This document shows, piece after piece, positions 1 to 64,000 of a DNA stretch of 64,000 bases (position 1 is the first letter of the stretch; every line of letters begins with the position of its first letter). This stretch comes from Corallococcus macrosporus (lineage in GTDB: Bacteria; Myxococcota; Myxococcia; Myxococcales; Myxococcaceae): positions 310,001 through 374,000 of the forward strand of contig NZ_JAFIMU010000010.1 in NCBI RefSeq assembly GCF_017302985.1. The letters are read 5' to 3'. The notes under the pieces are model-generated. The model saw only the letters and a program-made list of their open reading frames with translations. It ran no database searches and was not told the origin of the DNA. The translations under genes were made by a program, and so were the position numbers.

Positions 1-1854
1 CCCCTGGTCTCCCAGGGGCGTGTCGTAGCCCAGCGGCAGCGCGAGGATGTCCTCGTGGATGCCCGCGCGCGTCGCCGCGTCCACCACGGCCGACAGCGGG
101 ATGGACGGATCCGCGAAGGCGATGTTGCTGCGCACCGACGCGTTGAACAGCCGCGTGTCCTGCACCACGATGCCCAGCTGCCGGCGCACCGAGTCGCTCT
201 CCAGCTCCGTCAGGTCCATCCCGTCGAAGCGCACGCGCCCTGCCTCCGGCCGGTACAGCCCCAGGAGCACGCGCGCCAGCGTGGACTTGCCACCGCCGGA
301 GGGGCCGACGATGGCCGCCCACTGCCCCGGAGCGATCCTCAGCGACACGTCCTGCAGGCACGGTGACTCCAGCGCGCCGTAGCGGAAGCGGACGCCCTCC
401 ACGGTGATCCCGCCCGCCAGCTTCGGCGCGGGCCGCACCTGGCGCGCGTCCTGTTCCGGGGGTGTTTCGAGCAGGTCGTCGATGCGCTCCAGGTAGCCAC
501 CCGCGAGCTGCAGCTGCCCGCCCACCGCGACCAGGGAGGCCAGGGGGGCCAGCGCGCCCAGCGCCAGCGCCTGGGCCGTCAGCATCGTCCCCAGCGTCAG
601 CTCGCCGCGCAGCACCTGCCAAAGCCCCGTGCCCAGCAGCAGCGAGGGCGCGCCCACCTGGAGCCCCGCCGCCAGCGCGTCCACCACGCCCTGGTAGTAG
701 CGCTTGCGCGAGGAGGCATTGAGCTGCCGCGTGTACAGCTCCCCCCAATGGCCCACGGCCTGGCCCTGCGCGCCCGAGGACTTCAGTACCTCCAGGCCGG
801 ACAGCATCTCCACCGTGAAGTCCTGGGACTTCGCCTGCGCGTGCATCTCGCTGGCGAGCAACTCCTCGCGCCGCCGCCGCGTCAGGAGGAGCACCAGCAC
901 CTGCGCCGCCGCCACGCCCGCCACCACCAGGAGCAGCGGCCGGCTCAGGCCCGCCAGCATCCCCACCGAGGAGAAGATGAGCAGCCCGTCCAGCATCACC
1001 GCCAGCGTGGCCGCGCCCAGGGCTTCGCGGATCATGGCCAGGCTGTTGATGCGCATCATCAGGTCGCCCGACGAGCGTTGCTGGAGGAAGGCATAGGGCA
1101 GCGACACGAGGTGCCGCACCAGCTCGCCCGCCATGCCCACGTCCAGCTCCACGCGCAGCCGCACCAGCAGGGCCGAGCGCAGCGACGTGGCCAGGACGTG
1201 GCACACCAGCACCAGCCCCACGCCCACGCCCAGCGCCGCCAGCAGGCTTGCGTCCTGACGCGGCACCACCCGGTCCACGGCCATGCCCGTGAGGAAGGGC
1301 AGCACCAGGGACAGGGCTTGCAACACCAGCGACACCGCGAAGATGCGCGCCCAGTTGTCCGCGTGGCCGCGCAGCAGCGCTGGCAGGCGGCGCACCAGGG
1401 CCGGCCGCGTGTGGCTGCCCTTGAGCGCGGGGGTGGGCTCGAACAACAGCGCCACGCCGGTGAAGGCGTCGCGGAACTCGCCCCAGGACAGCCGCCGCCG
1501 TCCCAGGGCGGGGTCCACCACGTCCACCCCACCCCGCCACAGTCCGTCGAAGACGACGTAGTGGTTGAACTCCCAGTGGAGGATGGTGCCGCGCTCCAGC
1601 ACGGGCACTTCATCGATGCCCAGGCTGACCCCTCGCGCGTCCAGGCCGAAGCGCCGCGCCGCATCCACCAGTGCCAGCGCGTGCGCTCCTCCGCGCCCCG
1701 CTCCTACCGCGCCGCGCACCTCCGCCGGACGCGCCGGGGCGCCGTGGTACGCCAGCACCATGGCCAGGCACGTGGGGCCGCAGTCCGCCGCGGTGAACTG
1801 CTGGAGGAACGGCACCCGGCGCCACCGCCGTCTCAGCTCACGCCACCGGCCCAT
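1..1854 (-). CDS. lanT: C39-peptidase ABC exporter for a lanthipeptide (LanT/PCAT type), 3' end outside window
   Basis: Reads off the left edge after 618 codons without a stop. The first 130 residues look like a C39 papain-fold peptidase that cuts leader peptides after a double glycine: Gln19, Cys25 in the motif ADCGPTC, His98 in FNHYVV and Asp114 in VVDPA. Hydrophobic segments follow (about 150-430). A nucleotide-binding domain begins near 480, with Walker A GPSGGGKST near 520 and a Q-loop in IVVQDTRLF. The signature motif and Walker B should lie beyond the edge. Family role: cleaves the leader of the precursor and exports the modified core across the inner membrane. The start ATG follows the stop of the upstream HlyD-like gene by 3 bases, so it is last in the cluster visible here. 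The VAGG site of the precursor at 7112-7306 is its expected substrate (inference). Confidence 0.93.
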   Translation of the reverse strand, partial: MGRWRELRRRWRRVPFLQQFTAADCGPTCLAMVLAYHGAPARPAEVRGAVGAGRGGAHALALVDAARRFGLDARGVSLGIDEVPVLERGTILHWEFNHYVVFDGLWRGGVDVVDPALGRRRLSWGEFRDAFTGVALLFEPTPALKGSHTRPALVRRLPALLRGHADNWARIFAVSLVLQALSLVLPFLTGMAVDRVVPRQDASLLAALGVGVGLVLVCHVLATSLRSALLVRLRVELDVGMAGELVRHLVSLPYAFLQQRSSGDLMMRINSLAMIREALGAATLAVMLDGLLIFSSVGMLAGLSRPLLLVVAGVAAAQVLVLLLTRRRREELLASEMHAQAKSQDFTVEMLSGLEVLKSSGAQGQAVGHWGELYTRQLNASSRKRYYQGVVDALAAGLQVGAPSLLLGTGLWQVLRGELTLGTMLTAQALALGALAPLASLVAVGGQLQLAGGYLERIDDLLETPPEQDARQVRPAPKLAGGITVEGVRFRYGALESPCLQDVSLRIAPGQWAAIVGPSGGGKSTLARVLLGLYRPEAGRVRFDGMDLTELESDSVRRQLGIVVQDTRLFNASVRSNIAFADPSIPLSAVVDAATRAGIHEDILALPLGYDTPLGDQG

Positions 1855-1857
1855 GCC

Positions 1858-2430
1858 TCACCTCCGCCCGCCGCGCGCCTGCGCCCACAGCGCGGCCAGC
1901 AGCGACTCCGTGCCCACCTGAACTTCGACCGTGCCCGGAGTGCCCGGCGCATCGCCGCTCGACGACGCGACGTCACGGGCCCGGACGAGCACACCCGTCA
2001 CAAGCCTTCCGAGCCCCGCGTGAAACGACGCTGGCTCGCGACTCCCCGTGTCCACCCACTCCACCTCGTAGTCGCGCATGCCCTGCGGCGTCCTCGCGCG
2101 CACACGCGTCCCCGGACGCAGCGCGCCCTGGTGCACAGCGGGCACGGTGAAGAACAGCCGTGTCCGCGCTTCACTCGCGGGCCGCGCGTCCAGCGACGGA
2201 CGCATGGGCGCGCCCTGGGACAAAGCCACCACCCCTGGGACGCTCACCACGTGGGCCACCGGCACGCGCGCCGCGAAGAGCCCCAGGCCCGCGAGCGCGA
2301 GCCCCAGCGGCAATGGCAGCCAGCGCACCCAACCCGGATGCTCCAGCTTCACCCGCTCCGCGACGGCCCCTCGCGCGTGGCGCTCCAGGGCCTCGCGCCG
2401 GAAGGGCGTGCTGCCTCCGTCAGCGGCCAT
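1858..2430 (-). CDS. short HlyD-like secretion accessory protein of the lanthipeptide cluster
   Basis: 190 residues. The N-terminal part (FRREALERHARG, then one membrane helix at about 37-57) resembles the start of HlyD-type membrane fusion proteins that work with C39 ABC exporters. The end (RLVTGVLVRARDV, then GTVEVQVGTESLLAALW) resembles the C-terminal beta segment of that family. The long coiled coil and lipoyl-like hairpin between these parts are missing, so it is about half the usual 400 residues. It overlaps the lanC gene by 11 bases and lies 3 bases before the exporter gene, so it is translationally coupled with the export module. Likely role: periplasmic adaptor of the exporter. It could also be a membrane anchor with no efflux role. 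Assignment rests on the ends and context only. Confidence 0.7.
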   Translation of the reverse strand: MAADGGSTPFRREALERHARGAVAERVKLEHPGWVRWLPLPLGLALAGLGLFAARVPVAHVVSVPGVVALSQGAPMRPSLDARPASEARTRLFFTVPAVHQGALRPGTRVRARTPQGMRDYEVEWVDTGSREPASFHAGLGRLVTGVLVRARDVASSSGDAPGTPGTVEVQVGTESLLAALWAQARGGRR

Positions 2431-3733
2431 GCCACGACTCCAGCGGCGGGCGGAACGAGGCGAGCAGCATCCGGTCCCACGCGGGCTCCTCGTCGCTGAT
2501 GGCCGCCAGCAACGCGAGCGCGATGCCCACCGAGCCCGTCAGGAAGCTGGCGTTGTCCTCCACCCGATCCGGGTAGACCTCGCGAGGGAACCACACCGAG
2601 TAGCCACCGACGCCCTCCCCCGGCACGCGCCGCGCCAGGAGCCGCGCGAAGCACTCGCGCGCCTCGCGGCCGAAGGCCTCTTCCCCCGTCATCCGGTACA
2701 TGCGGTGGAACAGGTGCGCGAGCCCCGCCTCGCCGTGGCACAGCCCGCCGTCCATCACGTCGCGCGTCTCCTCGGGCCGGCGCACCGCGCGCAGGCCCGT
2801 CTCCACCGCCACCTGCTCCCACTCCGCGTTGCCCACCGCCCGCGCGGCCATCAGCAGCGTCGCGGCCACGCCCGGATCCCCGTAGCACCACGCCCCTCGC
2901 GACACCTGGGAGCGCCGCACCTCGTCGTCCGCGTAGTAGGCGAAGGCGGACAGCGAGCTCGCGGGCTGCCGCTGCGCGAGCAACCATCGCACCGCCTCCT
3001 CCAGCGCGGGACCCACCCGAGCCCGGTCGATGCCATGCGCCCACGCGGCCGCCAGCAGGCCCACCACGCCCGGATTGCCGTGGGCCACGCCCAGGTTGTA
3101 GCCGCCGTCCTGCTGCTTCTTGCGGGTGGACGTGGGGATGAGCTCCGCGGGGGTCCGCCACGCCCGTCCCTGCGGCCCCAGCTCCGACATGGCCAGCAGG
3201 TGGTGGACGACGCGCTCCAGGCACCGGCGCGCCCGCGCTCCCGGCAGCCGCTCCAGCGCGAAGACCCCCAGCCCCACCAGCCCGGCGATGAGGTCATAGT
3301 GCTGCCCCCAGGACTCGACGCCCAGGGCCGCCTCCAGCGCCGCCTCCACGTCCTCCAGCGGGTCGTCCTCCGTGCCCAGCGCATCCGGCAGCAGGTGCGC
3401 GCCCAGGTGGTGCGTCACCCACGCGACCTGGACGAAGCCGCCATGCAGCGCCGGGCGCATCCACTGGCGTCCCGCCTCCTCCAGCGCCCCGTCCAGGAAG
3501 CGCGAGGCGTGCTCCGGGTCCTCCCCTCCGGGCCACACGCGCGCCAGGTAGCCGTGCAGCAGGGCCTGGCTGGCCAGCCGCTCCGCCATGCGCGCGCCCT
3601 TGTGGGTGAAGGGCTTGTGCAGCTCGGTGGTGATGGCACGCACCGTCTCCGCGGCCTGATCCGCCAGCGAGCCGGAGAGCAGCGGCCACCCCCGGGGCGC
3701 CTCCTGAGAAGAACGGGCGGAATGGGCCATCAT
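2420..3733 (-). CDS. lanC: LanC-like lanthionine cyclase
   Basis: 437 residues, the usual size of LanC. Alpha-toroid repeats carry the family glycine motifs. The zinc ligands are visible as Cys in WCYGDPG (about 281) and Cys-His in LCHGEAG (about 331-332). The motif HGNPGVVGLL, typical of the family, lies near 215. Family role: zinc-activated addition of Cys thiols to dehydroalanine or dehydrobutyrine, forming (methyl)lanthionine rings on the leader-bound precursor in the cytoplasm. Its ATGA start overlaps the LanB stop by 4 bases, and it overlaps the HlyD-like gene downstream by 11 bases, so lanB, lanC and the export genes form one coupled operon. All catalytic residues are present, so it should be active. 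Confidence 0.95.
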   Translation of the reverse strand: MMAHSARSSQEAPRGWPLLSGSLADQAAETVRAITTELHKPFTHKGARMAERLASQALLHGYLARVWPGGEDPEHASRFLDGALEEAGRQWMRPALHGGFVQVAWVTHHLGAHLLPDALGTEDDPLEDVEAALEAALGVESWGQHYDLIAGLVGLGVFALERLPGARARRCLERVVHHLLAMSELGPQGRAWRTPAELIPTSTRKKQQDGGYNLGVAHGNPGVVGLLAAAWAHGIDRARVGPALEEAVRWLLAQRQPASSLSAFAYYADDEVRRSQVSRGAWCYGDPGVAATLLMAARAVGNAEWEQVAVETGLRAVRRPEETRDVMDGGLCHGEAGLAHLFHRMYRMTGEEAFGREARECFARLLARRVPGEGVGGYSVWFPREVYPDRVEDNASFLTGSVGIALALLAAISDEEPAWDRMLLASFRPPLESWHGR

Positions 3734-6700
3734 GAGCGCTGCTCCTTGGCGCGGGCGCGCGCGAGCTGGGACTGGTACGTCCGGGCGAGGAAGTCGTAGA
3801 GCACCAGCTCCTGCGCGCGCGCCGCCGAGCGCAGCATCCGGTTGGCGTGCATGTGCAGGAGGGTGCCCGCCAGGGCCATCAGGGACACACCGAGCCGGCC
3901 CTCGCGCGAAGCCGCCTCCAGGCGCCGCCGCACGGGGACCAGCCGCTCCGAGCGCTCATGCAGCACGGCGAGCCCCTCGACGAGCAACGGGTTCGCCTCC
4001 GCGTCCGGAGTCCACGCCGCCTCCAGCCCCGCGCGGGCCTGGCGGTAGCGGGCCCCGAGCTGGTGCGTGAAGGCCGTGTCCATGTGGAACTCCCGCCCGA
4101 AGTAGTCGCGGGAGCGCTCGGCCACCGTCAGCTTCGCGCGCGGGTCCAGGCCCAGGTCGTCCAGCAGCAGGTCCAGGCCGCGCAGGGTGAGCTGCCACCG
4201 GGCCTCGGCGCCCGCGTCGCCGTCCAGCAGCGCCATCAGCTTCAGCACCGCCTCGCTGTCCGCGTGGAACAGCTCCTCGGCCAGGGTCATGCCCTCGGGG
4301 CCGCCGTAGCGCTCCAGCTCGCGCTCGTACGTGTCGAGCTGCACCTTCCACACCACGCCGTCCCGCGCCAGCGGCGCCACCGCGGCGGACAGCGCGGGCA
4401 AGGCGTCGCGGTGCAGGCGGGCCGGATCTCCATGCAGCCGCAGACGCACGTGCCAGTCCGGGTCCTCGAAGCGGATGAAGAACCAGCGGTCCACCACGCC
4501 CTCGCGAACCAGCCGCTCCATCAGCGGCGCCACCGCGTCGCACAGCACGTCGTCCGCGCCGGCGGTGCCCGCGTACAGCTTCGCGTAGAGCCACTCCGAG
4601 CCGGGCGCGAAGTGCCGGGGCGCACCGGCGGCGGGAATCGAGCGCGGGGCCAACGTGGAGGCCGTGGGCTCCTGACGCCGCACCATGGGGAGGAACAGCT
4701 CGTGGACGAAGCGCCCCTCCGGGCCGTAGGCGCACAGCGCGTCCGGCCCGACGAGCTGCTCGCGCAGCACGGCGCGGCCGCTGTCCTTCACCAGGGACGC
4801 GAGCGTCTCCACACACAGGACGCTGTCCAGGTCCAGCGGCAGCACGTTGTCGCCATTCACCAGCGCCACGTGGCGCGGCAGGCCCAGCCGCTCGCGAAGC
4901 TGCTGCACGGCCCGGAAGCACTCCTCGCCGCGCGCCGCGCCCAGCGGCTTGAGCACGTCCGGCCCCAGCCGCCACCTCGCCAATGCCAGCACCACCCGGC
5001 CGGACGTCACCCGTGGCAGGAAGTCCAGGCCCTCCAGCGCGCCCCAGCTCCACGACAGGCCCACCGCGCGCCCCTCGTGCTGGAGCATGCACAGGAAGCG
5101 GTAGACGCCCAGCCCCCGGGAGAAGTTGTGCGCGGTGGTGAGCCGCGGCAGCACCTCGCGGCCCAGCCGCTTCGAGCGCAGCACCACGCGCCCCTCCACC
5201 ACCGACACGCGCAGGTCCTCCACCGGAATCTGCCCGGCCCCGGGCGCACCGGAGGCCCCCAGGAAGGGAATCTCGTGCCCGCGCAGTTGGGGCCGCAGCA
5301 GCACGTTGCCGATGCGTCCCTCCGGCAGGTGCACCACCTCCGCGAAGACGGCGTCCGGGCGAAGCGCCTCCTCGGCGCGCAGGTGCCGCTCCACCGCTTC
5401 GCGCAGCGCCTCGTCCCCATGACAGAAGCGGCCCAGGGTGTTGGCGCCGGAGGGCCCGCCCGCGCCGCGCAGCACCAGCGAGAAGTCCCCGCGCGCCAAG
5501 GCCTCGTCCGAGGCGGCCATCACGCTGAAGCCCACGGAGAGGGCATCCGGCGCAGGCGCGGCCTTCTCCGAGGACAGCGCCTTCAGGTCCTCCTCGCCCA
5601 GCGTCAGCACGCGAGCCCCAGGACTCGCGGTCAGCCTGCGCATCAGGTGCAGTTCGCGCGCGCCGAACGTCCCTCCGCCTTCCGTCGACGCGGGGAAGGC
5701 CAGCCCGCGCAGCAGCGGCGCCCCATCCGCGGCGGGCGCGTTGGACACCTGGAAGCCCACGCCGGACTCCTCGTCGAGCGCCTCCAGCAGCGGCACCTCG
5801 CGGCCCTCGTAGCGGCGGGTGAAGGCCTCGCAGAAGGCGCTCAGCGCCGAGCGGCCCGCTGGAGGCCCCATGCGCCGCACGAGCTCCACCGCGCGCGTCA
5901 CCTCCGCCAGCACCTCCGGGCCCAGCGTGGCTCCGGGCGCCGGACGGTAGAGGTCCACCTGGAAGAGGCGCGGGAGCTCCACCTTCACGGGGAGCGCCTC
6001 CAGCCGCGTGGCGATGGCGAGGTAGGCCTCCTTCGACCGGCCGGGGCCCTCCGCGTCCAGCCTCGCGAGCTGTCCTCCGACGTCATCCAGGCACGTGGCC
6101 GCCTCCAGCGCCACCCGCGCGGCCTCGGCGGGGCCCGCGTCCTGCGCCAGCACGCGCAGCCGCTCCACCAGGTACGGGAGCGGCTCCGGCCCGGTGACGG
6201 GCACGGCCAGCTCCGGCACCAGCAGGTCGTTGTCCACGAGGGACCGCACGTATTCAGCGGCCTCCTGCGCATCCACCTCCGCGTCCAGCGCCACCAGCGT
6301 CCGCACCAACTGGTCCGGTCGTGCCCCTTCGCGTGCATGCTCCAGGACCGCGTTCAGGTACGCATCCGGCCGCACCGAGGACAGGTGGTGCCGGCGCACC
6401 GCGCCCACGTGCCGCGTCTCCACGTAGCGAAGCCGCCCGGCCGCGCGATACAGGCTGCCATTGGGGCGGTAGCGGAGCACGTCACGCAGGGCCGGGTGGC
6501 GCACCAGCGCCCCTACCAGCCGCGTGAGGTAGTCCATGTCCAGACGGGTGTCGCGCTGGCACCCGCGCGCGTCCGCCACCTCCAGGTGCGTGCGCGCTCC
6601 CAGGTGCCCCACGGAGCACGACGCGAAGAGGCCGAAGGGCGTGCAGCGCCCCGCCATGCGCAGGAAGTAGCGCACCAGGGCCCGCTCCACCTTGAGGCCA

Positions 6701-6990
6701 TACTCGCTGTCAGGCGCCTGGAGCCAGAGCGGCAGCCCCTCCTCCAGCGAGGGCGACGCGACGAAGAGGGCCTCGCGCACCTCCGGCCGCTCCACGTACG
6801 CGCGCAGCCGCGTGCGCAACAGCGTCCGGTCCGCGTCCAGCGCCTTTGAGAGGGATTGCGGTTCGTGCGGCGCGGTGAGCTGTGCACTCCACTGCTCCAC
6901 TGCGTCGAAGGGCAGCAGCGGCGTGCGCAGCACGAAGAAGTCCGCCGGTTCCATCTGGGATGGGGCGGGAGCGCGGCGGGGCTGGGACAT
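3730..6990 (-). CDS. lanB: class I lanthipeptide dehydratase, full length with fused elimination domain
   Basis: About 1086 residues from the ATG at 6990, which has AGAGG 10 bases upstream. An in-frame ATG at 7014 lacks such a site. The N-terminal part (DFFVLRTPLLPFDAVEQW onward) matches the LanB glutamylation domain. From about residue 800 (WLYAKLYAGTAGADDVL, then RWFFIRFEDPDWHVRLRLHG) it matches the SpaB_C elimination domain also found as stand-alone thiopeptide proteins. Family reaction: glutamyl-tRNA-dependent glutamylation of Ser/Thr in the core peptide, then glutamate elimination to dehydro-amino acids. The fused architecture is the NisB type, not the split thiopeptide type. It sits between the precursor gene and lanC. 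An intergenic hairpin at 7025-7052 separates it from the precursor gene and may lower its expression relative to the peptide. Confidence 0.95.
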   Translation of the reverse strand: MSQPRRAPAPSQMEPADFFVLRTPLLPFDAVEQWSAQLTAPHEPQSLSKALDADRTLLRTRLRAYVERPEVREALFVASPSLEEGLPLWLQAPDSEYGLKVERALVRYFLRMAGRCTPFGLFASCSVGHLGARTHLEVADARGCQRDTRLDMDYLTRLVGALVRHPALRDVLRYRPNGSLYRAAGRLRYVETRHVGAVRRHHLSSVRPDAYLNAVLEHAREGARPDQLVRTLVALDAEVDAQEAAEYVRSLVDNDLLVPELAVPVTGPEPLPYLVERLRVLAQDAGPAEAARVALEAATCLDDVGGQLARLDAEGPGRSKEAYLAIATRLEALPVKVELPRLFQVDLYRPAPGATLGPEVLAEVTRAVELVRRMGPPAGRSALSAFCEAFTRRYEGREVPLLEALDEESGVGFQVSNAPAADGAPLLRGLAFPASTEGGGTFGARELHLMRRLTASPGARVLTLGEEDLKALSSEKAAPAPDALSVGFSVMAASDEALARGDFSLVLRGAGGPSGANTLGRFCHGDEALREAVERHLRAEEALRPDAVFAEVVHLPEGRIGNVLLRPQLRGHEIPFLGASGAPGAGQIPVEDLRVSVVEGRVVLRSKRLGREVLPRLTTAHNFSRGLGVYRFLCMLQHEGRAVGLSWSWGALEGLDFLPRVTSGRVVLALARWRLGPDVLKPLGAARGEECFRAVQQLRERLGLPRHVALVNGDNVLPLDLDSVLCVETLASLVKDSGRAVLREQLVGPDALCAYGPEGRFVHELFLPMVRRQEPTASTLAPRSIPAAGAPRHFAPGSEWLYAKLYAGTAGADDVLCDAVAPLMERLVREGVVDRWFFIRFEDPDWHVRLRLHGDPARLHRDALPALSAAVAPLARDGVVWKVQLDTYERELERYGGPEGMTLAEELFHADSEAVLKLMALLDGDAGAEARWQLTLRGLDLLLDDLGLDPRAKLTVAERSRDYFGREFHMDTAFTHQLGARYRQARAGLEAAWTPDAEANPLLVEGLAVLHERSERLVPVRRRLEAASREGRLGVSLMALAGTLLHMHANRMLRSAARAQELVLYDFLARTYQSQLARARAKEQRS

Positions 6991-7024
6991 CGCGACGGAC
7001 CTCTCGAACCGCATGCGGGAAGAA

Positions 7025-7052
7025 CCCCGGGCCGATGCTCGCCGGCCCGGGG
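7025..7052 (-). terminator. attenuator-type hairpin between precursor gene and lanB
   Basis: CCCCGGGCCG and CGGCCCGGGG form a perfect 10-bp stem with an 8-base loop. It lies between the precursor stop (7112) and the lanB start (6990). No U-run follows, so full termination is doubtful. Position and strength fit partial read-through or RNA protection, as commonly seen between lanA and lanB. Confidence 0.65.
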
Positions 7053-7111
7053 CAATGGCTCACCCTGCGCCGGAGGCGGACCTCACCTCCGAGCGCACGG
7101 CGCGCAGCACA

Positions 7112-7306
7112 TCAGTAGCAGCAGGTGAAGTACTCCTGCGTCTGGCAGGCCGCGTTCGTGTAGCAAACGGTGGCCTCCGTCGGGTCCGTGCCGTCGCAGT
7201 CGTAGACGGAGGGCGGGATGCCACCGGCAACCTGCTTCAGCTCGGTCTCGTTCAGCGCGCGGAGGGTGTCCTTCGACAGCGTCAGCTTCTTGGAGGGCTT
7301 CTTCAT
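7112..7306 (-). CDS. lanA: lanthipeptide precursor with double-glycine leader
   Basis: 64 residues, with GAGGAA 6 bases before the ATG. The leader is 29 residues: a Lys-rich start, then LTLSKDTLRALNETEL, the hydrophobic/Leu motif typical of class I leaders, ending in VAGG, the C39 peptidase site. The 35-residue core has five Cys (core positions 8, 19, 25, 33, 34), one Ser (4) and six Thr (11, 14, 17, 21, 27, 32). It also has four Tyr and one Phe, several acidic residues and no Lys or Arg. Ser4/Cys8 and Thr21/Cys25 are spaced as four-residue rings, and the end is CCY. Located just upstream of lanB, lanC and lanT. The acidic core does not resemble nisin-type cationic pores, so its activity is not predictable. 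Confidence 0.93.
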   Translation of the reverse strand: MKKPSKKLTLSKDTLRALNETELKQVAGGIPPSVYDCDGTDPTEATVCYTNAACQTQEYFTCCY

Positions 7307-7405
7307 GTTTCGTTCCTCGGGGGTCAGGCCGTACGAAATTGCACGGTCGAAACGAAATACGAAGGCGTCCTGAATTTCTGGTCGTCGTCTGCTTTTGATC
7401 CCTTC

Positions 7406-8890
7406 TCAATGCGCCGCGTCCCGCGGGGGCAGCCACGTGAGCGCATTGCGCGTCCACAGCTTGCGGAAGAGGGCAACGAGCTTCGCGCGCTCCTCGCGGG
7501 TGTGCATCTCGTTGGCGTCCGCGATCTCCCCGATGCTCGCGGTGCCGTCCGCGAGCCCGAGCAGCTCCCGCTCCATGTCGCTGGCGCCGCGCCCGATGGG
7601 CAGCAGGAAGCGGGTCGGATCCACACCGGTGGCGCGCTCCAGACTCCGCGCGGTGGGGCTCTCCAGCAGGTGCGGGTGCACCCACGCGCGGCTCCAGGAC
7701 CCCACCGCCAGCGGACGCAACGACTCCACGCGCTCGGGCGGCACGTCCGCGCGCAGCACCTGGAGGAGGGGCTCCAGGTTGAGCAGGGCCCGCGCCAGCG
7801 GCGGCGCCATGCCCGCGGGCACCGGCGCGCCCGCCATCGCGCGCACCGCGAACACGGCGGTGGCGATGGACACCATCACCCCCGCGTTGGAGGCGCCCAC
7901 GTGCAGCGGCCCCCCGGCCAGACGCACGCGGCGGCGTCCCTCGAAGACGAGCGGCCACAGGTCCGGTCGCGACTCCACGGCCAGGCGCTCCTGATCCGCC
8001 GCGGTCCCCGCCGGGTGCGCCTGCTTCGCCTCCTCCAGGCTGACGGACCCGCTCAGCCTGCGCGCCTCCTCGTGCGTCAGCACCCGCGCGCGCGTGAGCA
8101 GCTCCAGCACGTGCGGGGACAGGCGCGCGCCGCACGCGGCCACCAGCACGTCGCACGGCAGGTGACGCGTCTCGCCGTCCTCCTGGTACGTGACGCCGTC
8201 GTGGATCACGTGCACCGCGCGGACGTTTGGCACCAGCCGCGAGCCCGTGGCCTCCATCAACCGCTCGAAGTGCGGCAGCCGGTGAAGGCCCCGCGCCTCG
8301 CCGCGCATCAGCAGCGTCACCGGCTGGCCCGCCATCATCAGCGTGCCGGCCTGCTCGAAGCCGGAGATGCCGCCGCCCAGCACCGCCACGCGCCGGCCGG
8401 CCACCTCCGCCGCGGAGCGCAGCCCCTCCCGCACCTCCACGCGCGAGCCGGGCTCCACCGCGTCCGGAGGCAGGGGCCGCCGCTCATACCAGGCGGTGAC
8501 GAGCACCTGCTCGGCGCGCACTTCGCAAAGGCCCTCGGGCGTCTCCACCACCACCGTGACGCCGTCCGCGTCCGGGCGCAGGTCCACGCAGCGGTGGCGG
8601 CAGCGGATGTCCAGGCGCCCCAGCTGGATGACGCGTGCGTAGTAGTGCAGCACGTCCTCGCGCGAGCACTCCAACGCGTCGCGGCAGTCCAATGGCAGCC
8701 CTCCCACCTCCCAGTGCGAGGCGGGCGACAGGTAGACGAGGCCCTCGATGTGGGCCTGCAGCGAGGCCAGGGGGGTGGCGCCGGCCTCCAGGGCCAGGGC
8801 GGGGATGCCTCGCTCCCGGGCCTCGAAGAGGGCCGCCACCGCGGTGGGCCCGCCGCCAATGACACACAGCATCGTCGTCAGGTTCGTCAT
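7406..8890 (-). CDS. FAD/NAD(P)-binding oxidoreductase with C-terminal winged-helix-like domain, lanthipeptide cluster
   Basis: About 494 residues from ATG 8890; a GTG lies 6 bases further out. The N-terminal dinucleotide-binding motif is CVIGGGPTAVAAL. A second, VLGGGISGFEQAG near residue 170, makes it a two-nucleotide flavoprotein of the lysine/ornithine or FMO-like monooxygenase superfamily. The last 80 residues (LLGLADGTASIGEIA, then LVALFRKLWTRNALTWLPP) look like the small winged-helix domain found at the end of many RiPP enzymes and JmjC-like proteins. That domain could bind the leader. The gene is on the same strand as the precursor, ending 99 bases upstream of it, so it may be the first gene of the operon. 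Proposed role: oxidative tailoring of the lanthipeptide (inference). The substrate is unknown. Confidence 0.8.
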   Translation of the reverse strand: MTNLTTMLCVIGGGPTAVAALFEARERGIPALALEAGATPLASLQAHIEGLVYLSPASHWEVGGLPLDCRDALECSREDVLHYYARVIQLGRLDIRCRHRCVDLRPDADGVTVVVETPEGLCEVRAEQVLVTAWYERRPLPPDAVEPGSRVEVREGLRSAAEVAGRRVAVLGGGISGFEQAGTLMMAGQPVTLLMRGEARGLHRLPHFERLMEATGSRLVPNVRAVHVIHDGVTYQEDGETRHLPCDVLVAACGARLSPHVLELLTRARVLTHEEARRLSGSVSLEEAKQAHPAGTAADQERLAVESRPDLWPLVFEGRRRVRLAGGPLHVGASNAGVMVSIATAVFAVRAMAGAPVPAGMAPPLARALLNLEPLLQVLRADVPPERVESLRPLAVGSWSRAWVHPHLLESPTARSLERATGVDPTRFLLPIGRGASDMERELLGLADGTASIGEIADANEMHTREERAKLVALFRKLWTRNALTWLPPRDAAH

Positions 8891-9011
8891 GCGCACGTCA
8901 ACCTATACGCTCCGCGGATGCGCCAGTGGCACGGCCCCCTTGAAAAGAATCGAGCCAGGGTGGCCGCCTCGCTGCGTATGCGACGTGGACAACCGGTGAG
9001 CGGGGAATCGC

Positions 9012-10247
9012 ATGCGCATCTTCCAGGACATGGGAAGGCTCCTCCAGGAGCGGTGGCTGAAAGCCCAGCACAGCGAGGAGGCCTTCCCCGACATCGCGGC
9101 CGAGGTGCTGCGCGAGCTGGCCCCGCATCAGGCGTTCCAGACGCTGGAGCCGCTGGAGTGGCTTTACGGGACGCGCGACTTCCCGAAGCAGCTCACCACG
9201 CGGCCGGGCTTTGGCCAGCCCGCGCTGACGGTGTTCTCCGACTCCCGCCTGCTCATCGACCTGTACTACTGGGTGGACGGCACCACCGACATCCACCAGC
9301 ACGGCTTCTGTGGCGCCTTCCAGGTGCTCCAGGGCAGCAGCATCCACGGGCACTACCGCTGGCACGAGCGGAACAAGGTGAACAGCCGCGTCGCGTTCGG
9401 CGACATGGAGCTGTTGTCGGTGACGGGGCTCTTCAAGGGCGACATCCAGCGCATCCTTGGGGGAGACCGGTACATCCACTCCCTGTTCCACCTGGAGCGG
9501 CCATCGGTGACGTGCGTGGTGCGCACGCTGCACTCGCCGGAAGGGGGCTACCAGTACTCGTACAAGAAGCCCCACCTGGCCTACTACCCGGGCGTCGAGG
9601 ACGCGCACACCAGCAAGGTGCTCCAGTCCCTGTCGCTGCTGGCGGAGCTGAAGCCCCCGGAGCGCACGCGGCTCATCTCCGGCCTCATCGAGCGCTCGGA
9701 CATCCTGACGTGCTTCCTCGTCTTCGAGCGGCTGCTCCAGTTGCACAAGAAGCTGGAGGCGCTGGACCCGTACTGGGACGTGGCGGTGCGCGCGCATGGC
9801 GGGCTGGCGGAGGAGCTGCGCCCGGTGTTCAAGGAGTACATGCGCCAGGCGCTGCTCATCGACCGGCGGGGACAGGTGAAGGACCCGGAGCACCGCTACT
9901 TCCTCGCGCTGCTCTTGAACGTCGAGCGCGGCGAGCACATCCAGCAACTGGTGCGTCAGCGCTTCCCGGACCGGGACCCGGTGGAGCTGATCATGAAGTG
10001 GGTCACCGCGCTGACGCAGCCGGTGGAAGCCGGGGGCCGCGCGCGAGACTCACTGGGGGTGCCGCTGGACGAGTCCGCCCTCATCGTCTTCCGCGAGCTG
10101 CTCCACTCCCGTGGCCACGCGGAGGTGATGGCCCGCCTGAAGGAGTCCTTCGACGACGCGGAGGTGGAAGGCCAGTCGGACGACATCGCCGCGCTGGCGG
10201 CCTCCCTGCGCGAGTCCACGCTGTTCCAGCCCCTCTTCCGGCGCTGA
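9012..10247 (+). CDS. cupin-like protein of unknown function, divergent from the lanthipeptide operon
   Basis: 411 residues, cytoplasmic, no signal. Around residues 85-105 the segment LYYWVDGTTDIHQHGFCGAF followed by QVLQGSSIHGHYRW resembles a cupin first motif (two His, with Gln where Glu is usual). IHSLFHLERPSVTCVVRTL near 155 resembles the second motif with one His. Together these could bind one metal ion, as in cysteine dioxygenase-like cupins. The alpha-helical C-terminal 240 residues match nothing I recognise. It shares a 121-bp divergent intergenic region with the flavoprotein at 7406-8890. That suggests a role in the lanthipeptide cluster, as a modification enzyme or self-protection factor. 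The cupin assignment is by motif only. Confidence 0.7.
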   Translation: MRIFQDMGRLLQERWLKAQHSEEAFPDIAAEVLRELAPHQAFQTLEPLEWLYGTRDFPKQLTTRPGFGQPALTVFSDSRLLIDLYYWVDGTTDIHQHGFCGAFQVLQGSSIHGHYRWHERNKVNSRVAFGDMELLSVTGLFKGDIQRILGGDRYIHSLFHLERPSVTCVVRTLHSPEGGYQYSYKKPHLAYYPGVEDAHTSKVLQSLSLLAELKPPERTRLISGLIERSDILTCFLVFERLLQLHKKLEALDPYWDVAVRAHGGLAEELRPVFKEYMRQALLIDRRGQVKDPEHRYFLALLLNVERGEHIQQLVRQRFPDRDPVELIMKWVTALTQPVEAGGRARDSLGVPLDESALIVFRELLHSRGHAEVMARLKESFDDAEVEGQSDDIAALAASLRESTLFQPLFRR

Positions 10248-10358
10248 GCGGGCCCGGGCGCGGCATTCGCGAAAAAGAATGCAAAAGAATTCCGAAGGGT
10301 CCTTCCCTGGGGAAACAGCGGTCCGCACCCGCGCGGCCCGTTTCCACCAGGAGCCTTC

Positions 10359-10826
10359 ATGTTCCGCGTTCCGACCCTGTGCCTCTGCCTCCTTGCCTCG
10401 CTCGCCATCGCCGACGAGTCCTCCTCGAAGCCCGCCCGGCTCACGGTGGCCCAGAAGAACGGCTGGGCCACGTACGACGCGGAGCTGAAGAAGAAGGAGG
10501 ACGCGGTCAACAAGGCCTGCGGGTCGTCGGTGAAGAGCAGCTACGACCGGTCCACCTACCCCGCCTTCGACCCGATGAAGGACCGGACCCAGAGCGCCTG
10601 CCAGATGGCCGTGGGCACCCTGGTGGAGGTCTGCGGCACCGCGGATGGCAAGGCGGCGGTGAAGGAGACCGTGAAGAAGACGGTCTGCCGCCTGTCGACG
10701 GAGGGCACCAAGGTCTCGCTCGATGGCAGCGTGATGACCATCTACATCGACCCGGAGAACACCTCCATCACGGGCAAGCAGCCCGGGAGCTACAGCTGGA
10801 AGAGCGCCTACGAAGAGGTGCTGTAG
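10359..10826 (+). CDS. small secreted protein, function unknown
   Basis: 155 residues with CAGGAG 6 bases before the ATG. A signal peptide spans about residues 1-18 (MFRVPTLCLCLLASLAIA). The mature part is Lys-rich with four Cys, which could form two disulfides, and a helical start (NGWATYDAELKKKEDAVNKAC). No family recognised. It stands alone between the cupin-like gene and the convergent STAS-like gene. Confidence 0.75.
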   Translation: MFRVPTLCLCLLASLAIADESSSKPARLTVAQKNGWATYDAELKKKEDAVNKACGSSVKSSYDRSTYPAFDPMKDRTQSACQMAVGTLVEVCGTADGKAAVKETVKKTVCRLSTEGTKVSLDGSVMTIYIDPENTSITGKQPGSYSWKSAYEEVL

Positions 10827-10847
10827 CCAGGGCCTCGGGCCGGGCCG

Positions 10848-11273
10848 CTACCGTCGCGCCTGGGTGCGAGCAATCATCGCGCCCACCGGGACACCGGCCT
10901 GCTCGAACCGGACCGCGGCGCGCTCCAGCGCCTCGGCCAGCGACGCGACCTCTTCATGTTGATCCGCGGCGGGCCGGACGAAGCTGGTGACGGCCCTCGC
11001 GAGCCTGGCGGTGGTCGAGTTGACCACCACGAAGAATCCCTTGCAGTACTCGCGAGCCAGGTCGGCGACCTCGGTCTGATGATCCGCCAGCATCATCCGC
11101 TGTGAATGTGTCAGCGGACGGGAGCGGGAGAAATCAATCACCAGGACATAGGGCTCGCGTCGCTTGATGAGCCGGGTCAGGCTTTGAAGGATGCTCGCCA
11201 TCTCCTGGTCCGTCGTGGTGTCGCTGCGCTGGACGATGACCAGGGGCCAGAGTGATTCGTCGAGGATGTACAT
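10848..11273 (-). CDS. STAS/SpoIIAA-like single-domain protein
   Basis: 141 residues, no signal and no membrane segment. The pattern of strand, helix, then a buried strand (YVLVIDFSRSRPLT), helix, strand (CKGFFVVVNSTTARLARAV), helix resembles the alpha/beta STAS fold of anti-sigma antagonists and of SpoIIAA-like proteins. The conserved Ser of anti-anti-sigma factors (DxSG) is not present: the loop reads DFSRS. It is convergent with the small secreted protein, with a 21-base gap, and nothing on its strand is close. Role not assigned. Confidence 0.6.
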   Translation of the reverse strand: MYILDESLWPLVIVQRSDTTTDQEMASILQSLTRLIKRREPYVLVIDFSRSRPLTHSQRMMLADHQTEVADLAREYCKGFFVVVNSTTARLARAVTSFVRPAADQHEEVASLAEALERAAVRFEQAGVPVGAMIARTQARR

Positions 11274-11534
11274 AGGGGAGATGCTTCAACCGGCGAGGAC
11301 AGGGCCAAAGAGATGTAAGCCGGGAACGCGGAGCCGCGTCAGTGACCTCCGGTGAAACAAACAACACCCGGGTACTGGTGTGATCGAACGCCGGAAACGG
11401 TGTAGCGCGCGGACCTCAAGCTGTGGTGGACACTCCCCGCTCCGCCACGGCGCAGGAGCTTGGAAACCGCCTCCTGCACACTCCGAGCGTTAGCGTGAAT
11501 GGCCCATGGCATATGGCTTGCCAACGGGCTGCGC

Positions 11535-13382
11535 ATGCCTCATCGAAAGCTCCCTCCCCCAGGGCTGGCCACCGCGCGAGACGCGTGCGCGCTGCTGTGG
11601 CTCCTCCCCTTCCTTTTCTGCCTGGGCTGCTCCGGCAACATCGGGCCCGCGGGACACACTCCGAATGGCGGGGATGCCGGCTGCGTCGAGCCCCCGCCCG
11701 CGGATGGCTCCGACGCGGGCGTGCCGGCAGACGTGCTCATCCCCAGCCGCCTGCTGCGGCGCAGCGCGCTGGCGCTGAGAGGCGAGCCTCCGACGGATGA
11801 GGAGTACGCCGCGCTGGAGGCCGCCGGGAGCGAGGCGGCGCAGCGCGCCTACGTCTCCGCCTTCGTGGACCGGACGATCCAGGAGCCCACCTTCTACCGG
11901 ACGCTGTTCGAGACGGCGCGCGACTGGTTCAACATCCCGCCCGTGGGGCCAACGGCGGATCCGCCGGAGTATGGCCTGCAGCAGCAGCGCTCCATCGTCC
12001 GGTGCCCCGAGGGCACGCCGAAGGCGGGAGCGTGGAAGTACTTCCGCGACGACAAGGATGCCTGTCAGGGCCTGAAGCCGGATGGCACGCCCGCGGAGGA
12101 GCGCTCCCTTGAAGCGTGGTGGGCCCCGGGCGCCACGACGAGGCTGGTGGGCTTCGCGGCGAGCGTGTCGCCCACGGGGCAGAGCTACGACGCGAGCGGA
12201 TTCCCGGTGACGGTGAACTGCGCCACCGCGGGCCCCGTCGCGAACTGTGGCTGCGGGCCCGCCGCCGCGCGCTGCCACGCCGACACGGGGAGCTATCCGG
12301 GCTGGGAGGACTACGGGCTTCACAGTCCACAAGGGCAGCGGCGACTCGTCGCCGAGGAGCCCGCCCGACTGTTCGCGCACCTCGGCTGGCACGACCGGCC
12401 GATGACGGACCTCATCCTCGGCAACTACTCCGTGGGCCCCACGCGCCTGCAGGCCGCCTACGTCATGCAGGGCCTCGCCGGCGAGTTGACGTACCTGCTG
12501 GAGGACGACTCCTGGTGGAGACCGTCGCGCTTCGCCAGCGCACCGGTCGACCCCGACCACCGCCAGGGCGACCCCACGGCCTGGCGCGAGTACTCCGTGC
12601 CGGCCCGCAACCCCTTCTTCCTGGAGGAGCGGGACTACCGGTACGACCCGCGCACGCAGTCCACGGCCATGAAGGGCATCCCCGCCGCGGGCATGCTTAC
12701 CAGCCTCGGCTTCCTCAGCGCCTACCCCCGTGAGCGCGTGCGCGGCGCGCGGGCGCTGGAGATGCTGGCCTGCGAGGAGCTCTCCCCGCCGCAGGGGCAG
12801 GAGTTCAACGAGTACAAGCGGGACCCGGGCACGGAGGGGACCTGCCAGCACTGCCACCGACGGTTGGACCCCGCGGCCATCCACTTCAAGCGCTTCGCGA
12901 AGGTGGGGCACGGCTTCGAGGGCCACGGCGCGACCTACCCGATGCCGGGTGTGGGCAAGGTGTGGCACTGGCCCGCGCGGTGGCGCACCGGCGAGTACCC
13001 CTATCACTCGGACCCGTTCAGCCACTGGAACCGCTGGTACATGCCGGACACGCTGCTGACCCCCGTCACGCAGGCCCAGGCCGACGCGAATCCGGAGGCC
13101 GTCTTCATCGACTTCCTCCCGGCGGAGCACACCCTGCTGGGCCAGACGAGTGACGGGACGGTGGGGCCGCTGGGTTTCGCCAAGCTCATCGTCGCCTCGG
13201 GCTCGTTCGACCGGTGTGTCGTGCGGCACCTGCACGCGCAGGTGATGGGGCGGGACATCGACCCGGCGAAGGAGGCGGGCTACCTGGAGGACCAGGTGGC
13301 GCGCTTCATCTCCGGAGGCCGCAAGGTCCGCCCTTACGTCAAGTCACTCACGCAGTCCGACCTCTTCCAGAGGGGGCGCTGA
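11535..13382 (+). CDS. lipoprotein with single CXXCH motif, DUF1588-like
   Basis: About 615 residues from the ATG at 11535, which gives a normal lipoprotein signal ending LLPFLFCLGC. An ATG at 11499 would lengthen it by 12 residues. A Gly/Asp-rich linker follows the lipid-anchored Cys. Near residue 450, EGTCQHCHRRLDPAAIHFKRF holds a CXXCH motif followed by the RLDP and F pattern of DUF1588-type proteins, which accompany DUF1501 proteins in many bacteria. Covalent heme c is possible but needs only the motif to be claimed. First gene of a unit with 13384-14385 (1-base gap) and the DUF1501 gene. Probably an envelope complex of unknown substrate. Confidence 0.78.
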   Translation: MPHRKLPPPGLATARDACALLWLLPFLFCLGCSGNIGPAGHTPNGGDAGCVEPPPADGSDAGVPADVLIPSRLLRRSALALRGEPPTDEEYAALEAAGSEAAQRAYVSAFVDRTIQEPTFYRTLFETARDWFNIPPVGPTADPPEYGLQQQRSIVRCPEGTPKAGAWKYFRDDKDACQGLKPDGTPAEERSLEAWWAPGATTRLVGFAASVSPTGQSYDASGFPVTVNCATAGPVANCGCGPAAARCHADTGSYPGWEDYGLHSPQGQRRLVAEEPARLFAHLGWHDRPMTDLILGNYSVGPTRLQAAYVMQGLAGELTYLLEDDSWWRPSRFASAPVDPDHRQGDPTAWREYSVPARNPFFLEERDYRYDPRTQSTAMKGIPAAGMLTSLGFLSAYPRERVRGARALEMLACEELSPPQGQEFNEYKRDPGTEGTCQHCHRRLDPAAIHFKRFAKVGHGFEGHGATYPMPGVGKVWHWPARWRTGEYPYHSDPFSHWNRWYMPDTLLTPVTQAQADANPEAVFIDFLPAEHTLLGQTSDGTVGPLGFAKLIVASGSFDRCVVRHLHAQVMGRDIDPAKEAGYLEDQVARFISGGRKVRPYVKSLTQSDLFQRGR

Positions 13383-13383
13383 C

Positions 13384-14385
13384 ATGAACCGCTATGCATG
13401 GCTCCTCGTACTCCCCTGGATGGCCGCCTGTAGCTCGGAGGTGACGCCGTCCACATCCCGCTCCCAGACGCAGTCGGCGTGCGGCACGCCGGCGACCTCG
13501 GAGACCCTGCGCGTCATGGAGGGCCTCAAGCCGCACTGCGAGGGCTGCCATGCGCAGGGTGCGCGCGGCTACTTCGCCTCGGTGGAGGCCTTCCAGGGCC
13601 TGCTCGTCGCGGATGCGCGGCTGGTGAAGGCCGGCGACCCCGACGGAAGCGAGCTGCTGCGGCTGCTGGAGGGCCGGGGAACCGGCTCCTTCAAGCAGAT
13701 GCCCATCGGCCAGAAGACCTACGGGCAGCTCGTCTCGGAGGGCACCGCGAAGCTCACCGTGGAGGCGGTGCGAGCCTGGATTCAAGGGCTCGGCACGCAG
13801 CAGCGCGATGCCCGGCCGGACCGCGACGCCCCGCGCATCACCCGCATGAGCGCGGACCAGATGCAGCGCGCGCTCTACCAGCAGCTCGGGCTGGGGTACG
13901 ACGACTTCTTCGTCAATGCGAAGGAGTTCGGCTTCGACATGGCGGAGTCCCGGGGCGAGGAGTACCTCCCGCTCCAGTCGCCGGACGCCATCCCCGCTCC
14001 CCGGCAGTACATCAGCGGCGAGCGCTTCCATGGGCTGGGGGGAGGCTCGGTGATGAATCAGGTCTCCGCGGACCGGACCCCTTCGCCCACGCTGGCCCTG
14101 ACGCTGACGCAGGTCTCCCAGCGCTGGTGCCGCAGGGCCCTGGCCCGGCAGGACAACACGGCGCTGTTCCCGAACGGCGCGGCGCGCACGGCGGACCCGG
14201 CCGACGTCAAGGCCACGCTGAAGCGCTGGTCGCTCCACTTCCTGGGAGAGCGCTTCACCGACGCGCAGGTGGACGAGCTGTACACGGACGTCTTCGTGCC
14301 GCTCGCGACGCCGACTGACACCGAGCCCGCCTACGTGGGGGCCTGCTCGTACTTCATCCGCCACCCCCACTGGATCTTCTACTGA
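13384..14385 (+). CDS. lipoprotein with CXXCH motif near the N-terminus
   Basis: 333 residues. A short lipoprotein signal ends in PWMAAC at residue 16. The motif LKPHCEGCHAQGARGYFASVE at about 49-68 is a single c-type heme site of the kind used in planctomycete-type cytochrome lipoproteins. The following segment (LVKAGDPDGSELLRLLEGRGTG, then KQMPIG) matches the usual continuation after the CXXCH in these proteins, where a distal Met (QMP) can be the second heme ligand. It starts one base after the stop of the preceding gene and ends 8 bases before the DUF1501 gene, so the three are cotranscribed. Likely partner of both products. Confidence 0.8.
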   Translation: MNRYAWLLVLPWMAACSSEVTPSTSRSQTQSACGTPATSETLRVMEGLKPHCEGCHAQGARGYFASVEAFQGLLVADARLVKAGDPDGSELLRLLEGRGTGSFKQMPIGQKTYGQLVSEGTAKLTVEAVRAWIQGLGTQQRDARPDRDAPRITRMSADQMQRALYQQLGLGYDDFFVNAKEFGFDMAESRGEEYLPLQSPDAIPAPRQYISGERFHGLGGGSVMNQVSADRTPSPTLALTLTQVSQRWCRRALARQDNTALFPNGAARTADPADVKATLKRWSLHFLGERFTDAQVDELYTDVFVPLATPTDTEPAYVGACSYFIRHPHWIFY

Positions 14386-14393
14386 GGCCCGCC

Positions 14394-15986
14394 ATGAAGC
14401 TCTCTCGTCGCAATCTCTTTCAAGCGGCCTTCGGGGCCGCGCACGTCGGGCTGATGGCGCGGTATGGCCTGCCGTCGGCGATGGCGCAGTCGGCGTCGGG
14501 CCGGCCCACGAAGATGCTGGCCATCTGGCTGGTGGGCGGACTCCATTGGGAGTCCTTCTTCGCGCCGATGACCCGCGCGGGCATCCAGAAGTTCATCCCT
14601 CCCGCGCAGGGAGGCAACTACGCCTACGGGTACAACCCGGAGCAGGTGGAGCACCTGGACCGCTCTCCGGTGGACCTGATGTCCCCCGGGCCCGTGCGCA
14701 AGCTGCGCGTGCCCGTCTACTGGAACTGGGCCAATCCCTCGGACAGGAACGGGAACAACCCCGTCGTCGGCAACGCCCAGGTCTACCGCCCGGAGGGATA
14801 CGTGTGGGCCAACCCGGCCTACAAGCTCTACGAGAAGGCGGTGCTGCTGGTGGGCGCGGACCAGGGGACGGCGGCGCACGCGAGCGGCCTCATCGCGAGC
14901 ATGTCCGGTGTCGCCGGCTCCACCTTCCGGGCTCCGTCGGTGCAGGCCGTCGTGGCCAACGCGATGGCGTCACGCTTCCCGGACCGGCCCCTGCCCAATG
15001 TCGCCCTGGGTGGGCCGCTGCCGATGGCGCTCGGGCTGCCCGCGCTGGCGAACCCGACGCTGCTCTCCTCCAGTGCGAGCGTGGAGCCCACGCTCTCCGA
15101 CCGGCGAGACGGCACGTGGCACGGCCTGCGCGCGCGCAAGGACGAGCCGGCCCTCGCCTTCGATGGCACGCCCATGTCCGGCGCGGTGCCCGCGACAGCG
15201 GTGGACTCGGCCCTGCTCAAGGCGGTGCGCCGCGAGCGAGGCACCTCCAGCGCCGGAACGGACGGGTACCTGGAGCAGCTCTACGACACGTACAAGGGCG
15301 CCAGTCGCACGATTCGCCGGGACATGCTGTCGGTGCTGGAGAAGACGCCCGCCTGGGAGAAGCTCAAGGCCGACCCCGCGTATCCCGAGGACTGGATGGC
15401 CTGCACCGGCTATGCGGATGCCTGCGGCACGATGCCGTCGATGGGGGACTATGCGTTCGCGCTCCAGTTGCTGAAGTCCGACCTGGTGTCGACCGTCAAC
15501 CTGCGGGCAACAAGCATCGAGGGTTTCACCTTCGACTCCCACTTCGTCAACGGCCAGATCGTGCATGCGCAGTACCTGCGCATCGCCCTGGAGATGGTGG
15601 GGCGCATGTGCCTGGAGATGAGCCTGACGCCGAGCCGCTCGGATCCGTCGCGTTCGCTGCTGGATGAGACGCTCGTGTACGTCTACAGCGACTTCGGGCG
15701 GACGTTCCCCAAGGTGGGCAGCGACCACCACCCCGCGACGTGTGCCCTCCTGGTGGGAGGCGGCATCCAGGGGAACCAGATGATCGGCGGCTACGACGAG
15801 AGGATGGACGGCTCGCCCATGGGCATTCCGGTGAGGCTCGTCGAGGAGTCCGGGGACATCACGACGCGGACGCCGACCTCGCAGGACGTCGCGGCGACGG
15901 TGCTCCGCGCCTATGGGCTCGTGCCCGGAAAGGACTTCTTCATCCCGGGCGGCTACGGCGTCTTCGACGGCGTCGTGAGGAGCTGA
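14394..15986 (+). CDS. DUF1501 family protein with Tat signal
   Basis: 530 residues. The N-terminus MKLSRRNLFQAAFGAAHVG is a twin-arginine signal, so it is exported folded and probably carries a metal. The C-terminal part (VYVYSDFGRTFPKVGSDHHP, then CALLVGGGIQGNQMIGGYDE) is the hallmark of DUF1501 proteins, relatives of the alkaline phosphatase/sulfatase fold, with His-His and Asp residues as candidate metal ligands. Located 8 bases after the CXXCH lipoprotein gene with TGAGG upstream. DUF1501 proteins regularly sit beside such cytochrome-like proteins, but the reaction is not established for this set. Confidence 0.88.
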   Translation: MKLSRRNLFQAAFGAAHVGLMARYGLPSAMAQSASGRPTKMLAIWLVGGLHWESFFAPMTRAGIQKFIPPAQGGNYAYGYNPEQVEHLDRSPVDLMSPGPVRKLRVPVYWNWANPSDRNGNNPVVGNAQVYRPEGYVWANPAYKLYEKAVLLVGADQGTAAHASGLIASMSGVAGSTFRAPSVQAVVANAMASRFPDRPLPNVALGGPLPMALGLPALANPTLLSSSASVEPTLSDRRDGTWHGLRARKDEPALAFDGTPMSGAVPATAVDSALLKAVRRERGTSSAGTDGYLEQLYDTYKGASRTIRRDMLSVLEKTPAWEKLKADPAYPEDWMACTGYADACGTMPSMGDYAFALQLLKSDLVSTVNLRATSIEGFTFDSHFVNGQIVHAQYLRIALEMVGRMCLEMSLTPSRSDPSRSLLDETLVYVYSDFGRTFPKVGSDHHPATCALLVGGGIQGNQMIGGYDERMDGSPMGIPVRLVEESGDITTRTPTSQDVAATVLRAYGLVPGKDFFIPGGYGVFDGVVRS

Positions 15987-16025
15987 GTCAGTACCGCGGT
16001 GCCCCCCCAACAGGACTGGACACAG

Positions 16026-18521
16026 ATGCCCTCCCCCTCGCTCGTTCGAAGCCTTGTCCTCGGTGTGTTGATTCTGGGCTCCGCCGGCTGTTCCGGCGGT
16101 TCCACTTCGTCCAATGACGGCGGAGTCGTCGCGGAATCTGATGCGGGAACCGACGCCGGTGTCGATGCAGGTGCCGACGCCGGTGCCAGCGCCTGCGCTC
16201 CGAGGCCCGCGCCGCCCGCCGCGCCCACGCAGCTCGTCGCGGCGAGCGTCTCCCCCTTCGAAGTCTCCCTGACGTGGGCGCCGTCGACGACCGGCTCGGT
16301 CAAGCGCTACCGCGTGTTGCTGGGGGCGGGGCAGGTCGGACAGGTCGAGCGGCCGGCCTTCGCCCACCGCCCGGTCGTCCCGGGCGAGACGTACACGTAC
16401 ACCGTCACGGCGCTCACCGACGAAGGGGGAGAGAGTCCTCCGTCCAATCCGGTGACGGTGACGATTCCGAACCCACCCCCCGATGCGCTCTCCGCGTTGG
16501 AGCCGGGGCACTGGTACGCGTTCCCGAATTCGAACCTGCGGGCCGCGGCCCTCTCCCCCGAGCTGCATCCGTGGCTCGGCTGGGGCGAGGGCATCAGCGG
16601 AATCATGAACGACTGGTCGAGTGGTGCCCTCGACACCCAACGCGACCGGCTCTACATCACCGGCGGCGGGCACAACGGTTACTTCGGCAACGAAGTCTAC
16701 GGCTTCGATCTGCGGACGGGCGCGTGGGTCCGCCTGACCGACCCGGATCCGGTGAGCCCCGGAGCGGAGTGTCCCGACCGGGCGCTGGGCGTCAATTGCG
16801 CCATCCACACCTACGATGGGCTCGAGTACCTGCCTCCGCCCTTCGACCGGTTCCTCGCCATTGGCTGGGATGGCTGGCCTCAGACAGCGCTCAACCTCGA
16901 CACCCGGCGCTGGGAGAACCACCCCGAGCTGCCACAGCTCGGGACGCGCACCGGCGCCAACTCCGCCTACGACCCCAACACCCGCGTCCTCTGGTACCAC
17001 TCCGGCGCGGAGGCGGTGTCGGTCTGGGATCCCGCCACCGGCAGGTGGACCATCCGCGGCGAGCCGGATCAGCTCGGCTATTACAAGAACGCGGTCGTCG
17101 ATCCCCGGCGCAAGCTGTACGTCGAGGTCGGTCAGGGCTCCACCGACACCTGGACCATCGACGCGCTGGGGAAGTTCGTTCCGAAGCGCACGCGGCTGGT
17201 GACCACGGGCGCGCGGGAGATTGAAGCGGTGGGAAATCCCGGCGTCGACTACGACCCGGTGACCGATCAGCTCGTGGCATGGAGCGGCGGCGGGGACATC
17301 TACACGCTGAACCTCGACACCCGCGTCTGGACGAAGCGTGCGGCGCTGGGCACGGTGGTGCCCGGACCGGCCAACCTGAACGGGACGTTCGGGCGGTTCC
17401 GCTACGTGCCGAGCCTGAATGTCTTCGTGGTGGTCAATACCGTCGACACCCAGGTCTTCGTCTACCGGCTCGATCCGCGACCTGCGCGCCTGTTGCGGCG
17501 CATCGACGTGACGGCGCCTGACGCGAAGGTCGAGGTGAACTCGACCGGCAAGCTGGGGGTGACGGCGGTGTTCCAGAACGGGACCTCGGTCGTCCCCACC
17601 TCGGGAATCACGTTCAGCTCGCTCGACCCGGAGGTAGCGACCCTGGATGAGGACGGCACCTTCCGGGCCATCAACCCGGGCCGGGCCCGGCTTCAGGCCA
17701 GCTACACCGACCCCCTCACCCGGCGCGGGCTGGTGGGCGCCCGGGTCATCGAAGTGGTGCCGATGACGGGCGACGTCGTGCTCGATGCGTTGACGATTCA
17801 GCCCTCGTCGACGCTCACGGTGGCTCGCGGCGGGACGGCGGGCCTCACGGCCGTCGGCGCCTACCACCGCGGCGCCGACCTCTTCACCCGCGACGTCACC
17901 TGCGAGGCCACCTGGAGCTCCGACGGCGCGTCGATCGCCACGGTGGCCGACGGCACGGTCAGGGGAGTGTCGGAGGGAACGACGACGCTCCACGCGAAGG
18001 TCGGGACGGTGGATGCCCAGGCGACTCTCGAGGTCATCCCGCGAGCGACCCAGGAGCTGATCGCGCTGAACTTCCAGCCTCCTGGCCCGCCGATGGTGAC
18101 GGGCTGGGCGGTGGCCGACGACTCCGCCTTCAACGCGACCCGCGGCTGGGGCTGGCAGGACGCGGCCGGCCTCCAGACCCGAGGCGACCGCAAGGGCACC
18201 CAGGATGCGCGTCTCGCCAGCTTCGTGCTGACGACGCAGACCGGAGCCAGGTTCCGGCTCCAGGTTCCCGATGGCCGCTACCACGTGGCGGCGTCCGTGG
18301 GAGACAACAACTTCGGCGCGGGGCTCGCGAGCGTGGAGCTCGCGGGCTCGGGCATCGTCTACGGCGTCGGCACGGGGAACACAGCGGGGGGCAGCATCGT
18401 CGAAGCCACTGGCGGCAAGGGCCTCGTCTTCGACGTCGTGGGGCCCATCAACTGGCTCGCGGTGATGCGGGTCAACGGCATGGACTTCAACGAGGTGCTC
18501 GCCGCGGCGAAGACCTGGTAA
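16026..18521 (+). CDS. multidomain lipoprotein: fibronectin III, kelch-like propeller, Ig-like, carbohydrate-binding-like tail
   Basis: About 831 residues from ATG 16026 (an earlier GTG at 15999 lacks a signal). The lipobox is ILGSAGC, followed by a Gly/Ser/Asp-Ala linker. Order: fibronectin III-like domain (about 60-150, PAAPTQLVAASVSPFEVSLTW), kelch/propeller repeats (about 160-480, with motifs YITGGGHNGYFGNEVYGFD and TGAWVRL), two BIG2-like domains (about 490-670, VATLDEDGTFRAINPGRARL), then a tail (NFQP, GWGWQDAAGL, DGRYHVAASVGD) like malectin or lyase-associated beta-sandwiches. It starts 39 bases after the DUF1501 stop on the same strand, so it may be the fourth gene of that unit. Probable outer-surface glycan- or protein-binding protein. 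Confidence 0.82.
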   Translation: MPSPSLVRSLVLGVLILGSAGCSGGSTSSNDGGVVAESDAGTDAGVDAGADAGASACAPRPAPPAAPTQLVAASVSPFEVSLTWAPSTTGSVKRYRVLLGAGQVGQVERPAFAHRPVVPGETYTYTVTALTDEGGESPPSNPVTVTIPNPPPDALSALEPGHWYAFPNSNLRAAALSPELHPWLGWGEGISGIMNDWSSGALDTQRDRLYITGGGHNGYFGNEVYGFDLRTGAWVRLTDPDPVSPGAECPDRALGVNCAIHTYDGLEYLPPPFDRFLAIGWDGWPQTALNLDTRRWENHPELPQLGTRTGANSAYDPNTRVLWYHSGAEAVSVWDPATGRWTIRGEPDQLGYYKNAVVDPRRKLYVEVGQGSTDTWTIDALGKFVPKRTRLVTTGAREIEAVGNPGVDYDPVTDQLVAWSGGGDIYTLNLDTRVWTKRAALGTVVPGPANLNGTFGRFRYVPSLNVFVVVNTVDTQVFVYRLDPRPARLLRRIDVTAPDAKVEVNSTGKLGVTAVFQNGTSVVPTSGITFSSLDPEVATLDEDGTFRAINPGRARLQASYTDPLTRRGLVGARVIEVVPMTGDVVLDALTIQPSSTLTVARGGTAGLTAVGAYHRGADLFTRDVTCEATWSSDGASIATVADGTVRGVSEGTTTLHAKVGTVDAQATLEVIPRATQELIALNFQPPGPPMVTGWAVADDSAFNATRGWGWQDAAGLQTRGDRKGTQDARLASFVLTTQTGARFRLQVPDGRYHVAASVGDNNFGAGLASVELAGSGIVYGVGTGNTAGGSIVEATGGKGLVFDVVGPINWLAVMRVNGMDFNEVLAAAKTW

Positions 18522-18539
18522 TCGCGCCATCGGGGCCGC

Positions 18540-19289
18540 TCAGAGTGAGGCGGCAATCCCGGGGGTGAGCCAACGCACGCGCGGGTCGCTTCCCAGGACC
18601 TCGCGCGCCTGGGCCTCGGTCGCCAGCGGCTCGAAGGTGCCGAAGTGCATGGGCACGATGACGGAGGGGCGGAAGTACTTGCGCACCGCGAGCGCCGCGG
18701 TCCTGGGGTCCATGCCGTAGCGGCCGCCGCCCACGTTGAGGAGGACGATGTCCGGGTGCAGCAGCTCCTGCACCAGCGCCATGTCGCCGAACAACCAGGT
18801 GTCACCCGTGTGGTAGAGCGAGCGCCCCCCGGGAAGCACCAGGACGTAGCCCAGGGGCCGCCCGTCGGGCTCGCACGAGTGCATGGCCGGCACCGCGTGG
18901 ATCGTGACGTCGCCGATGCGCGTGGAGCCGCCGACGTTCACCGTGTGTTGCTGGGCCTCCGGCACCTTGAGCCAGCGCAGCGTCTCCCCCGTTCCGACGA
19001 CGGGCGCCCCGCTCAGGCGCGCCAGGGTATGCACGTCCTGCGCGTGATCGCCGTGCGAGTGCGTGAGCAGGATGGCCGCTGGCGGCGTGCGAGCGAGGCG
19101 CGTCAGGTCCTTCCAGGCCTCGGGTGCACGCGGGTTCTCCTTCAGCCAGGGGTCGATGAGCAGGCGCGTGCCTCCGGGCGAGACGACCTCGAAGCCGGCG
19201 TGGCCGAGCCAGGTGACGCGGAACTCCTGGGGCGGCGGGTTCGGCGCGGCGCCGAACAGCGCCGCCATGAGGGACAGGGAGAGGAGCAT
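18540..19289 (-). CDS. secreted metallo-beta-lactamase-fold hydrolase (UlaG-like)
   Basis: 249 residues. A signal peptide covers about 1-15. The metal motif HSHGDH is at residues 77-82. Further ligands are His in VPAMHS and Asp in YHTGDTWLFGDM, with a final His in VPMHFGTFEPL. The start VTWLGHAGFEV and overall length match the UlaG/L-ascorbate-6-phosphate-lactonase-like branch that includes many metal-dependent hydrolases of unknown substrate. A separate gene, convergent with the kelch lipoprotein (18-base gap) and downstream of the AraC-type regulator on the same strand (51-base gap), which may control it. Confidence 0.88.
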   Translation of the reverse strand: MLLSLSLMAALFGAAPNPPPQEFRVTWLGHAGFEVVSPGGTRLLIDPWLKENPRAPEAWKDLTRLARTPPAAILLTHSHGDHAQDVHTLARLSGAPVVGTGETLRWLKVPEAQQHTVNVGGSTRIGDVTIHAVPAMHSCEPDGRPLGYVLVLPGGRSLYHTGDTWLFGDMALVQELLHPDIVLLNVGGGRYGMDPRTAALAVRKYFRPSVIVPMHFGTFEPLATEAQAREVLGSDPRVRWLTPGIAASL

Positions 19290-19340
19290 GGTGCGGGGCC
19301 TCGCATGGCTCCGGCGGCGGGACCGACCCGACGGCGGGCT

Positions 19341-20192
19341 TCAGCGGCGAGAATGTGTCGCCCGCTCCGCGCCCTTCTTGGGCGAAGTTGACGTGCCGCG
19401 CACGGCGCGCGCGTAGGCCCCCGGGCTCGTGCCGACGATGCGCACGAAGTGCCGGTGCAACTGGCTCTGATCATAGAGCCCCACCTCCAGGGCCGCGCGT
19501 GCGGCGGGGACGCCCCGGGCGAGCAGCTCGCGCGCCCGCGAAACACGCAGGTGCGTGAGGTAGGCATGGGGCGTCAGTCCCAGCTCCTGACGGAAGGTGC
19601 GCAGCAGGTGGAAGCGGCCCAGGCCCGAAGCCACCGCGAGCGCCTCCAGGCTGACGCCTTCCACGACCGAAGCGTGCAGCAGGTCGCGCGCACGCAGCGC
19701 CGCGCGGCGTGCCCGGGGGACGGACTCCGCTGACGCGCGAGCGCTCAACAGCGCCGCGAGCATCTCCGCGAGCAGGCCTTGCAGCATGAGCGCGTCACTG
19801 CCTGGATCCCGCAGCGCCGCGTGCAGGGCCAGCGCCTCGGCGTGCCCGATGCCGCCGAAGAGCGCGGGCATGCGGGGCGGTGCGCGCAGCCCCAGCTCGC
19901 GTGCGGCGCCCTCCACCACCGGCGCCTCCAGGGTCATCGACTGGGCGGTCACTGGCGAATGCACACGCAGGTCGCGGTGCACCTCTCCCGGCTCCTTCAG
20001 CTTCAACACGCCCTCGGACTGCGTCCACGTCCGCCCGCGGTACCAGAAGTCGAAGGCGCCCGCGTAGACCACCGTGACGCCGTAGCGCGTGGAGACGCCG
20101 GACCACAGCCGCGTGTCACCCGCGACGCGGACCCCTTCCACGCCCGCGAGCCGCGAGGGCAGCACCACCAGGCCAGGAGCGTCGCGCCGCAT
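19341..20192 (-). CDS. AraC-family transcriptional regulator
   Basis: 283 residues from ATG 20192; a TTG at 20237 is possible but would overlap the start region of nothing and adds no domain. The N-terminal half (GVTVVYAGAFDFWYRGRTW, then KLKEPGEVHRDLRV) is the AraC cupin-like sensor (AraC_binding). The C-terminal half holds two helix-turn-helix motifs: SLEALAVASGLGRFHLLRTFR and PAARAALEVGLYDQSQLHRHF. The spacing is that of a typical 100-residue AraC DNA-binding domain. Upstream of and on the same strand as the metallo-hydrolase gene, which is a plausible target. Confidence 0.92.
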   Translation of the reverse strand: MRRDAPGLVVLPSRLAGVEGVRVAGDTRLWSGVSTRYGVTVVYAGAFDFWYRGRTWTQSEGVLKLKEPGEVHRDLRVHSPVTAQSMTLEAPVVEGAARELGLRAPPRMPALFGGIGHAEALALHAALRDPGSDALMLQGLLAEMLAALLSARASAESVPRARRAALRARDLLHASVVEGVSLEALAVASGLGRFHLLRTFRQELGLTPHAYLTHLRVSRARELLARGVPAARAALEVGLYDQSQLHRHFVRIVGTSPGAYARAVRGTSTSPKKGAERATHSRR

Positions 20193-20446
20193 CGTGACGC
20201 CAGTATGGAGCAAGTCCGGGCAACGCTCTGCCCGCAAATCCTCTCATGCGCTCCCTGGCACTAGAGGATTCTCGCTGCGAGCGCTCAGCATTCCTGCATC
20301 ACTGCCGGACTCGCCGACTCATTCTATTTGAGTGGTCCGGCCCTGCGCATGGAATGAAATTGAACATGAACAGGACAGCCACTCAGACAGCCCCGCGGCA
20401 CGGTCTCTCTGTCTGGATCAACACAAACCACAGCCCCACCCCACTC

Positions 20447-21379
20447 ATGACCCAATCAAAACTCCTGATGGCGGCAGTCCTGGCGGTGTCCCTCTTCGCG
20501 GCGAGGCCCGCCTCGGCGCAGGTGCATATCAACACCATCACGGCACCCAACACCATCACGGATCCCCTCGCCCCCTTCACAATCACCTACACCCTCTTTG
20601 GAAGTTCATACATGGCCTCGGCCAATGTGAGCTTCTATCTTGCCACCACTTCGACGCAGTCCAGCGGACGTGTGCTGTTGGCCAGTTCCCAGATCTACCT
20701 TGGCTCTGGTAGCGGGCTTCATTACCCGCCGTCTGGACCGCAGACGCGCCAGTTCTACCCCGCCTCCTTCCAGGCCGCCGCGCGGTCCCAGTTCAATGCC
20801 ATCATGGCGGCTTGCCAACCGCAGACCTGGTACATCCAGGCTGAAGTGGACTACACCAACACCCGCGGTGATGACACCCTGATTGGCACCTACAAACAGC
20901 CGGACTTCTATTTCACGGCCGGGACGCTGAGCCCTTCGACGATTCAACCGGGAGGCACCACCAGCTTCTCTTTTGATCTCTACACCCGGTGCCCGGCCGC
21001 ATCCCCGTCGACGGTCGGCGTCTTCCTGGCGGATGCCAACCAGCAACCGCTGAGCTACATCGGCGGGATTTCCATCGGTGCTGGCGCGGGAACCTTCTCC
21101 CTGCCTCCCACGTCCATCACATTCTCGCCCTCCATTCCACCCGGTCCCTACAGCCTCGTGCTGATCGCGGATGTGAATGAAGGCATCGCGGAAAGCAATG
21201 AGGACAACAACGGGGGGGCTTTCGCCCTCGACATCGTTCCGTATGCAATGGCGGCCTTCGACAGGGATGAGAGTCCGCTGACGCTGGAGGTCCCCATTCC
21301 CACCGAAGCCGCTTCGATGCGGAATGCCCCCGGGGGCAACCTGGCGGACAACTACGTCCAGAAGTCCTGGGCAGACTGA
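20447..21379 (+). CDS. secreted CARDB-like beta-sandwich protein
   Basis: About 310 residues from the ATG at 20447, which gives a clean signal peptide (MTQSKLLMAAVLAVSLF, cut after ASA). The reading frame stays open upstream to 20246, but that part is not signal-like. Two repeats follow the CARDB pattern: an opening (PFTITYTLFGSSYMASANVSF; TTSFSFDLYTRCPAASPSTVGVF) and the ending LVLIADVNEGIAESNEDNNG, the classic last strand of a CARDB adhesion module. Monocistronic, divergent from the AraC gene. Possibly a surface or matrix adhesion protein. The start is uncertain since no good ribosome site is seen. Confidence 0.7.
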   Translation: MTQSKLLMAAVLAVSLFAARPASAQVHINTITAPNTITDPLAPFTITYTLFGSSYMASANVSFYLATTSTQSSGRVLLASSQIYLGSGSGLHYPPSGPQTRQFYPASFQAAARSQFNAIMAACQPQTWYIQAEVDYTNTRGDDTLIGTYKQPDFYFTAGTLSPSTIQPGGTTSFSFDLYTRCPAASPSTVGVFLADANQQPLSYIGGISIGAGAGTFSLPPTSITFSPSIPPGPYSLVLIADVNEGIAESNEDNNGGAFALDIVPYAMAAFDRDESPLTLEVPIPTEAASMRNAPGGNLADNYVQKSWAD

Positions 21380-21405
21380 TTGAGCTGTGTGTCTTACCGG
21401 CGGGT

Positions 21406-22152
21406 TCAGCGCGGCGCGGGCGGCAGCCAGCCCGCGCCGCGCATCGCTTCAAGCGTTACATCGGCCAGTTGCTGATAGCCGGCGGGGCTCGGGTGGAAGC
21501 CGTCGGAGGAAAGCCACTCGGCGTGCCCGGCCAGCGAGCGTGAGGCGGGCAGCAGGTCCACCACCAGGACGCGAGGGCCGAAGGCGCGGGCCGTGGAGCT
21601 GATGGCTGCGTTCCACGCCTTGACCTGCTCGCGCAGCCTCACGCGCATCTCGGGTGAGGCACGCGGGCCGGCCAGGGTCGCCAGGTCCGGGACGTTGAGC
21701 AGCACCACCCGGGCCTCTGTCTCCTTCATCAGCCGCTCAAGCGTGGCCTGGAGGGATTTCTGGTAGCCAGGCAGTGGCACGGGACGCAGGGCGTCGTTCA
21801 CCGACAGCCACATCGTCACGAGCGTGGGCTTGAACGCGATGGCGCGGGGCACCTCGACGTCCACCGCCTCCGAGAGCGTGATGCCGCTGCGGGCAAAGCG
21901 GTCATAGGCCGTGTTCCCGGGCAGCGCGGCGCGCAGGCGCGCGGTCCAGTTCTCGCTCGCGGGTGAACGGCTTCCGACGCCCACGGTGTCGGACGCACCC
22001 AGCGCGGCGTAGCGGATGGGCATGCCCAGGGGCTCGGAAGCGCGTGGCGCCTCCGTGGAGGTGGGCGGTTCTGGCGAGGGCTGGGCTTCGGCCAGCGAGG
22101 CCGTGCCTGGCCCGAACAGCGCGGCCAGGGGCAGCAGGAGGAGTTTGCGCAT
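21406..22152 (-). CDS. secreted SGNH/GDSL esterase
   Basis: 248 residues. A signal peptide spans about 1-25 (MRKLLLLPLAALFGPGTASLAEAQ), so the ATG at 22152 is preferred over the longer open frame, which would run into the neighbouring hydrolase gene. A Pro/Glu-rich linker follows. Catalytic blocks: ALGASDTVGVGS (Ser nucleophile, block I), WLSVND (block III Asn) and SSDGFHPSPAGYQ (Asp and His of block V). This is the G-D-S-L-like lipase/acylhydrolase family. Substrate unknown; myxobacteria secrete many such esterases during predation. Ends 27 bases after the convergent CARDB-like gene. Confidence 0.88.
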   Translation of the reverse strand: MRKLLLLPLAALFGPGTASLAEAQPSPEPPTSTEAPRASEPLGMPIRYAALGASDTVGVGSRSPASENWTARLRAALPGNTAYDRFARSGITLSEAVDVEVPRAIAFKPTLVTMWLSVNDALRPVPLPGYQKSLQATLERLMKETEARVVLLNVPDLATLAGPRASPEMRVRLREQVKAWNAAISSTARAFGPRVLVVDLLPASRSLAGHAEWLSSDGFHPSPAGYQQLADVTLEAMRGAGWLPPAPR

Positions 22153-22223
22153 GGATGAGAGAGCGGGCCCTTTCGCGGAATGCGTCGGGGAGGAATGGGT
22201 AGCCGCGGCTCGAGGCCCGCGCA

Positions 22224-22249
22224 GCCACCGTGCATGCGCGGACGGTGGC
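22224..22249 (-). terminator. hairpin after the alpha/beta hydrolase gene
   Basis: GCCACCGT and ACGGTGGC form a perfect 8-bp stem with a 10-base loop, 29 bases beyond the hydrolase stop codon. There is no U-run, so it may stop or protect the transcript only in part. Confidence 0.45.
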
Positions 22250-22277
22250 CCGGACGTTCGTCTCGCGAGCAGGCGGC

Positions 22278-23219
22278 TCAGCGCCCGTGCACCCTGTGTG
22301 GCGTCGTCCCTCGCGCGGAGGCCATCGACGCCAGCAGCTCCGGCCCGGGCCAGGCGTTGCCCGGCCGTCCTTCCGCGAGGAAGTCCACCGCGGGCGACAG
22401 CACCTGCGGCGCGTAGAGGATGCGGAAGTGCCCCAGCCCTTCCGTTCGCGTGAGCTTCGCGCCCGGCCACGCGCGCGCCACCGCTTCGCCTGCTTCCAGC
22501 GGCACCTCACGGTCCCCCACGTCGTGGAAGATGCGCAGCGGCACGTCCAGCCGTGACACGAAGGCAGGCAGCGCGAGGTCCGCCAGCCGCATGTCGAAGC
22601 GTGCCTCGATTCGCGCCGCCATCCGCCGCCAGGTGTCCTCCGACAGGCCCACCGTGTCCGCGAAGTCCTGGATGCCCGCCAGCGGATCCGCGGGCGGGGA
22701 GATGAAGACCGCGCGCTCCACCTTCATCCCGTCCCTCAGCGCCACCGCCGTGGCCGCCGCGCCGAACGAGTGCGCCACCACCGCGTAGGGCCCGCCCGTC
22801 GCCTCGCCCACCGCCGCCACCATTCCCGCCAGCTCCGGCAGCGAGCTGGTGCGCCCGGAGGACGCCCCATGCCCCGGCGCGTCGTACGTCACCACTGAGA
22901 GCCCCGCGTCCACCAGCGGCTGCACGAAGGCCGTGAGCTGCCCGCCGTAGCCGCTCCACCCGTGCACCAGCAGGACCCGGGGGCCCTCGCCCCAGCTCCA
23001 CACCGCCACGTCCTCGCCCTCCAGCTTCAACATCCGGGGCTGACCGCGCGCCAGCACCGCCTCCGCCGTCCGCGAGCGCCGCGGCCGCTGGGGCGTCAGG
23101 AACAGCCGCTCCGCCCACGCCGCCGCCAGCCCGGGGGACACCGCTCCCAGACTCCGCGCCGCCGCCCGCACACCCCACAGCGCCATCTTCGTCCGAACGT
23201 TCGTGCTATTTTCTACCAT
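22278..23219 (-). CDS. alpha/beta hydrolase
   Basis: 313 residues. The ATG at 23219 has GAGGAGG nearby upstream; a GTG at 23243 is further out. Typical alpha/beta hydrolase features: VLLVHGWSGYGGQ (oxyanion loop), YDAPGHGASSG, nucleophile Ser in AHSFGAAA, acid in IFHDVGDREVP and His in TEGLGHFRIL. Probably an esterase or lipase acting in the cytoplasm. It follows the TetR gene on the same strand by 38 bases, so it is likely the gene that regulator controls. A copy of the candidate operator lies at its 5' end (23194-23207). Confidence 0.9.
   Translation of the reverse strand: MVENSTNVRTKMALWGVRAAARSLGAVSPGLAAAWAERLFLTPQRPRRSRTAEAVLARGQPRMLKLEGEDVAVWSWGEGPRVLLVHGWSGYGGQLTAFVQPLVDAGLSVVTYDAPGHGASSGRTSSLPELAGMVAAVGEATGGPYAVVAHSFGAAATAVALRDGMKVERAVFISPPADPLAGIQDFADTVGLSEDTWRRMAARIEARFDMRLADLALPAFVSRLDVPLRIFHDVGDREVPLEAGEAVARAWPGAKLTRTEGLGHFRILYAPQVLSPAVDFLAEGRPGNAWPGPELLASMASARGTTPHRVHGR
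23194..23207 (-). promoter_or_regulatory. candidate TetR operator, second copy
   Basis: On the plus strand GAACGTTCGTGCT, differing at one base from the copy in front of the tetR gene at 23870-23882. It lies just inside the hydrolase gene, where binding could block elongation or initiation. Confidence 0.45.
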
Positions 23220-23257
23220 GATGAGGTCCTCCTCGAAGGACACGGCAACGACAAAGG

Positions 23258-23857
23258 TCAGGAAGTGGGGGCGCGAGCGGCGGTGACGAGCGCTTCGAAG
23301 GCCCGGTGGGCTCGCGCCTCGGCCTGGGGGTCGCGCATCAACCGCTTCGCGTGGTGGAAGCCCAGCATCACCGCGTACTGGTCATGGGCGAACTGCTCCA
23401 CGTCCAGCTCCTTGCGGAAGTGCCCTTCCGCCACGGCGATGCGGGCGGCCTGGGCCAGGCAGTCCAGCCAGTCCCGCTGGCTCTGCACCAGCGTGTCCCG
23501 CGCGGGCCCGGGCGCGTCGTCCAGCTCCGCCGCGGCCGCCACGAAGATGCAGCCGCCCTCGAGCACCTTGTCCCGGTCCCACGTGAGCCAGCCGTCGAAG
23601 AGCGCCCGCACCCGGGGCTCACCGCGGGCCTTGCTCAGCGCCGGGCGGACGACGCGCTCGGTGAAGACGGCGGTGGCCGCCTCCAGGACCTGCACCTGGA
23701 GCTCCGTCTTGGACTTGAAGTGCGCGAACAGGCCGCTCTTGGAGAGGCTCAGCTCCTCGGCCAGCCCGCCGATGCTCAGCCCCTGCAGCCCCACCCGGCT
23801 GGCCAGCCGGACGGCCGTCTCCAAGATGGTCTGATGGGTGAGCTCGCCCTTGCGCAT
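23258..23857 (-). CDS. TetR-family regulator
   Basis: 199 residues. The N-terminal helix-turn-helix is standard: TILETAVRLASRVGLQGLSI, then GLAEELSLSKSGLFAHFKSK. The C-terminal domain (GCIFVAAAAELDDAPGPARDTL) is of the type seen in TetR_C_16/YxaF-like repressors. It is 38 bases upstream of the alpha/beta hydrolase gene on the same strand. Two nearly identical 13-base sites, one 13-25 bases before its ATG and one at the hydrolase start, are candidate operators. Expected to repress itself and the hydrolase until a small ligand binds. Confidence 0.92.
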   Translation of the reverse strand: MRKGELTHQTILETAVRLASRVGLQGLSIGGLAEELSLSKSGLFAHFKSKTELQVQVLEAATAVFTERVVRPALSKARGEPRVRALFDGWLTWDRDKVLEGGCIFVAAAAELDDAPGPARDTLVQSQRDWLDCLAQAARIAVAEGHFRKELDVEQFAHDQYAVMLGFHHAKRLMRDPQAEARAHRAFEALVTAARAPTS

Positions 23858-23868
23858 GACCCTTTCAT

Positions 23869-23882
23869 AGAACGGTCGTGCT
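23869..23882 (-). promoter_or_regulatory. candidate TetR operator, first copy
   Basis: AGAACGGTCGTGCT on the plus strand is a 14-base near-palindrome (AG-ACG-CGT-CT half sites, one mismatched pair). It lies 12-25 bases before the tetR start codon, where an autorepressor would act. Confidence 0.5.
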
Positions 23883-23902
23883 TTTTATGCAACCGGGAGG
23901 CG

Positions 23903-24811
23903 TCAGCTCCCCGCGCTTGCGTCCGCCACGTAGCCGGGCTCGGACGGTGCGTCGAAGAAGCGGGAGAGCTCGGCCTGGGCCTCGCGGGCCTGCGCCGCGC
24001 TGATGCGGCCTTCGCGCTCCAGCCTCCCGACGATGACACCCGCACGGTTGCGCAGGGATTCGGGGCGCTGGGCCGGCAGCCAGCGGCGCGGTGCGGGCAG
24101 CATCCCCGCGAGCATCGCTCCCTGCGCCACGGTGAGCGACCGCGCAGGGACGCCGAAGTGCTCGCGCGCCGCGGCTTCAATGCCGTAGACGCCCTCCCCC
24201 CACTCCACGACGTTCAGGTACAGCGCGAGGATGCGCTGCTTGGACAGGTGCGTCTCCAGCTGGCGGGCGATCAGCAGCTCCTTCCCCTTGCGCAGCAGGC
24301 TGCGGTCCGTGGAGAGGTAGAGGTTCTTCGCCAGCTGCTGCGTGAGGGTGGAGGCGCCGCGGCCCAGGCGCGCCTCGCGCACCGACTGCTCGAAGGCGTT
24401 CTCCACCTCGGTCCAGTCCACGCCCTCGTGCCGGTAGAAGCGCGCGTCCTCGGAGATCAGCACGGCGTCCACGGCGTGCGGCGCTACCGCGTTGAGCGAG
24501 ACCCAGGCCTGGCGCGCGCGGGGCTTCTTGCCGGCGTCCAGCGCCTCCTCGGCGCGCTGATCCATGAGCGCGGTGGTGCGAGGGTTCTGCGTCCGCAGGG
24601 AGCCCACGTCGGGCAGCCGCGCGAACTCCACCCCGAGCCAGAGGGCGAGCAGCAGCCACCCGCCGAGCGCCCAGCGGCGACCCCAGCCCGAGCTCGAGTT
24701 GGAGCGCTTCGCCACGACGCGTCGGGAGCCCGTGGTGAGCTGCTTCGTCTTCTGCGTCCGGACGGTGGAGGTGCGCGTGGGGGGCGGACGGGATGCCATC
24801 GACACACACAT
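23903..24811 (-). CDS. mtgA: monofunctional biosynthetic peptidoglycan transglycosylase
   Basis: About 302 residues from ATG 24811; a GTG at 24856 and an ATG at 24799 are alternatives. A basic cytoplasmic start is followed by one membrane anchor (WALGGWLLLALWLGVEFARL). The GT51 domain has its motifs in order: ISEDARFYRHEGVD with the catalytic Glu, GASTLTQQLAKNLYLS, RKGKELLIARQLE, and KQRILALYLNVVEWGEGVYG with the second Glu. No transpeptidase domain follows. Family reaction: polymerises lipid II into glycan strands at the outer face of the inner membrane. Single gene; the TetR gene lies downstream on the same strand. Confidence 0.92.
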   Translation of the reverse strand: MCVSMASRPPPTRTSTVRTQKTKQLTTGSRRVVAKRSNSSSGWGRRWALGGWLLLALWLGVEFARLPDVGSLRTQNPRTTALMDQRAEEALDAGKKPRARQAWVSLNAVAPHAVDAVLISEDARFYRHEGVDWTEVENAFEQSVREARLGRGASTLTQQLAKNLYLSTDRSLLRKGKELLIARQLETHLSKQRILALYLNVVEWGEGVYGIEAAAREHFGVPARSLTVAQGAMLAGMLPAPRRWLPAQRPESLRNRAGVIVGRLEREGRISAAQAREAQAELSRFFDAPSEPGYVADASAGS

Positions 24812-24869
24812 CTGCCCCGGGATGTAGCGGCTGTCCAGAAGACGGCCGGACGGCACCTGGCGGCCGTCG

Positions 24870-25643
24870 TCAGTTGCACCCCTGGCTCGACAGCCAGTTC
24901 ACGCCACGGGTCCGCTCGGTCGTCCCGTTCGCCCCGCCGCCGTCCACGTTCGAGAAGGACATGGACACGGAGCTGCCCGTGGACTGGTTGGTGATCTGCA
25001 TCGTCAGGGTGTTGGGGATGAGCGTGGTGGAGTTCGGGTAGTTCGTCCCGATGGAGTAGCGCAACCGGCCGATCGGCAGGCTCCCACACTTGGCCATCTT
25101 GTTTTCGAGCTGCAGCCAGTTGCCCCGGTTGAAGTTGGCATCCTGGGGCACGAGGTTCGCGCGCCCTCCCCAGCCCCCGAGCTGCGAGCCGATGAGGTGT
25201 CCTCCGTCGTAGTCGTTGCTGGGGTTCTCCGCGTCACCCCACTGGCCCACGTTCGTCTGACAGGAGTCGATGCGCGGCGCGGCGGTGATGCGCGGCAGGT
25301 CCTTGTACGCCCGGTTCGGACGGCCCACGCTGTCGATGTAGTAGTACTCGCCGTCGAAGCTGTGCCATGTGCTCCGGTCCGTCGACGGGAAGAACTTCGG
25401 GCAGTCACTGATCAGCTCCGCGGTGACGTCCCCGTGCGCGACGTACCCGACGCCGTAGGGTGTCAGCGCCTCCCGGATCTCCGCCTCCGTGTGGCTCTGG
25501 AAGAAGTCCATCAGGCCGTCCGGACCTCCGAAGTCCTGCTCGAGCTGCCAGGCGACGTCTTCTCCGCCCAGGTCCGTGACGCCGCAGCCGCCGAGCAACA
25601 GACCCAACACCACCGCGACCGAGAGCTTGTTCAGGGTGCGCAT
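24870..25643 (-). CDS. lipoprotein DNA/RNA non-specific endonuclease-like protein
   Basis: 257 residues from ATG 25643, with AAAGGAG upstream. The lipobox is GLLLGGC at about residue 20. The nuclease core is DYDGGHLIGSQLGGWGGRAN, then LVPQDANFNRGNWLQLENKM. These hold the His of the GGHLIG motif and the metal-binding Asn of the beta-beta-alpha-metal endonuclease fold (Endonuclea_NS_2 type). Four Cys in the mature part could form disulfides. Probably anchored in the envelope and degrading nucleic acid outside the cell, which fits a predatory myxobacterium. Its promoter region separates it from the gene at 25900-26403 on the same strand. Confidence 0.82.
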   Translation of the reverse strand: MRTLNKLSVAVVLGLLLGGCGVTDLGGEDVAWQLEQDFGGPDGLMDFFQSHTEAEIREALTPYGVGYVAHGDVTAELISDCPKFFPSTDRSTWHSFDGEYYYIDSVGRPNRAYKDLPRITAAPRIDSCQTNVGQWGDAENPSNDYDGGHLIGSQLGGWGGRANLVPQDANFNRGNWLQLENKMAKCGSLPIGRLRYSIGTNYPNSTTLIPNTLTMQITNQSTGSSVSMSFSNVDGGGANGTTERTRGVNWLSSQGCN

Positions 25644-25835
25644 TCTTCCGGCTCCTTTCTCGCGACCTCGACTACCAAGAAACCGAGAGAAATACGAGAG
25701 CAAGGAGATATGCACCTTGCGCGAATTCCGCAACGGCCCTGCTACATCATGTTTCACACACTCGCATGCCCTGGAGGTATCACAGCGGCGCGTTCCCGCC
25801 CGGGCCGTCCAATCCCTCTCTTGAACCGTCATGAA

Positions 25836-25867
25836 AACGCCCCCCACGATTGGACGTGGAGGGCGTT
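25836..25867 (-). terminator. rho-independent terminator of the 25900-26403 gene
   Basis: A 13-bp stem with a single mismatch (arms 25836-25848 and 25855-25867, outer AACGCCC/GGGCGTT) and a 6-base loop. On the minus strand the stem runs into TTTT. It sits 33 bases after the stop of the lipoprotein gene at 25900. Confidence 0.75.
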
Positions 25868-25899
25868 CGCGTGAAACCAGACGCGTGTTTCGTCAGCGT

Positions 25900-26403
25900 C
25901 TACCAGCTCCCGTCGTAGCCGGTGCCCGTCCTGAGGGTCAGGTAGGTCTCATCGCAGCGATGGTCGATGTTGCCATTCGCATCGTAGTCGCACTCGTACA
26001 CGCCACTGCCGATGTAATAGCTGTGACCGCCAGCCTGCAGCGTGGTGCTGAGGTTGCTGTTCATCGACTGGTTGTACTTGTAGTTGTAGAACGTGGACTT
26101 GTAGTTCAGCTGGAGCGCGGAGCTCAGGTTGACGGGGATGGTGCGCGCGCGGTCGGCCCAGAAGGTCGCGTAGTAGGCCGTCTCCACGTGGACGTAGTAC
26201 GTGTCCTCGTAGCGCGCGGTTTCGATTGCCTCCAGGGTGACGAAGGGCACGCCGGCCAGCGCATCGCGGTTCTCGGCGGTGGGCGTGCCGGTCCTCGGCT
26301 CCGTCACCTCGGGCTGCTGCGCACCGGGGACATCGGTTTCCGGCTGGCAGGCGAACAGCACGGGGAACAGCGCGAGGGTTGCTGCAAGGAAGGTCTTTTT
26401 CAT
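25900..26403 (-). CDS. small lipoprotein with a DxDxNG motif
   Basis: 167 residues from ATG 26403, preceded by no clear ribosome site. The lipoprotein signal is MKKTFLAATLALFPVLFAC. The mature part is rich in Tyr, Ser, Thr and Asn (NYKSTFYNYKYNQSMNSN), unlike the Ala/Arg-rich proteins around it. It ends with CDYDANGNIDHRC, which looks like a calcium-binding EF-hand-like loop bracketed by Cys. No family recognised. A good terminator follows at 25836-25867. Confidence 0.75.
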   Translation of the reverse strand: MKKTFLAATLALFPVLFACQPETDVPGAQQPEVTEPRTGTPTAENRDALAGVPFVTLEAIETARYEDTYYVHVETAYYATFWADRARTIPVNLSSALQLNYKSTFYNYKYNQSMNSNLSTTLQAGGHSYYIGSGVYECDYDANGNIDHRCDETYLTLRTGTGYDGSW

Positions 26404-26664
26404 GGGGTCAGGGTGAGGCGTTGGGGGGGATGGCCATGGCGACAAATGCGCCGCCACAAGCATGGCCAGACGAGGCCGGCTGGCTTGCATTTGAATGAGC
26501 CGGCGAGGAGGAAACCAATGCAGGAAAACCCACAAATCAGCCAGCAAAAAAAGCAAGACGCACGGAGATGGAATTTGGCGCCCTGGCGGCAAAGACAATC
26601 AGCAATAACCAGGCCGCCCTGGTTTTAAGAAGAGATGGGCGGCCACCCGGTTGCCCGGGGAGCC

Positions 26665-26928
26665 ATGAAGCAGTTCCTGAGCGCCACCCTTCCGTCGATG
26701 TTCGCGGCGTCCCTGCTGTCGTTGGCCTGTGGCGGTCCGCTGGAGGAGGCCCCGGACGCGGCGGAGACGCAGGCCTTCCAGGCGGAGGGACAGGCCCTGA
26801 CGACGCTGAGCGTGGGTATTTCCAGCACCATCGGCAAGCCGAACCAGGTGACGCTGACCGTCACGGACTCGCTGGGCGCCACGGCTTCAGCCCAGCGCAA
26901 CTTCCAGTGCACCACCATCGCGCCGTAG
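26665..26928 (+). CDS. very small lipoprotein
   Basis: 87 residues from ATG 26665 (GGGGAG just upstream; the frame opens at 26635). The signal is MKQFLSATLPSMFAASLLSLAC. The mature part is about 65 residues with one Ig-like strand pattern (QVTLTVTDSLGATASAQRNF) and one Cys. This may be a single beta-sandwich lipoprotein. No family named. Confidence 0.6.
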   Translation: MKQFLSATLPSMFAASLLSLACGGPLEEAPDAAETQAFQAEGQALTTLSVGISSTIGKPNQVTLTVTDSLGATASAQRNFQCTTIAP

Positions 26929-27072
26929 CCGGCCCCACGGTCGCATGCGCTGTGCCGCACCGGACCCCATGAATGGACAGACGTGCGGCATTGACATGCA
27001 TTGAGGCACGACGGACCTTCCAGGCGGGAAGCGCGGCTTCCCCCTGCACCCGGAAGCCGAGGGCCGTCACGC

Positions 27073-28059
27073 ATGGAAACGACAGGCGAGCCGCCCTTCA
27101 TCTCCACCGGGCAGCTCCCCGCCGAGGAGCGGGTCCGGGCGCTGGTGGACGAGGCCTACCAGCGCCACAGGGCGAACACGGAAGGCCAGTGCTCCCAGGT
27201 CTACCCTGCCCTGGCGCGGGTGGATCCCCGGCTCTTCGGCGCGTGTGTGGTGGGCATCAACGGCAGCAGCCATGGGGCTGGGGACGTGGACCACCCCTTC
27301 TCCCTCATGAGCGTCTCCAAGCCGTTCCTCTTCGCCCTTGTCTGTCAGGTCCTGGGGCCCGAAGTGGCCCGGCGCAAGCTGGGAGTCAATGGCACCGGCC
27401 TGCCGTTCAATTCGGCCATGGCCATTGACCAGAGCCCGGACGGACGGACGAACCCGATGGTGAACTCGGGAGCGCTGGCGACCACGAGCCTCGTTCCGGG
27501 CAGCAGTCCCGAGGCCCGGTGGCGGTTCATCCAGGAGGGGCTGTCTCGCTTCGCCGGACGCCGGCTCGTGCTCGATGAGGAGGTGTATGCCTCCGCGATG
27601 CAGACCCACCACCGCAACCAGGGGCTGGCCTTCCTGCTTCACGGACTGGGCCGCCTGGAGGCGGATCCCATCCAGACGACGGAGCTCTACACCCGCCAGT
27701 GTTCCCTGGCGGTAACCGCCCGGGACCTCGCCGTGATGGGAGCGGCCCTGGCGGACGGAGGCGTCAACCCGATCACCGGGACGCGCGTCGTCGACGAGGA
27801 GGTTTGTCATCACACGCTCGCGGTGATGGCCACCGCAGGGATGTATGAGACGTCAGGGGACTGGCTCTACGACGTGGGCGTCCCGGGCAAGAGTGGCATT
27901 GGGGGCGGCATCGTCACCGTCGCGCCGGGAAAGGGCGGGCTGGGCACCTTCGCCCCGCTGCTCGACGTGGCGGGGAACAGCGTGAAGGGGCAGCTCGTCG
28001 CGCGGTTCCTGGCCCCACGGCTGGGCTTGAGCCTGTTCATGTCGCGCCCCAACTCCTAA
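27073..28059 (+). CDS. glsA: glutaminase
   Basis: 328 residues from ATG 27073. The serine-dependent glutaminase fold (beta-lactamase-like) is shown by the Ser-Lys pair in FSLMSVSKPFLFAL, the Asn-Ser block NPMVNSGALATTSL, the Tyr motif TTELYTRQCSLAVTARDLAVMG, and the end GKSGIGGGIVTVAPGKGGLG. Reaction: L-glutamine to glutamate and ammonia. The usual YIP motif near the N-terminus reads QVYPALARV, a small deviation. Monocistronic; an IS5-like element lies immediately downstream. Confidence 0.92.
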   Translation: METTGEPPFISTGQLPAEERVRALVDEAYQRHRANTEGQCSQVYPALARVDPRLFGACVVGINGSSHGAGDVDHPFSLMSVSKPFLFALVCQVLGPEVARRKLGVNGTGLPFNSAMAIDQSPDGRTNPMVNSGALATTSLVPGSSPEARWRFIQEGLSRFAGRRLVLDEEVYASAMQTHHRNQGLAFLLHGLGRLEADPIQTTELYTRQCSLAVTARDLAVMGAALADGGVNPITGTRVVDEEVCHHTLAVMATAGMYETSGDWLYDVGVPGKSGIGGGIVTVAPGKGGLGTFAPLLDVAGNSVKGQLVARFLAPRLGLSLFMSRPNS

Positions 28060-28959
28060 CAGCACCTAACGAAAGTCGGGCCGGGGCTGGTCAGTGACAA
28101 GGGGCATCCACAGCTTGTGGGGCATGGTCCGCGAACTCGTCCCCGACGCTTTCTGGCAGCGCGTGGCACCGCTGCTGCCACCGCCTCGGCCCAAGAAGAA
28201 GCTGGGCCGTCCTCGGGCGGACGACAGGGCGGCGCTGGAAGCCATCGTCTTCGTGCTTCGCAGCGGCATCCCGTGGGAGATGCTGCCTCGCAAGCAGTTC
28301 GGCCTGTCGGGCATGACGGCCTGGCGCAGGCTGGAGGAGTGGACCCGAGCAGGCGTGTGGGAAAGGCTCCAGGAGCGGCTGCTGGATGAGCTGGGGCTGC
28401 AAGGCAAGGTGGACTTCTCCCGCGCCGCTATCGACTCTTCGTCCGTCCGGGCGTCAAAAAGGGGGCCCTCACGGGCCCAAGCCCGACGGATAGAGCGAAG
28501 GCGGGTAGCAAGCATCATCTTCTCGTAGACGCCCAGGGACTGCCGCTCACCGAGTCCGTGACGGCCGCCAACGTCCACGACACGCACGAACTCTTCCCGC
28601 TCGTCGACTCCGTGCCCGCGGTGAGGATGCCTTCGGGCCAGCGACGCTTGCGGCCAACGAAATTGCACGCCGATAAGGCCTATGCCTCCAGGAAGAACCG
28701 GCAAGGGCTTCGCATGCGCGGCATCACCGCTCGCATCGCGCGTCCAGGCGTCGAGTCCAAGGAGCGATTGGGGCGCTATCGCTGGGTGGTGGAGCGCACG
28801 ATGGCTTGGAAGAACCAGCTGCGCTGTCTTTGAGTTCGTGACGAGCGCAGGGACGACGTCCACTTCGGCCTCCTCGTCCTTGGCTGCTGCGTCATGCTCC
28901 TGCGTCGCATCTGCCCTGGTATTTGTGACGATCCAATTCGGATTCATCGACAACAGTGA
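28060..28959 (+). mobile_element. IS5-like insertion sequence remnant
   Basis: Contains a DDE transposase in two frames with an in-frame stop. The left end begins just after the glutaminase stop, near CACCTAACGAAAGTCGGGCC. I could not find its inverted counterpart on the right, so the right end is probably lost or shortened where it meets the toxin gene. Boundaries are approximate. Confidence 0.75.
28124..28959 (+). pseudogene. IS5-family (IS427-like) transposase, frameshifted and interrupted
   Basis: First frame (28124-28528): LVPDAFWQRVAPLLPPPRPK, GIPWEMLPRKQFGLSG and the first catalytic Asp in AIDSSSVRAS. A -1 shift near TCAAAAAGGGGGCCC (28454 onward) leads to the second frame (KHHLLVDAQGLPL, second Asp in LHADKAYAS, Glu in RWVVERTMAW). 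The run of A and G, with a GGGCCC-TCAC-GGGCCC hairpin after it, suggests programmed frameshifting, common in this group. A TGA at 28831-28833 then interrupts the frame where CGA is expected. The remaining 40 codons (VRDERRDDVHFGLLVLGCC) are still recognisable. All three DDE residues precede the stop. Confidence 0.85.
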
Positions 28960-29962
28960 AGGAGCCAATCAAGGTGCCGGCGGCGCCTACGTCGGCGTCC
29001 CCGTGTACCAGCCGGGTTCGATCACAGCGCATTCTGTCACCCTGCCCGTCAATCCCTGGGGGGCTGGTGCGGCCCTGATGTCGAAAGCCGCCAAGGACGG
29101 CGCGGCCTCCAAACGGGACACCGACTCCCTCCTGACCGAGCGCACAGTGAGTGACGCCGAATGGGAGAAGCTGCTGGAGAAGCTTCCCAACTGGGACAAG
29201 CTCAAGGACCTCGTCGGACGCAAGGTTCCGAAGGAAGGAACGCCCGCGCTCAACGCTTTCAAGAAGGAGTTGGAGGCAGCAGGCTACCGTCTGGAGAAGA
29301 TGAACAAGGGCTCCCAGCCCTATCGGATTCGCCGTCCGAACGGGAACGCCCTGAGCGAAGAATACGGAGCGCTCACCGTCACCGAGGACGGACTGGTCGT
29401 CCTCAAGGTCGGCAAGGGGACGCCCCGCATCAGCATCTTCAGTCGCTACCGAAAGAACTACCTGGACTGGGTGGAGAAGACCCACGGCGGGGCGGCCCGG
29501 AAGGCAGCGGAGATCCGCATTGCTCGCGGGAATCCCATGCACCACCTCATTCCGGATGCAGTCGCCCAGAAGCATCCGCTGATCCGCAAAGCCCTGGAGC
29601 GGATCGAGGGATACACCATCGACCGTGGAACGAACATCCTCGACATGCCCTGCAAGGATCCGAAGGGGAAGATCATGCACCTGGGCAGCCATCCCAAATA
29701 CAACAGCTACGTCACCACCTTTCTCGATGATGCGCTGGAAGCGCTGGATGATGCCCTGGGCAAGCGCAAGCCGGGGTCCAGCCCGATGCCGAGTGAGATC
29801 GAAGATGCGATTCTCGAGATTGAGATGAACCTTCGCGATGCCATTGAGTCCGGCAACCTCCCCGTGGACGTCCTCAAGGAGTTGCGCGAGGATGGCATCG
29901 TCGTGGGAGTGAAGCTGGCGTTGCTGGAACTCCCCTCCCACGAGGAGTCACTCACTGCATGA
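28925..29962 (+). CDS. 5'-truncated AHH-type nuclease toxin
   Basis: Up to 346 codons from a GTG at 28925; an ATG at 29078 is another possible start. Both lie at or near the IS junction, so the original N-terminal export part is missing. The C-terminal 150 residues carry NPMHHLIPDAVAQKHPLIRK, then GYTIDRGTNILDMP, then MHLGSHPKYNSYV. This is the AHH nuclease pattern of polymorphic toxins (HH as catalytic site, final H and Y conserved). The segment before it (GRKVPKEGTPALNAFKKELE onward, ISIFSRYRKNYLDW) resembles the pretoxin region. The stop overlaps the start of the next gene by 4 bases, as in toxin-immunity pairs. Toxicity is plausible if expressed; secretion is not. Confidence 0.75.
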   Translation: MTIQFGFIDNSEGANQGAGGAYVGVPVYQPGSITAHSVTLPVNPWGAGAALMSKAAKDGAASKRDTDSLLTERTVSDAEWEKLLEKLPNWDKLKDLVGRKVPKEGTPALNAFKKELEAAGYRLEKMNKGSQPYRIRRPNGNALSEEYGALTVTEDGLVVLKVGKGTPRISIFSRYRKNYLDWVEKTHGGAARKAAEIRIARGNPMHHLIPDAVAQKHPLIRKALERIEGYTIDRGTNILDMPCKDPKGKIMHLGSHPKYNSYVTTFLDDALEALDDALGKRKPGSSPMPSEIEDAILEIEMNLRDAIESGNLPVDVLKELREDGIVVGVKLALLELPSHEESLTA

Positions 29963-30606
29963 TGTACGCACTGACGGCCGACATCTCGCACATCGAGGAA
30001 GAAGATGTCTTCGATGCCGTCAGCATCGAGTTCGACGGCTTCGAGTCCGTGACGTTCCACAAGCCCGGCATCGACTACCAGCGGGAACGGGGGGCTCCCG
30101 AGGTCATTGAGTTCGTTGGCAATCTGGAGAATGCCGCCCGCCTGGACCACCTGTTCACCGCGCCCCGGGCGCTGCTGCTGATCTCCCGGCGCATGGTGCG
30201 CGTGCTCGAATCCGTGGGGCCGTTCCGCCACCGCCTCATCCCCACGGTCATCTACTCGGAACGCGTCAAGCACCTGGTGCGTGACCGGTTCACCCGGCAG
30301 CGGACCTGGTACCCGGTACAGGACCCCACAATGAAGAATGAGGACTTCGTCATCCTCCAATTGCTGGAGGAGACCGACTGTCTCGACCGGGAATCCACCC
30401 TCGTCAAGGGCGTGCCCTTCCACCAATCCGGAGCGGGACTCCTGGGCAGGGAGAAAGCCCGGCCCCTCGTGCTCCGCCCACCGCCGGGAGGCTTTCCTCC
30501 GGTGTTCGCCGTCCCCGAACTTGCCTTCTACTGCTTCACGGAGGCGGCCCGGCAGGCATGTGAGCAGGCAGGACTGAAGGGGCTTTGGTGGAGGCCCCAG
30601 CAGTAA
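29959..30606 (+). CDS. probable immunity protein for the AHH toxin
   Basis: 215 residues, no signal. ATG overlaps the toxin stop by 4 bases, with GAGGAG 10 bases upstream. The pattern (FDGFESVTFHKPGIDYQRER, then LDHLFTAPRALLLISRRMVRVLESVG, then a Trp/Tyr and Leu-rich middle) resembles the Imm11/Imm43-like (DUF1629-type) immunity proteins common beside polymorphic toxins of myxobacteria. Kept intact while the toxin lost its start, as expected if it still protects against kin or the residual toxin. The last 71 bases overlap the lnt-like gene on the opposite strand. Confidence 0.68.
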   Translation: MMYALTADISHIEEEDVFDAVSIEFDGFESVTFHKPGIDYQRERGAPEVIEFVGNLENAARLDHLFTAPRALLLISRRMVRVLESVGPFRHRLIPTVIYSERVKHLVRDRFTRQRTWYPVQDPTMKNEDFVILQLLEETDCLDRESTLVKGVPFHQSGAGLLGREKARPLVLRPPPGGFPPVFAVPELAFYCFTEAARQACEQAGLKGLWWRPQQ

Positions 30607-32146
30607 CAGCCCTGCGCCGCCGCGCGACGAGTCCGCGAATGGACGCCTGGAGCCCCCAGCCCAGCGCGACCAGCCCGGAGAGCATGCCCACCGAGTCCCC
30701 GATGCGCGCATAGAGCGTGGGCACCCGCCCCACTGGCAGCTCCGCGCGCAGCACCCGCTCCTGTTGCGCCGTGAAGTGGTCCAGCTCGCCAAACACGCGC
30801 CCGTAGCCGTCCACCGCCACCGAGAGCCCCTGGTTGACCTGCCGCACCATGCTGAAGCCCTGCTCCACCGCGCGGAACACCGCCTGCCGCGTGTGCAGTG
30901 GGCTGATGCCCTTCCAGTCGCTCGACGGCAGCAGGAGCAGCTCGAGCCCCCGCTCCGCGGTGCTGGCGAACACCGCCGGGAAGTCTCCGTCGAAGCAGAT
31001 GGCGCCTCCCAGGACGCCCACGCCGGGGGCCTGGCTCACCGCCGGCTCCGCGCTGCCCGGGATGGAGTGGTCCGCCTCCCACCCCGGCACCGGCCGCGAC
31101 TTCACGTAGCGCCACGCCACCGCGCCATCCGGCCCGACGAGGATGAGCTCGTTGCGCAGCATCCGCTCCGCCTCGGGCGTGAGGCTCGCCACCGACATGC
31201 CGAGCCACACACCCTGCTCGCGCGCCAGCGCGCTCCCCCGTGCGACGAGCGCCTCCAGGTCCCCGGCCAGCACCACCGCGTTGCCCTCGGACCAGAGGAG
31301 GACCTTCGCGCCCTGCGCGGCCTCGCGCGCCGACAGGCGCAGCAGCTCGTCGTTCACCGTGCGCGAGGCCTCCGCGAAGGCGCGCCAGTCCTCATCGGCG
31401 AAGACCTCGCCCTTCATGAGCCGGGACAGGCCTGCCTCGCGGCCCGTGGCCAGCGCTCCCGCCACGGTGATGCCCGCCACGCGGACGGGTTTGCCCACGC
31501 TCTCCGCCCCCGCGAGCCGCAGCGCGCTGAAGCCGAGGATGGCCACCAGCACCGCCGCGTACACCGCCACCCCGGACAGCACGCGGCGTCCCACCTCCCG
31601 GTGCTCGAACGCCCAGTTGGCCACGGTGGCGAACCACACGAGGAGGAACGTCAGGCCCCACAGTCCCGTCACCGACACGAGCTGCACCAGCACCGGCACG
31701 CGGGCCTGGGTGTAGGCCAGCACGCCCCAGGTGCCGAACGGGTTGCCCAGGCTGCTGAAGTACTCCAGGCCCGTCGTCGCCGCTGGAAGGAAGAGCGTCC
31801 CCGCGAAGGAGCCCCGAGGCCCCACGATGAGCCGGTCCGCCAGGTACAGCCCGGCGACGACCAGCGCGCCGCCCAGCGCCATGCCGAAGGCGCTCGCGGC
31901 GGAGCCCGGGAACACGCCCAGGTTCGTCACGCCCGCGGCGACGGTGTTGATCACCAGGAGCCCGACGAAGCCCACCGCGGGACGTTGCCGGCGGGAGAAG
32001 AAGAGGAACAGCGCGCCCATCAGCCAGCCGGGCAGCACGGCCCACTCCGTGTTCAGCAACAGCAACAGTCCGGCGCCCACGCCCAGGGCGAGCCACGGCA
32101 TGAACGCGGGCAGACGCCGAGCTCCTTCGTCCGGATGACCGTTCAT
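30536..32146 (-). CDS. lnt: apolipoprotein N-acyltransferase-like protein
   Basis: 536 residues. An N-terminal block of about six to seven membrane helices (residues 15-210) is followed by a carbon-nitrogen-hydrolase (nitrilase) domain. The catalytic triad is in place: Glu in LLWSEGNAVV, Lys in RYVKSRPVPGWE and Cys in GGAICFDGDFP. SSDWKGISPLHTRQAVFRAVE also matches the family. Family reaction: transfers the third acyl chain to the N-terminal Cys of lipoproteins at the inner membrane. It is coupled to a PadR regulator (4-base overlap), which is odd for an essential housekeeping enzyme. It may be a second, regulated Lnt. The C-terminal 71 bases overlap the immunity gene on the other strand. Confidence 0.85.
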   Translation of the reverse strand: MNGHPDEGARRLPAFMPWLALGVGAGLLLLLNTEWAVLPGWLMGALFLFFSRRQRPAVGFVGLLVINTVAAGVTNLGVFPGSAASAFGMALGGALVVAGLYLADRLIVGPRGSFAGTLFLPAATTGLEYFSSLGNPFGTWGVLAYTQARVPVLVQLVSVTGLWGLTFLLVWFATVANWAFEHREVGRRVLSGVAVYAAVLVAILGFSALRLAGAESVGKPVRVAGITVAGALATGREAGLSRLMKGEVFADEDWRAFAEASRTVNDELLRLSAREAAQGAKVLLWSEGNAVVLAGDLEALVARGSALAREQGVWLGMSVASLTPEAERMLRNELILVGPDGAVAWRYVKSRPVPGWEADHSIPGSAEPAVSQAPGVGVLGGAICFDGDFPAVFASTAERGLELLLLPSSDWKGISPLHTRQAVFRAVEQGFSMVRQVNQGLSVAVDGYGRVFGELDHFTAQQERVLRAELPVGRVPTLYARIGDSVGMLSGLVALGWGLQASIRGLVARRRRAVTAGASTKAPSVLPAHMPAGPPP

Positions 32147-32721
32147 CGTGCGCTCCGCTTCTTCGTTGAACCGGTCAGCTGCTGAAGCGCTTCGCGCGCC
32201 TCGTCACACCAGCGCAGGTGCGCCTCCAAGCCGATGAGTCCCGCGCGGATGGACAGGTGCTGGTAGGCAAGCTCCGGGTCGCTCTTCCGGGACTGGCGCA
32301 CGTTCTCGTCGATGATGTGCAGCGCCGCCAGCAGTTCCTCCGCCTCGGCGCGGCTGCGTTCCACCTGGACCAGGGAGTCCTCGGCTCCCACCTGGGCCCC
32401 GAAGAAGAGCTTGAGCAGCAGCTCGTTGCGCTCGACGTGCGGGAGCACCGGCCGCCGCAGCCATTCCGCGAGCGCCGCGCGCCCCGCCGTCGTCACCCGG
32501 TACACCTTCCGGACCCGCCCGCTCTGCGAGGGCTCCTCCGGAACAAGCTCGACGAGGCGCTCCTCCGCCATCCGCTCCAGCGCCGGGTACAGGTTGCCGT
32601 AGCTCTCCTGCCAGAAGTGCCCCACCGAGCGCTCGATGGCACTTCGCAGGCCGTATCCGCTCATCGGCTCCCGGCACAGCATCCCCAGGACCGCGAACCG
32701 GCAGGTGCTCTCCCTCGACAT
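32143..32721 (-). CDS. PadR-family transcriptional regulator
   Basis: 192 residues. PadR winged helix: AVLGMLCREPMSGYGLRSAI, then FWQESYGNLYPALERMAEER, wing RVRKVYRVTTAGRAAL. The C-terminal dimerisation part (RNELLLKLFFGAQV, long helix) is of the Vir_act_alpha_C type. Its TGA overlaps the ATG of the lnt-like gene, so the two are one operon. A perfect 33-bp palindrome lies 13 bases before its ATG (32734-32766), and is the obvious autoregulatory operator. Confidence 0.93.
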   Translation of the reverse strand: MSRESTCRFAVLGMLCREPMSGYGLRSAIERSVGHFWQESYGNLYPALERMAEERLVELVPEEPSQSGRVRKVYRVTTAGRAALAEWLRRPVLPHVERNELLLKLFFGAQVGAEDSLVQVERSRAEAEELLAALHIIDENVRQSRKSDPELAYQHLSIRAGLIGLEAHLRWCDEAREALQQLTGSTKKRSAR

Positions 32722-32733
32722 GACCGCCTCCTC

Positions 32734-32766
32734 CGGCCGGATATATCAGGCTGATATATCCGGCCG
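32734..32766 (-). promoter_or_regulatory. perfect 33-bp palindrome, PadR operator candidate
   Basis: Two 16-base arms (outer CGGCCGG, inner ATATATCAG, and their exact complements) around a central G. The core ATATATCAG-G-CTGATATAT resembles known PadR sites. Located 13 bases before the PadR start. Confidence 0.8.
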
Positions 32767-32979
32767 CCAGCCCCTTGTTCGGCGTCCACCTGGAGGGAGT
32801 GGGGCTACCGAGGCTCGGCGGGGGTGATCATCCGGGGTCCAGCATCGGCGTTCGTCCCCCGACACACGGCTGGAGGCGGAGGTTCGACATGCGGGCAGGG
32901 GCTTTGCGTTCTCATCGTGACGCGAGTGATTCTTGACGGGACGGATGCCCAGTCATGCAGGGCTTCCGAGGAGAATCAC

Positions 32980-33285
32980 ATGCACGCAGTCCTGTCTCAG
33001 GTGAAGCCGTCGTGGACGTGTCTGCTGGTGGCCGGCGCGCTGGCCCTCTCCGGCTGCGGCGGGATGGAGGCCCCTTCCAACGTGGAGGGCGAGTCGCCGA
33101 CGCATTCGGCAGCGGAGTACGAGGAGGGTGACTGCGACGGCCCCAATGACTGTCCGGTGAGCGGACCGTATGTCGACTGTGGCCCGGGCCTGCCCCAGGC
33201 CTACGCCTGGCGCACGAACGACGGCGGGTACTGCATGGAGCGCAACGCCTGTGGCCCGCGTGGATACGCCTGCCCCATCTGGTAG
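32980..33285 (+). CDS. small Cys-rich lipoprotein
   Basis: 101 residues from ATG 32980, with GAGGAG 6 bases upstream. The lipobox is LALSGC at about residue 25. Mature part acidic, with six further Cys (EEGDCDGPNDCPVSGP, YVDCGPG, GGYCMERNACGPRGYACP), spaced for three disulfides. No known family. Monocistronic, followed by a decayed MYXO-CTERM gene on the other strand. Confidence 0.78.
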   Translation: MHAVLSQVKPSWTCLLVAGALALSGCGGMEAPSNVEGESPTHSAAEYEEGDCDGPNDCPVSGPYVDCGPGLPQAYAWRTNDGGYCMERNACGPRGYACPIW

Positions 33286-33301
33286 ACGGCCCGGACCGCG
33301 C

Positions 33302-33795
33302 TCAATCCCTTGCGTGCCTGCGCCGCCGGGAGGTCACGGCCAGCAAGGCCAGGCTCGCCAGCAGCCACGAAGAACCGCCCGGCCCCGCTGAGCATCCGAC
33401 GCCCTTCTGCTCCGCGGTGAGCTTGAAGCTCATCGCGAGGCTGACCGGGCTGGTGATCCCCTTCTCGTGGGCATGGGCGTTCCCTTGGACAGGTCGGCGT
33501 AGGCCGCTGGCGAAGCGCAGGCGCTGAAGTCCGCGCCATCCAGGCTGCATTCAAAACGCACACCTTGCGGACTGGCGAAGACGAACCGGGCCGTGGCCAG
33601 GCCGCTGGGACTGCGGGGAACGGATTGCAGAAGGGTGTCAGGCGTTGCAGCCGTCCCCTGGGCCAAGACCAGCGCCTTTACAAAGGCAGCCCCTGCCACG
33701 TCCGCTTCAGCGGTGTCTGGCGCAAGCGAATCCCCCAACGGCAAACACTCACGACACGAATCCAACGGCGATGGGCCCAATCCCTGAGCAGCCAA
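33302..33795 (-). pseudogene. remnant of a MYXO-CTERM-anchored Ig-like surface protein
   Basis: Two frames make one protein tail. The upstream frame (33795 to about 33470) holds ARFVFASPQGVRFECSLDGA, DFSACASPAAYADLSKG, an Ig-like module also present in the giant protein at 37002. The downstream frame holds GVGCSAGPGGSSWLLASLAL, LAVTSRRRRHARD, a MYXO-CTERM tail (Cys motif, hydrophobic helix, Arg cluster). A frameshift near 33470 separates them and no signal peptide or start is found. It is the decayed 3' end of a surface adhesin gene. Confidence 0.72.
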
Positions 33796-33956
33796 TCGTC
33801 GAGTGATGGCTTGCGAACAAATGTCATGGGTGAAGATCTACCCACACATTCGCGGCGTGTCACCCCTGCGTGGGATTGGGCCGACAGGGTTCATGGGATA
33901 TGAAGCTGCCTTCTCCCCAAACCCTCTGGCTGACAATGCGCTTGCTGATCCGACCC

Positions 33957-35180
33957 ATGCGGAAACCCACGACCCTCGTCCATGCGGCACTGGCCATGAC
34001 CCTGATGTGCAGCGCCTGTGGCGCTCCGGAGGCCCCGGAGAGTGACCGCGGGGAGCTCACCCACACCGCCCGGCGGGACGTCACGTTCGAAGAGTTCCTC
34101 TCCACCGTCCAGCAGGACTCGAACGGCCGGTACGTCTACGACGGTGACATGCCCGCCCGTGACCTGGCGGACCTGCGCCGCGCCTGGGAGCAGCTGTATC
34201 CGAAGGACGGCGCCCTCACCGTCAGCATGCTCAACGCGGCGGCCGACAACATCTGGAAGTCTGGCGAGCAGCTCAACATGAGCTATTGCGTCAGCAACGA
34301 CTTCGGTGCGAGCAAACAGGCTGTCGTCAATGCCATGAGTTCCGCCGGGACCGCCTGGGGAGCGCAACTGCTCGTCAACTTTGTCTATGTCCCGGCCCAG
34401 GACGCCAACTGCACCAACCAGAACACCAACGTCTTCTTCAACGTCAGCCCCATCACCTCGGCCCCGTACTCCGCCCAGGCGTTCATGCCTGGCCATTCGC
34501 GCCCGGATCGCACGATCTTCATCACCAGCTCTGCGTTCAGCGGCACCTGGCCCCTGACCGGGATCCTGATGCACGAGCTGGGGCATACGCTCGGGCTGCG
34601 GCATGAGTTCCTCCGCTCCGGCATGTGTTACGCGAGCAGCGAGCCCCAGAACTGGCGTGGCGTCACGACCTATGACGCGGCCTCGATCATGAACTACCCC
34701 TATCCCGAGTGCGGCGGCACCGGCGGCACCAGCCTGACCCAGCGCGACGTGGAGGGCGTCAGCCAGCTCTATGGCAGCCGCGTCCTGGCCCGCCCGGTCG
34801 CGCCAACGGGCTGTGGTCATCTCCCGGTGGGTAAGGGACTGGGTGTGGGTGAGTATCTCTACTCGTGTGACAGGATGCACTTCCTCACGTTCAGGACGTT
34901 CGGTGTCCTTGAGCTGGTCAAGGTGACCTTCACCTCCACCAGCACCATTTATCAAACCACCTGGTCCACCGAGGCCTCGACCGGTGGGCAGGGGGGCTAT
35001 GGCCTGTACATGCAGGGCGACGGCAATCTCGTCATCTACACCGGCCTGATGCGGCCCCTCTGGCATACTTCCACGGGAGGCCAGCCGGGCTCCTCGCTGG
35101 CGGTCCAGAACGACGGCAACGTGGTCATCTACTCGCCGCAGGGGCAAGCGCTGTGGAATACCGGCACGTGGGGGCAGTGA
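33957..35180 (+). CDS. lipoprotein metalloprotease with C-terminal bulb-type lectin domain
   Basis: About 407 residues from ATG 33957; ATGs at 33900 and 33936 are alternatives and would lengthen the signal. Lipobox AMTLMCSAC. Propeptide-like region, then a matrixin/astacin-type zinc site HELGHTLGLRHEFLRSG with three His and the Met-turn SIMNYPYPEC. The last 110 residues are a B_lectin (mannose-binding, GNA-like) domain with QGDGNLVIY and QNDGNVVIY. A zinc protease fused to a mannose-type lectin suggests targeting to glycans on prey or matrix (inference). Monocistronic. Confidence 0.88.
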   Translation: MRKPTTLVHAALAMTLMCSACGAPEAPESDRGELTHTARRDVTFEEFLSTVQQDSNGRYVYDGDMPARDLADLRRAWEQLYPKDGALTVSMLNAAADNIWKSGEQLNMSYCVSNDFGASKQAVVNAMSSAGTAWGAQLLVNFVYVPAQDANCTNQNTNVFFNVSPITSAPYSAQAFMPGHSRPDRTIFITSSAFSGTWPLTGILMHELGHTLGLRHEFLRSGMCYASSEPQNWRGVTTYDAASIMNYPYPECGGTGGTSLTQRDVEGVSQLYGSRVLARPVAPTGCGHLPVGKGLGVGEYLYSCDRMHFLTFRTFGVLELVKVTFTSTSTIYQTTWSTEASTGGQGGYGLYMQGDGNLVIYTGLMRPLWHTSTGGQPGSSLAVQNDGNVVIYSPQGQALWNTGTWGQ

Positions 35181-35198
35181 CGCCTTGAGTCACCGTTC

Positions 35199-35684
35199 AT
35201 GAGCAGTCCAATCGATCCCCTCATGCGCGTGGCCTATCGCGGCGCCTACCACCTGGCACTCGCCTGGTGGTTCGTGCGCCGGCCGAGCACGGAGGGCACG
35301 CTCGTGGGGGTGTGGCGGGGCCGGGAGGTCCTGCTGCTGCAGAACTCCTACAAGCGCTCCTTCTCCCTGCCCGGGGGCGGCCGGCACCGCGGCGAGTCAC
35401 CGGAGGAGACCGGGGCCCGGGAGCTGCGCGAGGAGGTGGGACTGCACGTGCCGGCCTCCCGCCTGCGCGCCGTCCGCGAGCTGCACCACACGGATGAGTT
35501 CAAGCGGGACCGGTGTCACTTCGTCGAGCTGGAGCTCGATGCCGAGCCCCGGCTCGTGCTCGACAATCGCGAGGTGGTGTGGGCCCGGTGGCTCGACGTG
35601 GAGACCGCATTGCGGCTTCCCCTTATGCCCGTGGTGCGCGCCTACCTCGAGGATGCCGCGCGGCGGCGGGGCTTGGTGCCCTGA
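35199..35684 (+). CDS. Nudix hydrolase
   Basis: 161 residues. The Nudix box is complete: GGGRHRGESPEETGARELRE, continuing EVGL. N-terminal extension PLMRVAYRGAYHLALAWWFV looks amphipathic or membrane-associated, as in some NUDIX proteins near the membrane. Family reaction: hydrolyses a nucleoside diphosphate linked to another group. Starts 18 bases after the metalloprotease stop on the same strand. Substrate unknown. Confidence 0.9.
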   Translation: MSSPIDPLMRVAYRGAYHLALAWWFVRRPSTEGTLVGVWRGREVLLLQNSYKRSFSLPGGGRHRGESPEETGARELREEVGLHVPASRLRAVRELHHTDEFKRDRCHFVELELDAEPRLVLDNREVVWARWLDVETALRLPLMPVVRAYLEDAARRRGLVP

Positions 35685-35836
35685 CCTCCCGTGCGATTGA
35701 TTCCGGATTCCGGAGCCCGGTCCAGGAACTGGAAATTGTTCGCCGCCGCCCTGCCCCTCCTTCCGCCAATCCCTTGCAATGACTGGGATTGGCCCATGAC
35801 GCCCCGCGTGGCACAACCGCTGCACTGTTGTTGTGC

Positions 35837-36247
35837 ATGCACGGTAAAATCCTCCTCCTCGATTCGAAGCCCCCGGTTCGCGGGGCAACGGCGCGTCACC
35901 TGACGGCCGCGGGCTTCACCGTCCTCACCGCTCGCACGGACGGGCAGGCGCGCAGCCTGCTGGACACCAACCTCTTCGACGCGGTCCTCATCGACCACCC
36001 CTTCGGCCGGCCCGGCATGGAGGAGGGACTTCGCTTCGCGCGCGACCTCCGCCTGCACGACTCGCGCCTTCCCATCCTGCTGATGACGGCGCTCCCCCTG
36101 GACGAGGTGCGGCACTCGGCGTGGGCGAGCGGCATCACGAAGCTGCTGCCCAAGCCGCAGCTGATGCCCGTGCTCATCCTCCACCTGTCCGCGCTCATCC
36201 CCGCCGCCGCCAACGAGGACCAGCCCCTGGCCATCCCGATGCGCTAG
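35837..36247 (+). CDS. stand-alone receiver-domain protein
   Basis: 136 residues from ATG 35837; an earlier TTG at 35789 adds nothing. Single receiver fold: ILLLDSKPPV (the usual acidic pair is replaced by DS), candidate phosphoacceptor Asp in FDAVLIDHPF, Thr in LLMTALPL, Lys in LLPKPQ. No output domain, so it may act by protein contact. A related receiver gene follows (36405-36794), and sequences upstream of the second receiver gene and of the giant gene share a motif. Confidence 0.82.
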   Translation: MHGKILLLDSKPPVRGATARHLTAAGFTVLTARTDGQARSLLDTNLFDAVLIDHPFGRPGMEEGLRFARDLRLHDSRLPILLMTALPLDEVRHSAWASGITKLLPKPQLMPVLILHLSALIPAAANEDQPLAIPMR

Positions 36248-36282
36248 AAATCCGGGCTCTCGTCGTTCCCGGTTCCGGTCCG

Positions 36283-36318
36283 GATTCCGGAAAATGGATC
36301 CGCAAGCTGGACAAAGGC
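36283..36318 (+). repeat. direct repeat copy A upstream of a receiver gene
   Basis: About 36 bases, starting GATTCCGGA and containing TGGATCCGCAA and GGACAA. A close copy is at 36829-36863. The region before 35837 has a shorter GATTCCGGA element. Lies between two receiver genes. Confidence 0.6.
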
Positions 36319-36404
36319 CCGCGCCGGACGCTGTTCCGCCGGGCCAAGTGGCCGTAAAGACTGTTCCGCGGTTTATTCCCGAGTCCCTGGCCCCAGCCTT
36401 GCTC

Positions 36405-36794
36405 ATGCCTCCCCGTGTGCCCCGGAACCTGCTGATCATCGATGACGAGACGGTCCTGTGCTGGGTCCTGGGCCGCTTCTTCTCCAGCGCGGGGTACGAG
36501 GTCGACTCGGCCACGGACCTGGACGAGGCGCTGGAGCGCGTGAAGCACGGCCGGTACGACCTGGTCATCAGCGACCTGCGCCTGAGCGGCACGCAGTCCG
36601 AGGAGGGGCTCATCATCGCGGAGCGGCTGCGGGAGGCCTCGCCGGACACACGGATGGTGTTGCTGACGGCGTTCACGACGCCGGACCTGGGGACGCGGGC
36701 GCAGGCGCTGGGCGTGGACCTGGTGCTGAGCAAGCCCCAGCCGCTGCCGGCGCTGGCGGAGCACGTGTCGCAATTGCTGGAAGCTTCGCGCTAG
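36405..36794 (+). CDS. stand-alone response regulator
   Basis: 129 residues from ATG 36405; the frame is open from an ATG at 36294, but that 37-residue extension is Pro-rich and unlike a receiver. Full receiver residues: acidic pair in LLIIDDETV, phosphoacceptor Asp in LVISDLRLSG, Thr in VLLTAFTTP and Lys in VLSKPQPLP. No output domain. Paralogue of the receiver at 35837-36247, which has lost one acidic residue. Upstream of the giant surface-protein gene, possibly a regulator of it (inference). Confidence 0.88.
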   Translation: MPPRVPRNLLIIDDETVLCWVLGRFFSSAGYEVDSATDLDEALERVKHGRYDLVISDLRLSGTQSEEGLIIAERLREASPDTRMVLLTAFTTPDLGTRAQALGVDLVLSKPQPLPALAEHVSQLLEASR

Positions 36795-36828
36795 GGAAAC
36801 GCGCGGTCGCCGTCGCGCAGCGGATCCT

Positions 36829-36863
36829 GATTCTGGAATCTGGATCCGCAAACAGGACAAGGC
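36829..36863 (+). repeat. direct repeat copy B upstream of the giant surface-protein gene
   Basis: About 35 bases, near-identical to 36283-36318, sharing TGGATCCGCAA and GGACAA. It lies 140-170 bases before the 37002 start, where it could be a shared promoter or regulator site. Confidence 0.6.
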
Positions 36864-37001
36864 GCCTCGCGCGGCCAACCCCTGTATTCCAACCCCCTGG
36901 AAGAATTCAACGTTGCCTGTGCGCGGAGGCTGGCCCTGGCCTTGCTCTTGAGAGGTCGCCTGCCTCGCTGACCCTCGCCGCCGCCGTACCGAAGAGCCCC
37001 C

Positions 37002-40000
37002 ATGGCCCCCACCTCCGACGACTCCGCCCTCGCTTCGTACCGGGACGCCGCCCCCCTCGCGCAGGCCTGGAGGCTGGCCTCCCTGGTGGTCCTGGTGCTG
37101 CTGCCGCTGGGGGCGTCCGCCGCTCCGACGCTGCGCTACCAGACGGATCAGCGGGGCGACTTCGTGCTGTTCGGCAACACGCTGTCGCAGGAGTGCCGAA
37201 CGGGAACGCCGGCGCCGCTGGTGGGCACGGTGGGCGCCTGCGGCAACAACATCGATGACCAGGCGGCGGACGTGCACTGGACGACCAACGGCAGCACGGC
37301 GTCCGCGGACACGTCCGTGGCACCGGGAAGCGCGAGGAGCCAGGCGGTGCTCGCGCTGCCCGCGGGCGCGGTGGTGACGTACGCGCGGCTGTACTGGAGC
37401 GCGGTGCGCTCGGTGCAGAACAGCACGGGCACCATGGCCCCGGGCACCTCCGTGACGCTGGCGCGCGTGGGCACGTTCTCCACGCCCATCACCGCGGACT
37501 CCAGCAAGGGCTACACGAGCGGCAACAACTACGCCTACCAGTCCACGGCGGACGTGACGTCGCTGGTGCAGCAGTACGGCACGGGCGCGTACCTGCTCTC
37601 CGGCGCGGACGTGCTGGACTTCCGCAACGTCAACGACACCTTCCCCTACTCCGGCTGGGCGATGGTCGTCTTCTACCGGCTCGCCAGCGATCCCCTGCGC
37701 AACCTCACCCTCTTCGACGGCCTGGACATCGTGAGCAACGGCGCGAGCGCGACGGCCACGCTGTCCGGCTTCCTGGTGCCGTCCTCCGGCTACACGGCGA
37801 AGCTGGGCGTCATCGCCTACGAGGGTGAGAACGTCTATTCGGGCGACGCGCTGAACTTCAACGGCGTGGCCCTGTCCGACGCGCAGAACCCGGCGAACAA
37901 CTTCTTCAACGGCACGCGCAGCCGGCTGGGCGTGGCGCAGAGCAACGCCGGGGACCTGCCGCGCTTCGCCGGCACGCCAGCCACGCTCGAAGGCATGGAC
38001 CTGGACGTCGTGGACATCACCGCGCGCGTCTCCGGGGGCCAGACGTCCGCGACGGTGTCCGCGACCTCCTCGGCGGACCAGTACCTGCTGGGCGCGTTCA
38101 TCACGTCCATCTCCACGCAGAAGCCGGACTTCATCCAGACGGTGAAGAGCGTGGCGCCCGTGTCGCCGCGTCCGGACGGCAGCCTGCGCGGCGGCGACGT
38201 GCTGGAGTACACGGTGCAGACGACGAACACGGGCGATGACTCCGGCATCCTCACCGTGCTCACGGACGCGCTGCCCTCGAACGTCACCTACGTGCCGGGC
38301 TCGCTGCGGGTGACCTCGGGCGCCAACACCGGCGCGAAGACGGACGCGACGGGCGATGACCAGGGCGACTACGACGCGGCGAACCGCCGGCTCACGGTGC
38401 GCCTGGGGACGGGCGCCAACGCCACGCAGGGCGGCGTCATCAACATCGGAGAGAGCACGACCCTCGTCTTCCGGGTGACCATCAACGTGGGGGCCTCGGG
38501 GAGCATCGACAACCAGGCCATCGTGCGCAGCACCGGGCAGCAGGGCGCGCCGCAGACATCGTTCCCGTCCTCGCCGCCGGTGGGGACCGGTCCCACGACG
38601 ACGCCGGTGGGCGGTCCGCCCGCTCCGGCCGTGACGTCGCCCGCGGCCAACGCCACGCTGACGACGCGCACGCCTCCCTTCAGCGGCACGGGCGAAGCGG
38701 GCAACACCGTCACCGTGCGCGAGGGCACCACGGTGCTGTGCACCGCGACGGTGAGCGCGGGCGGCACATGGAGCTGCACCTCCACCGTGCAGCTCGCGGA
38801 TGGCGCGCACACGGTGACGGCGCAGGCGGCGGACGCCAACGGCAACCTCAGCCCGACGACGTCCGTTGACTTCAGCGTGGACGCGACGGCGCCGGTGGCT
38901 CCGGTCATCTCCACGCCCGCGCAGAACGCGCAGCTCAACACGACGACGCCGACGTTCACGGGCACGGCGGAGGCGGGCAGCACCGTCACGGTGCGCGAGG
39001 GCACCACGGTCCTGTGCACCGCGACGGCCAATGCGTCGGGCGTCTGGTCCTGCACGTCCTCGACGCTCGCGCAGGGGGCGCACACGATCTCCGCCACCGC
39101 GCGCGACGCGGCGGGCAATACCGGCCCGGCGAGCACGGCCGTCCCCTTCTCCGTGGACACGGTCGCTCCGGCGGCGCCTGTCGTCACGGCACCCACGGCC
39201 AACCAGACGGTGACCACGAAGACGCCGGTCCTGTCCGGTACGGCGGAAGGCGGCAGCACCGTCACCGTGCGCGAGGGCACGACCGTCCTCTGCACCGCCA
39301 CGGCGAATGCCTCCGGCGCGTGGTCGTGCACTTCGGCTTCGCTCTCGGAAGGTGCGCACACCGTGACCGCGACGGCTCGCGATGCCGCGGGCAATACCGG
39401 CCCGGCGAGCACGGCCGTCCCCTTCACCGTCGACTCCATCGCTCCCGTGGCTCCGGTCATCACGGCGCCGACCTCCGGTCAGACCGTGGCCACGCAGACG
39501 CCGGCGCTGTCCGGTACCGCCGAGGCGAACAGCACCGTCACCGTTCGTGAGGGCACGACGGTGCTGTGCACCACCACCGCGAACGGCTCCGGCGCCTGGT
39601 CCTGCACCTCGTCGCAGCTGACGGATGGCTCGCACACGATCTCCGCCACGGCGCGCGACGCGGCCGGCAACACCGGCCCGGCCAGCACGTCCGTCCCCTT
39701 CACCGTGGACACCACCGCGCCCATCGCGCCGGTCATCGCGTCGCCCACGGCCAACCAGACGGTGGCGACGCAGACGCCGACGCTCAGCGGCACGGCGGAG
39801 CCCAACAGCGCCGTGACCGTGCGCGAGGGCACCACCGTCCTGTGCACCGCCACGGCGAACAGCTCCGGTGCGTGGTCGTGCACGTCCTCCACGCTCACGG
39901 ACGGCCCGCACACCCTCACCGCCACGGCGCGGGACGCGGCGGGCAACACGGGCCCGGCCAGCACGGCGGTGCCCTTCAGCGTGGACACCACCGCCCCGGC

Positions 40001-43000
40001 CATCCCCGTCGTCACGGCCCCCACGTCCGGCCAGGCGGTCTCCACCTCGACGCCCGCCATCACGGGCACGGCCGAAGCGGGCAGCACCGTGACGGTGCGC
40101 GAAGGCACCACCGTGCTGTGCACCGCGACGGCGGATGAATCCGGCGCGTGGTCCTGCACGTCCTCCGCGCTCACGGATGGCCCGCACACCGTGTCCGTCA
40201 CGGCCCGCGACGCGGTGGGCAACACCAGCCCCGCGCGCACCGTGTCCTTCACCGTCGACGCCACCCTGCCGGACGCGCCGGTCATCGTCGCGCCCGCGAA
40301 CGGCGCGGCGCTGAACGCGTCCCCCGTCACCTACAGCGGCACGGCCGAGCCCGGCAGCCGCGTCACGGCGACGCTGGACGGCACGCCGCTGGGCACCGTC
40401 ACCGCCAATGCCTCCGGCGAATGGAGCTTCACGCCCGGCATCGTGCTCGATGACGGCGGCCACACGCTCACGGCCGTCGCGCGTGACGGCGCGGGCAACG
40501 ACAGCCCCGTCGCCACCTCCCTCTTCACCGTGGACACCTCCGCGCCGGACGCGCCGGTCTTCACGGCACCGGCCCAGAGCTCGACCGTCACCACCGCTCG
40601 CCCGGCCATCACGGGCACCGCCGACGTCGGCACGCAGGTGACGCTCGTCATCGGCGGCGACACCTTCGGTCCGCTGACCGTGGACGCCTCCGGCAACTGG
40701 AGCTTCACGCCGGCCACCGACCTGCCCCAGGGCGCCATCACCGTCAGCGCCACCGCGAGCGACGCGGCGGGCAACGTCAGCGACGCGGCCCAGCTCAAGT
40801 TCACCGTGGACTCGGTGTCGCCCGACACCGTCATCACCTCGCAGCCTCCGGTGGCGAGCAACAGCACGTCCGCCACGTTCACCTTCCGTGGCACGGACGC
40901 GGATGTCGCGGGCTTCGTCTGCACGCTGGACGCCACCAGCGTGCCGTGCGCCTCGCCGTACACGGCCACGAACCTGGACGCGGGCCCGCACACGTTCACC
41001 GTCGCCGCCGTGGATGCGGTGGGCAACGTGGACCCCTCGCCCGCCAGCTACACCTGGACCGTGGACGTCACGCGTCCCGACGCGCCCATCGTCCTCCAGC
41101 CCACGAGCGGCGAGGTGCTCACCGCCGCCTCGCCCGTCATCACCGGCACCGCGGAGCCGGGCAGCACCGTGTACCTGGTCCTCGACAACGGCGCGCCGCT
41201 GGGGCCCATCCTCGTCAACGCGCAGGGCGAGTGGAGCTACCCCGTGCAGGCCACGCTCGCGGACGGTTCGCACGCACTGAGCGCCACCGCCACGGACGCG
41301 GCGGGCAACGTCAGCGAGCCCGTGTCGCTCACGTTCTTCATCGACACCGACGCGCCGGACACCACCATCGAGTCGGGCCCCGCCCAGCCCTCGAACAGCG
41401 CCAGCGCCACGTTCGAGTTCAGCTCCACCGGCGGCGGCATCCGCTACGAGTGCAGCGTGGATGAGGGCACGTTCACCGACTGCGACAGCCCCTTCACGCT
41501 CGACTCCCTCGCGGAGGGTGAGCACACCCTCGCCGTGCGCGCCGTGGACGCGGCGGGCAACGTCGACCCGACTCCGGCCGAGTACACCTGGACGGTGGAC
41601 CTGTCCGCGCCTCCGTCGCCGGCCATCACCTCGCCCGCGAACGGCGCCCTCTTCAACACGGGCGCGGTGTCCTACGCCGGCACCGCGGAAGCTGGCACCA
41701 CCGTGCGAGTGACGGTGGATGACGTCTTCGTGGGCACGGCCACCGTCTCCGACACGGGCACGTGGACGTTCACCACGGGCCCGGTGCTGGGCACCGGCGC
41801 GCACACCGTCTCCGCGACCTCGGTGGACGCGGCCGGCAACAGCAGCCAGGCCACGAGCGTCACCTTCACCGTGGACCTCGTCGCGCCGGACACGGTCCTC
41901 ACCGCGTCCGTCCCCGCCGTCACCTCGAACCGCGACGCCTCCTTCGAGTTCACCTCGGACGACGCCACCGCGACCTTCGAGTGCCGCTTCGGCACGACGG
42001 GGGCCTTCGTCCCCTGCATGAGCCCGCAGGAGCGCACGGCGCTCGCGGACGGCACGTACACCGTGCAGGTGCGCGCAGTGGACACGGCCGGCAACGTGGA
42101 CCCCACGCCCGCCACCTTCACGTGGACCGTGGACACCACCGCGCCCGACACGTTCATCCGCTCCGGTCCGGCCGCGAACGACGCGCCGAACCCCGCCACG
42201 TTCGACCTGGACTCCGACGAGACCGGCGTCAGCTACGCGTGCAGCCTGGATGACGGCCCGTTCACGCCGTGCTCGGACCCGGCCCTCTTCACCGTGACGC
42301 CCGGTCCCCACACCCTCGCCGTGCGCGCCACCGACGCGGCGGGCAACGTGGACGCCTCACCCGCCACCTGGTCCTGGTCCGCGACCGATGACGCCGACAA
42401 CGACGGCCTCACCGACGCGGAAGAGGCCCAGGCCGGCACCGACCCGCGCAACCGCGACACGGACGGCGACGGCCTGTCCGACGGGGTGGAGGTCCACTCC
42501 GGCCGCACGAACCCGCTGGATGACGACTCCGACGACGACGGCCTGCTCGACGGCAACGAGGACGCCAACCACGACGGCGTCACCCAGGCCACGGAGACCG
42601 ACCCGACGCTCGCGGACTCCGACGCCGACGGCCTCACCGATGGCCTGGAGCTGGGCCTCGCCGCGCCGCAGGGCACGGGCACCGACCCCGCCCGCTTCGT
42701 CGCGGACGCCGACCCGTCCACCACCACGGATCCGCTCAAGGCCGACACCGACAGCGGCGGCGTCTGGGACGGCATCGAGGACAAGAACCACAACGGCAAG
42801 GTGGACCCGGGCGAGACGGATCCGCTCGACGCCGCCGACGACGTGGACGCCGACGGTGACGGCGTGGACAACGCCACCGAGCTGGAGCTGGGGTTGGATC
42901 CGTTCAACCCCGACACGGACGGCGACGGTCTGCCGGATGGCATTGATGGGCTGGTCGACACCGACGGCGACGGACTCATCGACGCGCGGGACACCGACAG

Positions 43001-45194
43001 CGACAATGACGGGCTCACGGATGGCGAGGAAGACGTGAACCACGACGGCATCACCCAGGCCACGGAGACCGACCGCCGCAACGCCGACACGGACGGCGAC
43101 GGCCTGAAGGATGGCGTCGAGGTGCACGGGCAGAACCCCACCGACCCGCTGGCCCGCGACACGGACGGCGACGGCCTGTCCGATGGTGAAGAGGACGTCA
43201 ACGCCAACGGCGTCCGCGACGCCAACGAGACCGACCCCAATCGCGAGGACAGCGACGAGGGCGGCATCCCTGACGGTGTCGAGGTGAAGGGTGGCACCAA
43301 CCCGCTCGACGCCGATGACGACTTCACCGTGCTGGGCCGGGGCTGCTCGACGGGCGGCGCCGGGGGTCTGCTCCCGCTGGCGCTGGGCCTGCTGGCCGTG
43401 CCGTTCCTCGGCCGTCGCCGCCGCGCCCTCCCCGCCCGGGGCCTGGCGTTGGCGGTGGCCGTGGGCCTGTCGCTGGGCACCGCGTCGCGGGCGGAGGCCC
43501 AGGCGCCGGTGTCGCAGGCCATCGACGTGCAGCAGTACAAGCCGGGGCCGGGCGCATATGACGTGCTCGGACTGCACAGCGCCCGCGTCGCGCCGCACCT
43601 GACGTGGAACGTGGGCGCGTCACTCAACTACGCGCACCACCCGCTGAACTTCTTCGACCCGCGCGAGGAGACGTTCGTCTACCGCATCGTGCAGCAGCAG
43701 GTCTCCCTGGACCTGATGGGCGCGGTGTCCCTCTTCGACCGGTTGGAGGTGGGCCTGGTGCTGCCGTTGACGGTCACCGGCTCGGAGTCCGCGAGCGCCG
43801 TGTCCGAACAGTTCGCGGACGGCGTGGGCTCCGCGGGCCTGGGCGACCTGCGCGTGGTGCCCAAGCTGGCGCTGCTGTCGAAGGGTGCGCTGAACCTGGC
43901 GGTGCTCGCGCCCTTCACCCTGCCCACCGGCGGCGGGGACCACTTCCTGGGCGCGGACGGGCCCACCTTCCAGCCGCGCGTGGCCGGTGAGTGGGCCACG
44001 CCGTCGCTGCGGCTGCTCGCCAACGTGGGCGTCAACCTGCGCAAGGCCCAGGACCTGCGCAACCTGCGCGTGGGCAACGAGTTCGCGTTCGGCGTGGGCG
44101 CGGAGGTGCCGCTCACGCAGGCGCTGTCCGCACAGGCCACGCTCGCGGGCGCGGTGGGCCTGTCGGAGTCCGACAAGGAGGAGTTCCCGCTGGAGGTGCT
44201 GGGCGCGGTGAAGTACCGCTTCGCCCAGGGCTTCGCCGCGCACGTCGGCGCGGGGCCGGGCCTGACGCGCGGCTACGGCACGCCCGCCTTCCGCGTCCTC
44301 GCGGGGCTGGCCTACACGCCGGGAGGCGCACCGGCCCCGGTGGCCGCCGCGCGCGAGCCCACCTGCACGCTGGGGCCCGAGGACTTCGACGGCTTCCAGG
44401 ACGACGACGGCTGTCTGGATCCGGATGACGACCACGACGGCATCCCCGACGTGAGCGACACCTGCCCCACCGAGCCGGAGACGGTGAACGGCGAGCGCGA
44501 CGAGGACGGCTGCCCGGACACGGTTCCGGAGGAGAAGCCCGTCGCGAACGCCACGCAGCCCCCGGCCCCGCTCGCCCTGCCGCCCGCCCCGGTGGACACG
44601 GACGGCGATGGCATCCTCGACCCCGAGGACCGCTGCCCGACGGTGGCGGAGGACCCCGACGGGTTCGAGGACGAGGATGGCTGCCCGGATCCGGACAACG
44701 ACAAGGACGGCATCGCGGACGCGGACGACCAGTGCCCGCTGGAGGCGGAGGTCATCAACGGCGTGAAGGACGACGACGGGTGCCCGGACAAGGGCGCGTC
44801 GAAGGTGCGCCTGGAGGGCTCGCGCATCGTCATCCTCGACAAGGTGTATTTCGCCACCGGCAAGGACGTCATCCTGCCGAAGTCGTTCCCGCTGCTGTCG
44901 CAGGTGGCCGCCGTGCTGCGCACCCACCCGGAGCTGGAGCTGGTGCGCGTGGAGGGCCACACGGACAGCCAGGGCGACGACGCGAAGAACCTGGACCTGT
45001 CGCAGCGCCGCGCGAACACCGTGCGCGACTGGCTGGTGAAGAACGGCATCGCGGCCGCGCGCCTGGAGGCGGTGGGCTCCGGTGAGACGAAGCCGGTGGA
45101 CACCAACGACACGCCGAAGGGCCGGGAGAACAACCGCCGCGTGGAGTTCAACATCGTGAAGACCGCCGGCCAGGCGGAAGGAGTGTCGCCGTGA
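37002..45194 (+). CDS. giant surface protein: Ig-like repeats, TSP3, internal MYXO-CTERM, then beta-barrel, TSP3 and OmpA
   Basis: 2730 residues. Signal peptide about 20-41 (LASLVVLVLLPLGASA). A beta-rich head (42-380) is followed by a DUF11-like domain (383-527), then 14 Ig-like repeats (540-1793). Calcium-binding TSP3/Asp-rich repeats (1795-2110) have motifs such as DTDGDGLSDG. A MYXO-CTERM tail has Cys2115 in GRGCSTGGAGG, then a hydrophobic helix and RRRR near 2140. Immediately after, a second signal-like helix (LALAVAVGLSLGTASRAEA, to about 2167) leads to a predicted outer-membrane beta-barrel (2168-2450), more TSP3 repeats (2460-2597) and an OmpA peptidoglycan-binding domain (2598-2715: EGHTDSQGDD, LSQRRA, NNRRVEF). 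It looks like two proteins in one frame. Followed by coupled FecR and CHASE2 genes (4-base overlap, 1-base gap). Some myxobacterial relatives are linked to gliding motility; I cannot confirm that here. Confidence 0.9.
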   Translation: MAPTSDDSALASYRDAAPLAQAWRLASLVVLVLLPLGASAAPTLRYQTDQRGDFVLFGNTLSQECRTGTPAPLVGTVGACGNNIDDQAADVHWTTNGSTASADTSVAPGSARSQAVLALPAGAVVTYARLYWSAVRSVQNSTGTMAPGTSVTLARVGTFSTPITADSSKGYTSGNNYAYQSTADVTSLVQQYGTGAYLLSGADVLDFRNVNDTFPYSGWAMVVFYRLASDPLRNLTLFDGLDIVSNGASATATLSGFLVPSSGYTAKLGVIAYEGENVYSGDALNFNGVALSDAQNPANNFFNGTRSRLGVAQSNAGDLPRFAGTPATLEGMDLDVVDITARVSGGQTSATVSATSSADQYLLGAFITSISTQKPDFIQTVKSVAPVSPRPDGSLRGGDVLEYTVQTTNTGDDSGILTVLTDALPSNVTYVPGSLRVTSGANTGAKTDATGDDQGDYDAANRRLTVRLGTGANATQGGVINIGESTTLVFRVTINVGASGSIDNQAIVRSTGQQGAPQTSFPSSPPVGTGPTTTPVGGPPAPAVTSPAANATLTTRTPPFSGTGEAGNTVTVREGTTVLCTATVSAGGTWSCTSTVQLADGAHTVTAQAADANGNLSPTTSVDFSVDATAPVAPVISTPAQNAQLNTTTPTFTGTAEAGSTVTVREGTTVLCTATANASGVWSCTSSTLAQGAHTISATARDAAGNTGPASTAVPFSVDTVAPAAPVVTAPTANQTVTTKTPVLSGTAEGGSTVTVREGTTVLCTATANASGAWSCTSASLSEGAHTVTATARDAAGNTGPASTAVPFTVDSIAPVAPVITAPTSGQTVATQTPALSGTAEANSTVTVREGTTVLCTTTANGSGAWSCTSSQLTDGSHTISATARDAAGNTGPASTSVPFTVDTTAPIAPVIASPTANQTVATQTPTLSGTAEPNSAVTVREGTTVLCTATANSSGAWSCTSSTLTDGPHTLTATARDAAGNTGPASTAVPFSVDTTAPAIPVVTAPTSGQAVSTSTPAITGTAEAGSTVTVREGTTVLCTATADESGAWSCTSSALTDGPHTVSVTARDAVGNTSPARTVSFTVDATLPDAPVIVAPANGAALNASPVTYSGTAEPGSRVTATLDGTPLGTVTANASGEWSFTPGIVLDDGGHTLTAVARDGAGNDSPVATSLFTVDTSAPDAPVFTAPAQSSTVTTARPAITGTADVGTQVTLVIGGDTFGPLTVDASGNWSFTPATDLPQGAITVSATASDAAGNVSDAAQLKFTVDSVSPDTVITSQPPVASNSTSATFTFRGTDADVAGFVCTLDATSVPCASPYTATNLDAGPHTFTVAAVDAVGNVDPSPASYTWTVDVTRPDAPIVLQPTSGEVLTAASPVITGTAEPGSTVYLVLDNGAPLGPILVNAQGEWSYPVQATLADGSHALSATATDAAGNVSEPVSLTFFIDTDAPDTTIESGPAQPSNSASATFEFSSTGGGIRYECSVDEGTFTDCDSPFTLDSLAEGEHTLAVRAVDAAGNVDPTPAEYTWTVDLSAPPSPAITSPANGALFNTGAVSYAGTAEAGTTVRVTVDDVFVGTATVSDTGTWTFTTGPVLGTGAHTVSATSVDAAGNSSQATSVTFTVDLVAPDTVLTASVPAVTSNRDASFEFTSDDATATFECRFGTTGAFVPCMSPQERTALADGTYTVQVRAVDTAGNVDPTPATFTWTVDTTAPDTFIRSGPAANDAPNPATFDLDSDETGVSYACSLDDGPFTPCSDPALFTVTPGPHTLAVRATDAAGNVDASPATWSWSATDDADNDGLTDAEEAQAGTDPRNRDTDGDGLSDGVEVHSGRTNPLDDDSDDDGLLDGNEDANHDGVTQATETDPTLADSDADGLTDGLELGLAAPQGTGTDPARFVADADPSTTTDPLKADTDSGGVWDGIEDKNHNGKVDPGETDPLDAADDVDADGDGVDNATELELGLDPFNPDTDGDGLPDGIDGLVDTDGDGLIDARDTDSDNDGLTDGEEDVNHDGITQATETDRRNADTDGDGLKDGVEVHGQNPTDPLARDTDGDGLSDGEEDVNANGVRDANETDPNREDSDEGGIPDGVEVKGGTNPLDADDDFTVLGRGCSTGGAGGLLPLALGLLAVPFLGRRRRALPARGLALAVAVGLSLGTASRAEAQAPVSQAIDVQQYKPGPGAYDVLGLHSARVAPHLTWNVGASLNYAHHPLNFFDPREETFVYRIVQQQVSLDLMGAVSLFDRLEVGLVLPLTVTGSESASAVSEQFADGVGSAGLGDLRVVPKLALLSKGALNLAVLAPFTLPTGGGDHFLGADGPTFQPRVAGEWATPSLRLLANVGVNLRKAQDLRNLRVGNEFAFGVGAEVPLTQALSAQATLAGAVGLSESDKEEFPLEVLGAVKYRFAQGFAAHVGAGPGLTRGYGTPAFRVLAGLAYTPGGAPAPVAAAREPTCTLGPEDFDGFQDDDGCLDPDDDHDGIPDVSDTCPTEPETVNGERDEDGCPDTVPEEKPVANATQPPAPLALPPAPVDTDGDGILDPEDRCPTVAEDPDGFEDEDGCPDPDNDKDGIADADDQCPLEAEVINGVKDDDGCPDKGASKVRLEGSRIVILDKVYFATGKDVILPKSFPLLSQVAAVLRTHPELELVRVEGHTDSQGDDAKNLDLSQRRANTVRDWLVKNGIAAARLEAVGSGETKPVDTNDTPKGRENNRRVEFNIVKTAGQAEGVSP
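38640..40260 (+). repeat. tandem repeats of about 276 bp inside the giant gene
   Basis: Six copies of one Ig-like unit, the middle ones nearly identical at DNA level, each with VTVREGTTVLCTATAN and GAWSCTS. Ends with TARDAAGNTGPAST and PFSVDT. Unequal recombination could change copy number. Confidence 0.85.
43330..43505 (+). other. junction of MYXO-CTERM tail and second signal-like segment
   Basis: Encodes residues 2110-2167: Cys motif, Gly-rich stretch, hydrophobic helix, RRRR, then a second hydrophobic helix ending SRAEAQ. No stop, and no ATG start or ribosome site for an independent downstream gene; only GTG/TTG codons occur. Confidence 0.75.
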
Positions 45195-46369
45195 GGAAGG
45201 CAGGCGCCCCCCTGATGCTGTCGCTGCTGCTGTCGGCCTCGCCCATGGCGGGACTCGCGGCGGAGGCGGACAGCGCCTGTGGCGGGCTGACGTTCGACAA
45301 CGGCCGGCTCACCACGGGCCGCCCCCTGGAGGCGAAGGGCCCCCGCACGGAGGCCTGCCTGCGCGAGGTGGCGGAGGCCGTGAAGGCGCGCCCCGCCATC
45401 CGGGGCCTCACCGTGGCCGCGAAGCTGCCGGACGCGGAGCGGCTGGACGGCCAGGGCCTGGCGGTGGCGAAGGCCGCGGCGGAGGTGCTGGTGAACGCGG
45501 GCATCCCCCGCACGCGGGTGTCCTTCGTGGCGCCCCCGGGCGACGCCAACACGCCGGGCCAGTTGCAGCTCGCCTACGTGGAGCGCCCCGGGCAGCTCTC
45601 GGTGGCGCGGCTGCGCACGGCCAGCGGACAGGTGACGGCGGCCCAAGGCGAAGCGGAGCCGAAGCCGCGCGTGGCGGGCGACCCGCTGTACGCGGGCGAG
45701 CTCGTGGCCACGGGCGACACGGGCCGGGCGGAGCTGGCGCTGGCGGACGGCAGCCACCTGTTCCTGTCCCCCCGCAGCGCCGTGCGCCTGGGCACGCTGG
45801 AGCTCACCGCCGAGCGCCAGCGCAAGGTGCTGCTGGACCTGGTGAAGGGCACGGTGGAGACGCAGGCGGCGCCGGGCGGCGCGGGCTCCACCTTCGAGGT
45901 GCGCACGCGCGGCGCGGTGGCCGGCGTGCGGGGCACGCGCTTCCGCGTGGTGCAGCAGGAGGACGGCACCAGCCGCGTGGAGACGCTGGAGGGCAAGGTG
46001 GCCCTGGGCGCCGAGCAGGCCTCCGTGGACGTGGACGCGGGCTTCGGTTCGCGCGCGAAGCCGGCCCAGGCGCCGGAAGCACCTCGCGCGCTGCTCGCGG
46101 CCCCGGTGCAGGACCGGCCGCGCGGCGGTACCTACCCGAAGGCGCCCGCGCTCGTCTGGAAGACGGTGCCGGGCGCGAAGCTGTACCGGGTGGAGCTGGC
46201 GTCGACGGCGGACTTCACGGGCGACGTGCGGGTCCAGGAGTCCGCGAACCCCACCGTGGACGCGGCGGCGCCGGGCGCGGGCAAATGGTTCTGGCGGGTG
46301 CTGGCGGTGGATGCCGATGGCTTCGTAGGCTACCCGTCGAAGATCTTCAGCTTCGACGTCACCGGGTGA
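45191..46369 (+). CDS. FecR-domain envelope protein
   Basis: 392 residues. A GTG start overlaps the preceding stop by 4 bases, with AAGGAG upstream. A signal peptide covers about 1-24. An OmpA-like or BON-like region with one Cys pair precedes a FecR domain at about 160-280 (GELVATGDTGRAELALADGS, then TFEVRTRGAVAGVRGTRFRV, the diagnostic FecR motif). The end (YPKAPALVWKTVPGAKLYRV, fibronectin III-like) fits surface binding. FecR domains commonly sit with CHASE2 and OmpA-family genes in delta-proteobacteria. Probably an assembly or signalling partner of the giant protein. Confidence 0.88.
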   Translation: MRKAGAPLMLSLLLSASPMAGLAAEADSACGGLTFDNGRLTTGRPLEAKGPRTEACLREVAEAVKARPAIRGLTVAAKLPDAERLDGQGLAVAKAAAEVLVNAGIPRTRVSFVAPPGDANTPGQLQLAYVERPGQLSVARLRTASGQVTAAQGEAEPKPRVAGDPLYAGELVATGDTGRAELALADGSHLFLSPRSAVRLGTLELTAERQRKVLLDLVKGTVETQAAPGGAGSTFEVRTRGAVAGVRGTRFRVVQQEDGTSRVETLEGKVALGAEQASVDVDAGFGSRAKPAQAPEAPRALLAAPVQDRPRGGTYPKAPALVWKTVPGAKLYRVELASTADFTGDVRVQESANPTVDAAAPGAGKWFWRVLAVDADGFVGYPSKIFSFDVTG

Positions 46370-46370
46370 G

Positions 46371-47834
46371 ATGACCCTGCCTGCTCGCGGTCCCAGGTCC
46401 TCGCTGCTGTCCTCCCCTGCCCTCCTGCGGGGGTTGGGCGTCGGCGTGGGCCTGCTGCTCGCGGTGGGCTCGGCGCTGACGGGCGGCGCGCCGGGCCCGG
46501 GCGAGCGGGCCCTGTACGACTTCACGGTGAGCCGGCTCCTGCCGCCGCTCCCTCCCACCGCGGACCTGGTGCTGGTGGAGGTGGACGACCGCGCGCTCGC
46601 GGCGCTGGGCGAGCGCTGGCCGCTGTCGCGCGCCACCTGGGCGAAGGCCTTCCAGTCGCTGGCGGCGTACCGGCCCAGCGCGGTGGTCGTGGACGTCCTC
46701 TTCGACGCGCCGGAGTCCCGCGACGCGCTGGACCTGGGCGAGGACGTGCTGGAGCGCCTGCGCACCTCGGGGCTCGCACGGACACCCGAGGGCGCCTCGC
46801 TGGCCAGCGACCTGGAGGCGCGGCTGTACGCACAGGACGGCGACGCGCGCCTCACGGAGGCCTTCTCCGGGCTGGGCACCGTCATCCTGGGCAGCATGGC
46901 GCTGACGGAGGACGCCGGGAGCCTGCCCGCGCAGGGAGAGCCGCTGACGCCAGTGCCCCTGGACGCGGACCGGCTGCGCCTGGGCGCGCGGGGGCTGTCC
47001 ACGAGCCTGGCCTCGCTGCGGCTGGCGGCCTGGGGCAGCGGGACGCTGAACGTGCTCCTGGACGCGGACGGCGTCATCCGGCGCTATCCCTACGCGGTGC
47101 GGGTGGACGGCAAGGCGTGGCCCTCGCTCGCGCTGGCGACGGCGCTGCGATTGTGGCCGGAGCGCTCGGAGTCGCTGCTGCGCGTGGCGTCCACCGACGA
47201 CGGGGCGCCCCTGATGCGCCTGCCCGCGCCGGACTGGCTGCCGCGCGTGAGCCTGGCGGACGTGCTGGCCGCGGGCCCGTCCTCGGTGGGGCTGGACCTG
47301 GCGCTCCGGGGGAAGACGGTGTTCGTGGGCGTCACCGCCACGGGGCTGCACGGCCAGAGCACCCTGCCCGGCCAGCTCGCGGTGCCGGGCGTGGAGATCC
47401 ACGCCTTCGCGATGGACAACCTGCGCACCGGCCGGGTGCTGCGCGCCACGGGCCCCGCGCAGCTCCTGGGTCTGGTGGAGACGGCGCTGGTGCTGGGGCT
47501 GCTGTCCTGGCGCACGCGCCGCGCGAGGAGCCTGGGCGCGGTGGTGGGCCAGGCGGCGCTGCTGCTCGTCGCGCACACGGCCTTCGTGGGCTGGCTGATG
47601 GCGGACCCCGGCTGGGTCGTGCCGCTGCTGCCCGCAGTGGTGGGCATCGTCCTGGTGACGCTGGCGGAGGCCGTCGTGCGCACCGGGGACCTGCAGCGGC
47701 AGAGCGGCGCCCTCAAGCGCCTGTTCGGCCGTTTCCCTCGCGAAGGCGCTCCTCCTCCAGGTGGACTTGTCTCCGGTAATGGATTGGATGAGGAGGAAGC
47801 CCCACGTTCGAGCCCCGGGGGACCTCGGCGTTAG
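46371..47834 (+). CDS. CHASE2 membrane protein without output domain
   Basis: 487 residues. One N-terminal membrane helix (about 18-38), then a CHASE2 extracellular sensor domain (50-330; YDFTVSRLLPPLPPTADLVL, RWPLSRATWAKAFQSLAAYR, FIDDP-like block VFVGVTATGLHGQSTLPGQ). Three membrane helices follow (about 350-440), and a short basic tail. The adenylate cyclase or kinase that normally follows CHASE2 is absent, so it may signal through a partner. Starts one base after the FecR gene; end of the operon. Confidence 0.85.
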   Translation: MTLPARGPRSSLLSSPALLRGLGVGVGLLLAVGSALTGGAPGPGERALYDFTVSRLLPPLPPTADLVLVEVDDRALAALGERWPLSRATWAKAFQSLAAYRPSAVVVDVLFDAPESRDALDLGEDVLERLRTSGLARTPEGASLASDLEARLYAQDGDARLTEAFSGLGTVILGSMALTEDAGSLPAQGEPLTPVPLDADRLRLGARGLSTSLASLRLAAWGSGTLNVLLDADGVIRRYPYAVRVDGKAWPSLALATALRLWPERSESLLRVASTDDGAPLMRLPAPDWLPRVSLADVLAAGPSSVGLDLALRGKTVFVGVTATGLHGQSTLPGQLAVPGVEIHAFAMDNLRTGRVLRATGPAQLLGLVETALVLGLLSWRTRRARSLGAVVGQAALLLVAHTAFVGWLMADPGWVVPLLPAVVGIVLVTLAEAVVRTGDLQRQSGALKRLFGRFPREGAPPPGGLVSGNGLDEEEAPRSSPGGPRR

Positions 47835-47842
47835 GAGGCCAT

Positions 47843-48004
47843 ATGAGCAAAGCGGCCCATCTAGCAAAGCCTGCTGACGCAGCCATGCCGCGCTTCGTCA
47901 GCCTCGGCACGCACCGTGTTTCGCTTTACCAAGGGTGCTATGGTGGACACACAAAGCGACATCCAGCGTTCGGCATTAATGGGCCAAGCTGGTGCCGCTC
48001 TTGA
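47843..48004 (+). CDS. possible small ORF with strong ribosome site
   Basis: 53 codons, ATG preceded by TAGGAGG at 4-base spacing. The product (start MSKAAHLAKPADAAM) matches nothing known and has no signal. It may be leader translation or chance. Confidence 0.25.
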   Translation: MSKAAHLAKPADAAMPRFVSLGTHRVSLYQGCYGGHTKRHPAFGINGPSWCRS

Positions 48005-48022
48005 TAGCTGGGGGGACAAACT

Positions 48023-48643
48023 TTGGCAGACAAGAATGAAGCTGCTCGCACAGAGCCCTCAAAGCCGGCGCCCATCTCCTATGACCCAGAAGATCGGGCT
48101 GGCCCAATCTGGATGGGCTTGGGGCTGCTGAGTTTCGGTTTTGCCACGGGGGGGATCGCGGGCCTCTCCATCCATGCAGGCACCTCGCAGGCACTCCTCA
48201 CCTCGGTCTTTACGTTCGCTGGCGGAGCACTGCTCACGTTCAGCGGTTTCGTACGGGCTCAAGCCAAATCTCCCGGGGTCATGTACCTGCGTGTGAGCAG
48301 GGTTGGCGCGGGCCTGTGCTGCTTTTCCCTGGGACTGGTCGGTGGGGCACTTGGTGGAATCGCACTGCGGGTTCACATGGCCGAGGCAGCAAGCCTCACC
48401 CAGCCCGCCAATCAGGAACCAAGCCCCCAGAGGGCGCCCCCAGGCGGCACCCCTTCAAGCAAAGTCAGTACCGGGCTGACACATCTGGAAAAGGCCAAGA
48501 TCATCGCCTTGCATTCCCAGGCTCAGGACAAATGCGCCACTATCCGCAGTCGCTCCGACGATACCTATCAAGGTGAGCAAGGAGCAAAGCTGGCTCTCAG
48601 CGACTTGGAGTGGGTTCGTGAGCACGTTCTCTGCAGCCCGTAA
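48023..48643 (+). CDS. membrane protein of unknown function
   Basis: 206 residues from a TTG preceded by GGGGGA; the next ATG (48113) would cut into the first helix. Four membrane helices are seen at about 28-125 (LGLLSFGFATGGIAGLSI, LLTSVFTFAGGALLTFSGF and a further pair), then a soluble tail ending near a protease gene that overlaps it by 26 bases. First gene of a three-gene cassette whose codon use is less GC-rich than its neighbours. No family named. Confidence 0.65.
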   Translation: MADKNEAARTEPSKPAPISYDPEDRAGPIWMGLGLLSFGFATGGIAGLSIHAGTSQALLTSVFTFAGGALLTFSGFVRAQAKSPGVMYLRVSRVGAGLCCFSLGLVGGALGGIALRVHMAEAASLTQPANQEPSPQRAPPGGTPSSKVSTGLTHLEKAKIIALHSQAQDKCATIRSRSDDTYQGEQGAKLALSDLEWVREHVLCSP

Positions 48644-50015
48644 CTGGGTGATGCTCTGCTTGCTCGTCACAGGCGCAGCCCGGGCTGCTGACGTCCCGAC
48701 CTTCGTCGTCGAGACGAACTCCGGCTCAAAAGGAAATGCTTTCATTGTCAAGGACTGGCGGCCTGGCCGTCTGGGAAGACACCTGCTTGTGACTGCGCTG
48801 CACGTGCTACACCGTATGTCCAAGATAGCCATCATGCGTGTGGACTGCAGCAATGCGACCTCCTCACTGAACAAGGTGGCTCAGTTCTTCAGCGAGGGAA
48901 CGCAGGTTCTCACCTGGCCGCAGTACGACCTCGCTGCAATTGAGATCGCCCCATACGCCACCCTCGACCAGGAACAGGCAGGTGAAATCGAGTTCAACGA
49001 ACCCGACTTAAAAGGGGTCTATTTTGTCAACATCCATGGCACCTCCAGCTTGAGCGTCTGCCAGGAGGGCATGGGCTTCCTCATGGGGCGGCCTGTCGCG
49101 GAGAAACTCGCGAAGCATCTGGAGAGCTTGGGACAATCTTCTCAAGGCTCCATCGCTGGCCACGTACCATTGTTTCAGTATTTCTCACCCTCTGCTCCAG
49201 GCACGAGCGGAGCAGCTGTCACCATGCCAAATAGAAGCAAGATGGTTATTGGCATCCACAACGCGGGATATGTGGGCTCGAGCGTCTCATGGGCGGTGGG
49301 TTTCTCTGGACAGCGCAGCGCCCTTGCCACGCCTCAGGCCATCGCGCACCTCGGCAAGGACGACTGGCCGCTCTTCATCAAACCCGAGCTTTCGCAGGCG
49401 TTCGCACTCAGCGTCTTTCCTGAAGAGACCCAGGCGAGCGCACGGCGTTCGGCCCGCCAGAACTTCCTCGACTGTGTCTGGCTCCTGGAGACGGCGACCA
49501 CGGTGAATCTCACGGCCCAGGCTGTGCGCTGCAGTTTCACCTATGAGGTGCGGCGCTTCCCATCGACCAGCCAATCCACGGGATTGGGGCTGCGTCTCTC
49601 GGCGGGATATCGTTGGGCGAAGTCTCTTGAGTCGGCCCTCGGGCCAGAGGGCCGCCCGTTGTGGGAGAGAAATGTCTGGGCCAAGGGACTCTTCCTTGAA
49701 CCCGAGATGGAATTGCGCTTTTTGCGTTTGAGCCAGTTTCGCCCGGCCCTGGGCATTAGCGCCCGTCTCTGGTACGCGCACTCTTCTCTTTGGGAAGAGC
49801 CAACTGAACTCGAGGTGGGGGCGCTGGCAGGCAATCTGCGGCTCTATTTTACTCCGCGAAACAACATTCCCTTGTCCATCCTGGCTGAATTGAGACTCGC
49901 AAGAGGGCATGAAATCCGCCCTGAGCATCGCTATACAGGCATTGGCGCCGAGGTGATGACTCGCGAGTCCTCTGCCGTCTGGCTGATGGGTGGCGCTCTC
50001 GGAGTCGTGTACTGA
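48618..50015 (+). CDS. secreted trypsin-like protease with C-terminal beta-rich domain
   Basis: About 465 residues. The start is GTG 48618 with TTGGAG upstream; signal peptide about 1-24 (NWVMLCLLVTGAARAA). A trypsin-fold protease: catalytic His in LLVTALHVLH, Asp in WPQYDLAAIEI and Ser in SAPGTSGAAVTM, with GIHNAGYVGSSVSWAVGF after it. The last 150 residues (GLGLRLSAGYRWAKSLESAL, then LRFLRLSQFRPALGISARLW and others) alternate like outer-membrane beta-strands and end in GVVY, as barrel proteins do. It may be an outer-membrane-anchored protease. Overlaps the membrane-protein gene by 26 bases and the next gene by 1 base. Confidence 0.8.
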   Translation: MSTFSAARNWVMLCLLVTGAARAADVPTFVVETNSGSKGNAFIVKDWRPGRLGRHLLVTALHVLHRMSKIAIMRVDCSNATSSLNKVAQFFSEGTQVLTWPQYDLAAIEIAPYATLDQEQAGEIEFNEPDLKGVYFVNIHGTSSLSVCQEGMGFLMGRPVAEKLAKHLESLGQSSQGSIAGHVPLFQYFSPSAPGTSGAAVTMPNRSKMVIGIHNAGYVGSSVSWAVGFSGQRSALATPQAIAHLGKDDWPLFIKPELSQAFALSVFPEETQASARRSARQNFLDCVWLLETATTVNLTAQAVRCSFTYEVRRFPSTSQSTGLGLRLSAGYRWAKSLESALGPEGRPLWERNVWAKGLFLEPEMELRFLRLSQFRPALGISARLWYAHSSLWEEPTELEVGALAGNLRLYFTPRNNIPLSILAELRLARGHEIRPEHRYTGIGAEVMTRESSAVWLMGGALGVVY

Positions 50016-51094
50016 TGCGTGAATCTTCCAGGTGCACTGCGTTTGCCGCCGCCGCGTTGATGATATTCGTCGTCGCAGGCGCCAGTGGTTGCCCTGGCGA
50101 AGACCCCGGCTCTCCCTGCGACAGGTGCATCGAAACCCTTGAGATTTGTATCTCCAGGACCCTATGCAACGATGACGGCTGCTTCGAAGAAGACGTTGGG
50201 TGTGAAGAGGCATGCAACCCTGAGGTCAGTCTGGTGTGTGCACCCGGCCGGCCATGTGAACCCTACAAGGATGCAGGTTTTTGCAGTCCTTGCCAGAACG
50301 AGCTTTGCGGCCCGCGCCAGGAGTGCGTGGCGGGAGCCTGCAGGGCGGTGCAGTGTGGCTTTGCCACCCCCTGTCTTGAGGCGGCCGAGTTCTGCGACCC
50401 GTACGTCAAGCAGTGCTACCAGAGCAACGGAGCCTGTGGGTCCGCGAGCGATTGTCCCCAATTCGATGGGCGGGCCCTTGAGGCAGCACGACTCGATTGC
50501 ATCGCAGGGTTCTGTCGTCTCCAGCCAACTCCACGGCAGCCCATCCCGGATTTGAGGGCGGAGGACGCACTGGAGGTGCTCTTCCCGCAGCCTGGGCAGA
50601 CCTTCAAGGACGACGAGGCGTTCTCCATCTCATGGAATGGCCCTGCGGCAACGGCTATCGCTCTCATCCTCAAGGAAGTCCCCAGGTCCAAGAGCGAAAT
50701 CAACGCAGTGGCCATCTGGGGGGCGAGCCTTCCAGCCTCGGCGAAGACGGTGTTGCGCGTGTCCGATGGTGTCAAAATCCAAGACGGGATCTGGGGTGGG
50801 CCGGCTTCCAGCCTTCCGCGCGATAGCCCCTTGTACGTCCTGGTACAACTCATCCGGGACACTTCGCTTGTCGCAGCAAGCCCGCCCATCCCCTTTACCC
50901 TCGGAGATTCATGGTTGGGACCGGGTGACGCTTGTGAGGAGACGGAGGCAGTGCTTCGTCCGTGCGAGAACCCTTCGTATGCCCAGGCATGCATCGACGA
51001 GCGGTGCCGCGTGCTGTGTGCCTCTGACCGAGACTGCCTGCCCTGGGGGCAGGCCTGCACCCTGCCCCGTGATGGCTTTCGCCATTGCAGGTAG
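50015..51094 (+). CDS. Cys-rich lipoprotein of the protease cassette
   Basis: 359 residues. TGATG overlap with the protease stop, so coupled. Lipobox FVVAGASGC near residue 26. The first 150 residues hold over twenty Cys in short spacings (CDRCIETLEICISRTLCNDD), as in disulfide-rich binding modules; the end has four more (CIDERCRVLCASDRDC). The central part (PDLRAEDALEVLFPQPGQTF onward, AFSISWNGPAATAI) looks like a beta-sandwich. Possibly the inhibitor, partner or substrate-binding subunit of the protease (inference). Confidence 0.72.
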   Translation: MRESSRCTAFAAAALMIFVVAGASGCPGEDPGSPCDRCIETLEICISRTLCNDDGCFEEDVGCEEACNPEVSLVCAPGRPCEPYKDAGFCSPCQNELCGPRQECVAGACRAVQCGFATPCLEAAEFCDPYVKQCYQSNGACGSASDCPQFDGRALEAARLDCIAGFCRLQPTPRQPIPDLRAEDALEVLFPQPGQTFKDDEAFSISWNGPAATAIALILKEVPRSKSEINAVAIWGASLPASAKTVLRVSDGVKIQDGIWGGPASSLPRDSPLYVLVQLIRDTSLVAASPPIPFTLGDSWLGPGDACEETEAVLRPCENPSYAQACIDERCRVLCASDRDCLPWGQACTLPRDGFRHCR

Positions 51095-51216
51095 CTCTCA
51101 GCGATTTCCGGTCTCCGAGCGGCGTGCTCACGGCCGGTGCCCGGTCCGATGTCCGATTCCTGGACAGAGGACCCAGGGACACGTTCGTGACAGGCGTGGC
51201 ACCATGAGTGGACCGC

Positions 51217-53016
51217 ATGCCTCGCTACGCGCTCATCGCTGAACCGGATCGCCACCGCGCCGCGGCCCTGCTCGCGCTCGCGCAGCAGGAGGGACTGGAG
51301 GGCACGATCGCGCGGGATGGCGCGGAGGCCCAGGAGCTGATGCGCCAGCGCGGCGCCCCCACGCTGCTGGTGACGGACCTGGCGCTGCCGAGGGTGGACG
51401 GCTTCGCGCTGCTCGCGTGGCTGCGGGGCCGCCCGGATGCGAGCGGCACGGCGGTGGTGGTGGTGACGGCGTTCGACGAGCTGCGCGTGCGCGCGTGGCA
51501 GCTCAAGGACGCGCTCGGCATCCACGCGCTGCTCAGTCGGCGCGCGGGCCCGGAGGCGATGCGGGATGGCGTGCGGCGCGCGCTCGCGGGTCAGCTCGCG
51601 GGCACCCTGCAGATGGAGTCCAACGGCGACGACGAGAAGCGCCGGCTCCAGCGCATCGAGGAGCTGGCGCTGGTGGACCCGGCGCCTCCCGACACGGAGC
51701 TGCAGGAGCTGGTCTCCGAGGTCGCGCAGGCCTTCGGCGTCCCCGTCGCCCTGCTGACGCTGGTGCTGGGCGACCGCCAGTGGTTCAAGGCGCACGTGGG
51801 GCTGCCCGCCGCGCTCGCCAGGGACCGTGGCACGCCGCGCGACTGGTCCTTCTGCCATCACGTCGTGCAGGGCCGCGAGGCCATGGTGGTGCCGGACGCC
51901 ACCCGCCACCCGGTGTTCCGCGACAACCCGCTGGTGCGTGACGGCATCGTCGGCAGCTACGCGGGCGCGCCGCTCGTCACCGCCACGGGCGACGTGCTGG
52001 GCTCGCTGTGCGTCATCGACACGCGTCCGCTGATGCTGGGCCCGGAGGACCTGGCGGCGCTGCGCGAGCTGGCGAACCGCGTGGCGGAGAACCTGGAGCA
52101 CACCACCGCGCACGGCCGGCCCCGCCCCGCCGCGACGCGTGTCCGCGGCACGTCGGAGCCCGTGCTCACGGAGGCGTCAGCGCTGGCGCTCGTGCGCGAG
52201 GCCGTGAGCGCCCTGGACGTGCCGGTGCTGGTGGTAGCCCCGGGCCGCAAGCCGTTCGCCGCCAACGCGGCGCTGGCGGAGCTGCTGGGGCTGCCGGAGG
52301 ACCGGCTGTCGGGCATGGCCTTCGATTCGCTGTGCCAGCACGTCGCGAACCTGACCTCGGACCCCGGTGGCACGCTGCGGCAGCTGGACCTGGCGGCGGA
52401 GGGTTCGCGCGGGCTGCACCTGACGCTGTCGCTGGAGCGCCCCCGGCCGCGCGTGGTGCGCTGGGTGGCGCGGCCCTTCCTGGTGCCCGGTGGCGTCGCG
52501 CAGCTGCTGTCGCTGATGGACCTGGGCATCGGCTCCGACCTCATGGGCAAGCGCGAGCGGATGATGCGCCAGGATGCCCTCACCGGACTGGACACCCGGC
52601 GCGTGGGCGAGGAGCGGCTGGCCAAGGAGATTGGCCGTTGCCGCCGCGAAGGGCTGCCCATCAGCCTGGTGCTGGTGGACCTGGTGGAACTGGGCACCCT
52701 CAACCGCACGCGCGGCTTCGACGCGGGCGACGGGGCGCTGCGGGAGCTGGCCCGGCGCGCGGAGGCGCTCTGCCCTCTGCCGGGCTTCGCGGTGCGCTGG
52801 ACGGGGGACACCCTCCTGCTCACCCTGCCCGGAGCGGACGCGGTCATCGCGGAGGCCGTGCGCCAGCAGCTCCACGACGGGCCCGGCCCGTGTGGCTGCG
52901 TGTCCGTCGCCGTGACGGTGCAGGGTGAAGAGGATCCGCACGGCACCCTGACCCGTGCCCGGGCCGCCCTGGCCCGAGTGAAGCCGGAGCGGAAGGACGC
53001 TCCCTCGCACGACTGA
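51217..53016 (+). CDS. receiver-GAF-PAS-like-degenerate GGDEF protein
   Basis: About 599 residues (ATG 51217; GTG 51208 possible). Order: receiver (1-120; Asp in [13 protein letters not shown], Thr in VVVTAFDEL, but the usual Lys is replaced near ALLSRRAG), GAF-type domain (about 155-300; [40 protein letters not shown]), PAS-like segment (about 330-420), then a GGDEF-type domain (about 440-580) with [10 protein letters not shown]. The diguanylate cyclase signature GGDEF is replaced by WTGDTLLL, so synthesis of c-di-GMP is unlikely. It may bind nucleotide or act by contact. Monocistronic. Confidence 0.85.
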
Positions 53017-53042
53017 CCCACCTCCGGGCGCCGGTCTGGACC

Positions 53043-53067
53043 AACTGGTCCGACTGTCGGACCAGTT
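53043..53067. promoter_or_regulatory. 25-bp perfect palindrome, FadR/GntR-type operator candidate
   Basis: AACTGGTCCGAC and GTCGGACCAGTT flank a single T. The half site AACTGGTCCGAC resembles the FadR-type consensus. It lies 27 bases after the GGDEF-like gene and about 180 before the oxidoreductase start. Confidence 0.55.
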
Positions 53068-53243
53068 CGTCGGCTCCGGCCCCCGGCCGAGCCCGGCCAC
53101 AAGCCCGGCTGATGGGTGGGATGGCCCCTGCCTGGCGGTCCGGGGGGCCCCGCCGCCGAGCAGTGCGTCAATGCCGTGAAAACCCCGGGGGCCCTGGCTA
53201 TCGAAGGGCTTTTCCGCCCCCCATGGCGCGAGGGTCCCCCGCG

Positions 53244-54275
53244 ATGATCCCCTTCTCCGTCCTCGACCTGTCCCCCGTCATCTCCGGGGGCGACCCCGGC
53301 CAGGCCCTGCGCAACACCCTGGACCTGGCCCGCCACGCGGAAGGCCTGGGCTACCAGCGCTTCTGGCTGGCCGAGCACCACAACATGACGGGCATCGCCA
53401 GCGCGGCCACGTCGGTGGTCATCGGGTACGTGGCGGGGGGCACGAAGACGATCCGCGTGGGCGCGGGCGGGGTCATGCTGCCCAACCACGCGCCGCTCAT
53501 CATCGCGGAGCAGTTCGGCACCCTGGAGACGCTCTACCCCGGCCGCATCGACCTGGGGCTGGGCCGCGCGCCGGGGACGGACCAGCGCACCTCCGCCGCG
53601 CTGCGCCGGGGACTGGGGGGCGCGGACAGCTTCCCGCAGGACGTGGTGGAGCTGCAGAGCTACTTCAAGGACCCCACGCCGACCCAGGCCGTGCGCGCGG
53701 TGCCGGGCGCGGGCCTGCACGTGCCCCTGTGGCTGTTGGGCTCCAGCACCTACAGCGCGCAGCTGGCCGCGGCCCTGGGCCTGCCCTTTGCCTTCGCGTC
53801 GCACTTCGCGCCCGCGCAGATGATGAGCGCGCTGCACCTGTACCGCACGCAGTTCCGCCCGTCGGACGTGCTCCAGAAGCCGTACGCGATGATTGGCGTC
53901 AACGTCTTCGCCGCGGACACGGACAAGGAGGCCCAGCGCCTCTTCACGTCGCTGCTCCAGGCCTTCCTCAACCTGCGCCGGGGCCGCCCGGGCCCGCTGC
54001 TGCCGCCGGTGGACAGCCTGGACGGTCAGCTCAACGAGATGGAGCTGGCGGAGATCGAGCACATGCTCGCGTGCACCGTCGTGGGCTCACCGGACAGCGT
54101 GCGCGAGGGGCTCCAGTCCCTCCTGGAGCAGACCGGCGTCGATGAGCTGATGGTGACCGCGCAGATCTACGACCACGCCGCGCGGCTGCGTTCCTTTGAA
54201 ATCGTCGCCCAGGTGCGCGAGCAGCTCACGGCCGGGGGCACGCGGCCCGCACCGTCCCCGCAAGCCGCGCGATGA
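53244..54275 (+). CDS. luciferase-like (LLM class) flavin-dependent oxidoreductase
   Basis: 343 residues from ATG 53244 with GAGGG upstream. The start [41 protein letters not shown] and [15 protein letters not shown] match the bacterial luciferase-like monooxygenase family, LLM group 1 (MsnO8/YhbW type). Also the blocks [20 protein letters not shown] and [17 protein letters not shown]. Uses FMNH2 supplied by a separate reductase; substrate not predictable. A strong palindrome lies upstream. The gene's end overlaps a minus-strand gene by 50 bases. Confidence 0.92.
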
Positions 54276-54747
54276 GCTGGGCGTCGTGGCTGCCGAAGAC
54301 ACGGCGCGCGCCGCCCGGCAGCCCGAGCACCAGGTAGTGGGTGTCCTCCACCACGAGCAGCGCGGCCATGGACGCGAAGAAGCCCAGGGCGGTGAAGACG
54401 AGCCCCGCCTCGTAGGCCCCCCGGAACGCCGTGACGCTGACGGACAGCCAGGACAGGAGCGGCAGGCCCAGCACCGCCCCCAGGCCCACCGCGAGCAGGT
54501 AGGGCCACACCTTCGGGGTGCGGCGCGCGGTCTCCACCTGGAGCACGTCGCGCAGCGCCCAGGCCTGCGCGCCCACGACGAGCCGGTCGCGGGTGACGCG
54601 GACCTGGCCGGCCTGGAAGAGGGAGGGCTCCCCCGCGTCCGGCACCGGGGCCACCAGCGGCTCCGGCGCGGCCACCGGGCGGCGCTCCACTTCACGCAGG
54701 GGGACAACGGGACGCAGCACGGTGACGACGGCCATCGGTTCACCCAT
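54226..54747 (-). CDS. small membrane protein, DUF6232-like
   Basis: 173 residues from ATG 54747 (GGAG upstream). Two or three membrane helices at about 80-135 ([38 protein letters not shown]), preceded by [20 protein letters not shown] and followed by [20 protein letters not shown], a pattern seen in DUF6232-type proteins. Overlaps the receiver-like gene by 8 bases (coupled), and the oxidoreductase gene by 50 on the other strand. Function unknown. Confidence 0.7.
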
Positions 54748-55105
54748 GGGTGGTCTCCAAGGAGGGAAAGTGCGAGCGCAGGAGGGCGCGAAGCTCATCG
54801 AGCGGACGGCCCAGCGCGAAACATGCCCGGGCCCCCTGACACAGGGCGCGTGACACCAGGCGCTCGTCCGCGAAGGGAAGCAGCACGACGACGGGCGCGG
54901 CGGCGGCGCAGGCGCGCGCACGCGTCAGCACCGGGAGGATGGACTCCCCGCGCTCCACGTGCGCCAGCACCAGGTCCGGCCGGGCCGCGTCGCCCGCGTC
55001 CAGGAACAGGGCGATGCCCAGGTCGCCCAGCACGTCCGCCAGCAGCGACGCCAGGGACTCATCCGCACCGAGCAGCAAGGCCCGGGTTGTGCGCAGGGAC
55101 GCCAC
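54740..55105 (-). CDS. degenerate receiver-like protein
   Basis: 121 residues. The fold pattern is a receiver (ALLLGADESLASLLADVLGD, then PDLVLAHVERGESILPVLTR, VVVLLPFADERLVSRALCQGA) but the acidic pair is missing, the phosphoacceptor position is unclear and the conserved Lys is replaced in FALGRPLDEL. Not likely to be phosphorylated. Upstream of and overlapping the DUF6232-like gene. Downstream of the sigma-54 pair on the same strand, separated by a hairpin. Confidence 0.65.
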   Translation of the reverse strand: MASLRTTRALLLGADESLASLLADVLGDLGIALFLDAGDAARPDLVLAHVERGESILPVLTRARACAAAAPVVVLLPFADERLVSRALCQGARACFALGRPLDELRALLRSHFPSLETTHG

Positions 55106-55178
55106 GGCCCCACGTCACAGCAAGCTACATGCCGGAACCACCGCCCCCCGGGGCCGGGGAGTGATCGCCAGTGGACCG

Positions 55179-55212
55179 TGGCAATCCGCCAGCCCCCCGT
55201 GGCGGATTGCCA
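55179..55212. promoter_or_regulatory. 13-bp perfect inverted repeat between receiver-like gene and sigma-54 regulator
   Basis: TGGCAATCCGCCA and TGGCGGATTGCCA with an 8-base loop (GCCCCCCG). Ten bases past the regulator stop. It could be the terminator of that operon (no U-run) or a binding site controlling the receiver-like gene. Confidence 0.6.
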
Positions 55213-55222
55213 TGCCGGCCGC

Positions 55223-56564
<1,342 letters not shown>

Positions 56565-56587
<23 letters not shown>

Positions 56588-58697
56588 GGCGTTCCTCTGG
56601 GACGGCGCGGGCCACCGGCCACAGCACGGTGACGCGGGTGCCCTGTCCCGGCGTGCTCTCCAGCTCCACCCGGCCGCCGTGGTTGCGCACGACGTGGGCC
56701 ACCATCGTCAGCCCCAGCCCCGTGCCCTGGCCGCGCTTCTTCGTCGTGAAGAACGGATCGAACACCTGGTTGAGGCGCTCCTTCGGAATCCCGCACCCGT
56801 CGTCGCGCACGGTGAGCGCGACCAGGCCCCAGGTCCCCTCCTCCGGCCCCGCGAGCGCGGAAGCCGAGACCTCCACCTTCCCGCCCTCACTGCACGCGTC
56901 GCACGCGTTGAGCGTGAGGTTGATCAGCACCTGCTGGAGCTGATCCGCGTCCGCCGCCAGCGCGGGCACCGACTCCGGCACGTCCACGCTCAGGCTCACC
57001 CGCCGCCGCTCCGCCTCCACCTGCAGCAGCTCATGCACGCTCTTCACGAGCGGTCCCAGCGACACCGGCCGCACCATCGCCGGCTGCAGGCGTGAGAAGT
57101 CCAGCAACTGGCGCAGCGTGCGGCTCACCCGGTCGATCTGCTCGACGATGACTCCCAGCCCCGGCCCCTGCGGGTGTGAGGGGCCCAGCTTCCCCTGCAC
57201 GTACTCCGCACGGCCGCGCACCACGCCCAGCGGCGTGCCGATCTCATGCGCGATGCCCGCCGCGAGCACGCCCACCGTGGCCAGCTTCTCCGCGCGGAGC
57301 AGCTGCGTCTCCAGCGCGCGCACGTCGCTCAGGTCCTCCACCACCAGCAGCGCGCGCGCCTCCTCCCTCGGGTCCTCCGCCGTGAGCGGCACCGCGTGCA
57401 GGTTGTACGTGCCCTCCTCGCCAAAGAGCGCCAGCGGTTCACCCAGCAGGCTCAGCGGCCGGTCCTCCTGTCGCGCGGACGCCACCAGCGCCGACAGCCG
57501 CTCCACCACCGGCGCCGGCGCCCCGGGGAACGCGGCCGTCAGCGGCGCTCCCGTCACGTTGCCGGGCACGCGCGAGCGCAGCGCCTGGTTGACCGCGCTG
57601 ATCCGCCCGTCCGCCGTGAGCGCGAGGACGCCCGTGGGGATGTGGTCCAGAATCTTTCGCGTCCGGTCATGCAGCGCGGCGAGCTGGGCCGCGTGCCGGC
57701 GGCTCTCCCGCAGCGCCACCGCGCGACGCCGCGCCAGCACCACGTACACCGCGAAGGCCACCAGGAAGAACGCCACCAGCGCGCCCGCGCCCAACAGCCG
57801 CACCACCAGCGACTGCTCGTGCGAACGCAGCGCCGCGGTGGACACCAGCGTCGCGACCGCCCAGTGGCTGCCGCCGCGCATGCGGATGGGCGTGTAGACG
57901 GCCACCACCTCCGCGCGCCCCAGCCCCAGCCGCTCCGCCTCCTGTTCGGACAGGGGCAGCATGCCGCGAGCGCCGGCCTTCAGCCGCGTCACGAGGAACG
58001 CGAAGCCCGGCACGCCGGAGTCCTTCTGGCTCGCGCGACGGAACCACTCCGCCAGGCCCGGGTCGCTCGCGGGCGTGGGCTGGCCGTGCGTGCCCACGAG
58101 CAAGAGCCGCGCCTCCAGGTCCGACGTGACGATGCGCAGCGGCGCGAAGAAGGACTCCGTGTCCACCAGCACCGCCACCGCGCCCTCGGGCTTTCCGTCC
58201 GTCGCGGGCAGCGCCGTGGCCAGGATGCGCAGCCAGCCGCCGTTGGCCGCGTCCAGGATGGGGGACGTGGTGAGGTCCCCCGGCGGACGCTGCAACGCCC
58301 GGCGCGCCGTGCCCGCCATCTCCGCCACCAGCTCCTCGCGCGACAGCTGCGGGTCCGGCTTGCGGTCCAGGAGCAACAGCCGCTCCACGCCCTCGCCGTC
58401 ATACGCCGCGATGGCCTTGTACTGGCCCACCGCCTCCAGGAGCGCGCGCAGCTCCCGCCGGTGCTCCGGCAGGCTCCCCGGCTGGGACATCAGCTCCCCG
58501 GCGAAGCGCAGGTTCCGGCCCACCTCCTCCAGCGAGTCCGTGACGCCGCCCACCGCCTCGTCCAGCTGCTTCTGCCGGTCCCCCGCGAACTGCTCCACCA
58601 GGGCCGTGCGGCTGCGCTTCACCAGCGTCCAGACCCCCACCCCCACGCTCGCCAGCGCGGCGCACAGGAGGAGGATGGGCAGGAGCGTGGACCGCAT
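56565..58697 (-). CDS. sensor histidine kinase of the sigma-54 pair
   Basis: 710 residues from ATG 58697. N-terminal membrane helix (LLPILLLCAALASVGVGVW), a long periplasmic double-Cache-like sensor (40-290), second helix (about 295-320), PAS-like domain (about 345-440; ILDHIPTGVLALTADGRISA), HisKA with phosphorylatable His in LAAGIAHEIGTPLGVVRGRA (about 480), and HATPase_c with NLTLNACDACSEGG, DDGCGIPKERLNQVFDPFFT and GTGLGLTMVAHVV. Architecture is that of an NtrB/DctB-like kinase. Its stop overlaps the response-regulator start. The ligand is unknown. Confidence 0.93.
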
Positions 58698-58808
58698 GGG
58701 TGACCCGCAACCTAACCCGTTGGGTGGGCCCAAGTCCTTGTTTCCAAAAGCTTTTGTCCCACCTGCACCCCAGCGCTTGCCCATTGACGGCCTGCGTCGG
58801 GCAGTGCT

Positions 58809-58826
58809 ACCTACCGGTCGGTAGGT
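58809..58826 (+). promoter_or_regulatory. AibR operator candidate, copy 1
   Basis: ACCTACCGGTCGGTAGGT, a perfect 18-base palindrome except for its central GT. An identical copy starts 24 bases downstream. It lies between the divergent kinase gene and aibR. Confidence 0.8.
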
Positions 58827-58832
58827 GAAGTG

Positions 58833-58850
58833 ACCTACCGGTCGGTAGGT
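58833..58850 (+). promoter_or_regulatory. AibR operator candidate, copy 2
   Basis: Exact repeat of the 58809-58826 site, ending 46 bases before the aibR start codon. The 24-base spacing puts both sites on nearly the same helix face. Confidence 0.8.
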
Positions 58851-58896
58851 GGTTTCAGCCCGGCAGGAGCAGGCAGGCCGGCGAGGGAAGGCACGC

Positions 58897-59604
58897 ATGA
58901 CACCCACGGGGCGCAAACCGGACGAGGGCGAGCGGTACCGGACCATCCTGGAGACGGCGGCGCGGCTCATCTGCGAGCGCGGCTACGAGGGCACGTCGAT
59001 GCAGGAGATCGCCGCCGCGTGCCGGATGACGAAGGCGGGGCTCTACCACCACATCCAGAACAAGGAGCAGCTGCTCTTCGCCATCATGAACTACGGCATG
59101 GACGTGTTCGAGGAGCAGGTCCTCGCGCCCGTTCAGGACGTCGCGGATCCGGTGGAGCGGCTGCGCCAGTGCATGCGGCACAACATCCACCTGGTGACGA
59201 GCGGCCGCAGCAAGGAGGTCATCATCATCCTCCACGAGCACGCCACGCTCACCGGCGAGGCGCGCGAGTACATCGACCGGCGCAAGAAGCGCTACGTGCG
59301 CTTCCTGGAGGACGCGTTCGCGGAGGCCAACCGCCTGGGCCGCCTGCGCGGCGTGGTGGACCCCACCGTCGCGGCCTTCTCGTTCCTGGGGATGATCCTC
59401 TGGGTCTACAAGTGGTTCAAGCCGGACGGGCGCCTCTCCGAGGAGCAGATCGCCGACGGCATGGTGGAGCTGCTCTTCCCGGGCGCCGGGCTGGGCGCGG
59501 TGGCCCCGGCCCCCGCGACGGATGACCAGGACGCGCCCGCGCTCCGCGTGGTGCCGCGCGCCGCTTACGGTTCCGCCTCCGGCTCTGGGGAGGAGCCCCA
59601 GTGA
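58897..59604 (+). CDS. aibR: TetR-family regulator AibR
   Basis: 235 residues from ATG 58897 with GAGGGAAGG upstream. TetR helix-turn-helix: TILETAARLICERGYEGTSM, then EIAAACRMTKAGLYHHIQNK. The remainder (TetR_C, HLVTSGRSKEVIIILHEHAT, RKKRYVRFLEDAFAEANRLG) is of the acyl-CoA-sensing type. First gene of the aibR-aibA-aibB-aibC-mvaS set; in Myxococcus xanthus AibR represses this operon and responds to isovaleryl-CoA. The two palindromes upstream fit autoregulation. The C-terminal 25 residues are a Pro/Asp-rich tail. Overlaps aibA by 4 bases. Confidence 0.9.
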   Translation: MTPTGRKPDEGERYRTILETAARLICERGYEGTSMQEIAAACRMTKAGLYHHIQNKEQLLFAIMNYGMDVFEEQVLAPVQDVADPVERLRQCMRHNIHLVTSGRSKEVIIILHEHATLTGEAREYIDRRKKRYVRFLEDAFAEANRLGRLRGVVDPTVAAFSFLGMILWVYKWFKPDGRLSEEQIADGMVELLFPGAGLGAVAPAPATDDQDAPALRVVPRAAYGSASGSGEEPQ

Positions 59605-60401
59605 ACCGCGCCCGGTGGAGTGCGTTGTCGGAGGCGGTGGCCTCTATTCCTGACGGCGCGTCGCTCGCGGCCGGCGGGTTCATGCTGGGCCGCGCGCCCA
59701 TGGCCCTGGTGCTGGAGCTGGTGGCGCAGGAGAAGCGCGGCCTGCAGCTCATCTCCCTGCCCAACCCGCTGCCGGCGGAGTTCCTGGTGGCGGGCGGGTG
59801 CCTCCAGCGCGTGGAGCTGCCCTTCGGCGCGCTGGTGCTGGAGAACCGCGTGCGTCCCCTGCCCTGCCTCAAGCGGGCCATCGAGGCGGGCGAGCTTGAA
59901 TGGCGCGAGCACGACGGCTACCGCGTGGTGCAGCGGCTGCGCGCGGCGTCCATGGGGCTGCCCTTCATCCCCGCGCCGGACGCGGACGTCTCCGAGCTGG
60001 CCGAGGTGGACGCGCCGCGCACGGTGGAGGATCCGTTCACCGGCCGCCGCGTGCCGGTGGAGCCCGCCTACTACCCGGACGTGGCGCTCATCCACGCTCG
60101 GGCGGCGGACGACAAGGGCAACCTCTTCATCGAGGACCCCACCACGGACCTGCTCGTCGCGGGCGCGGCGAAGCGCATCATCGCCACGGTGGAGGAGCGC
60201 GTGCCGAAGCTTGCGCGCGTGACCATCCCGGCCTTCCAGGTGGAGCGCGTGGTGCTCGCCCCCGGCGGCGCGCTGCCCACGGGGTGCCTGGGCCAGTACC
60301 CGCATGACGACGCGATGCTGGCGGCCTACCTGGCCGCGGCGGAAGCAGGCGACGCGAAGGGCTTCCTCATGTCGCTGCGCGCGACGCGGAGCGCGGCATG
60401 A
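59601..60401 (+). CDS. aibA: AibA, 3-methylglutaconyl-CoA decarboxylase subunit (CoA-transferase fold)
   Basis: 266 residues, GTG start overlapping aibR by 4 bases. Class I CoA-transferase alpha-subunit fold: SIPDGASLAAGGFMLGRAPM, then VDAPRTVEDPFTGRRVPVEP, YYPDVALIHARAADDKGNLF. In the aib pathway AibA and AibB together decarboxylate 3-methylglutaconyl-CoA to 3,3-dimethylacrylyl-CoA instead of transferring CoA. Order and neighbours (aibR before, aibB, aibC, mvaS after) support this over a true CoA transferase. Pairs with AibB; start of aibB overlaps its stop by 4 bases. Confidence 0.9.
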   Translation: MNRARWSALSEAVASIPDGASLAAGGFMLGRAPMALVLELVAQEKRGLQLISLPNPLPAEFLVAGGCLQRVELPFGALVLENRVRPLPCLKRAIEAGELEWREHDGYRVVQRLRAASMGLPFIPAPDADVSELAEVDAPRTVEDPFTGRRVPVEPAYYPDVALIHARAADDKGNLFIEDPTTDLLVAGAAKRIIATVEERVPKLARVTIPAFQVERVVLAPGGALPTGCLGQYPHDDAMLAAYLAAAEAGDAKGFLMSLRATRSAA

Positions 60402-60517
60402 CGGCGGCCAGGGTGGACGCGAGGACGGTGGTGTCGCTGCTGGCGGAAGAGGAGCGCGGCATGACGGCGATGACGGTGGATGCGACGCCCGCGGAGACGG
60501 TGGTGTCGCTGCTGGCG
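60388..60517 (+). repeat. direct repeats from duplication at the aibB start
   Basis: GGAGCGCGGCATGACGGCG occurs at 60388-60406 and 60451-60469. A second block, GACGGTGGTGTCGCTGCTGG, occurs at 60424 and 60496. The offsets differ by 9 bases, so the duplication has since gained or lost three codons. Confidence 0.85.
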
Positions 60518-61207
60518 CGGGAGATTGAAGATGGCTCGGTGGTGGCCACGGGCGTGGCGTCGCCGCTGGTCATCCTGGCCATCGCGGTGGCTCGGGCCAC
60601 GCATGCGCCGGGGCTGACGTACCTGGCATGCGTGGGCTCGTTGGACCCCGCGCTGCCGGAGCTGTACCCGTCGTCGGAGGACCTGCGCTACCTGGACGGC
60701 CGGTCCGCGGAGGTGAGCATCGCGGACCTCTTCGACCACGCGCGGCGAGGCCGGGTGGACACGGTGTTCTTCGGCGCGGCGGAGGTGGACCCGGCGGGCC
60801 GCACGAACATGACGGCGTCCGGCAGCCTGGAGAAGCCCCGGACCAAGTTCCCCGGCGTCGCGGGCGCGGCCACGCTGCGCCAGTGGGTGAAGAACCCCGT
60901 GCTGCTGGTGCCCCGGCAGTCGCGCCGCAACCTCGTCCCGCAGGTGCAGGTGGCGACGACGCGCGACCCCAGCCGTCCGGTGCGGCTCATCTCCGACCTG
61001 GGCACGTTCGAGCTGGGCGGGCCCCGGGGCGCGCGGCTGCTGTCGCGTCATCCGTGGGCCACGGTGGACGGCATCGCCGAGCGCACCGGCTTCGAGTTCG
61101 CGGTGCCGGACGCCCTGCCCGTCACCTCGCTTCCGGACGCGCGCACGGTGTCGGCCATCCGCGCGCTGGACCCCCGCAACCTGCGCGACGCGCTCGTCGG
61201 CGGCTGA
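60398..61207 (+). CDS. aibB: AibB, 3-methylglutaconyl-CoA decarboxylase subunit, with duplicated N-terminus
   Basis: 269 residues from the ATG that overlaps aibA by 4 bases. CoA-transferase beta-subunit fold: IEDGSVVATGVASPLVILAI, YLACVGSLDPALPELYPSSE (the Cys matches the active-site Cys known for AibB), GRTNMTASGSLEKPRTKFPG. The first 22 residues repeat the next ones: MTAARVDARTVVSLLAEEER then MTAMTVDATPAETVVSLLAR, with offsets of 63 and 72 bases at DNA level. So an internal duplication created a second start at 60461. Either start gives a full catalytic domain. Confidence 0.9.
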   Translation: MTAARVDARTVVSLLAEEERGMTAMTVDATPAETVVSLLAREIEDGSVVATGVASPLVILAIAVARATHAPGLTYLACVGSLDPALPELYPSSEDLRYLDGRSAEVSIADLFDHARRGRVDTVFFGAAEVDPAGRTNMTASGSLEKPRTKFPGVAGAATLRQWVKNPVLLVPRQSRRNLVPQVQVATTRDPSRPVRLISDLGTFELGGPRGARLLSRHPWATVDGIAERTGFEFAVPDALPVTSLPDARTVSAIRALDPRNLRDALVGG

Positions 61208-61251
61208 AGCCCTTCTCATCCCTTTTTCGCAGCACGGAAATGAGGCACCGC

Positions 61252-62289
61252 ATGGAAGCTGTCGTTCTTCGCCAGTTCGGGAGTGCAGAGAACCTGCGTC
61301 TGGAGACCGTGCCGGTTCCCCGGCCGGGCAAGGGCGAGGTGCTGCTGAAGGTCCACGCGTGCGGCGTCTGCTACCACGACGTCATCAACCGCCGCGGCAA
61401 CCTGCCCCGCACGCACGTGCCCGCCATCCTGGGCCACGAGGCCGCGGGCGAGGTGGTGGAAGTGGGCCCGGACACGGTGGGCTGGAAGGTGGGCGACCGC
61501 GCCGCCACGCTGCAGCGCATGTCCTGCGGCGAGTGCGCGCTGTGCCTCTCCGGCCGCAACAGCCTGTGCAAGACGGACAACCGCTTCTTCGGCGAGGAGC
61601 TCCAGGGCGGCTACGCGCAGTTCATGGTGGCCCCGGTGCGCGGCCTGGGCCGCGTGCCCTCCGACCTGCCCTGGGCGGTGGCCGCCACGGTGTGCTGCAC
61701 GCTGGGCACCGCCGTGCACACGCTGCGCACGCGGGCGAAGGTGAAGGCCGGGGAGACGGTGCTGATCACCGGCGCCAGCGGCGGCGTGGGCCTGGCGGCG
61801 GTGCAGCTGGCCAAGGTGGACGGGGCGCGCGTCATCGCCATCACCTCCGGCGAGGCGAAGGTGGCGGCGCTGAAGGAGGCGGGCGCGGACGAGGTGATTG
61901 TCTCGCGCGGCCTGGACTTCGGCTCGGAGGCGCGCAAGCGCACACAGGGCCAGGGCGTGGACGTAGCGGTGGAGATTGTCGGCAGCGCCACCTTCGACCA
62001 GACGCTCAAGGCCATGGCGCCCGGTGGCCGCGTGGTGGTGGTGGGCAACCTGGAGTCGGGGGTGGTGAACCTCAACCCGGGCCTGGTCATCGTGAAGGAG
62101 CTGGAGATTCTTGGCGCGTACGCGACGACGCGCGAGGAGCTGGACGAGTCGCTGCGGCTGACGGCCAAGGGCCTCATCCGCCCCTTCGTGTCGGAAGAGG
62201 TGGCGCTGGCGGACGCGGGCCGCGCGCACTTCCGGCTGGAGAACCGGGAGGTTGCGGGCCGGCTGGTGCTGGTGCCGCCGGCGGCGTGA
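61252..62289 (+). CDS. aibC: AibC, dimethylacrylyl-CoA reductase (MDR-type dehydrogenase)
   Basis: 345 residues from ATG 61252, with GAGG 6 bases upstream; ATG 61240 is an alternative. Medium-chain dehydrogenase fold: zinc-ligand region ACGVCYHDVINRRGNLPR, GHEAAGEVVEVGP, structural-zinc Cys set in CGECALCLSGRNSLC, then the nucleotide-binding motif TGASGGVGLAAVQLAKVDGA. In the aib pathway AibC reduces 3,3-dimethylacrylyl-CoA to isovaleryl-CoA with NADH. Forty-four bases separate it from aibB and 43 from mvaS, same strand. Confidence 0.92.
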   Translation: MEAVVLRQFGSAENLRLETVPVPRPGKGEVLLKVHACGVCYHDVINRRGNLPRTHVPAILGHEAAGEVVEVGPDTVGWKVGDRAATLQRMSCGECALCLSGRNSLCKTDNRFFGEELQGGYAQFMVAPVRGLGRVPSDLPWAVAATVCCTLGTAVHTLRTRAKVKAGETVLITGASGGVGLAAVQLAKVDGARVIAITSGEAKVAALKEAGADEVIVSRGLDFGSEARKRTQGQGVDVAVEIVGSATFDQTLKAMAPGGRVVVVGNLESGVVNLNPGLVIVKELEILGAYATTREELDESLRLTAKGLIRPFVSEEVALADAGRAHFRLENREVAGRLVLVPPAA

Positions 62290-62332
62290 GGCCTTCTGGA
62301 TTCGCGACCATTTTTGACTTGAGGAGCTCCCC

Positions 62333-63583
62333 ATGAAGAAGCGGGTTGGAATCGAAGCGCTGGCGGTGGCGGTCCCCCGGCGGTACATCGACATCGAGGA
62401 CCTGGCGCGGGCGCGCGGCGTGGACCCGGCGAAGTTCACCGCGGGCCTGGGCGCGAAGGAGATGGCGGTCAACGACCCGGGTGAGGACTCGGTGTCGCTG
62501 GCGGCCACGGCGGCCGCGCGGCTCATCCAGCAGCAGGGCGTGGACACGTCGAAGCTGGGCATGCTGGTGGTGGGCACCGAGACGGGCGTGGACCACTCGA
62601 AGCCCATCGCGTCGCATGTGCACGGCCTGCTGAAGCTGCCGCGCGCCATGCGCACGTTCGACTCTCAGCACGCGTGCTACGGCGGCACGGCGGGCCTGAT
62701 GGCGGCGGCGGAGTGGATCGCGTCTGGCGCCGGTGCGGGCCGCTCCGCGCTGGTGGTGTGCACGGACATCGCGCGCTACGGCCTGAAGACGGCGGGCGAG
62801 CCCACCCAGGGTGGCGGCGCGGTGGCGCTGCTGGTGTCGGAGACGCCGGACCTCCTGGCGCTGGACGTGGGGCTCAACGGCGTGAGCACCGCGGACGTGT
62901 ACGACTTCTGGCGGCCGGTGGGCCGGCGGGAAGCGCTGGTGGACGGGCACTACTCCATCAGCTGCTACCTGGACGCCATGGCGGGCGCGTACCGGGGCTG
63001 GCGCGAGCGCGCCATGGAGCAGGGGCTGGTGCGGTGGGACTCGAAGCTGCCCAGCGAGCAGCTCGCGCGCATCCTCTACCACGTGCCCTTCTGCAAGATG
63101 GCGCGCAAGGCGCACGCGCAGGTGCGGCTGTGCGACCTGGAGGACTCGGGCAGCGGGCCGGCCACGCCGGAAGCGCGCGACGAGGCGGCGAAGTCGCAGG
63201 CCAGCTACGACGCGCAGGTGGCGAAGTCGCTGGGGCTGAACGCGCGCGTGGGCAACGTCTACACGGCGTCGCTGTACCTGGCGCTCGCGGGCCAACTGCA
63301 CGCGGAGGGCGCGGCGCTGGCGGGCCAGCGCATTGGACTGCTGTCCTACGGCAGCGGTTCCTGCGCGGAGTTCTTCTCCGGCATCGTGGGTGAGAAGGCG
63401 GCGGAGCGCATGGCCCGCGCGGACCTGGACACGGTGCTGGCGAAGCGCGAGCGCGTGTCGGTGGAGGAGTACGAGCGGCTGATGAACCTGCCCTACGACG
63501 CGCCGGAGGCCATCGCCCCGGAGCCCGGCACGTTCCGGCTGGCGGAGATCCACGAGTTCCGCCGCAAGTACGCGGGGGCGTAA
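62333..63583 (+). CDS. mvaS: HMG-CoA synthase MvaS of the alternative isovaleryl-CoA pathway
   Basis: 416 residues. Thiolase-fold HMG-CoA synthase: Glu region VVGTETGVDHSKPIASHVHG, catalytic Cys in FDSQHACYGGTAGLMAAAEW, His in ILYHVPFCKMARKAHAQVRL, and SYGSGSCAEFFSGIVGE near the end. Condenses acetyl-CoA and acetoacetyl-CoA to HMG-CoA, the first committed step of the alternative route to isovaleryl-CoA (dehydration to 3-methylglutaconyl-CoA is done elsewhere in the genome). Last gene of the aib operon. No mevalonate-pathway gene is nearby, which favours the isovaleryl role. Confidence 0.93.
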   Translation: MKKRVGIEALAVAVPRRYIDIEDLARARGVDPAKFTAGLGAKEMAVNDPGEDSVSLAATAAARLIQQQGVDTSKLGMLVVGTETGVDHSKPIASHVHGLLKLPRAMRTFDSQHACYGGTAGLMAAAEWIASGAGAGRSALVVCTDIARYGLKTAGEPTQGGGAVALLVSETPDLLALDVGLNGVSTADVYDFWRPVGRREALVDGHYSISCYLDAMAGAYRGWRERAMEQGLVRWDSKLPSEQLARILYHVPFCKMARKAHAQVRLCDLEDSGSGPATPEARDEAAKSQASYDAQVAKSLGLNARVGNVYTASLYLALAGQLHAEGAALAGQRIGLLSYGSGSCAEFFSGIVGEKAAERMARADLDTVLAKRERVSVEEYERLMNLPYDAPEAIAPEPGTFRLAEIHEFRRKYAGA

Positions 63584-63682
63584 AGCCTCACGGATTCCAC
63601 TGAAGGCCCACGGGCGATGCGCGTTTCTGCGTGCATCGCCCGTCTGCCTTGTCTGATAGGGTTCACGTCAAGGGAGTCTCCT

Positions 63683-64000
63683 TTGAGCGTGGAGCGATTG
63701 CGGCACCTGTTCGCGAAGGCATTGAAGGCCTCACTGGCCACGCCGCTTGTGATTGCCGGATGCCACGGTGAACGGCACGTGAAGCCGGACGTGCCCCCTG
63801 GACTCCTGGCGACGAACTACCGCCGGATCCGGTGCGAGGAGGCTCCTACCCGAGAAGGATATTCCTACGTCGACGGCGTCCCCGAAATCGACAGGGCCTG
63901 GATGGTGCCCGCGCCGGACTTCGTCGAATGGAGGCGGTACTCGTACCGCTGGGGGTTCGTCTTCAACCGCGCGCAACGCCGGCCGCTCAACGGACGCTGG
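63683..64000 (+). CDS. lipoprotein of unknown function, 3' end outside window
   Basis: Open for 106 codons to the right edge, from a TTG with GGGAG 6 bases upstream. The start (LSVERLRHLFAKALKASLAT, then PLVIAGCHGERH) looks like an atypical lipoprotein signal, with Cys about residue 27 in VIAGC. The rest (PGLLATNYRRIRCEEAPTRE onward) is not recognised. A start upstream with ATG is not seen. Confidence 0.65.
   Translation, partial: MSVERLRHLFAKALKASLATPLVIAGCHGERHVKPDVPPGLLATNYRRIRCEEAPTREGYSYVDGVPEIDRAWMVPAPDFVEWRRYSYRWGFVFNRAQRRPLNGRW

Follow-up and report, generated by a model that had tools for sequence, protein, structure and literature searches.

Gene content of the locus

The window (the whole 64,000-nucleotide stretch of Corallococcus macrosporus DNA analysed) opens with a run of minus-strand genes. 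These are lanT (1..1854, continuing past the window edge), encoding a C39 peptidase-ABC transporter (PF03412, PF00664, PF00005); a 190-aa gene (1858..2430) with no Pfam or NCBIfam match, kept at loci L022 and L035; lanC, for the cyclase (2420..3733; PF05147 LANC_like, E 1.1e-33); lanB, for the dehydratase (3730..7014; Lant_dehydr_N/C, PF04738 at E 7.1e-179 and PF14028 at E 7.9e-70); and a 64-aa precursor gene (7112..7306) recognised by the class I leader model NF038153 (E 1e-9), with five Cys and seven Ser/Thr in the core downstream of GG. A precursor with a class I leader, LanB and LanC identify this as a class I lanthipeptide cluster, and the region studied here is best explained as its tailoring end.

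Beside the precursor, and with lanB, lanC and lanT in reach, lie the two genes that the first-pass annotation had singled out: a flavoprotein gene on the same minus strand (7409..8890) and a divergent gene for a 411-aa cupin protein (9012..10247, plus strand), whose HQH motif is found within IHQHGF at residues 94-99. The flavoprotein ORF spans 7406-8896, with 496 codons from a GTG, and since both orthologues start at an ATG equivalent to residue 3, its likely start is at 8890. Values of dN/dS against the G068 copies (0.29 for the flavoprotein, 0.17 for the cupin) indicate that both are genuine genes under purifying selection. The two had been described as sharing one promoter region: they are indeed divergent and 121 bp apart (8891..9011), but no promoter-like sigma-70 site turned up between 6900 and 10500 (0.1 expected), so the shared region is a matter of geometry only.

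The flavoprotein and its tail

Both nucleotide motifs claimed for the flavoprotein, of the GxGxxG/A type, were seen (GGGPTA at residue 14 and GGGISG at residue 174), and the protein matches Pfam Pyr_redox_3 (E 2.9e-12). In a model with a mean pLDDT of 60, built on an alignment of 12 rows of which nine are distant fragments, residues 3-356 have a two-Rossmann arrangement that resembles YpdA and FMO-type enzymes; VIA comparison with YpdA (7a76) gave Z 23.4 and 4.7 Å over 308 residues. The bacillithiol disulfide reductase YpdA and ArsO/FMO-type monooxygenases are the best structural and profile neighbours, from which the flavoprotein differs in lacking the FMO motif and CxxC and in scoring far below the curated cut-offs. 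Identity with YpdA was rejected (56.3 bits against a cut-off of 339.9), GGGPTA occupying the position at which YpdA has its active-site Cys. The motif of flavin-containing monooxygenases, FxGxxxHxxx(Y/F), is absent from all three flavoprotein orthologues.

These true orthologues come from three of the 195 genomes examined for the phylum, all within this lanthipeptide cluster; of roughly 40 initial candidates in each genome the search scored 8, so that distant ones may escape. Another 13 genomes gave weaker matches, at E 2.1e-8 or worse and 25-36% identity, which end by residue 265 and were set aside as generic Rossmann-fold kin. None of the 60 loci of our collection scan (flanks above 9 kb on both sides in 27, a flank below 5 kb in 28) had a flavoprotein match at 1e-3; searches of viral contigs gave nothing useful, and plasmids a single record covering 27% of the query.

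For the C-terminus, where a winged helix that could bind a leader had been proposed, hhalign aligned about residues 436-461 (7514..7591, minus strand) with PqqD at a probability of 42% over 26 columns, and none of 100 shuffles did as well. A RiPP recognition element, as strictly defined here, has three strands followed by three helices; the modelled C-terminus is of low confidence (block pLDDT 28-65) and has no strands, and by itself it matched nothing in Pfam or NCBIfam at E 10. Searched for in 142 genomes, the tail gave good matches in the three orthologues only, the next being at E 0.001. A C-terminal winged helix is thus only weakly suggested by the sequence.

The cupin protein: predicted fold, conserved residues and distribution

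Searches of the cupin protein against Pfam, NCBIfam and PDB sequences returned just weak PqqD matches and others at chance level. Pfam and NCBIfam searches with 64 family members yielded no CDO match, and the CDO_I family model (PF05995) recognised none of the 64 at E 0.1. Kinship is visible solely by fold and profile comparison. The AF2 model (pLDDT 92.5) predicts that residues 1-194 (9012..9593, plus strand) adopt the thiol dioxygenase fold, a CDO-type cupin barrel with N-terminal helices. The best 50 of 1175 Foldseek rows and all 50 entries listed by VIA are thiol dioxygenases or near relatives, other folds possibly ranking lower in either case; 3eqe (YubC) was counted among them on its presumed kinship with 4qm9. 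The best of the listed VIA entries has Z 14.3 and 2.8 Å over 163 residues. Profile-profile comparison of the cupin family with 25 CDO_I sequences (hhalign) gave a probability of 82% and P 9.9e-6 with all three His aligned, a result that none of 60 shuffles equalled (best 19.6, against 40.7 for the real profile). The earlier description as cupin-like stands, the predicted thiol dioxygenase fold having gone unnoticed.

The remaining residues, 195-411 (9594..10244, plus strand), are modelled as a helical C-terminal domain. Within it, residues 352-404 give a weak PqqD-like signal (NCBIfam PqqD, E 7e-4, 19.7 bits against a cut-off of 70), for which hhalign returned 4.7%, scarcely above shuffles. 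Where a strictly defined RiPP recognition element has its three strands, the model shows no more than two single-residue bridges ahead of the helices (block pLDDT 72-97 over residues 321-411).

Residue conservation was assessed in an alignment of 64 rows (A3), composed of 53 of the 60 collection-scan loci and 11 sequences from the window and the G genomes; outside it stand L052, L053, L054 and L079, whose genomes were represented by other rows; L090, L103 and L107, which gave no clean ORF; and L024, L026 and three degenerate paralogues. The first two predicted metal-binding histidines, in H95-Q96-H97 (9294..9302, plus strand), align with the HxH of CDO_I and are present in 64/64 rows, a conservation that is partly selected, as H[QE]H[GA]F[CSF]GAF, carried by 62 of the rows, was one of the two scan patterns. 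The third, H156 (9477..9479), aligned with the third CDO histidine, is likewise in all 64 rows together with H160, R171 and Q181, although none of these four was in the search patterns. The degenerate paralogues, which lie beside lanB at L029, L030 and L031, lack H97 and all retain H156. A three-histidine iron site is accordingly predicted for the cupin protein from its sequence. The catalytic residues of CDO are Ser-His-Tyr, the tyrosine having a catalytic role; the places aligned with them hold T167, V169 and R171, position 169 being V, L, I or C throughout the 64 rows and R171 (9522..9524), where the profile alignment has the tyrosine, invariant. The substrate-binding Arg of CDO is not retained in the family by the CDO_I alignment.

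The family is unnamed and widespread, with no Pfam or NCBIfam family covering it, and has relatives in Acidobacteriota, Verrucomicrobiota and Pseudomonadota. A long cupin copy occurs in at least 13 of 195 genomes of the phylum, a lower bound because only part of the first-look candidates was scored in many genomes. Nine of the 13 have lanB within 5 kb, in two (G061 and G063) a contig end intervenes, and the remaining two, G047 and G075, lack a neighbouring lanB; the chance expectation for lanB within ~11 kb is below 1% per genome. The cupin gene thus adjoins lanB in myxobacteria far above chance. In a tree of the 64 rows, obtained by a quick search and weakly supported on 20 of 61 inner branches, the lanB-linked members occupy three places, which forces at least three changes (gains or losses). 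Farther afield, most relatives have no lan gene in reach: among the 60 collection-scan loci (both flanks above 9 kb in 27, a flank below 5 kb in 28), lanB/lanC profiles matched just L053, L079, L058 (weakly) and L088. L088 adjoins LanM and an NHLP-leader peptide, and L028 a lone Lant_dehydr_C gene (the LanB C-domain). Fifteen acidobacterial loci have a transporter near the cupin gene that we read as POT-type. At L029, L030 and L031, profile search of the locus DNA located lanB and no LanC, and the candidate precursors listed have one Cys.

Recurrence beside lanB therefore holds for cupin homologues and is not supported for the pair. The earlier suggestion that flavoprotein and cupin form one obligate two-step oxidative pair draws on their adjacent, divergent arrangement in G000 and G068 and on the constraint acting on both, but the flavoprotein is in 3 of 195 genomes against the 13 with a long cupin copy, and in one of those three, G059, where lanB and lanC are kept, the adjoining cupin gene is broken beside an intact flavoprotein. 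The two genes are consequently not an obligate unit, and we consider the suggestion very unlikely, even though G059 also carries another cupin gene.

Proposed chemistry, alternatives and known systems

Our best explanation of the whole, whose chances seem to us about even, is that the cupin oxygenates sulfur of the precursor peptide while the flavoprotein provides a separate, optional redox step. The cupin most likely adds oxygen to peptide sulfur; as to metal, substrate and product, we infer that it would bind iron through H95, H97 and H156 and use O2 to oxygenate the precursor, the likeliest target being a cysteine thiol outside ring formation, or before it, and the product a sulfinate (+32 Da), with some other sulfur oxidation as a less probable outcome. 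Lacking the CDO Ser-His-Tyr residues and substrate-binding Arg, it should not treat free cysteine as CDO does. The helical C-terminal domain may be where the peptide or a partner docks. The flavoprotein would be an NAD(P)H/FAD enzyme of YpdA/FMO type, confined within the phylum to this cluster, that acts on the same peptide, perhaps guided by its PqqD-like tail. Sulfur oxygenation is supported by the fold, the profile match, residue conservation, lanB linkage, the lan genes beside L088 and L028, the five-Cys core and purifying selection. Against the explanation count the few lan genes at the 60 loci, the POT-type transporters of the acidobacterial loci, G047 and G075, the LanC missing from the L029, L030 and L031 searches, the one-Cys candidate precursors, the broken cupin of G059, the partly selected HxH with its degenerate paralogues and the lack of CDO matches by sequence; nor is a fold proof of chemistry.

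The same observations bear on what else the cupin might do. Known thiol dioxygenases act mainly on small thiols and N-terminal cysteines, and the protein might oxidise a small free thiol in housekeeping or stress, its vicinity to lanB being incidental or serving self-protection or thiol supply. Such a role would suit the scarcity of lan genes at the collection-scan loci and the POT-like transporter at 15 acidobacterial ones, from which the substrate could be a small thiol or dipeptide; it has a precedent in SbzM, a cupin dioxygenase that oxidises L-cysteine in SB-203208 biosynthesis (PMC6331615). We nevertheless regard it as rather unlikely, given lanB within 5 kb in nine of 13 genomes and at three places on the tree, and the missing Ser-His-Tyr residues. 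By its description rather than its sequence, SbzM also resembles the role that we propose, as a cupin oxygenating cysteine sulfur in a natural-product pathway, and differs in taking free L-cysteine outside a ribosomal-peptide cluster.

The replacement of the CDO catalytic residues, with R171 and Q181 in all 64 rows, would fit a three-histidine metal site put to peptide chemistry that does not involve sulfur, for instance hydroxylation or a change that is redox-neutral, as would the one-Cys candidate precursors of linked clusters; the fold neighbours listed are, however, sulfur dioxygenases, and we think this unlikely. That the cupin serves LanB without catalysis, as a chaperone or docking protein, could be argued from the second copies without a full HxH beside lanB at L029, L030 and L031 and from the weakly PqqD-like tail, but H156, H160, R171 and Q181 are invariant in the 64 aligned members (the degenerate copies lying outside the alignment), which makes it most improbable.

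A further possibility, which we put forward tentatively, is a new family of thiol dioxygenases directed at peptides. Its members, with a CDO fold and an added helical domain for docking, would convert cysteine sulfur of LanB-processed peptides to sulfinate or another oxidised form. Such a branch would bring RiPP chemistry a new modification and could offer an enzyme for putting oxidised sulfur on chosen peptides, and the cupin gene is a possible searchable marker for unusual lanB clusters.

Of the comparable systems, bacterial thiol dioxygenases (3-mercaptopropionate/cysteine dioxygenase; 4tlf, 4wvz, 4qma, 6xb9) share the fold of residues 1-194 (Z 14.3) and, in the CDO_I alignment, the HxH and third His, but with just 14-17% identity and with the Ser-His-Tyr and Arg that the cupin lacks; the cupin has in addition the 217-residue helical domain and adjoins lanB. 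ADO and plant cysteine oxidases, which act on the N-terminal Cys of proteins, have the same fold at lower scores (Z 10.3-11.3) and a different extra domain, and their Pfam families match none of the 64 members. The open-access literature searched yielded no thiol-dioxygenase-type oxidation for lanthipeptides, whether as cysteine dioxygenase with RiPP or as cysteine sulfinic acid with lanthipeptide. PMC7470986 does not mention cupin, flavin, FAD, dioxygenase, oxidoreductase or myxo, and the cupin that the relevant part of PMC10783134 describes is a Nif11-domain/cupin of Synechococcus clusters that also have an epimerase; a thiol dioxygenase alongside lanB does not appear there. The first-pass remark that oxidative tailoring by such a pair is not known for class I lanthipeptides is too strong for flavoproteins: a survey counts flavoprotein-family enzymes with the commonest ones that class I clusters encode, where they decarboxylate, halogenate or oxidise lanthionine sulfur (PMC7268733, section 8). 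Those class I enzymes (LanD-type decarboxylases, halogenases and lanthionine S-oxidation) exemplify flavin tailoring as proposed here, and the present flavoprotein differs from them in being of the two-Rossmann YpdA/FMO type with an extra tail.

Linkage of the cupin family to lanB

The arrangement described by the first-pass annotation, a flavoprotein gene and a divergent cupin-like gene beside a class I lanthipeptide precursor, lanB and lanC, is borne out by the gene layout in this 9.8-Mb genome. The flavoprotein gene (7409-8890) of the class I lanthipeptide cluster, the precursor gene (7112-7306; core with 5 Cys and 7 Ser/Thr), lanB (3730-7014), lanC (2420-3733), a 190-aa gene (1858-2430) and then lanT, encoding a C39 ABC transporter and continuing past the window edge, all lie on the minus strand; the cupin gene (9012-10247) diverges from the flavoprotein gene, 121 bp apart. 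A promoter scan detected no sigma-70-like site within 6900-10500. The 190-aa gene, kept in all three flavoprotein-bearing clusters, matched no family in Pfam/NCBIfam searches.

Linkage of the cupin to lanB in myxobacteria is strong. Among 195 Myxococcota genomes, at least 15 have a cupin match of any kind (G168 and G190 fragments only) and at least 13 a long match. A lanB, called from an N-domain match above 350 bits, lies within 5 kb of the long cupin in 9 of the 13 (G000, the window's own, G010, G045, G048, G059, G062, G068, G070 and G076), and cupin-lanB proximity within ~11 kb is expected by chance in <1% per genome. The contig end adjoins the cupin gene in G061 and G063, and no lanB was found within 5 kb of it in G047 and G075. 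Counted in reverse, an intact cupin lies no more than 5 kb from 10 of 67 lanB places (>350 bits), and the broken copy accompanies one further place. LanC is present at loci L022, L024, L025, L027, L034 and L035, and was not found by profile search at L029, L030 and L031. The lanB-adjacent cupins occupy three separate places on the tree (that of L034, on a long branch, being unsure), and lanB adjacency requires four changes, at least three of them forced, be they gains or losses.

One scan seeded with an alignment of 14 relatives yielded 60 cupin loci from several phyla, with both flanks above 9 kb in only 27; lanB/lanC profile matches occurred only at L053 and L079 (both Corallococcus), L058 (Corallococcus, weak) and L088. 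At the last (L088:1-6704, a Planctomycetaceae genome), the cupin neighbours LanM and an NHLP-leader peptide. A PqqD-like gene lies near the cupin in 5 of 74 loci scanned (L061, L076, L089, L108 and L109). At L028:838-5894 the cupin adjoins a stand-alone Lant_dehydr_C protein together with two hydroxylases of the HpaB type, and one gene intervenes between cupin and lanB at L024:10519-12363 and L025:10397-12241, encoding a leucine-rich-repeat protein in L024 and a similar-looking one in L025. In 15 acidobacterial loci (among L055-L090) the transporter near the cupin looks POT-type from its sequence; it is upstream of the cupin in 12/12 distances listed and on the opposite strand in all three copies listed. 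Two genes adjoining the cupin (L096:8691-9776 and L029:12772-13947) had no Pfam or NCBIfam match; a motif in the L096 product is one we take to be 2-oxoglutarate-oxygenase-like.

A predicted thiol dioxygenase fold with altered substrate residues

The cupin protein has no Pfam match; residues 352-404 match PqqD weakly, below the cut-off. Its AlphaFold2 model (mean pLDDT 92.5) makes a thiol dioxygenase fold a well-supported assignment for this unnamed family: every one of the 50 Foldseek rows and the 50 VIA entries listed for residues 1-194 is a thiol dioxygenase or a close relative, with VIA scores up to Z 14.3 and 2.5-3.1 A over 159-164 residues. The other 217 residues are modelled as helical. 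Independently of structure, a cysteine dioxygenase (CDO_I) profile built from 25 sequences, all taken from genomes in the window's family, matched the cupin at a probability of 82% with all three histidines aligned, a score unapproached by any of 60 column shuffles. In that alignment the CDO Ser-His-Tyr positions are T167, V169 and R171 in the cupin, and the Arg of CDO's YTR motif aligns near a Q/D/E/N position of the family, of which 0/64 sequences score as CDO_I members. Fold, profile and residue alignments thus indicate a CDO fold and metal-site pattern without the CDO substrate residues.

H95, H97, H156, H160, R171 and Q181 occur in 64/64 alignment rows; one scan pattern itself contained HxH, in a form present in 62/64 rows, and the last four residues lie outside the scan patterns. 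Three degenerate paralogues, each next to lanB and without H97, were excluded from the alignment; among them H156 is kept in 3/3 and R171 in 2/3, and H160 and Q181 are not kept. These second copies, lacking a full HxH (L029:6100-7353, L030:5900-7183 and L031:14493-15698), stand in clusters that each also hold an intact cupin, and are perhaps degenerate partner subunits.

Proposed chemistry

We put at about even the chance that the cupin works as an enzyme dependent on iron and O2 and acts on the LanB-processed peptide, most likely at cysteine sulfur; metal, O2 use, substrate and product are all what we infer. Thiol dioxygenases in lanthipeptide clusters were not found in the open-access literature searched. 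In a natural-product pathway, another cupin, SbzM, is reported to oxidise free cysteine (PMC6331615). Flavoprotein tailoring of class I lanthipeptides, sulfur oxidation included, is already published (PMC7268733, section 8), and the flavoprotein here would be an optional redox enzyme of the window's lineage.

The flavoprotein and its separability from the cupin

The flavoprotein has two dinucleotide motifs and, by sequence check, neither an FMO motif nor CxxC. In its model, where pLDDT averages 60, residues 1-356 are similar to YpdA and to enzymes of the FMO type (Z 23.4, 4.7 A over 308 residues). The tail, which starts near residue 365 and has a block pLDDT of 28-65, has no Pfam/NCBIfam match. 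A 26-column stretch of it matched PqqD at a probability of 42%, better than 100/100 shuffles; transcription factors carry winged helices like those of the PqqD type, and this similarity is known to produce false positives (PMC12710340), so the winged-helix tail previously proposed is a lead only. Purifying selection acts over the whole gene (dN/dS 0.27-0.29), more weakly over the tail (0.36-0.45).

Both genes had been expected to recur beside lan genes, as a tailoring pair. This holds for the cupin, given its lanB neighbours; counting the genome of the window, at least 3/195 genomes have a true flavoprotein orthologue (88-89% identity), in each case within this cluster. Genome G068 has both, and G059 (locus L035) keeps flavoprotein, precursor and lanBC intact with the cupin gene cut down to three pieces, so the two are separable. 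Precursor dN/dS is 1.08 for the window vs G059 and 0.21 vs G068; the fast-changing core in the G059 cluster is suggestive at most, coming from one comparison of 64 codons. The broken cupin (L035:9703-10062) retains about residues 1-54, 302-316 and 360-410; a further cupin gene of G059 lies next to a second lanB.
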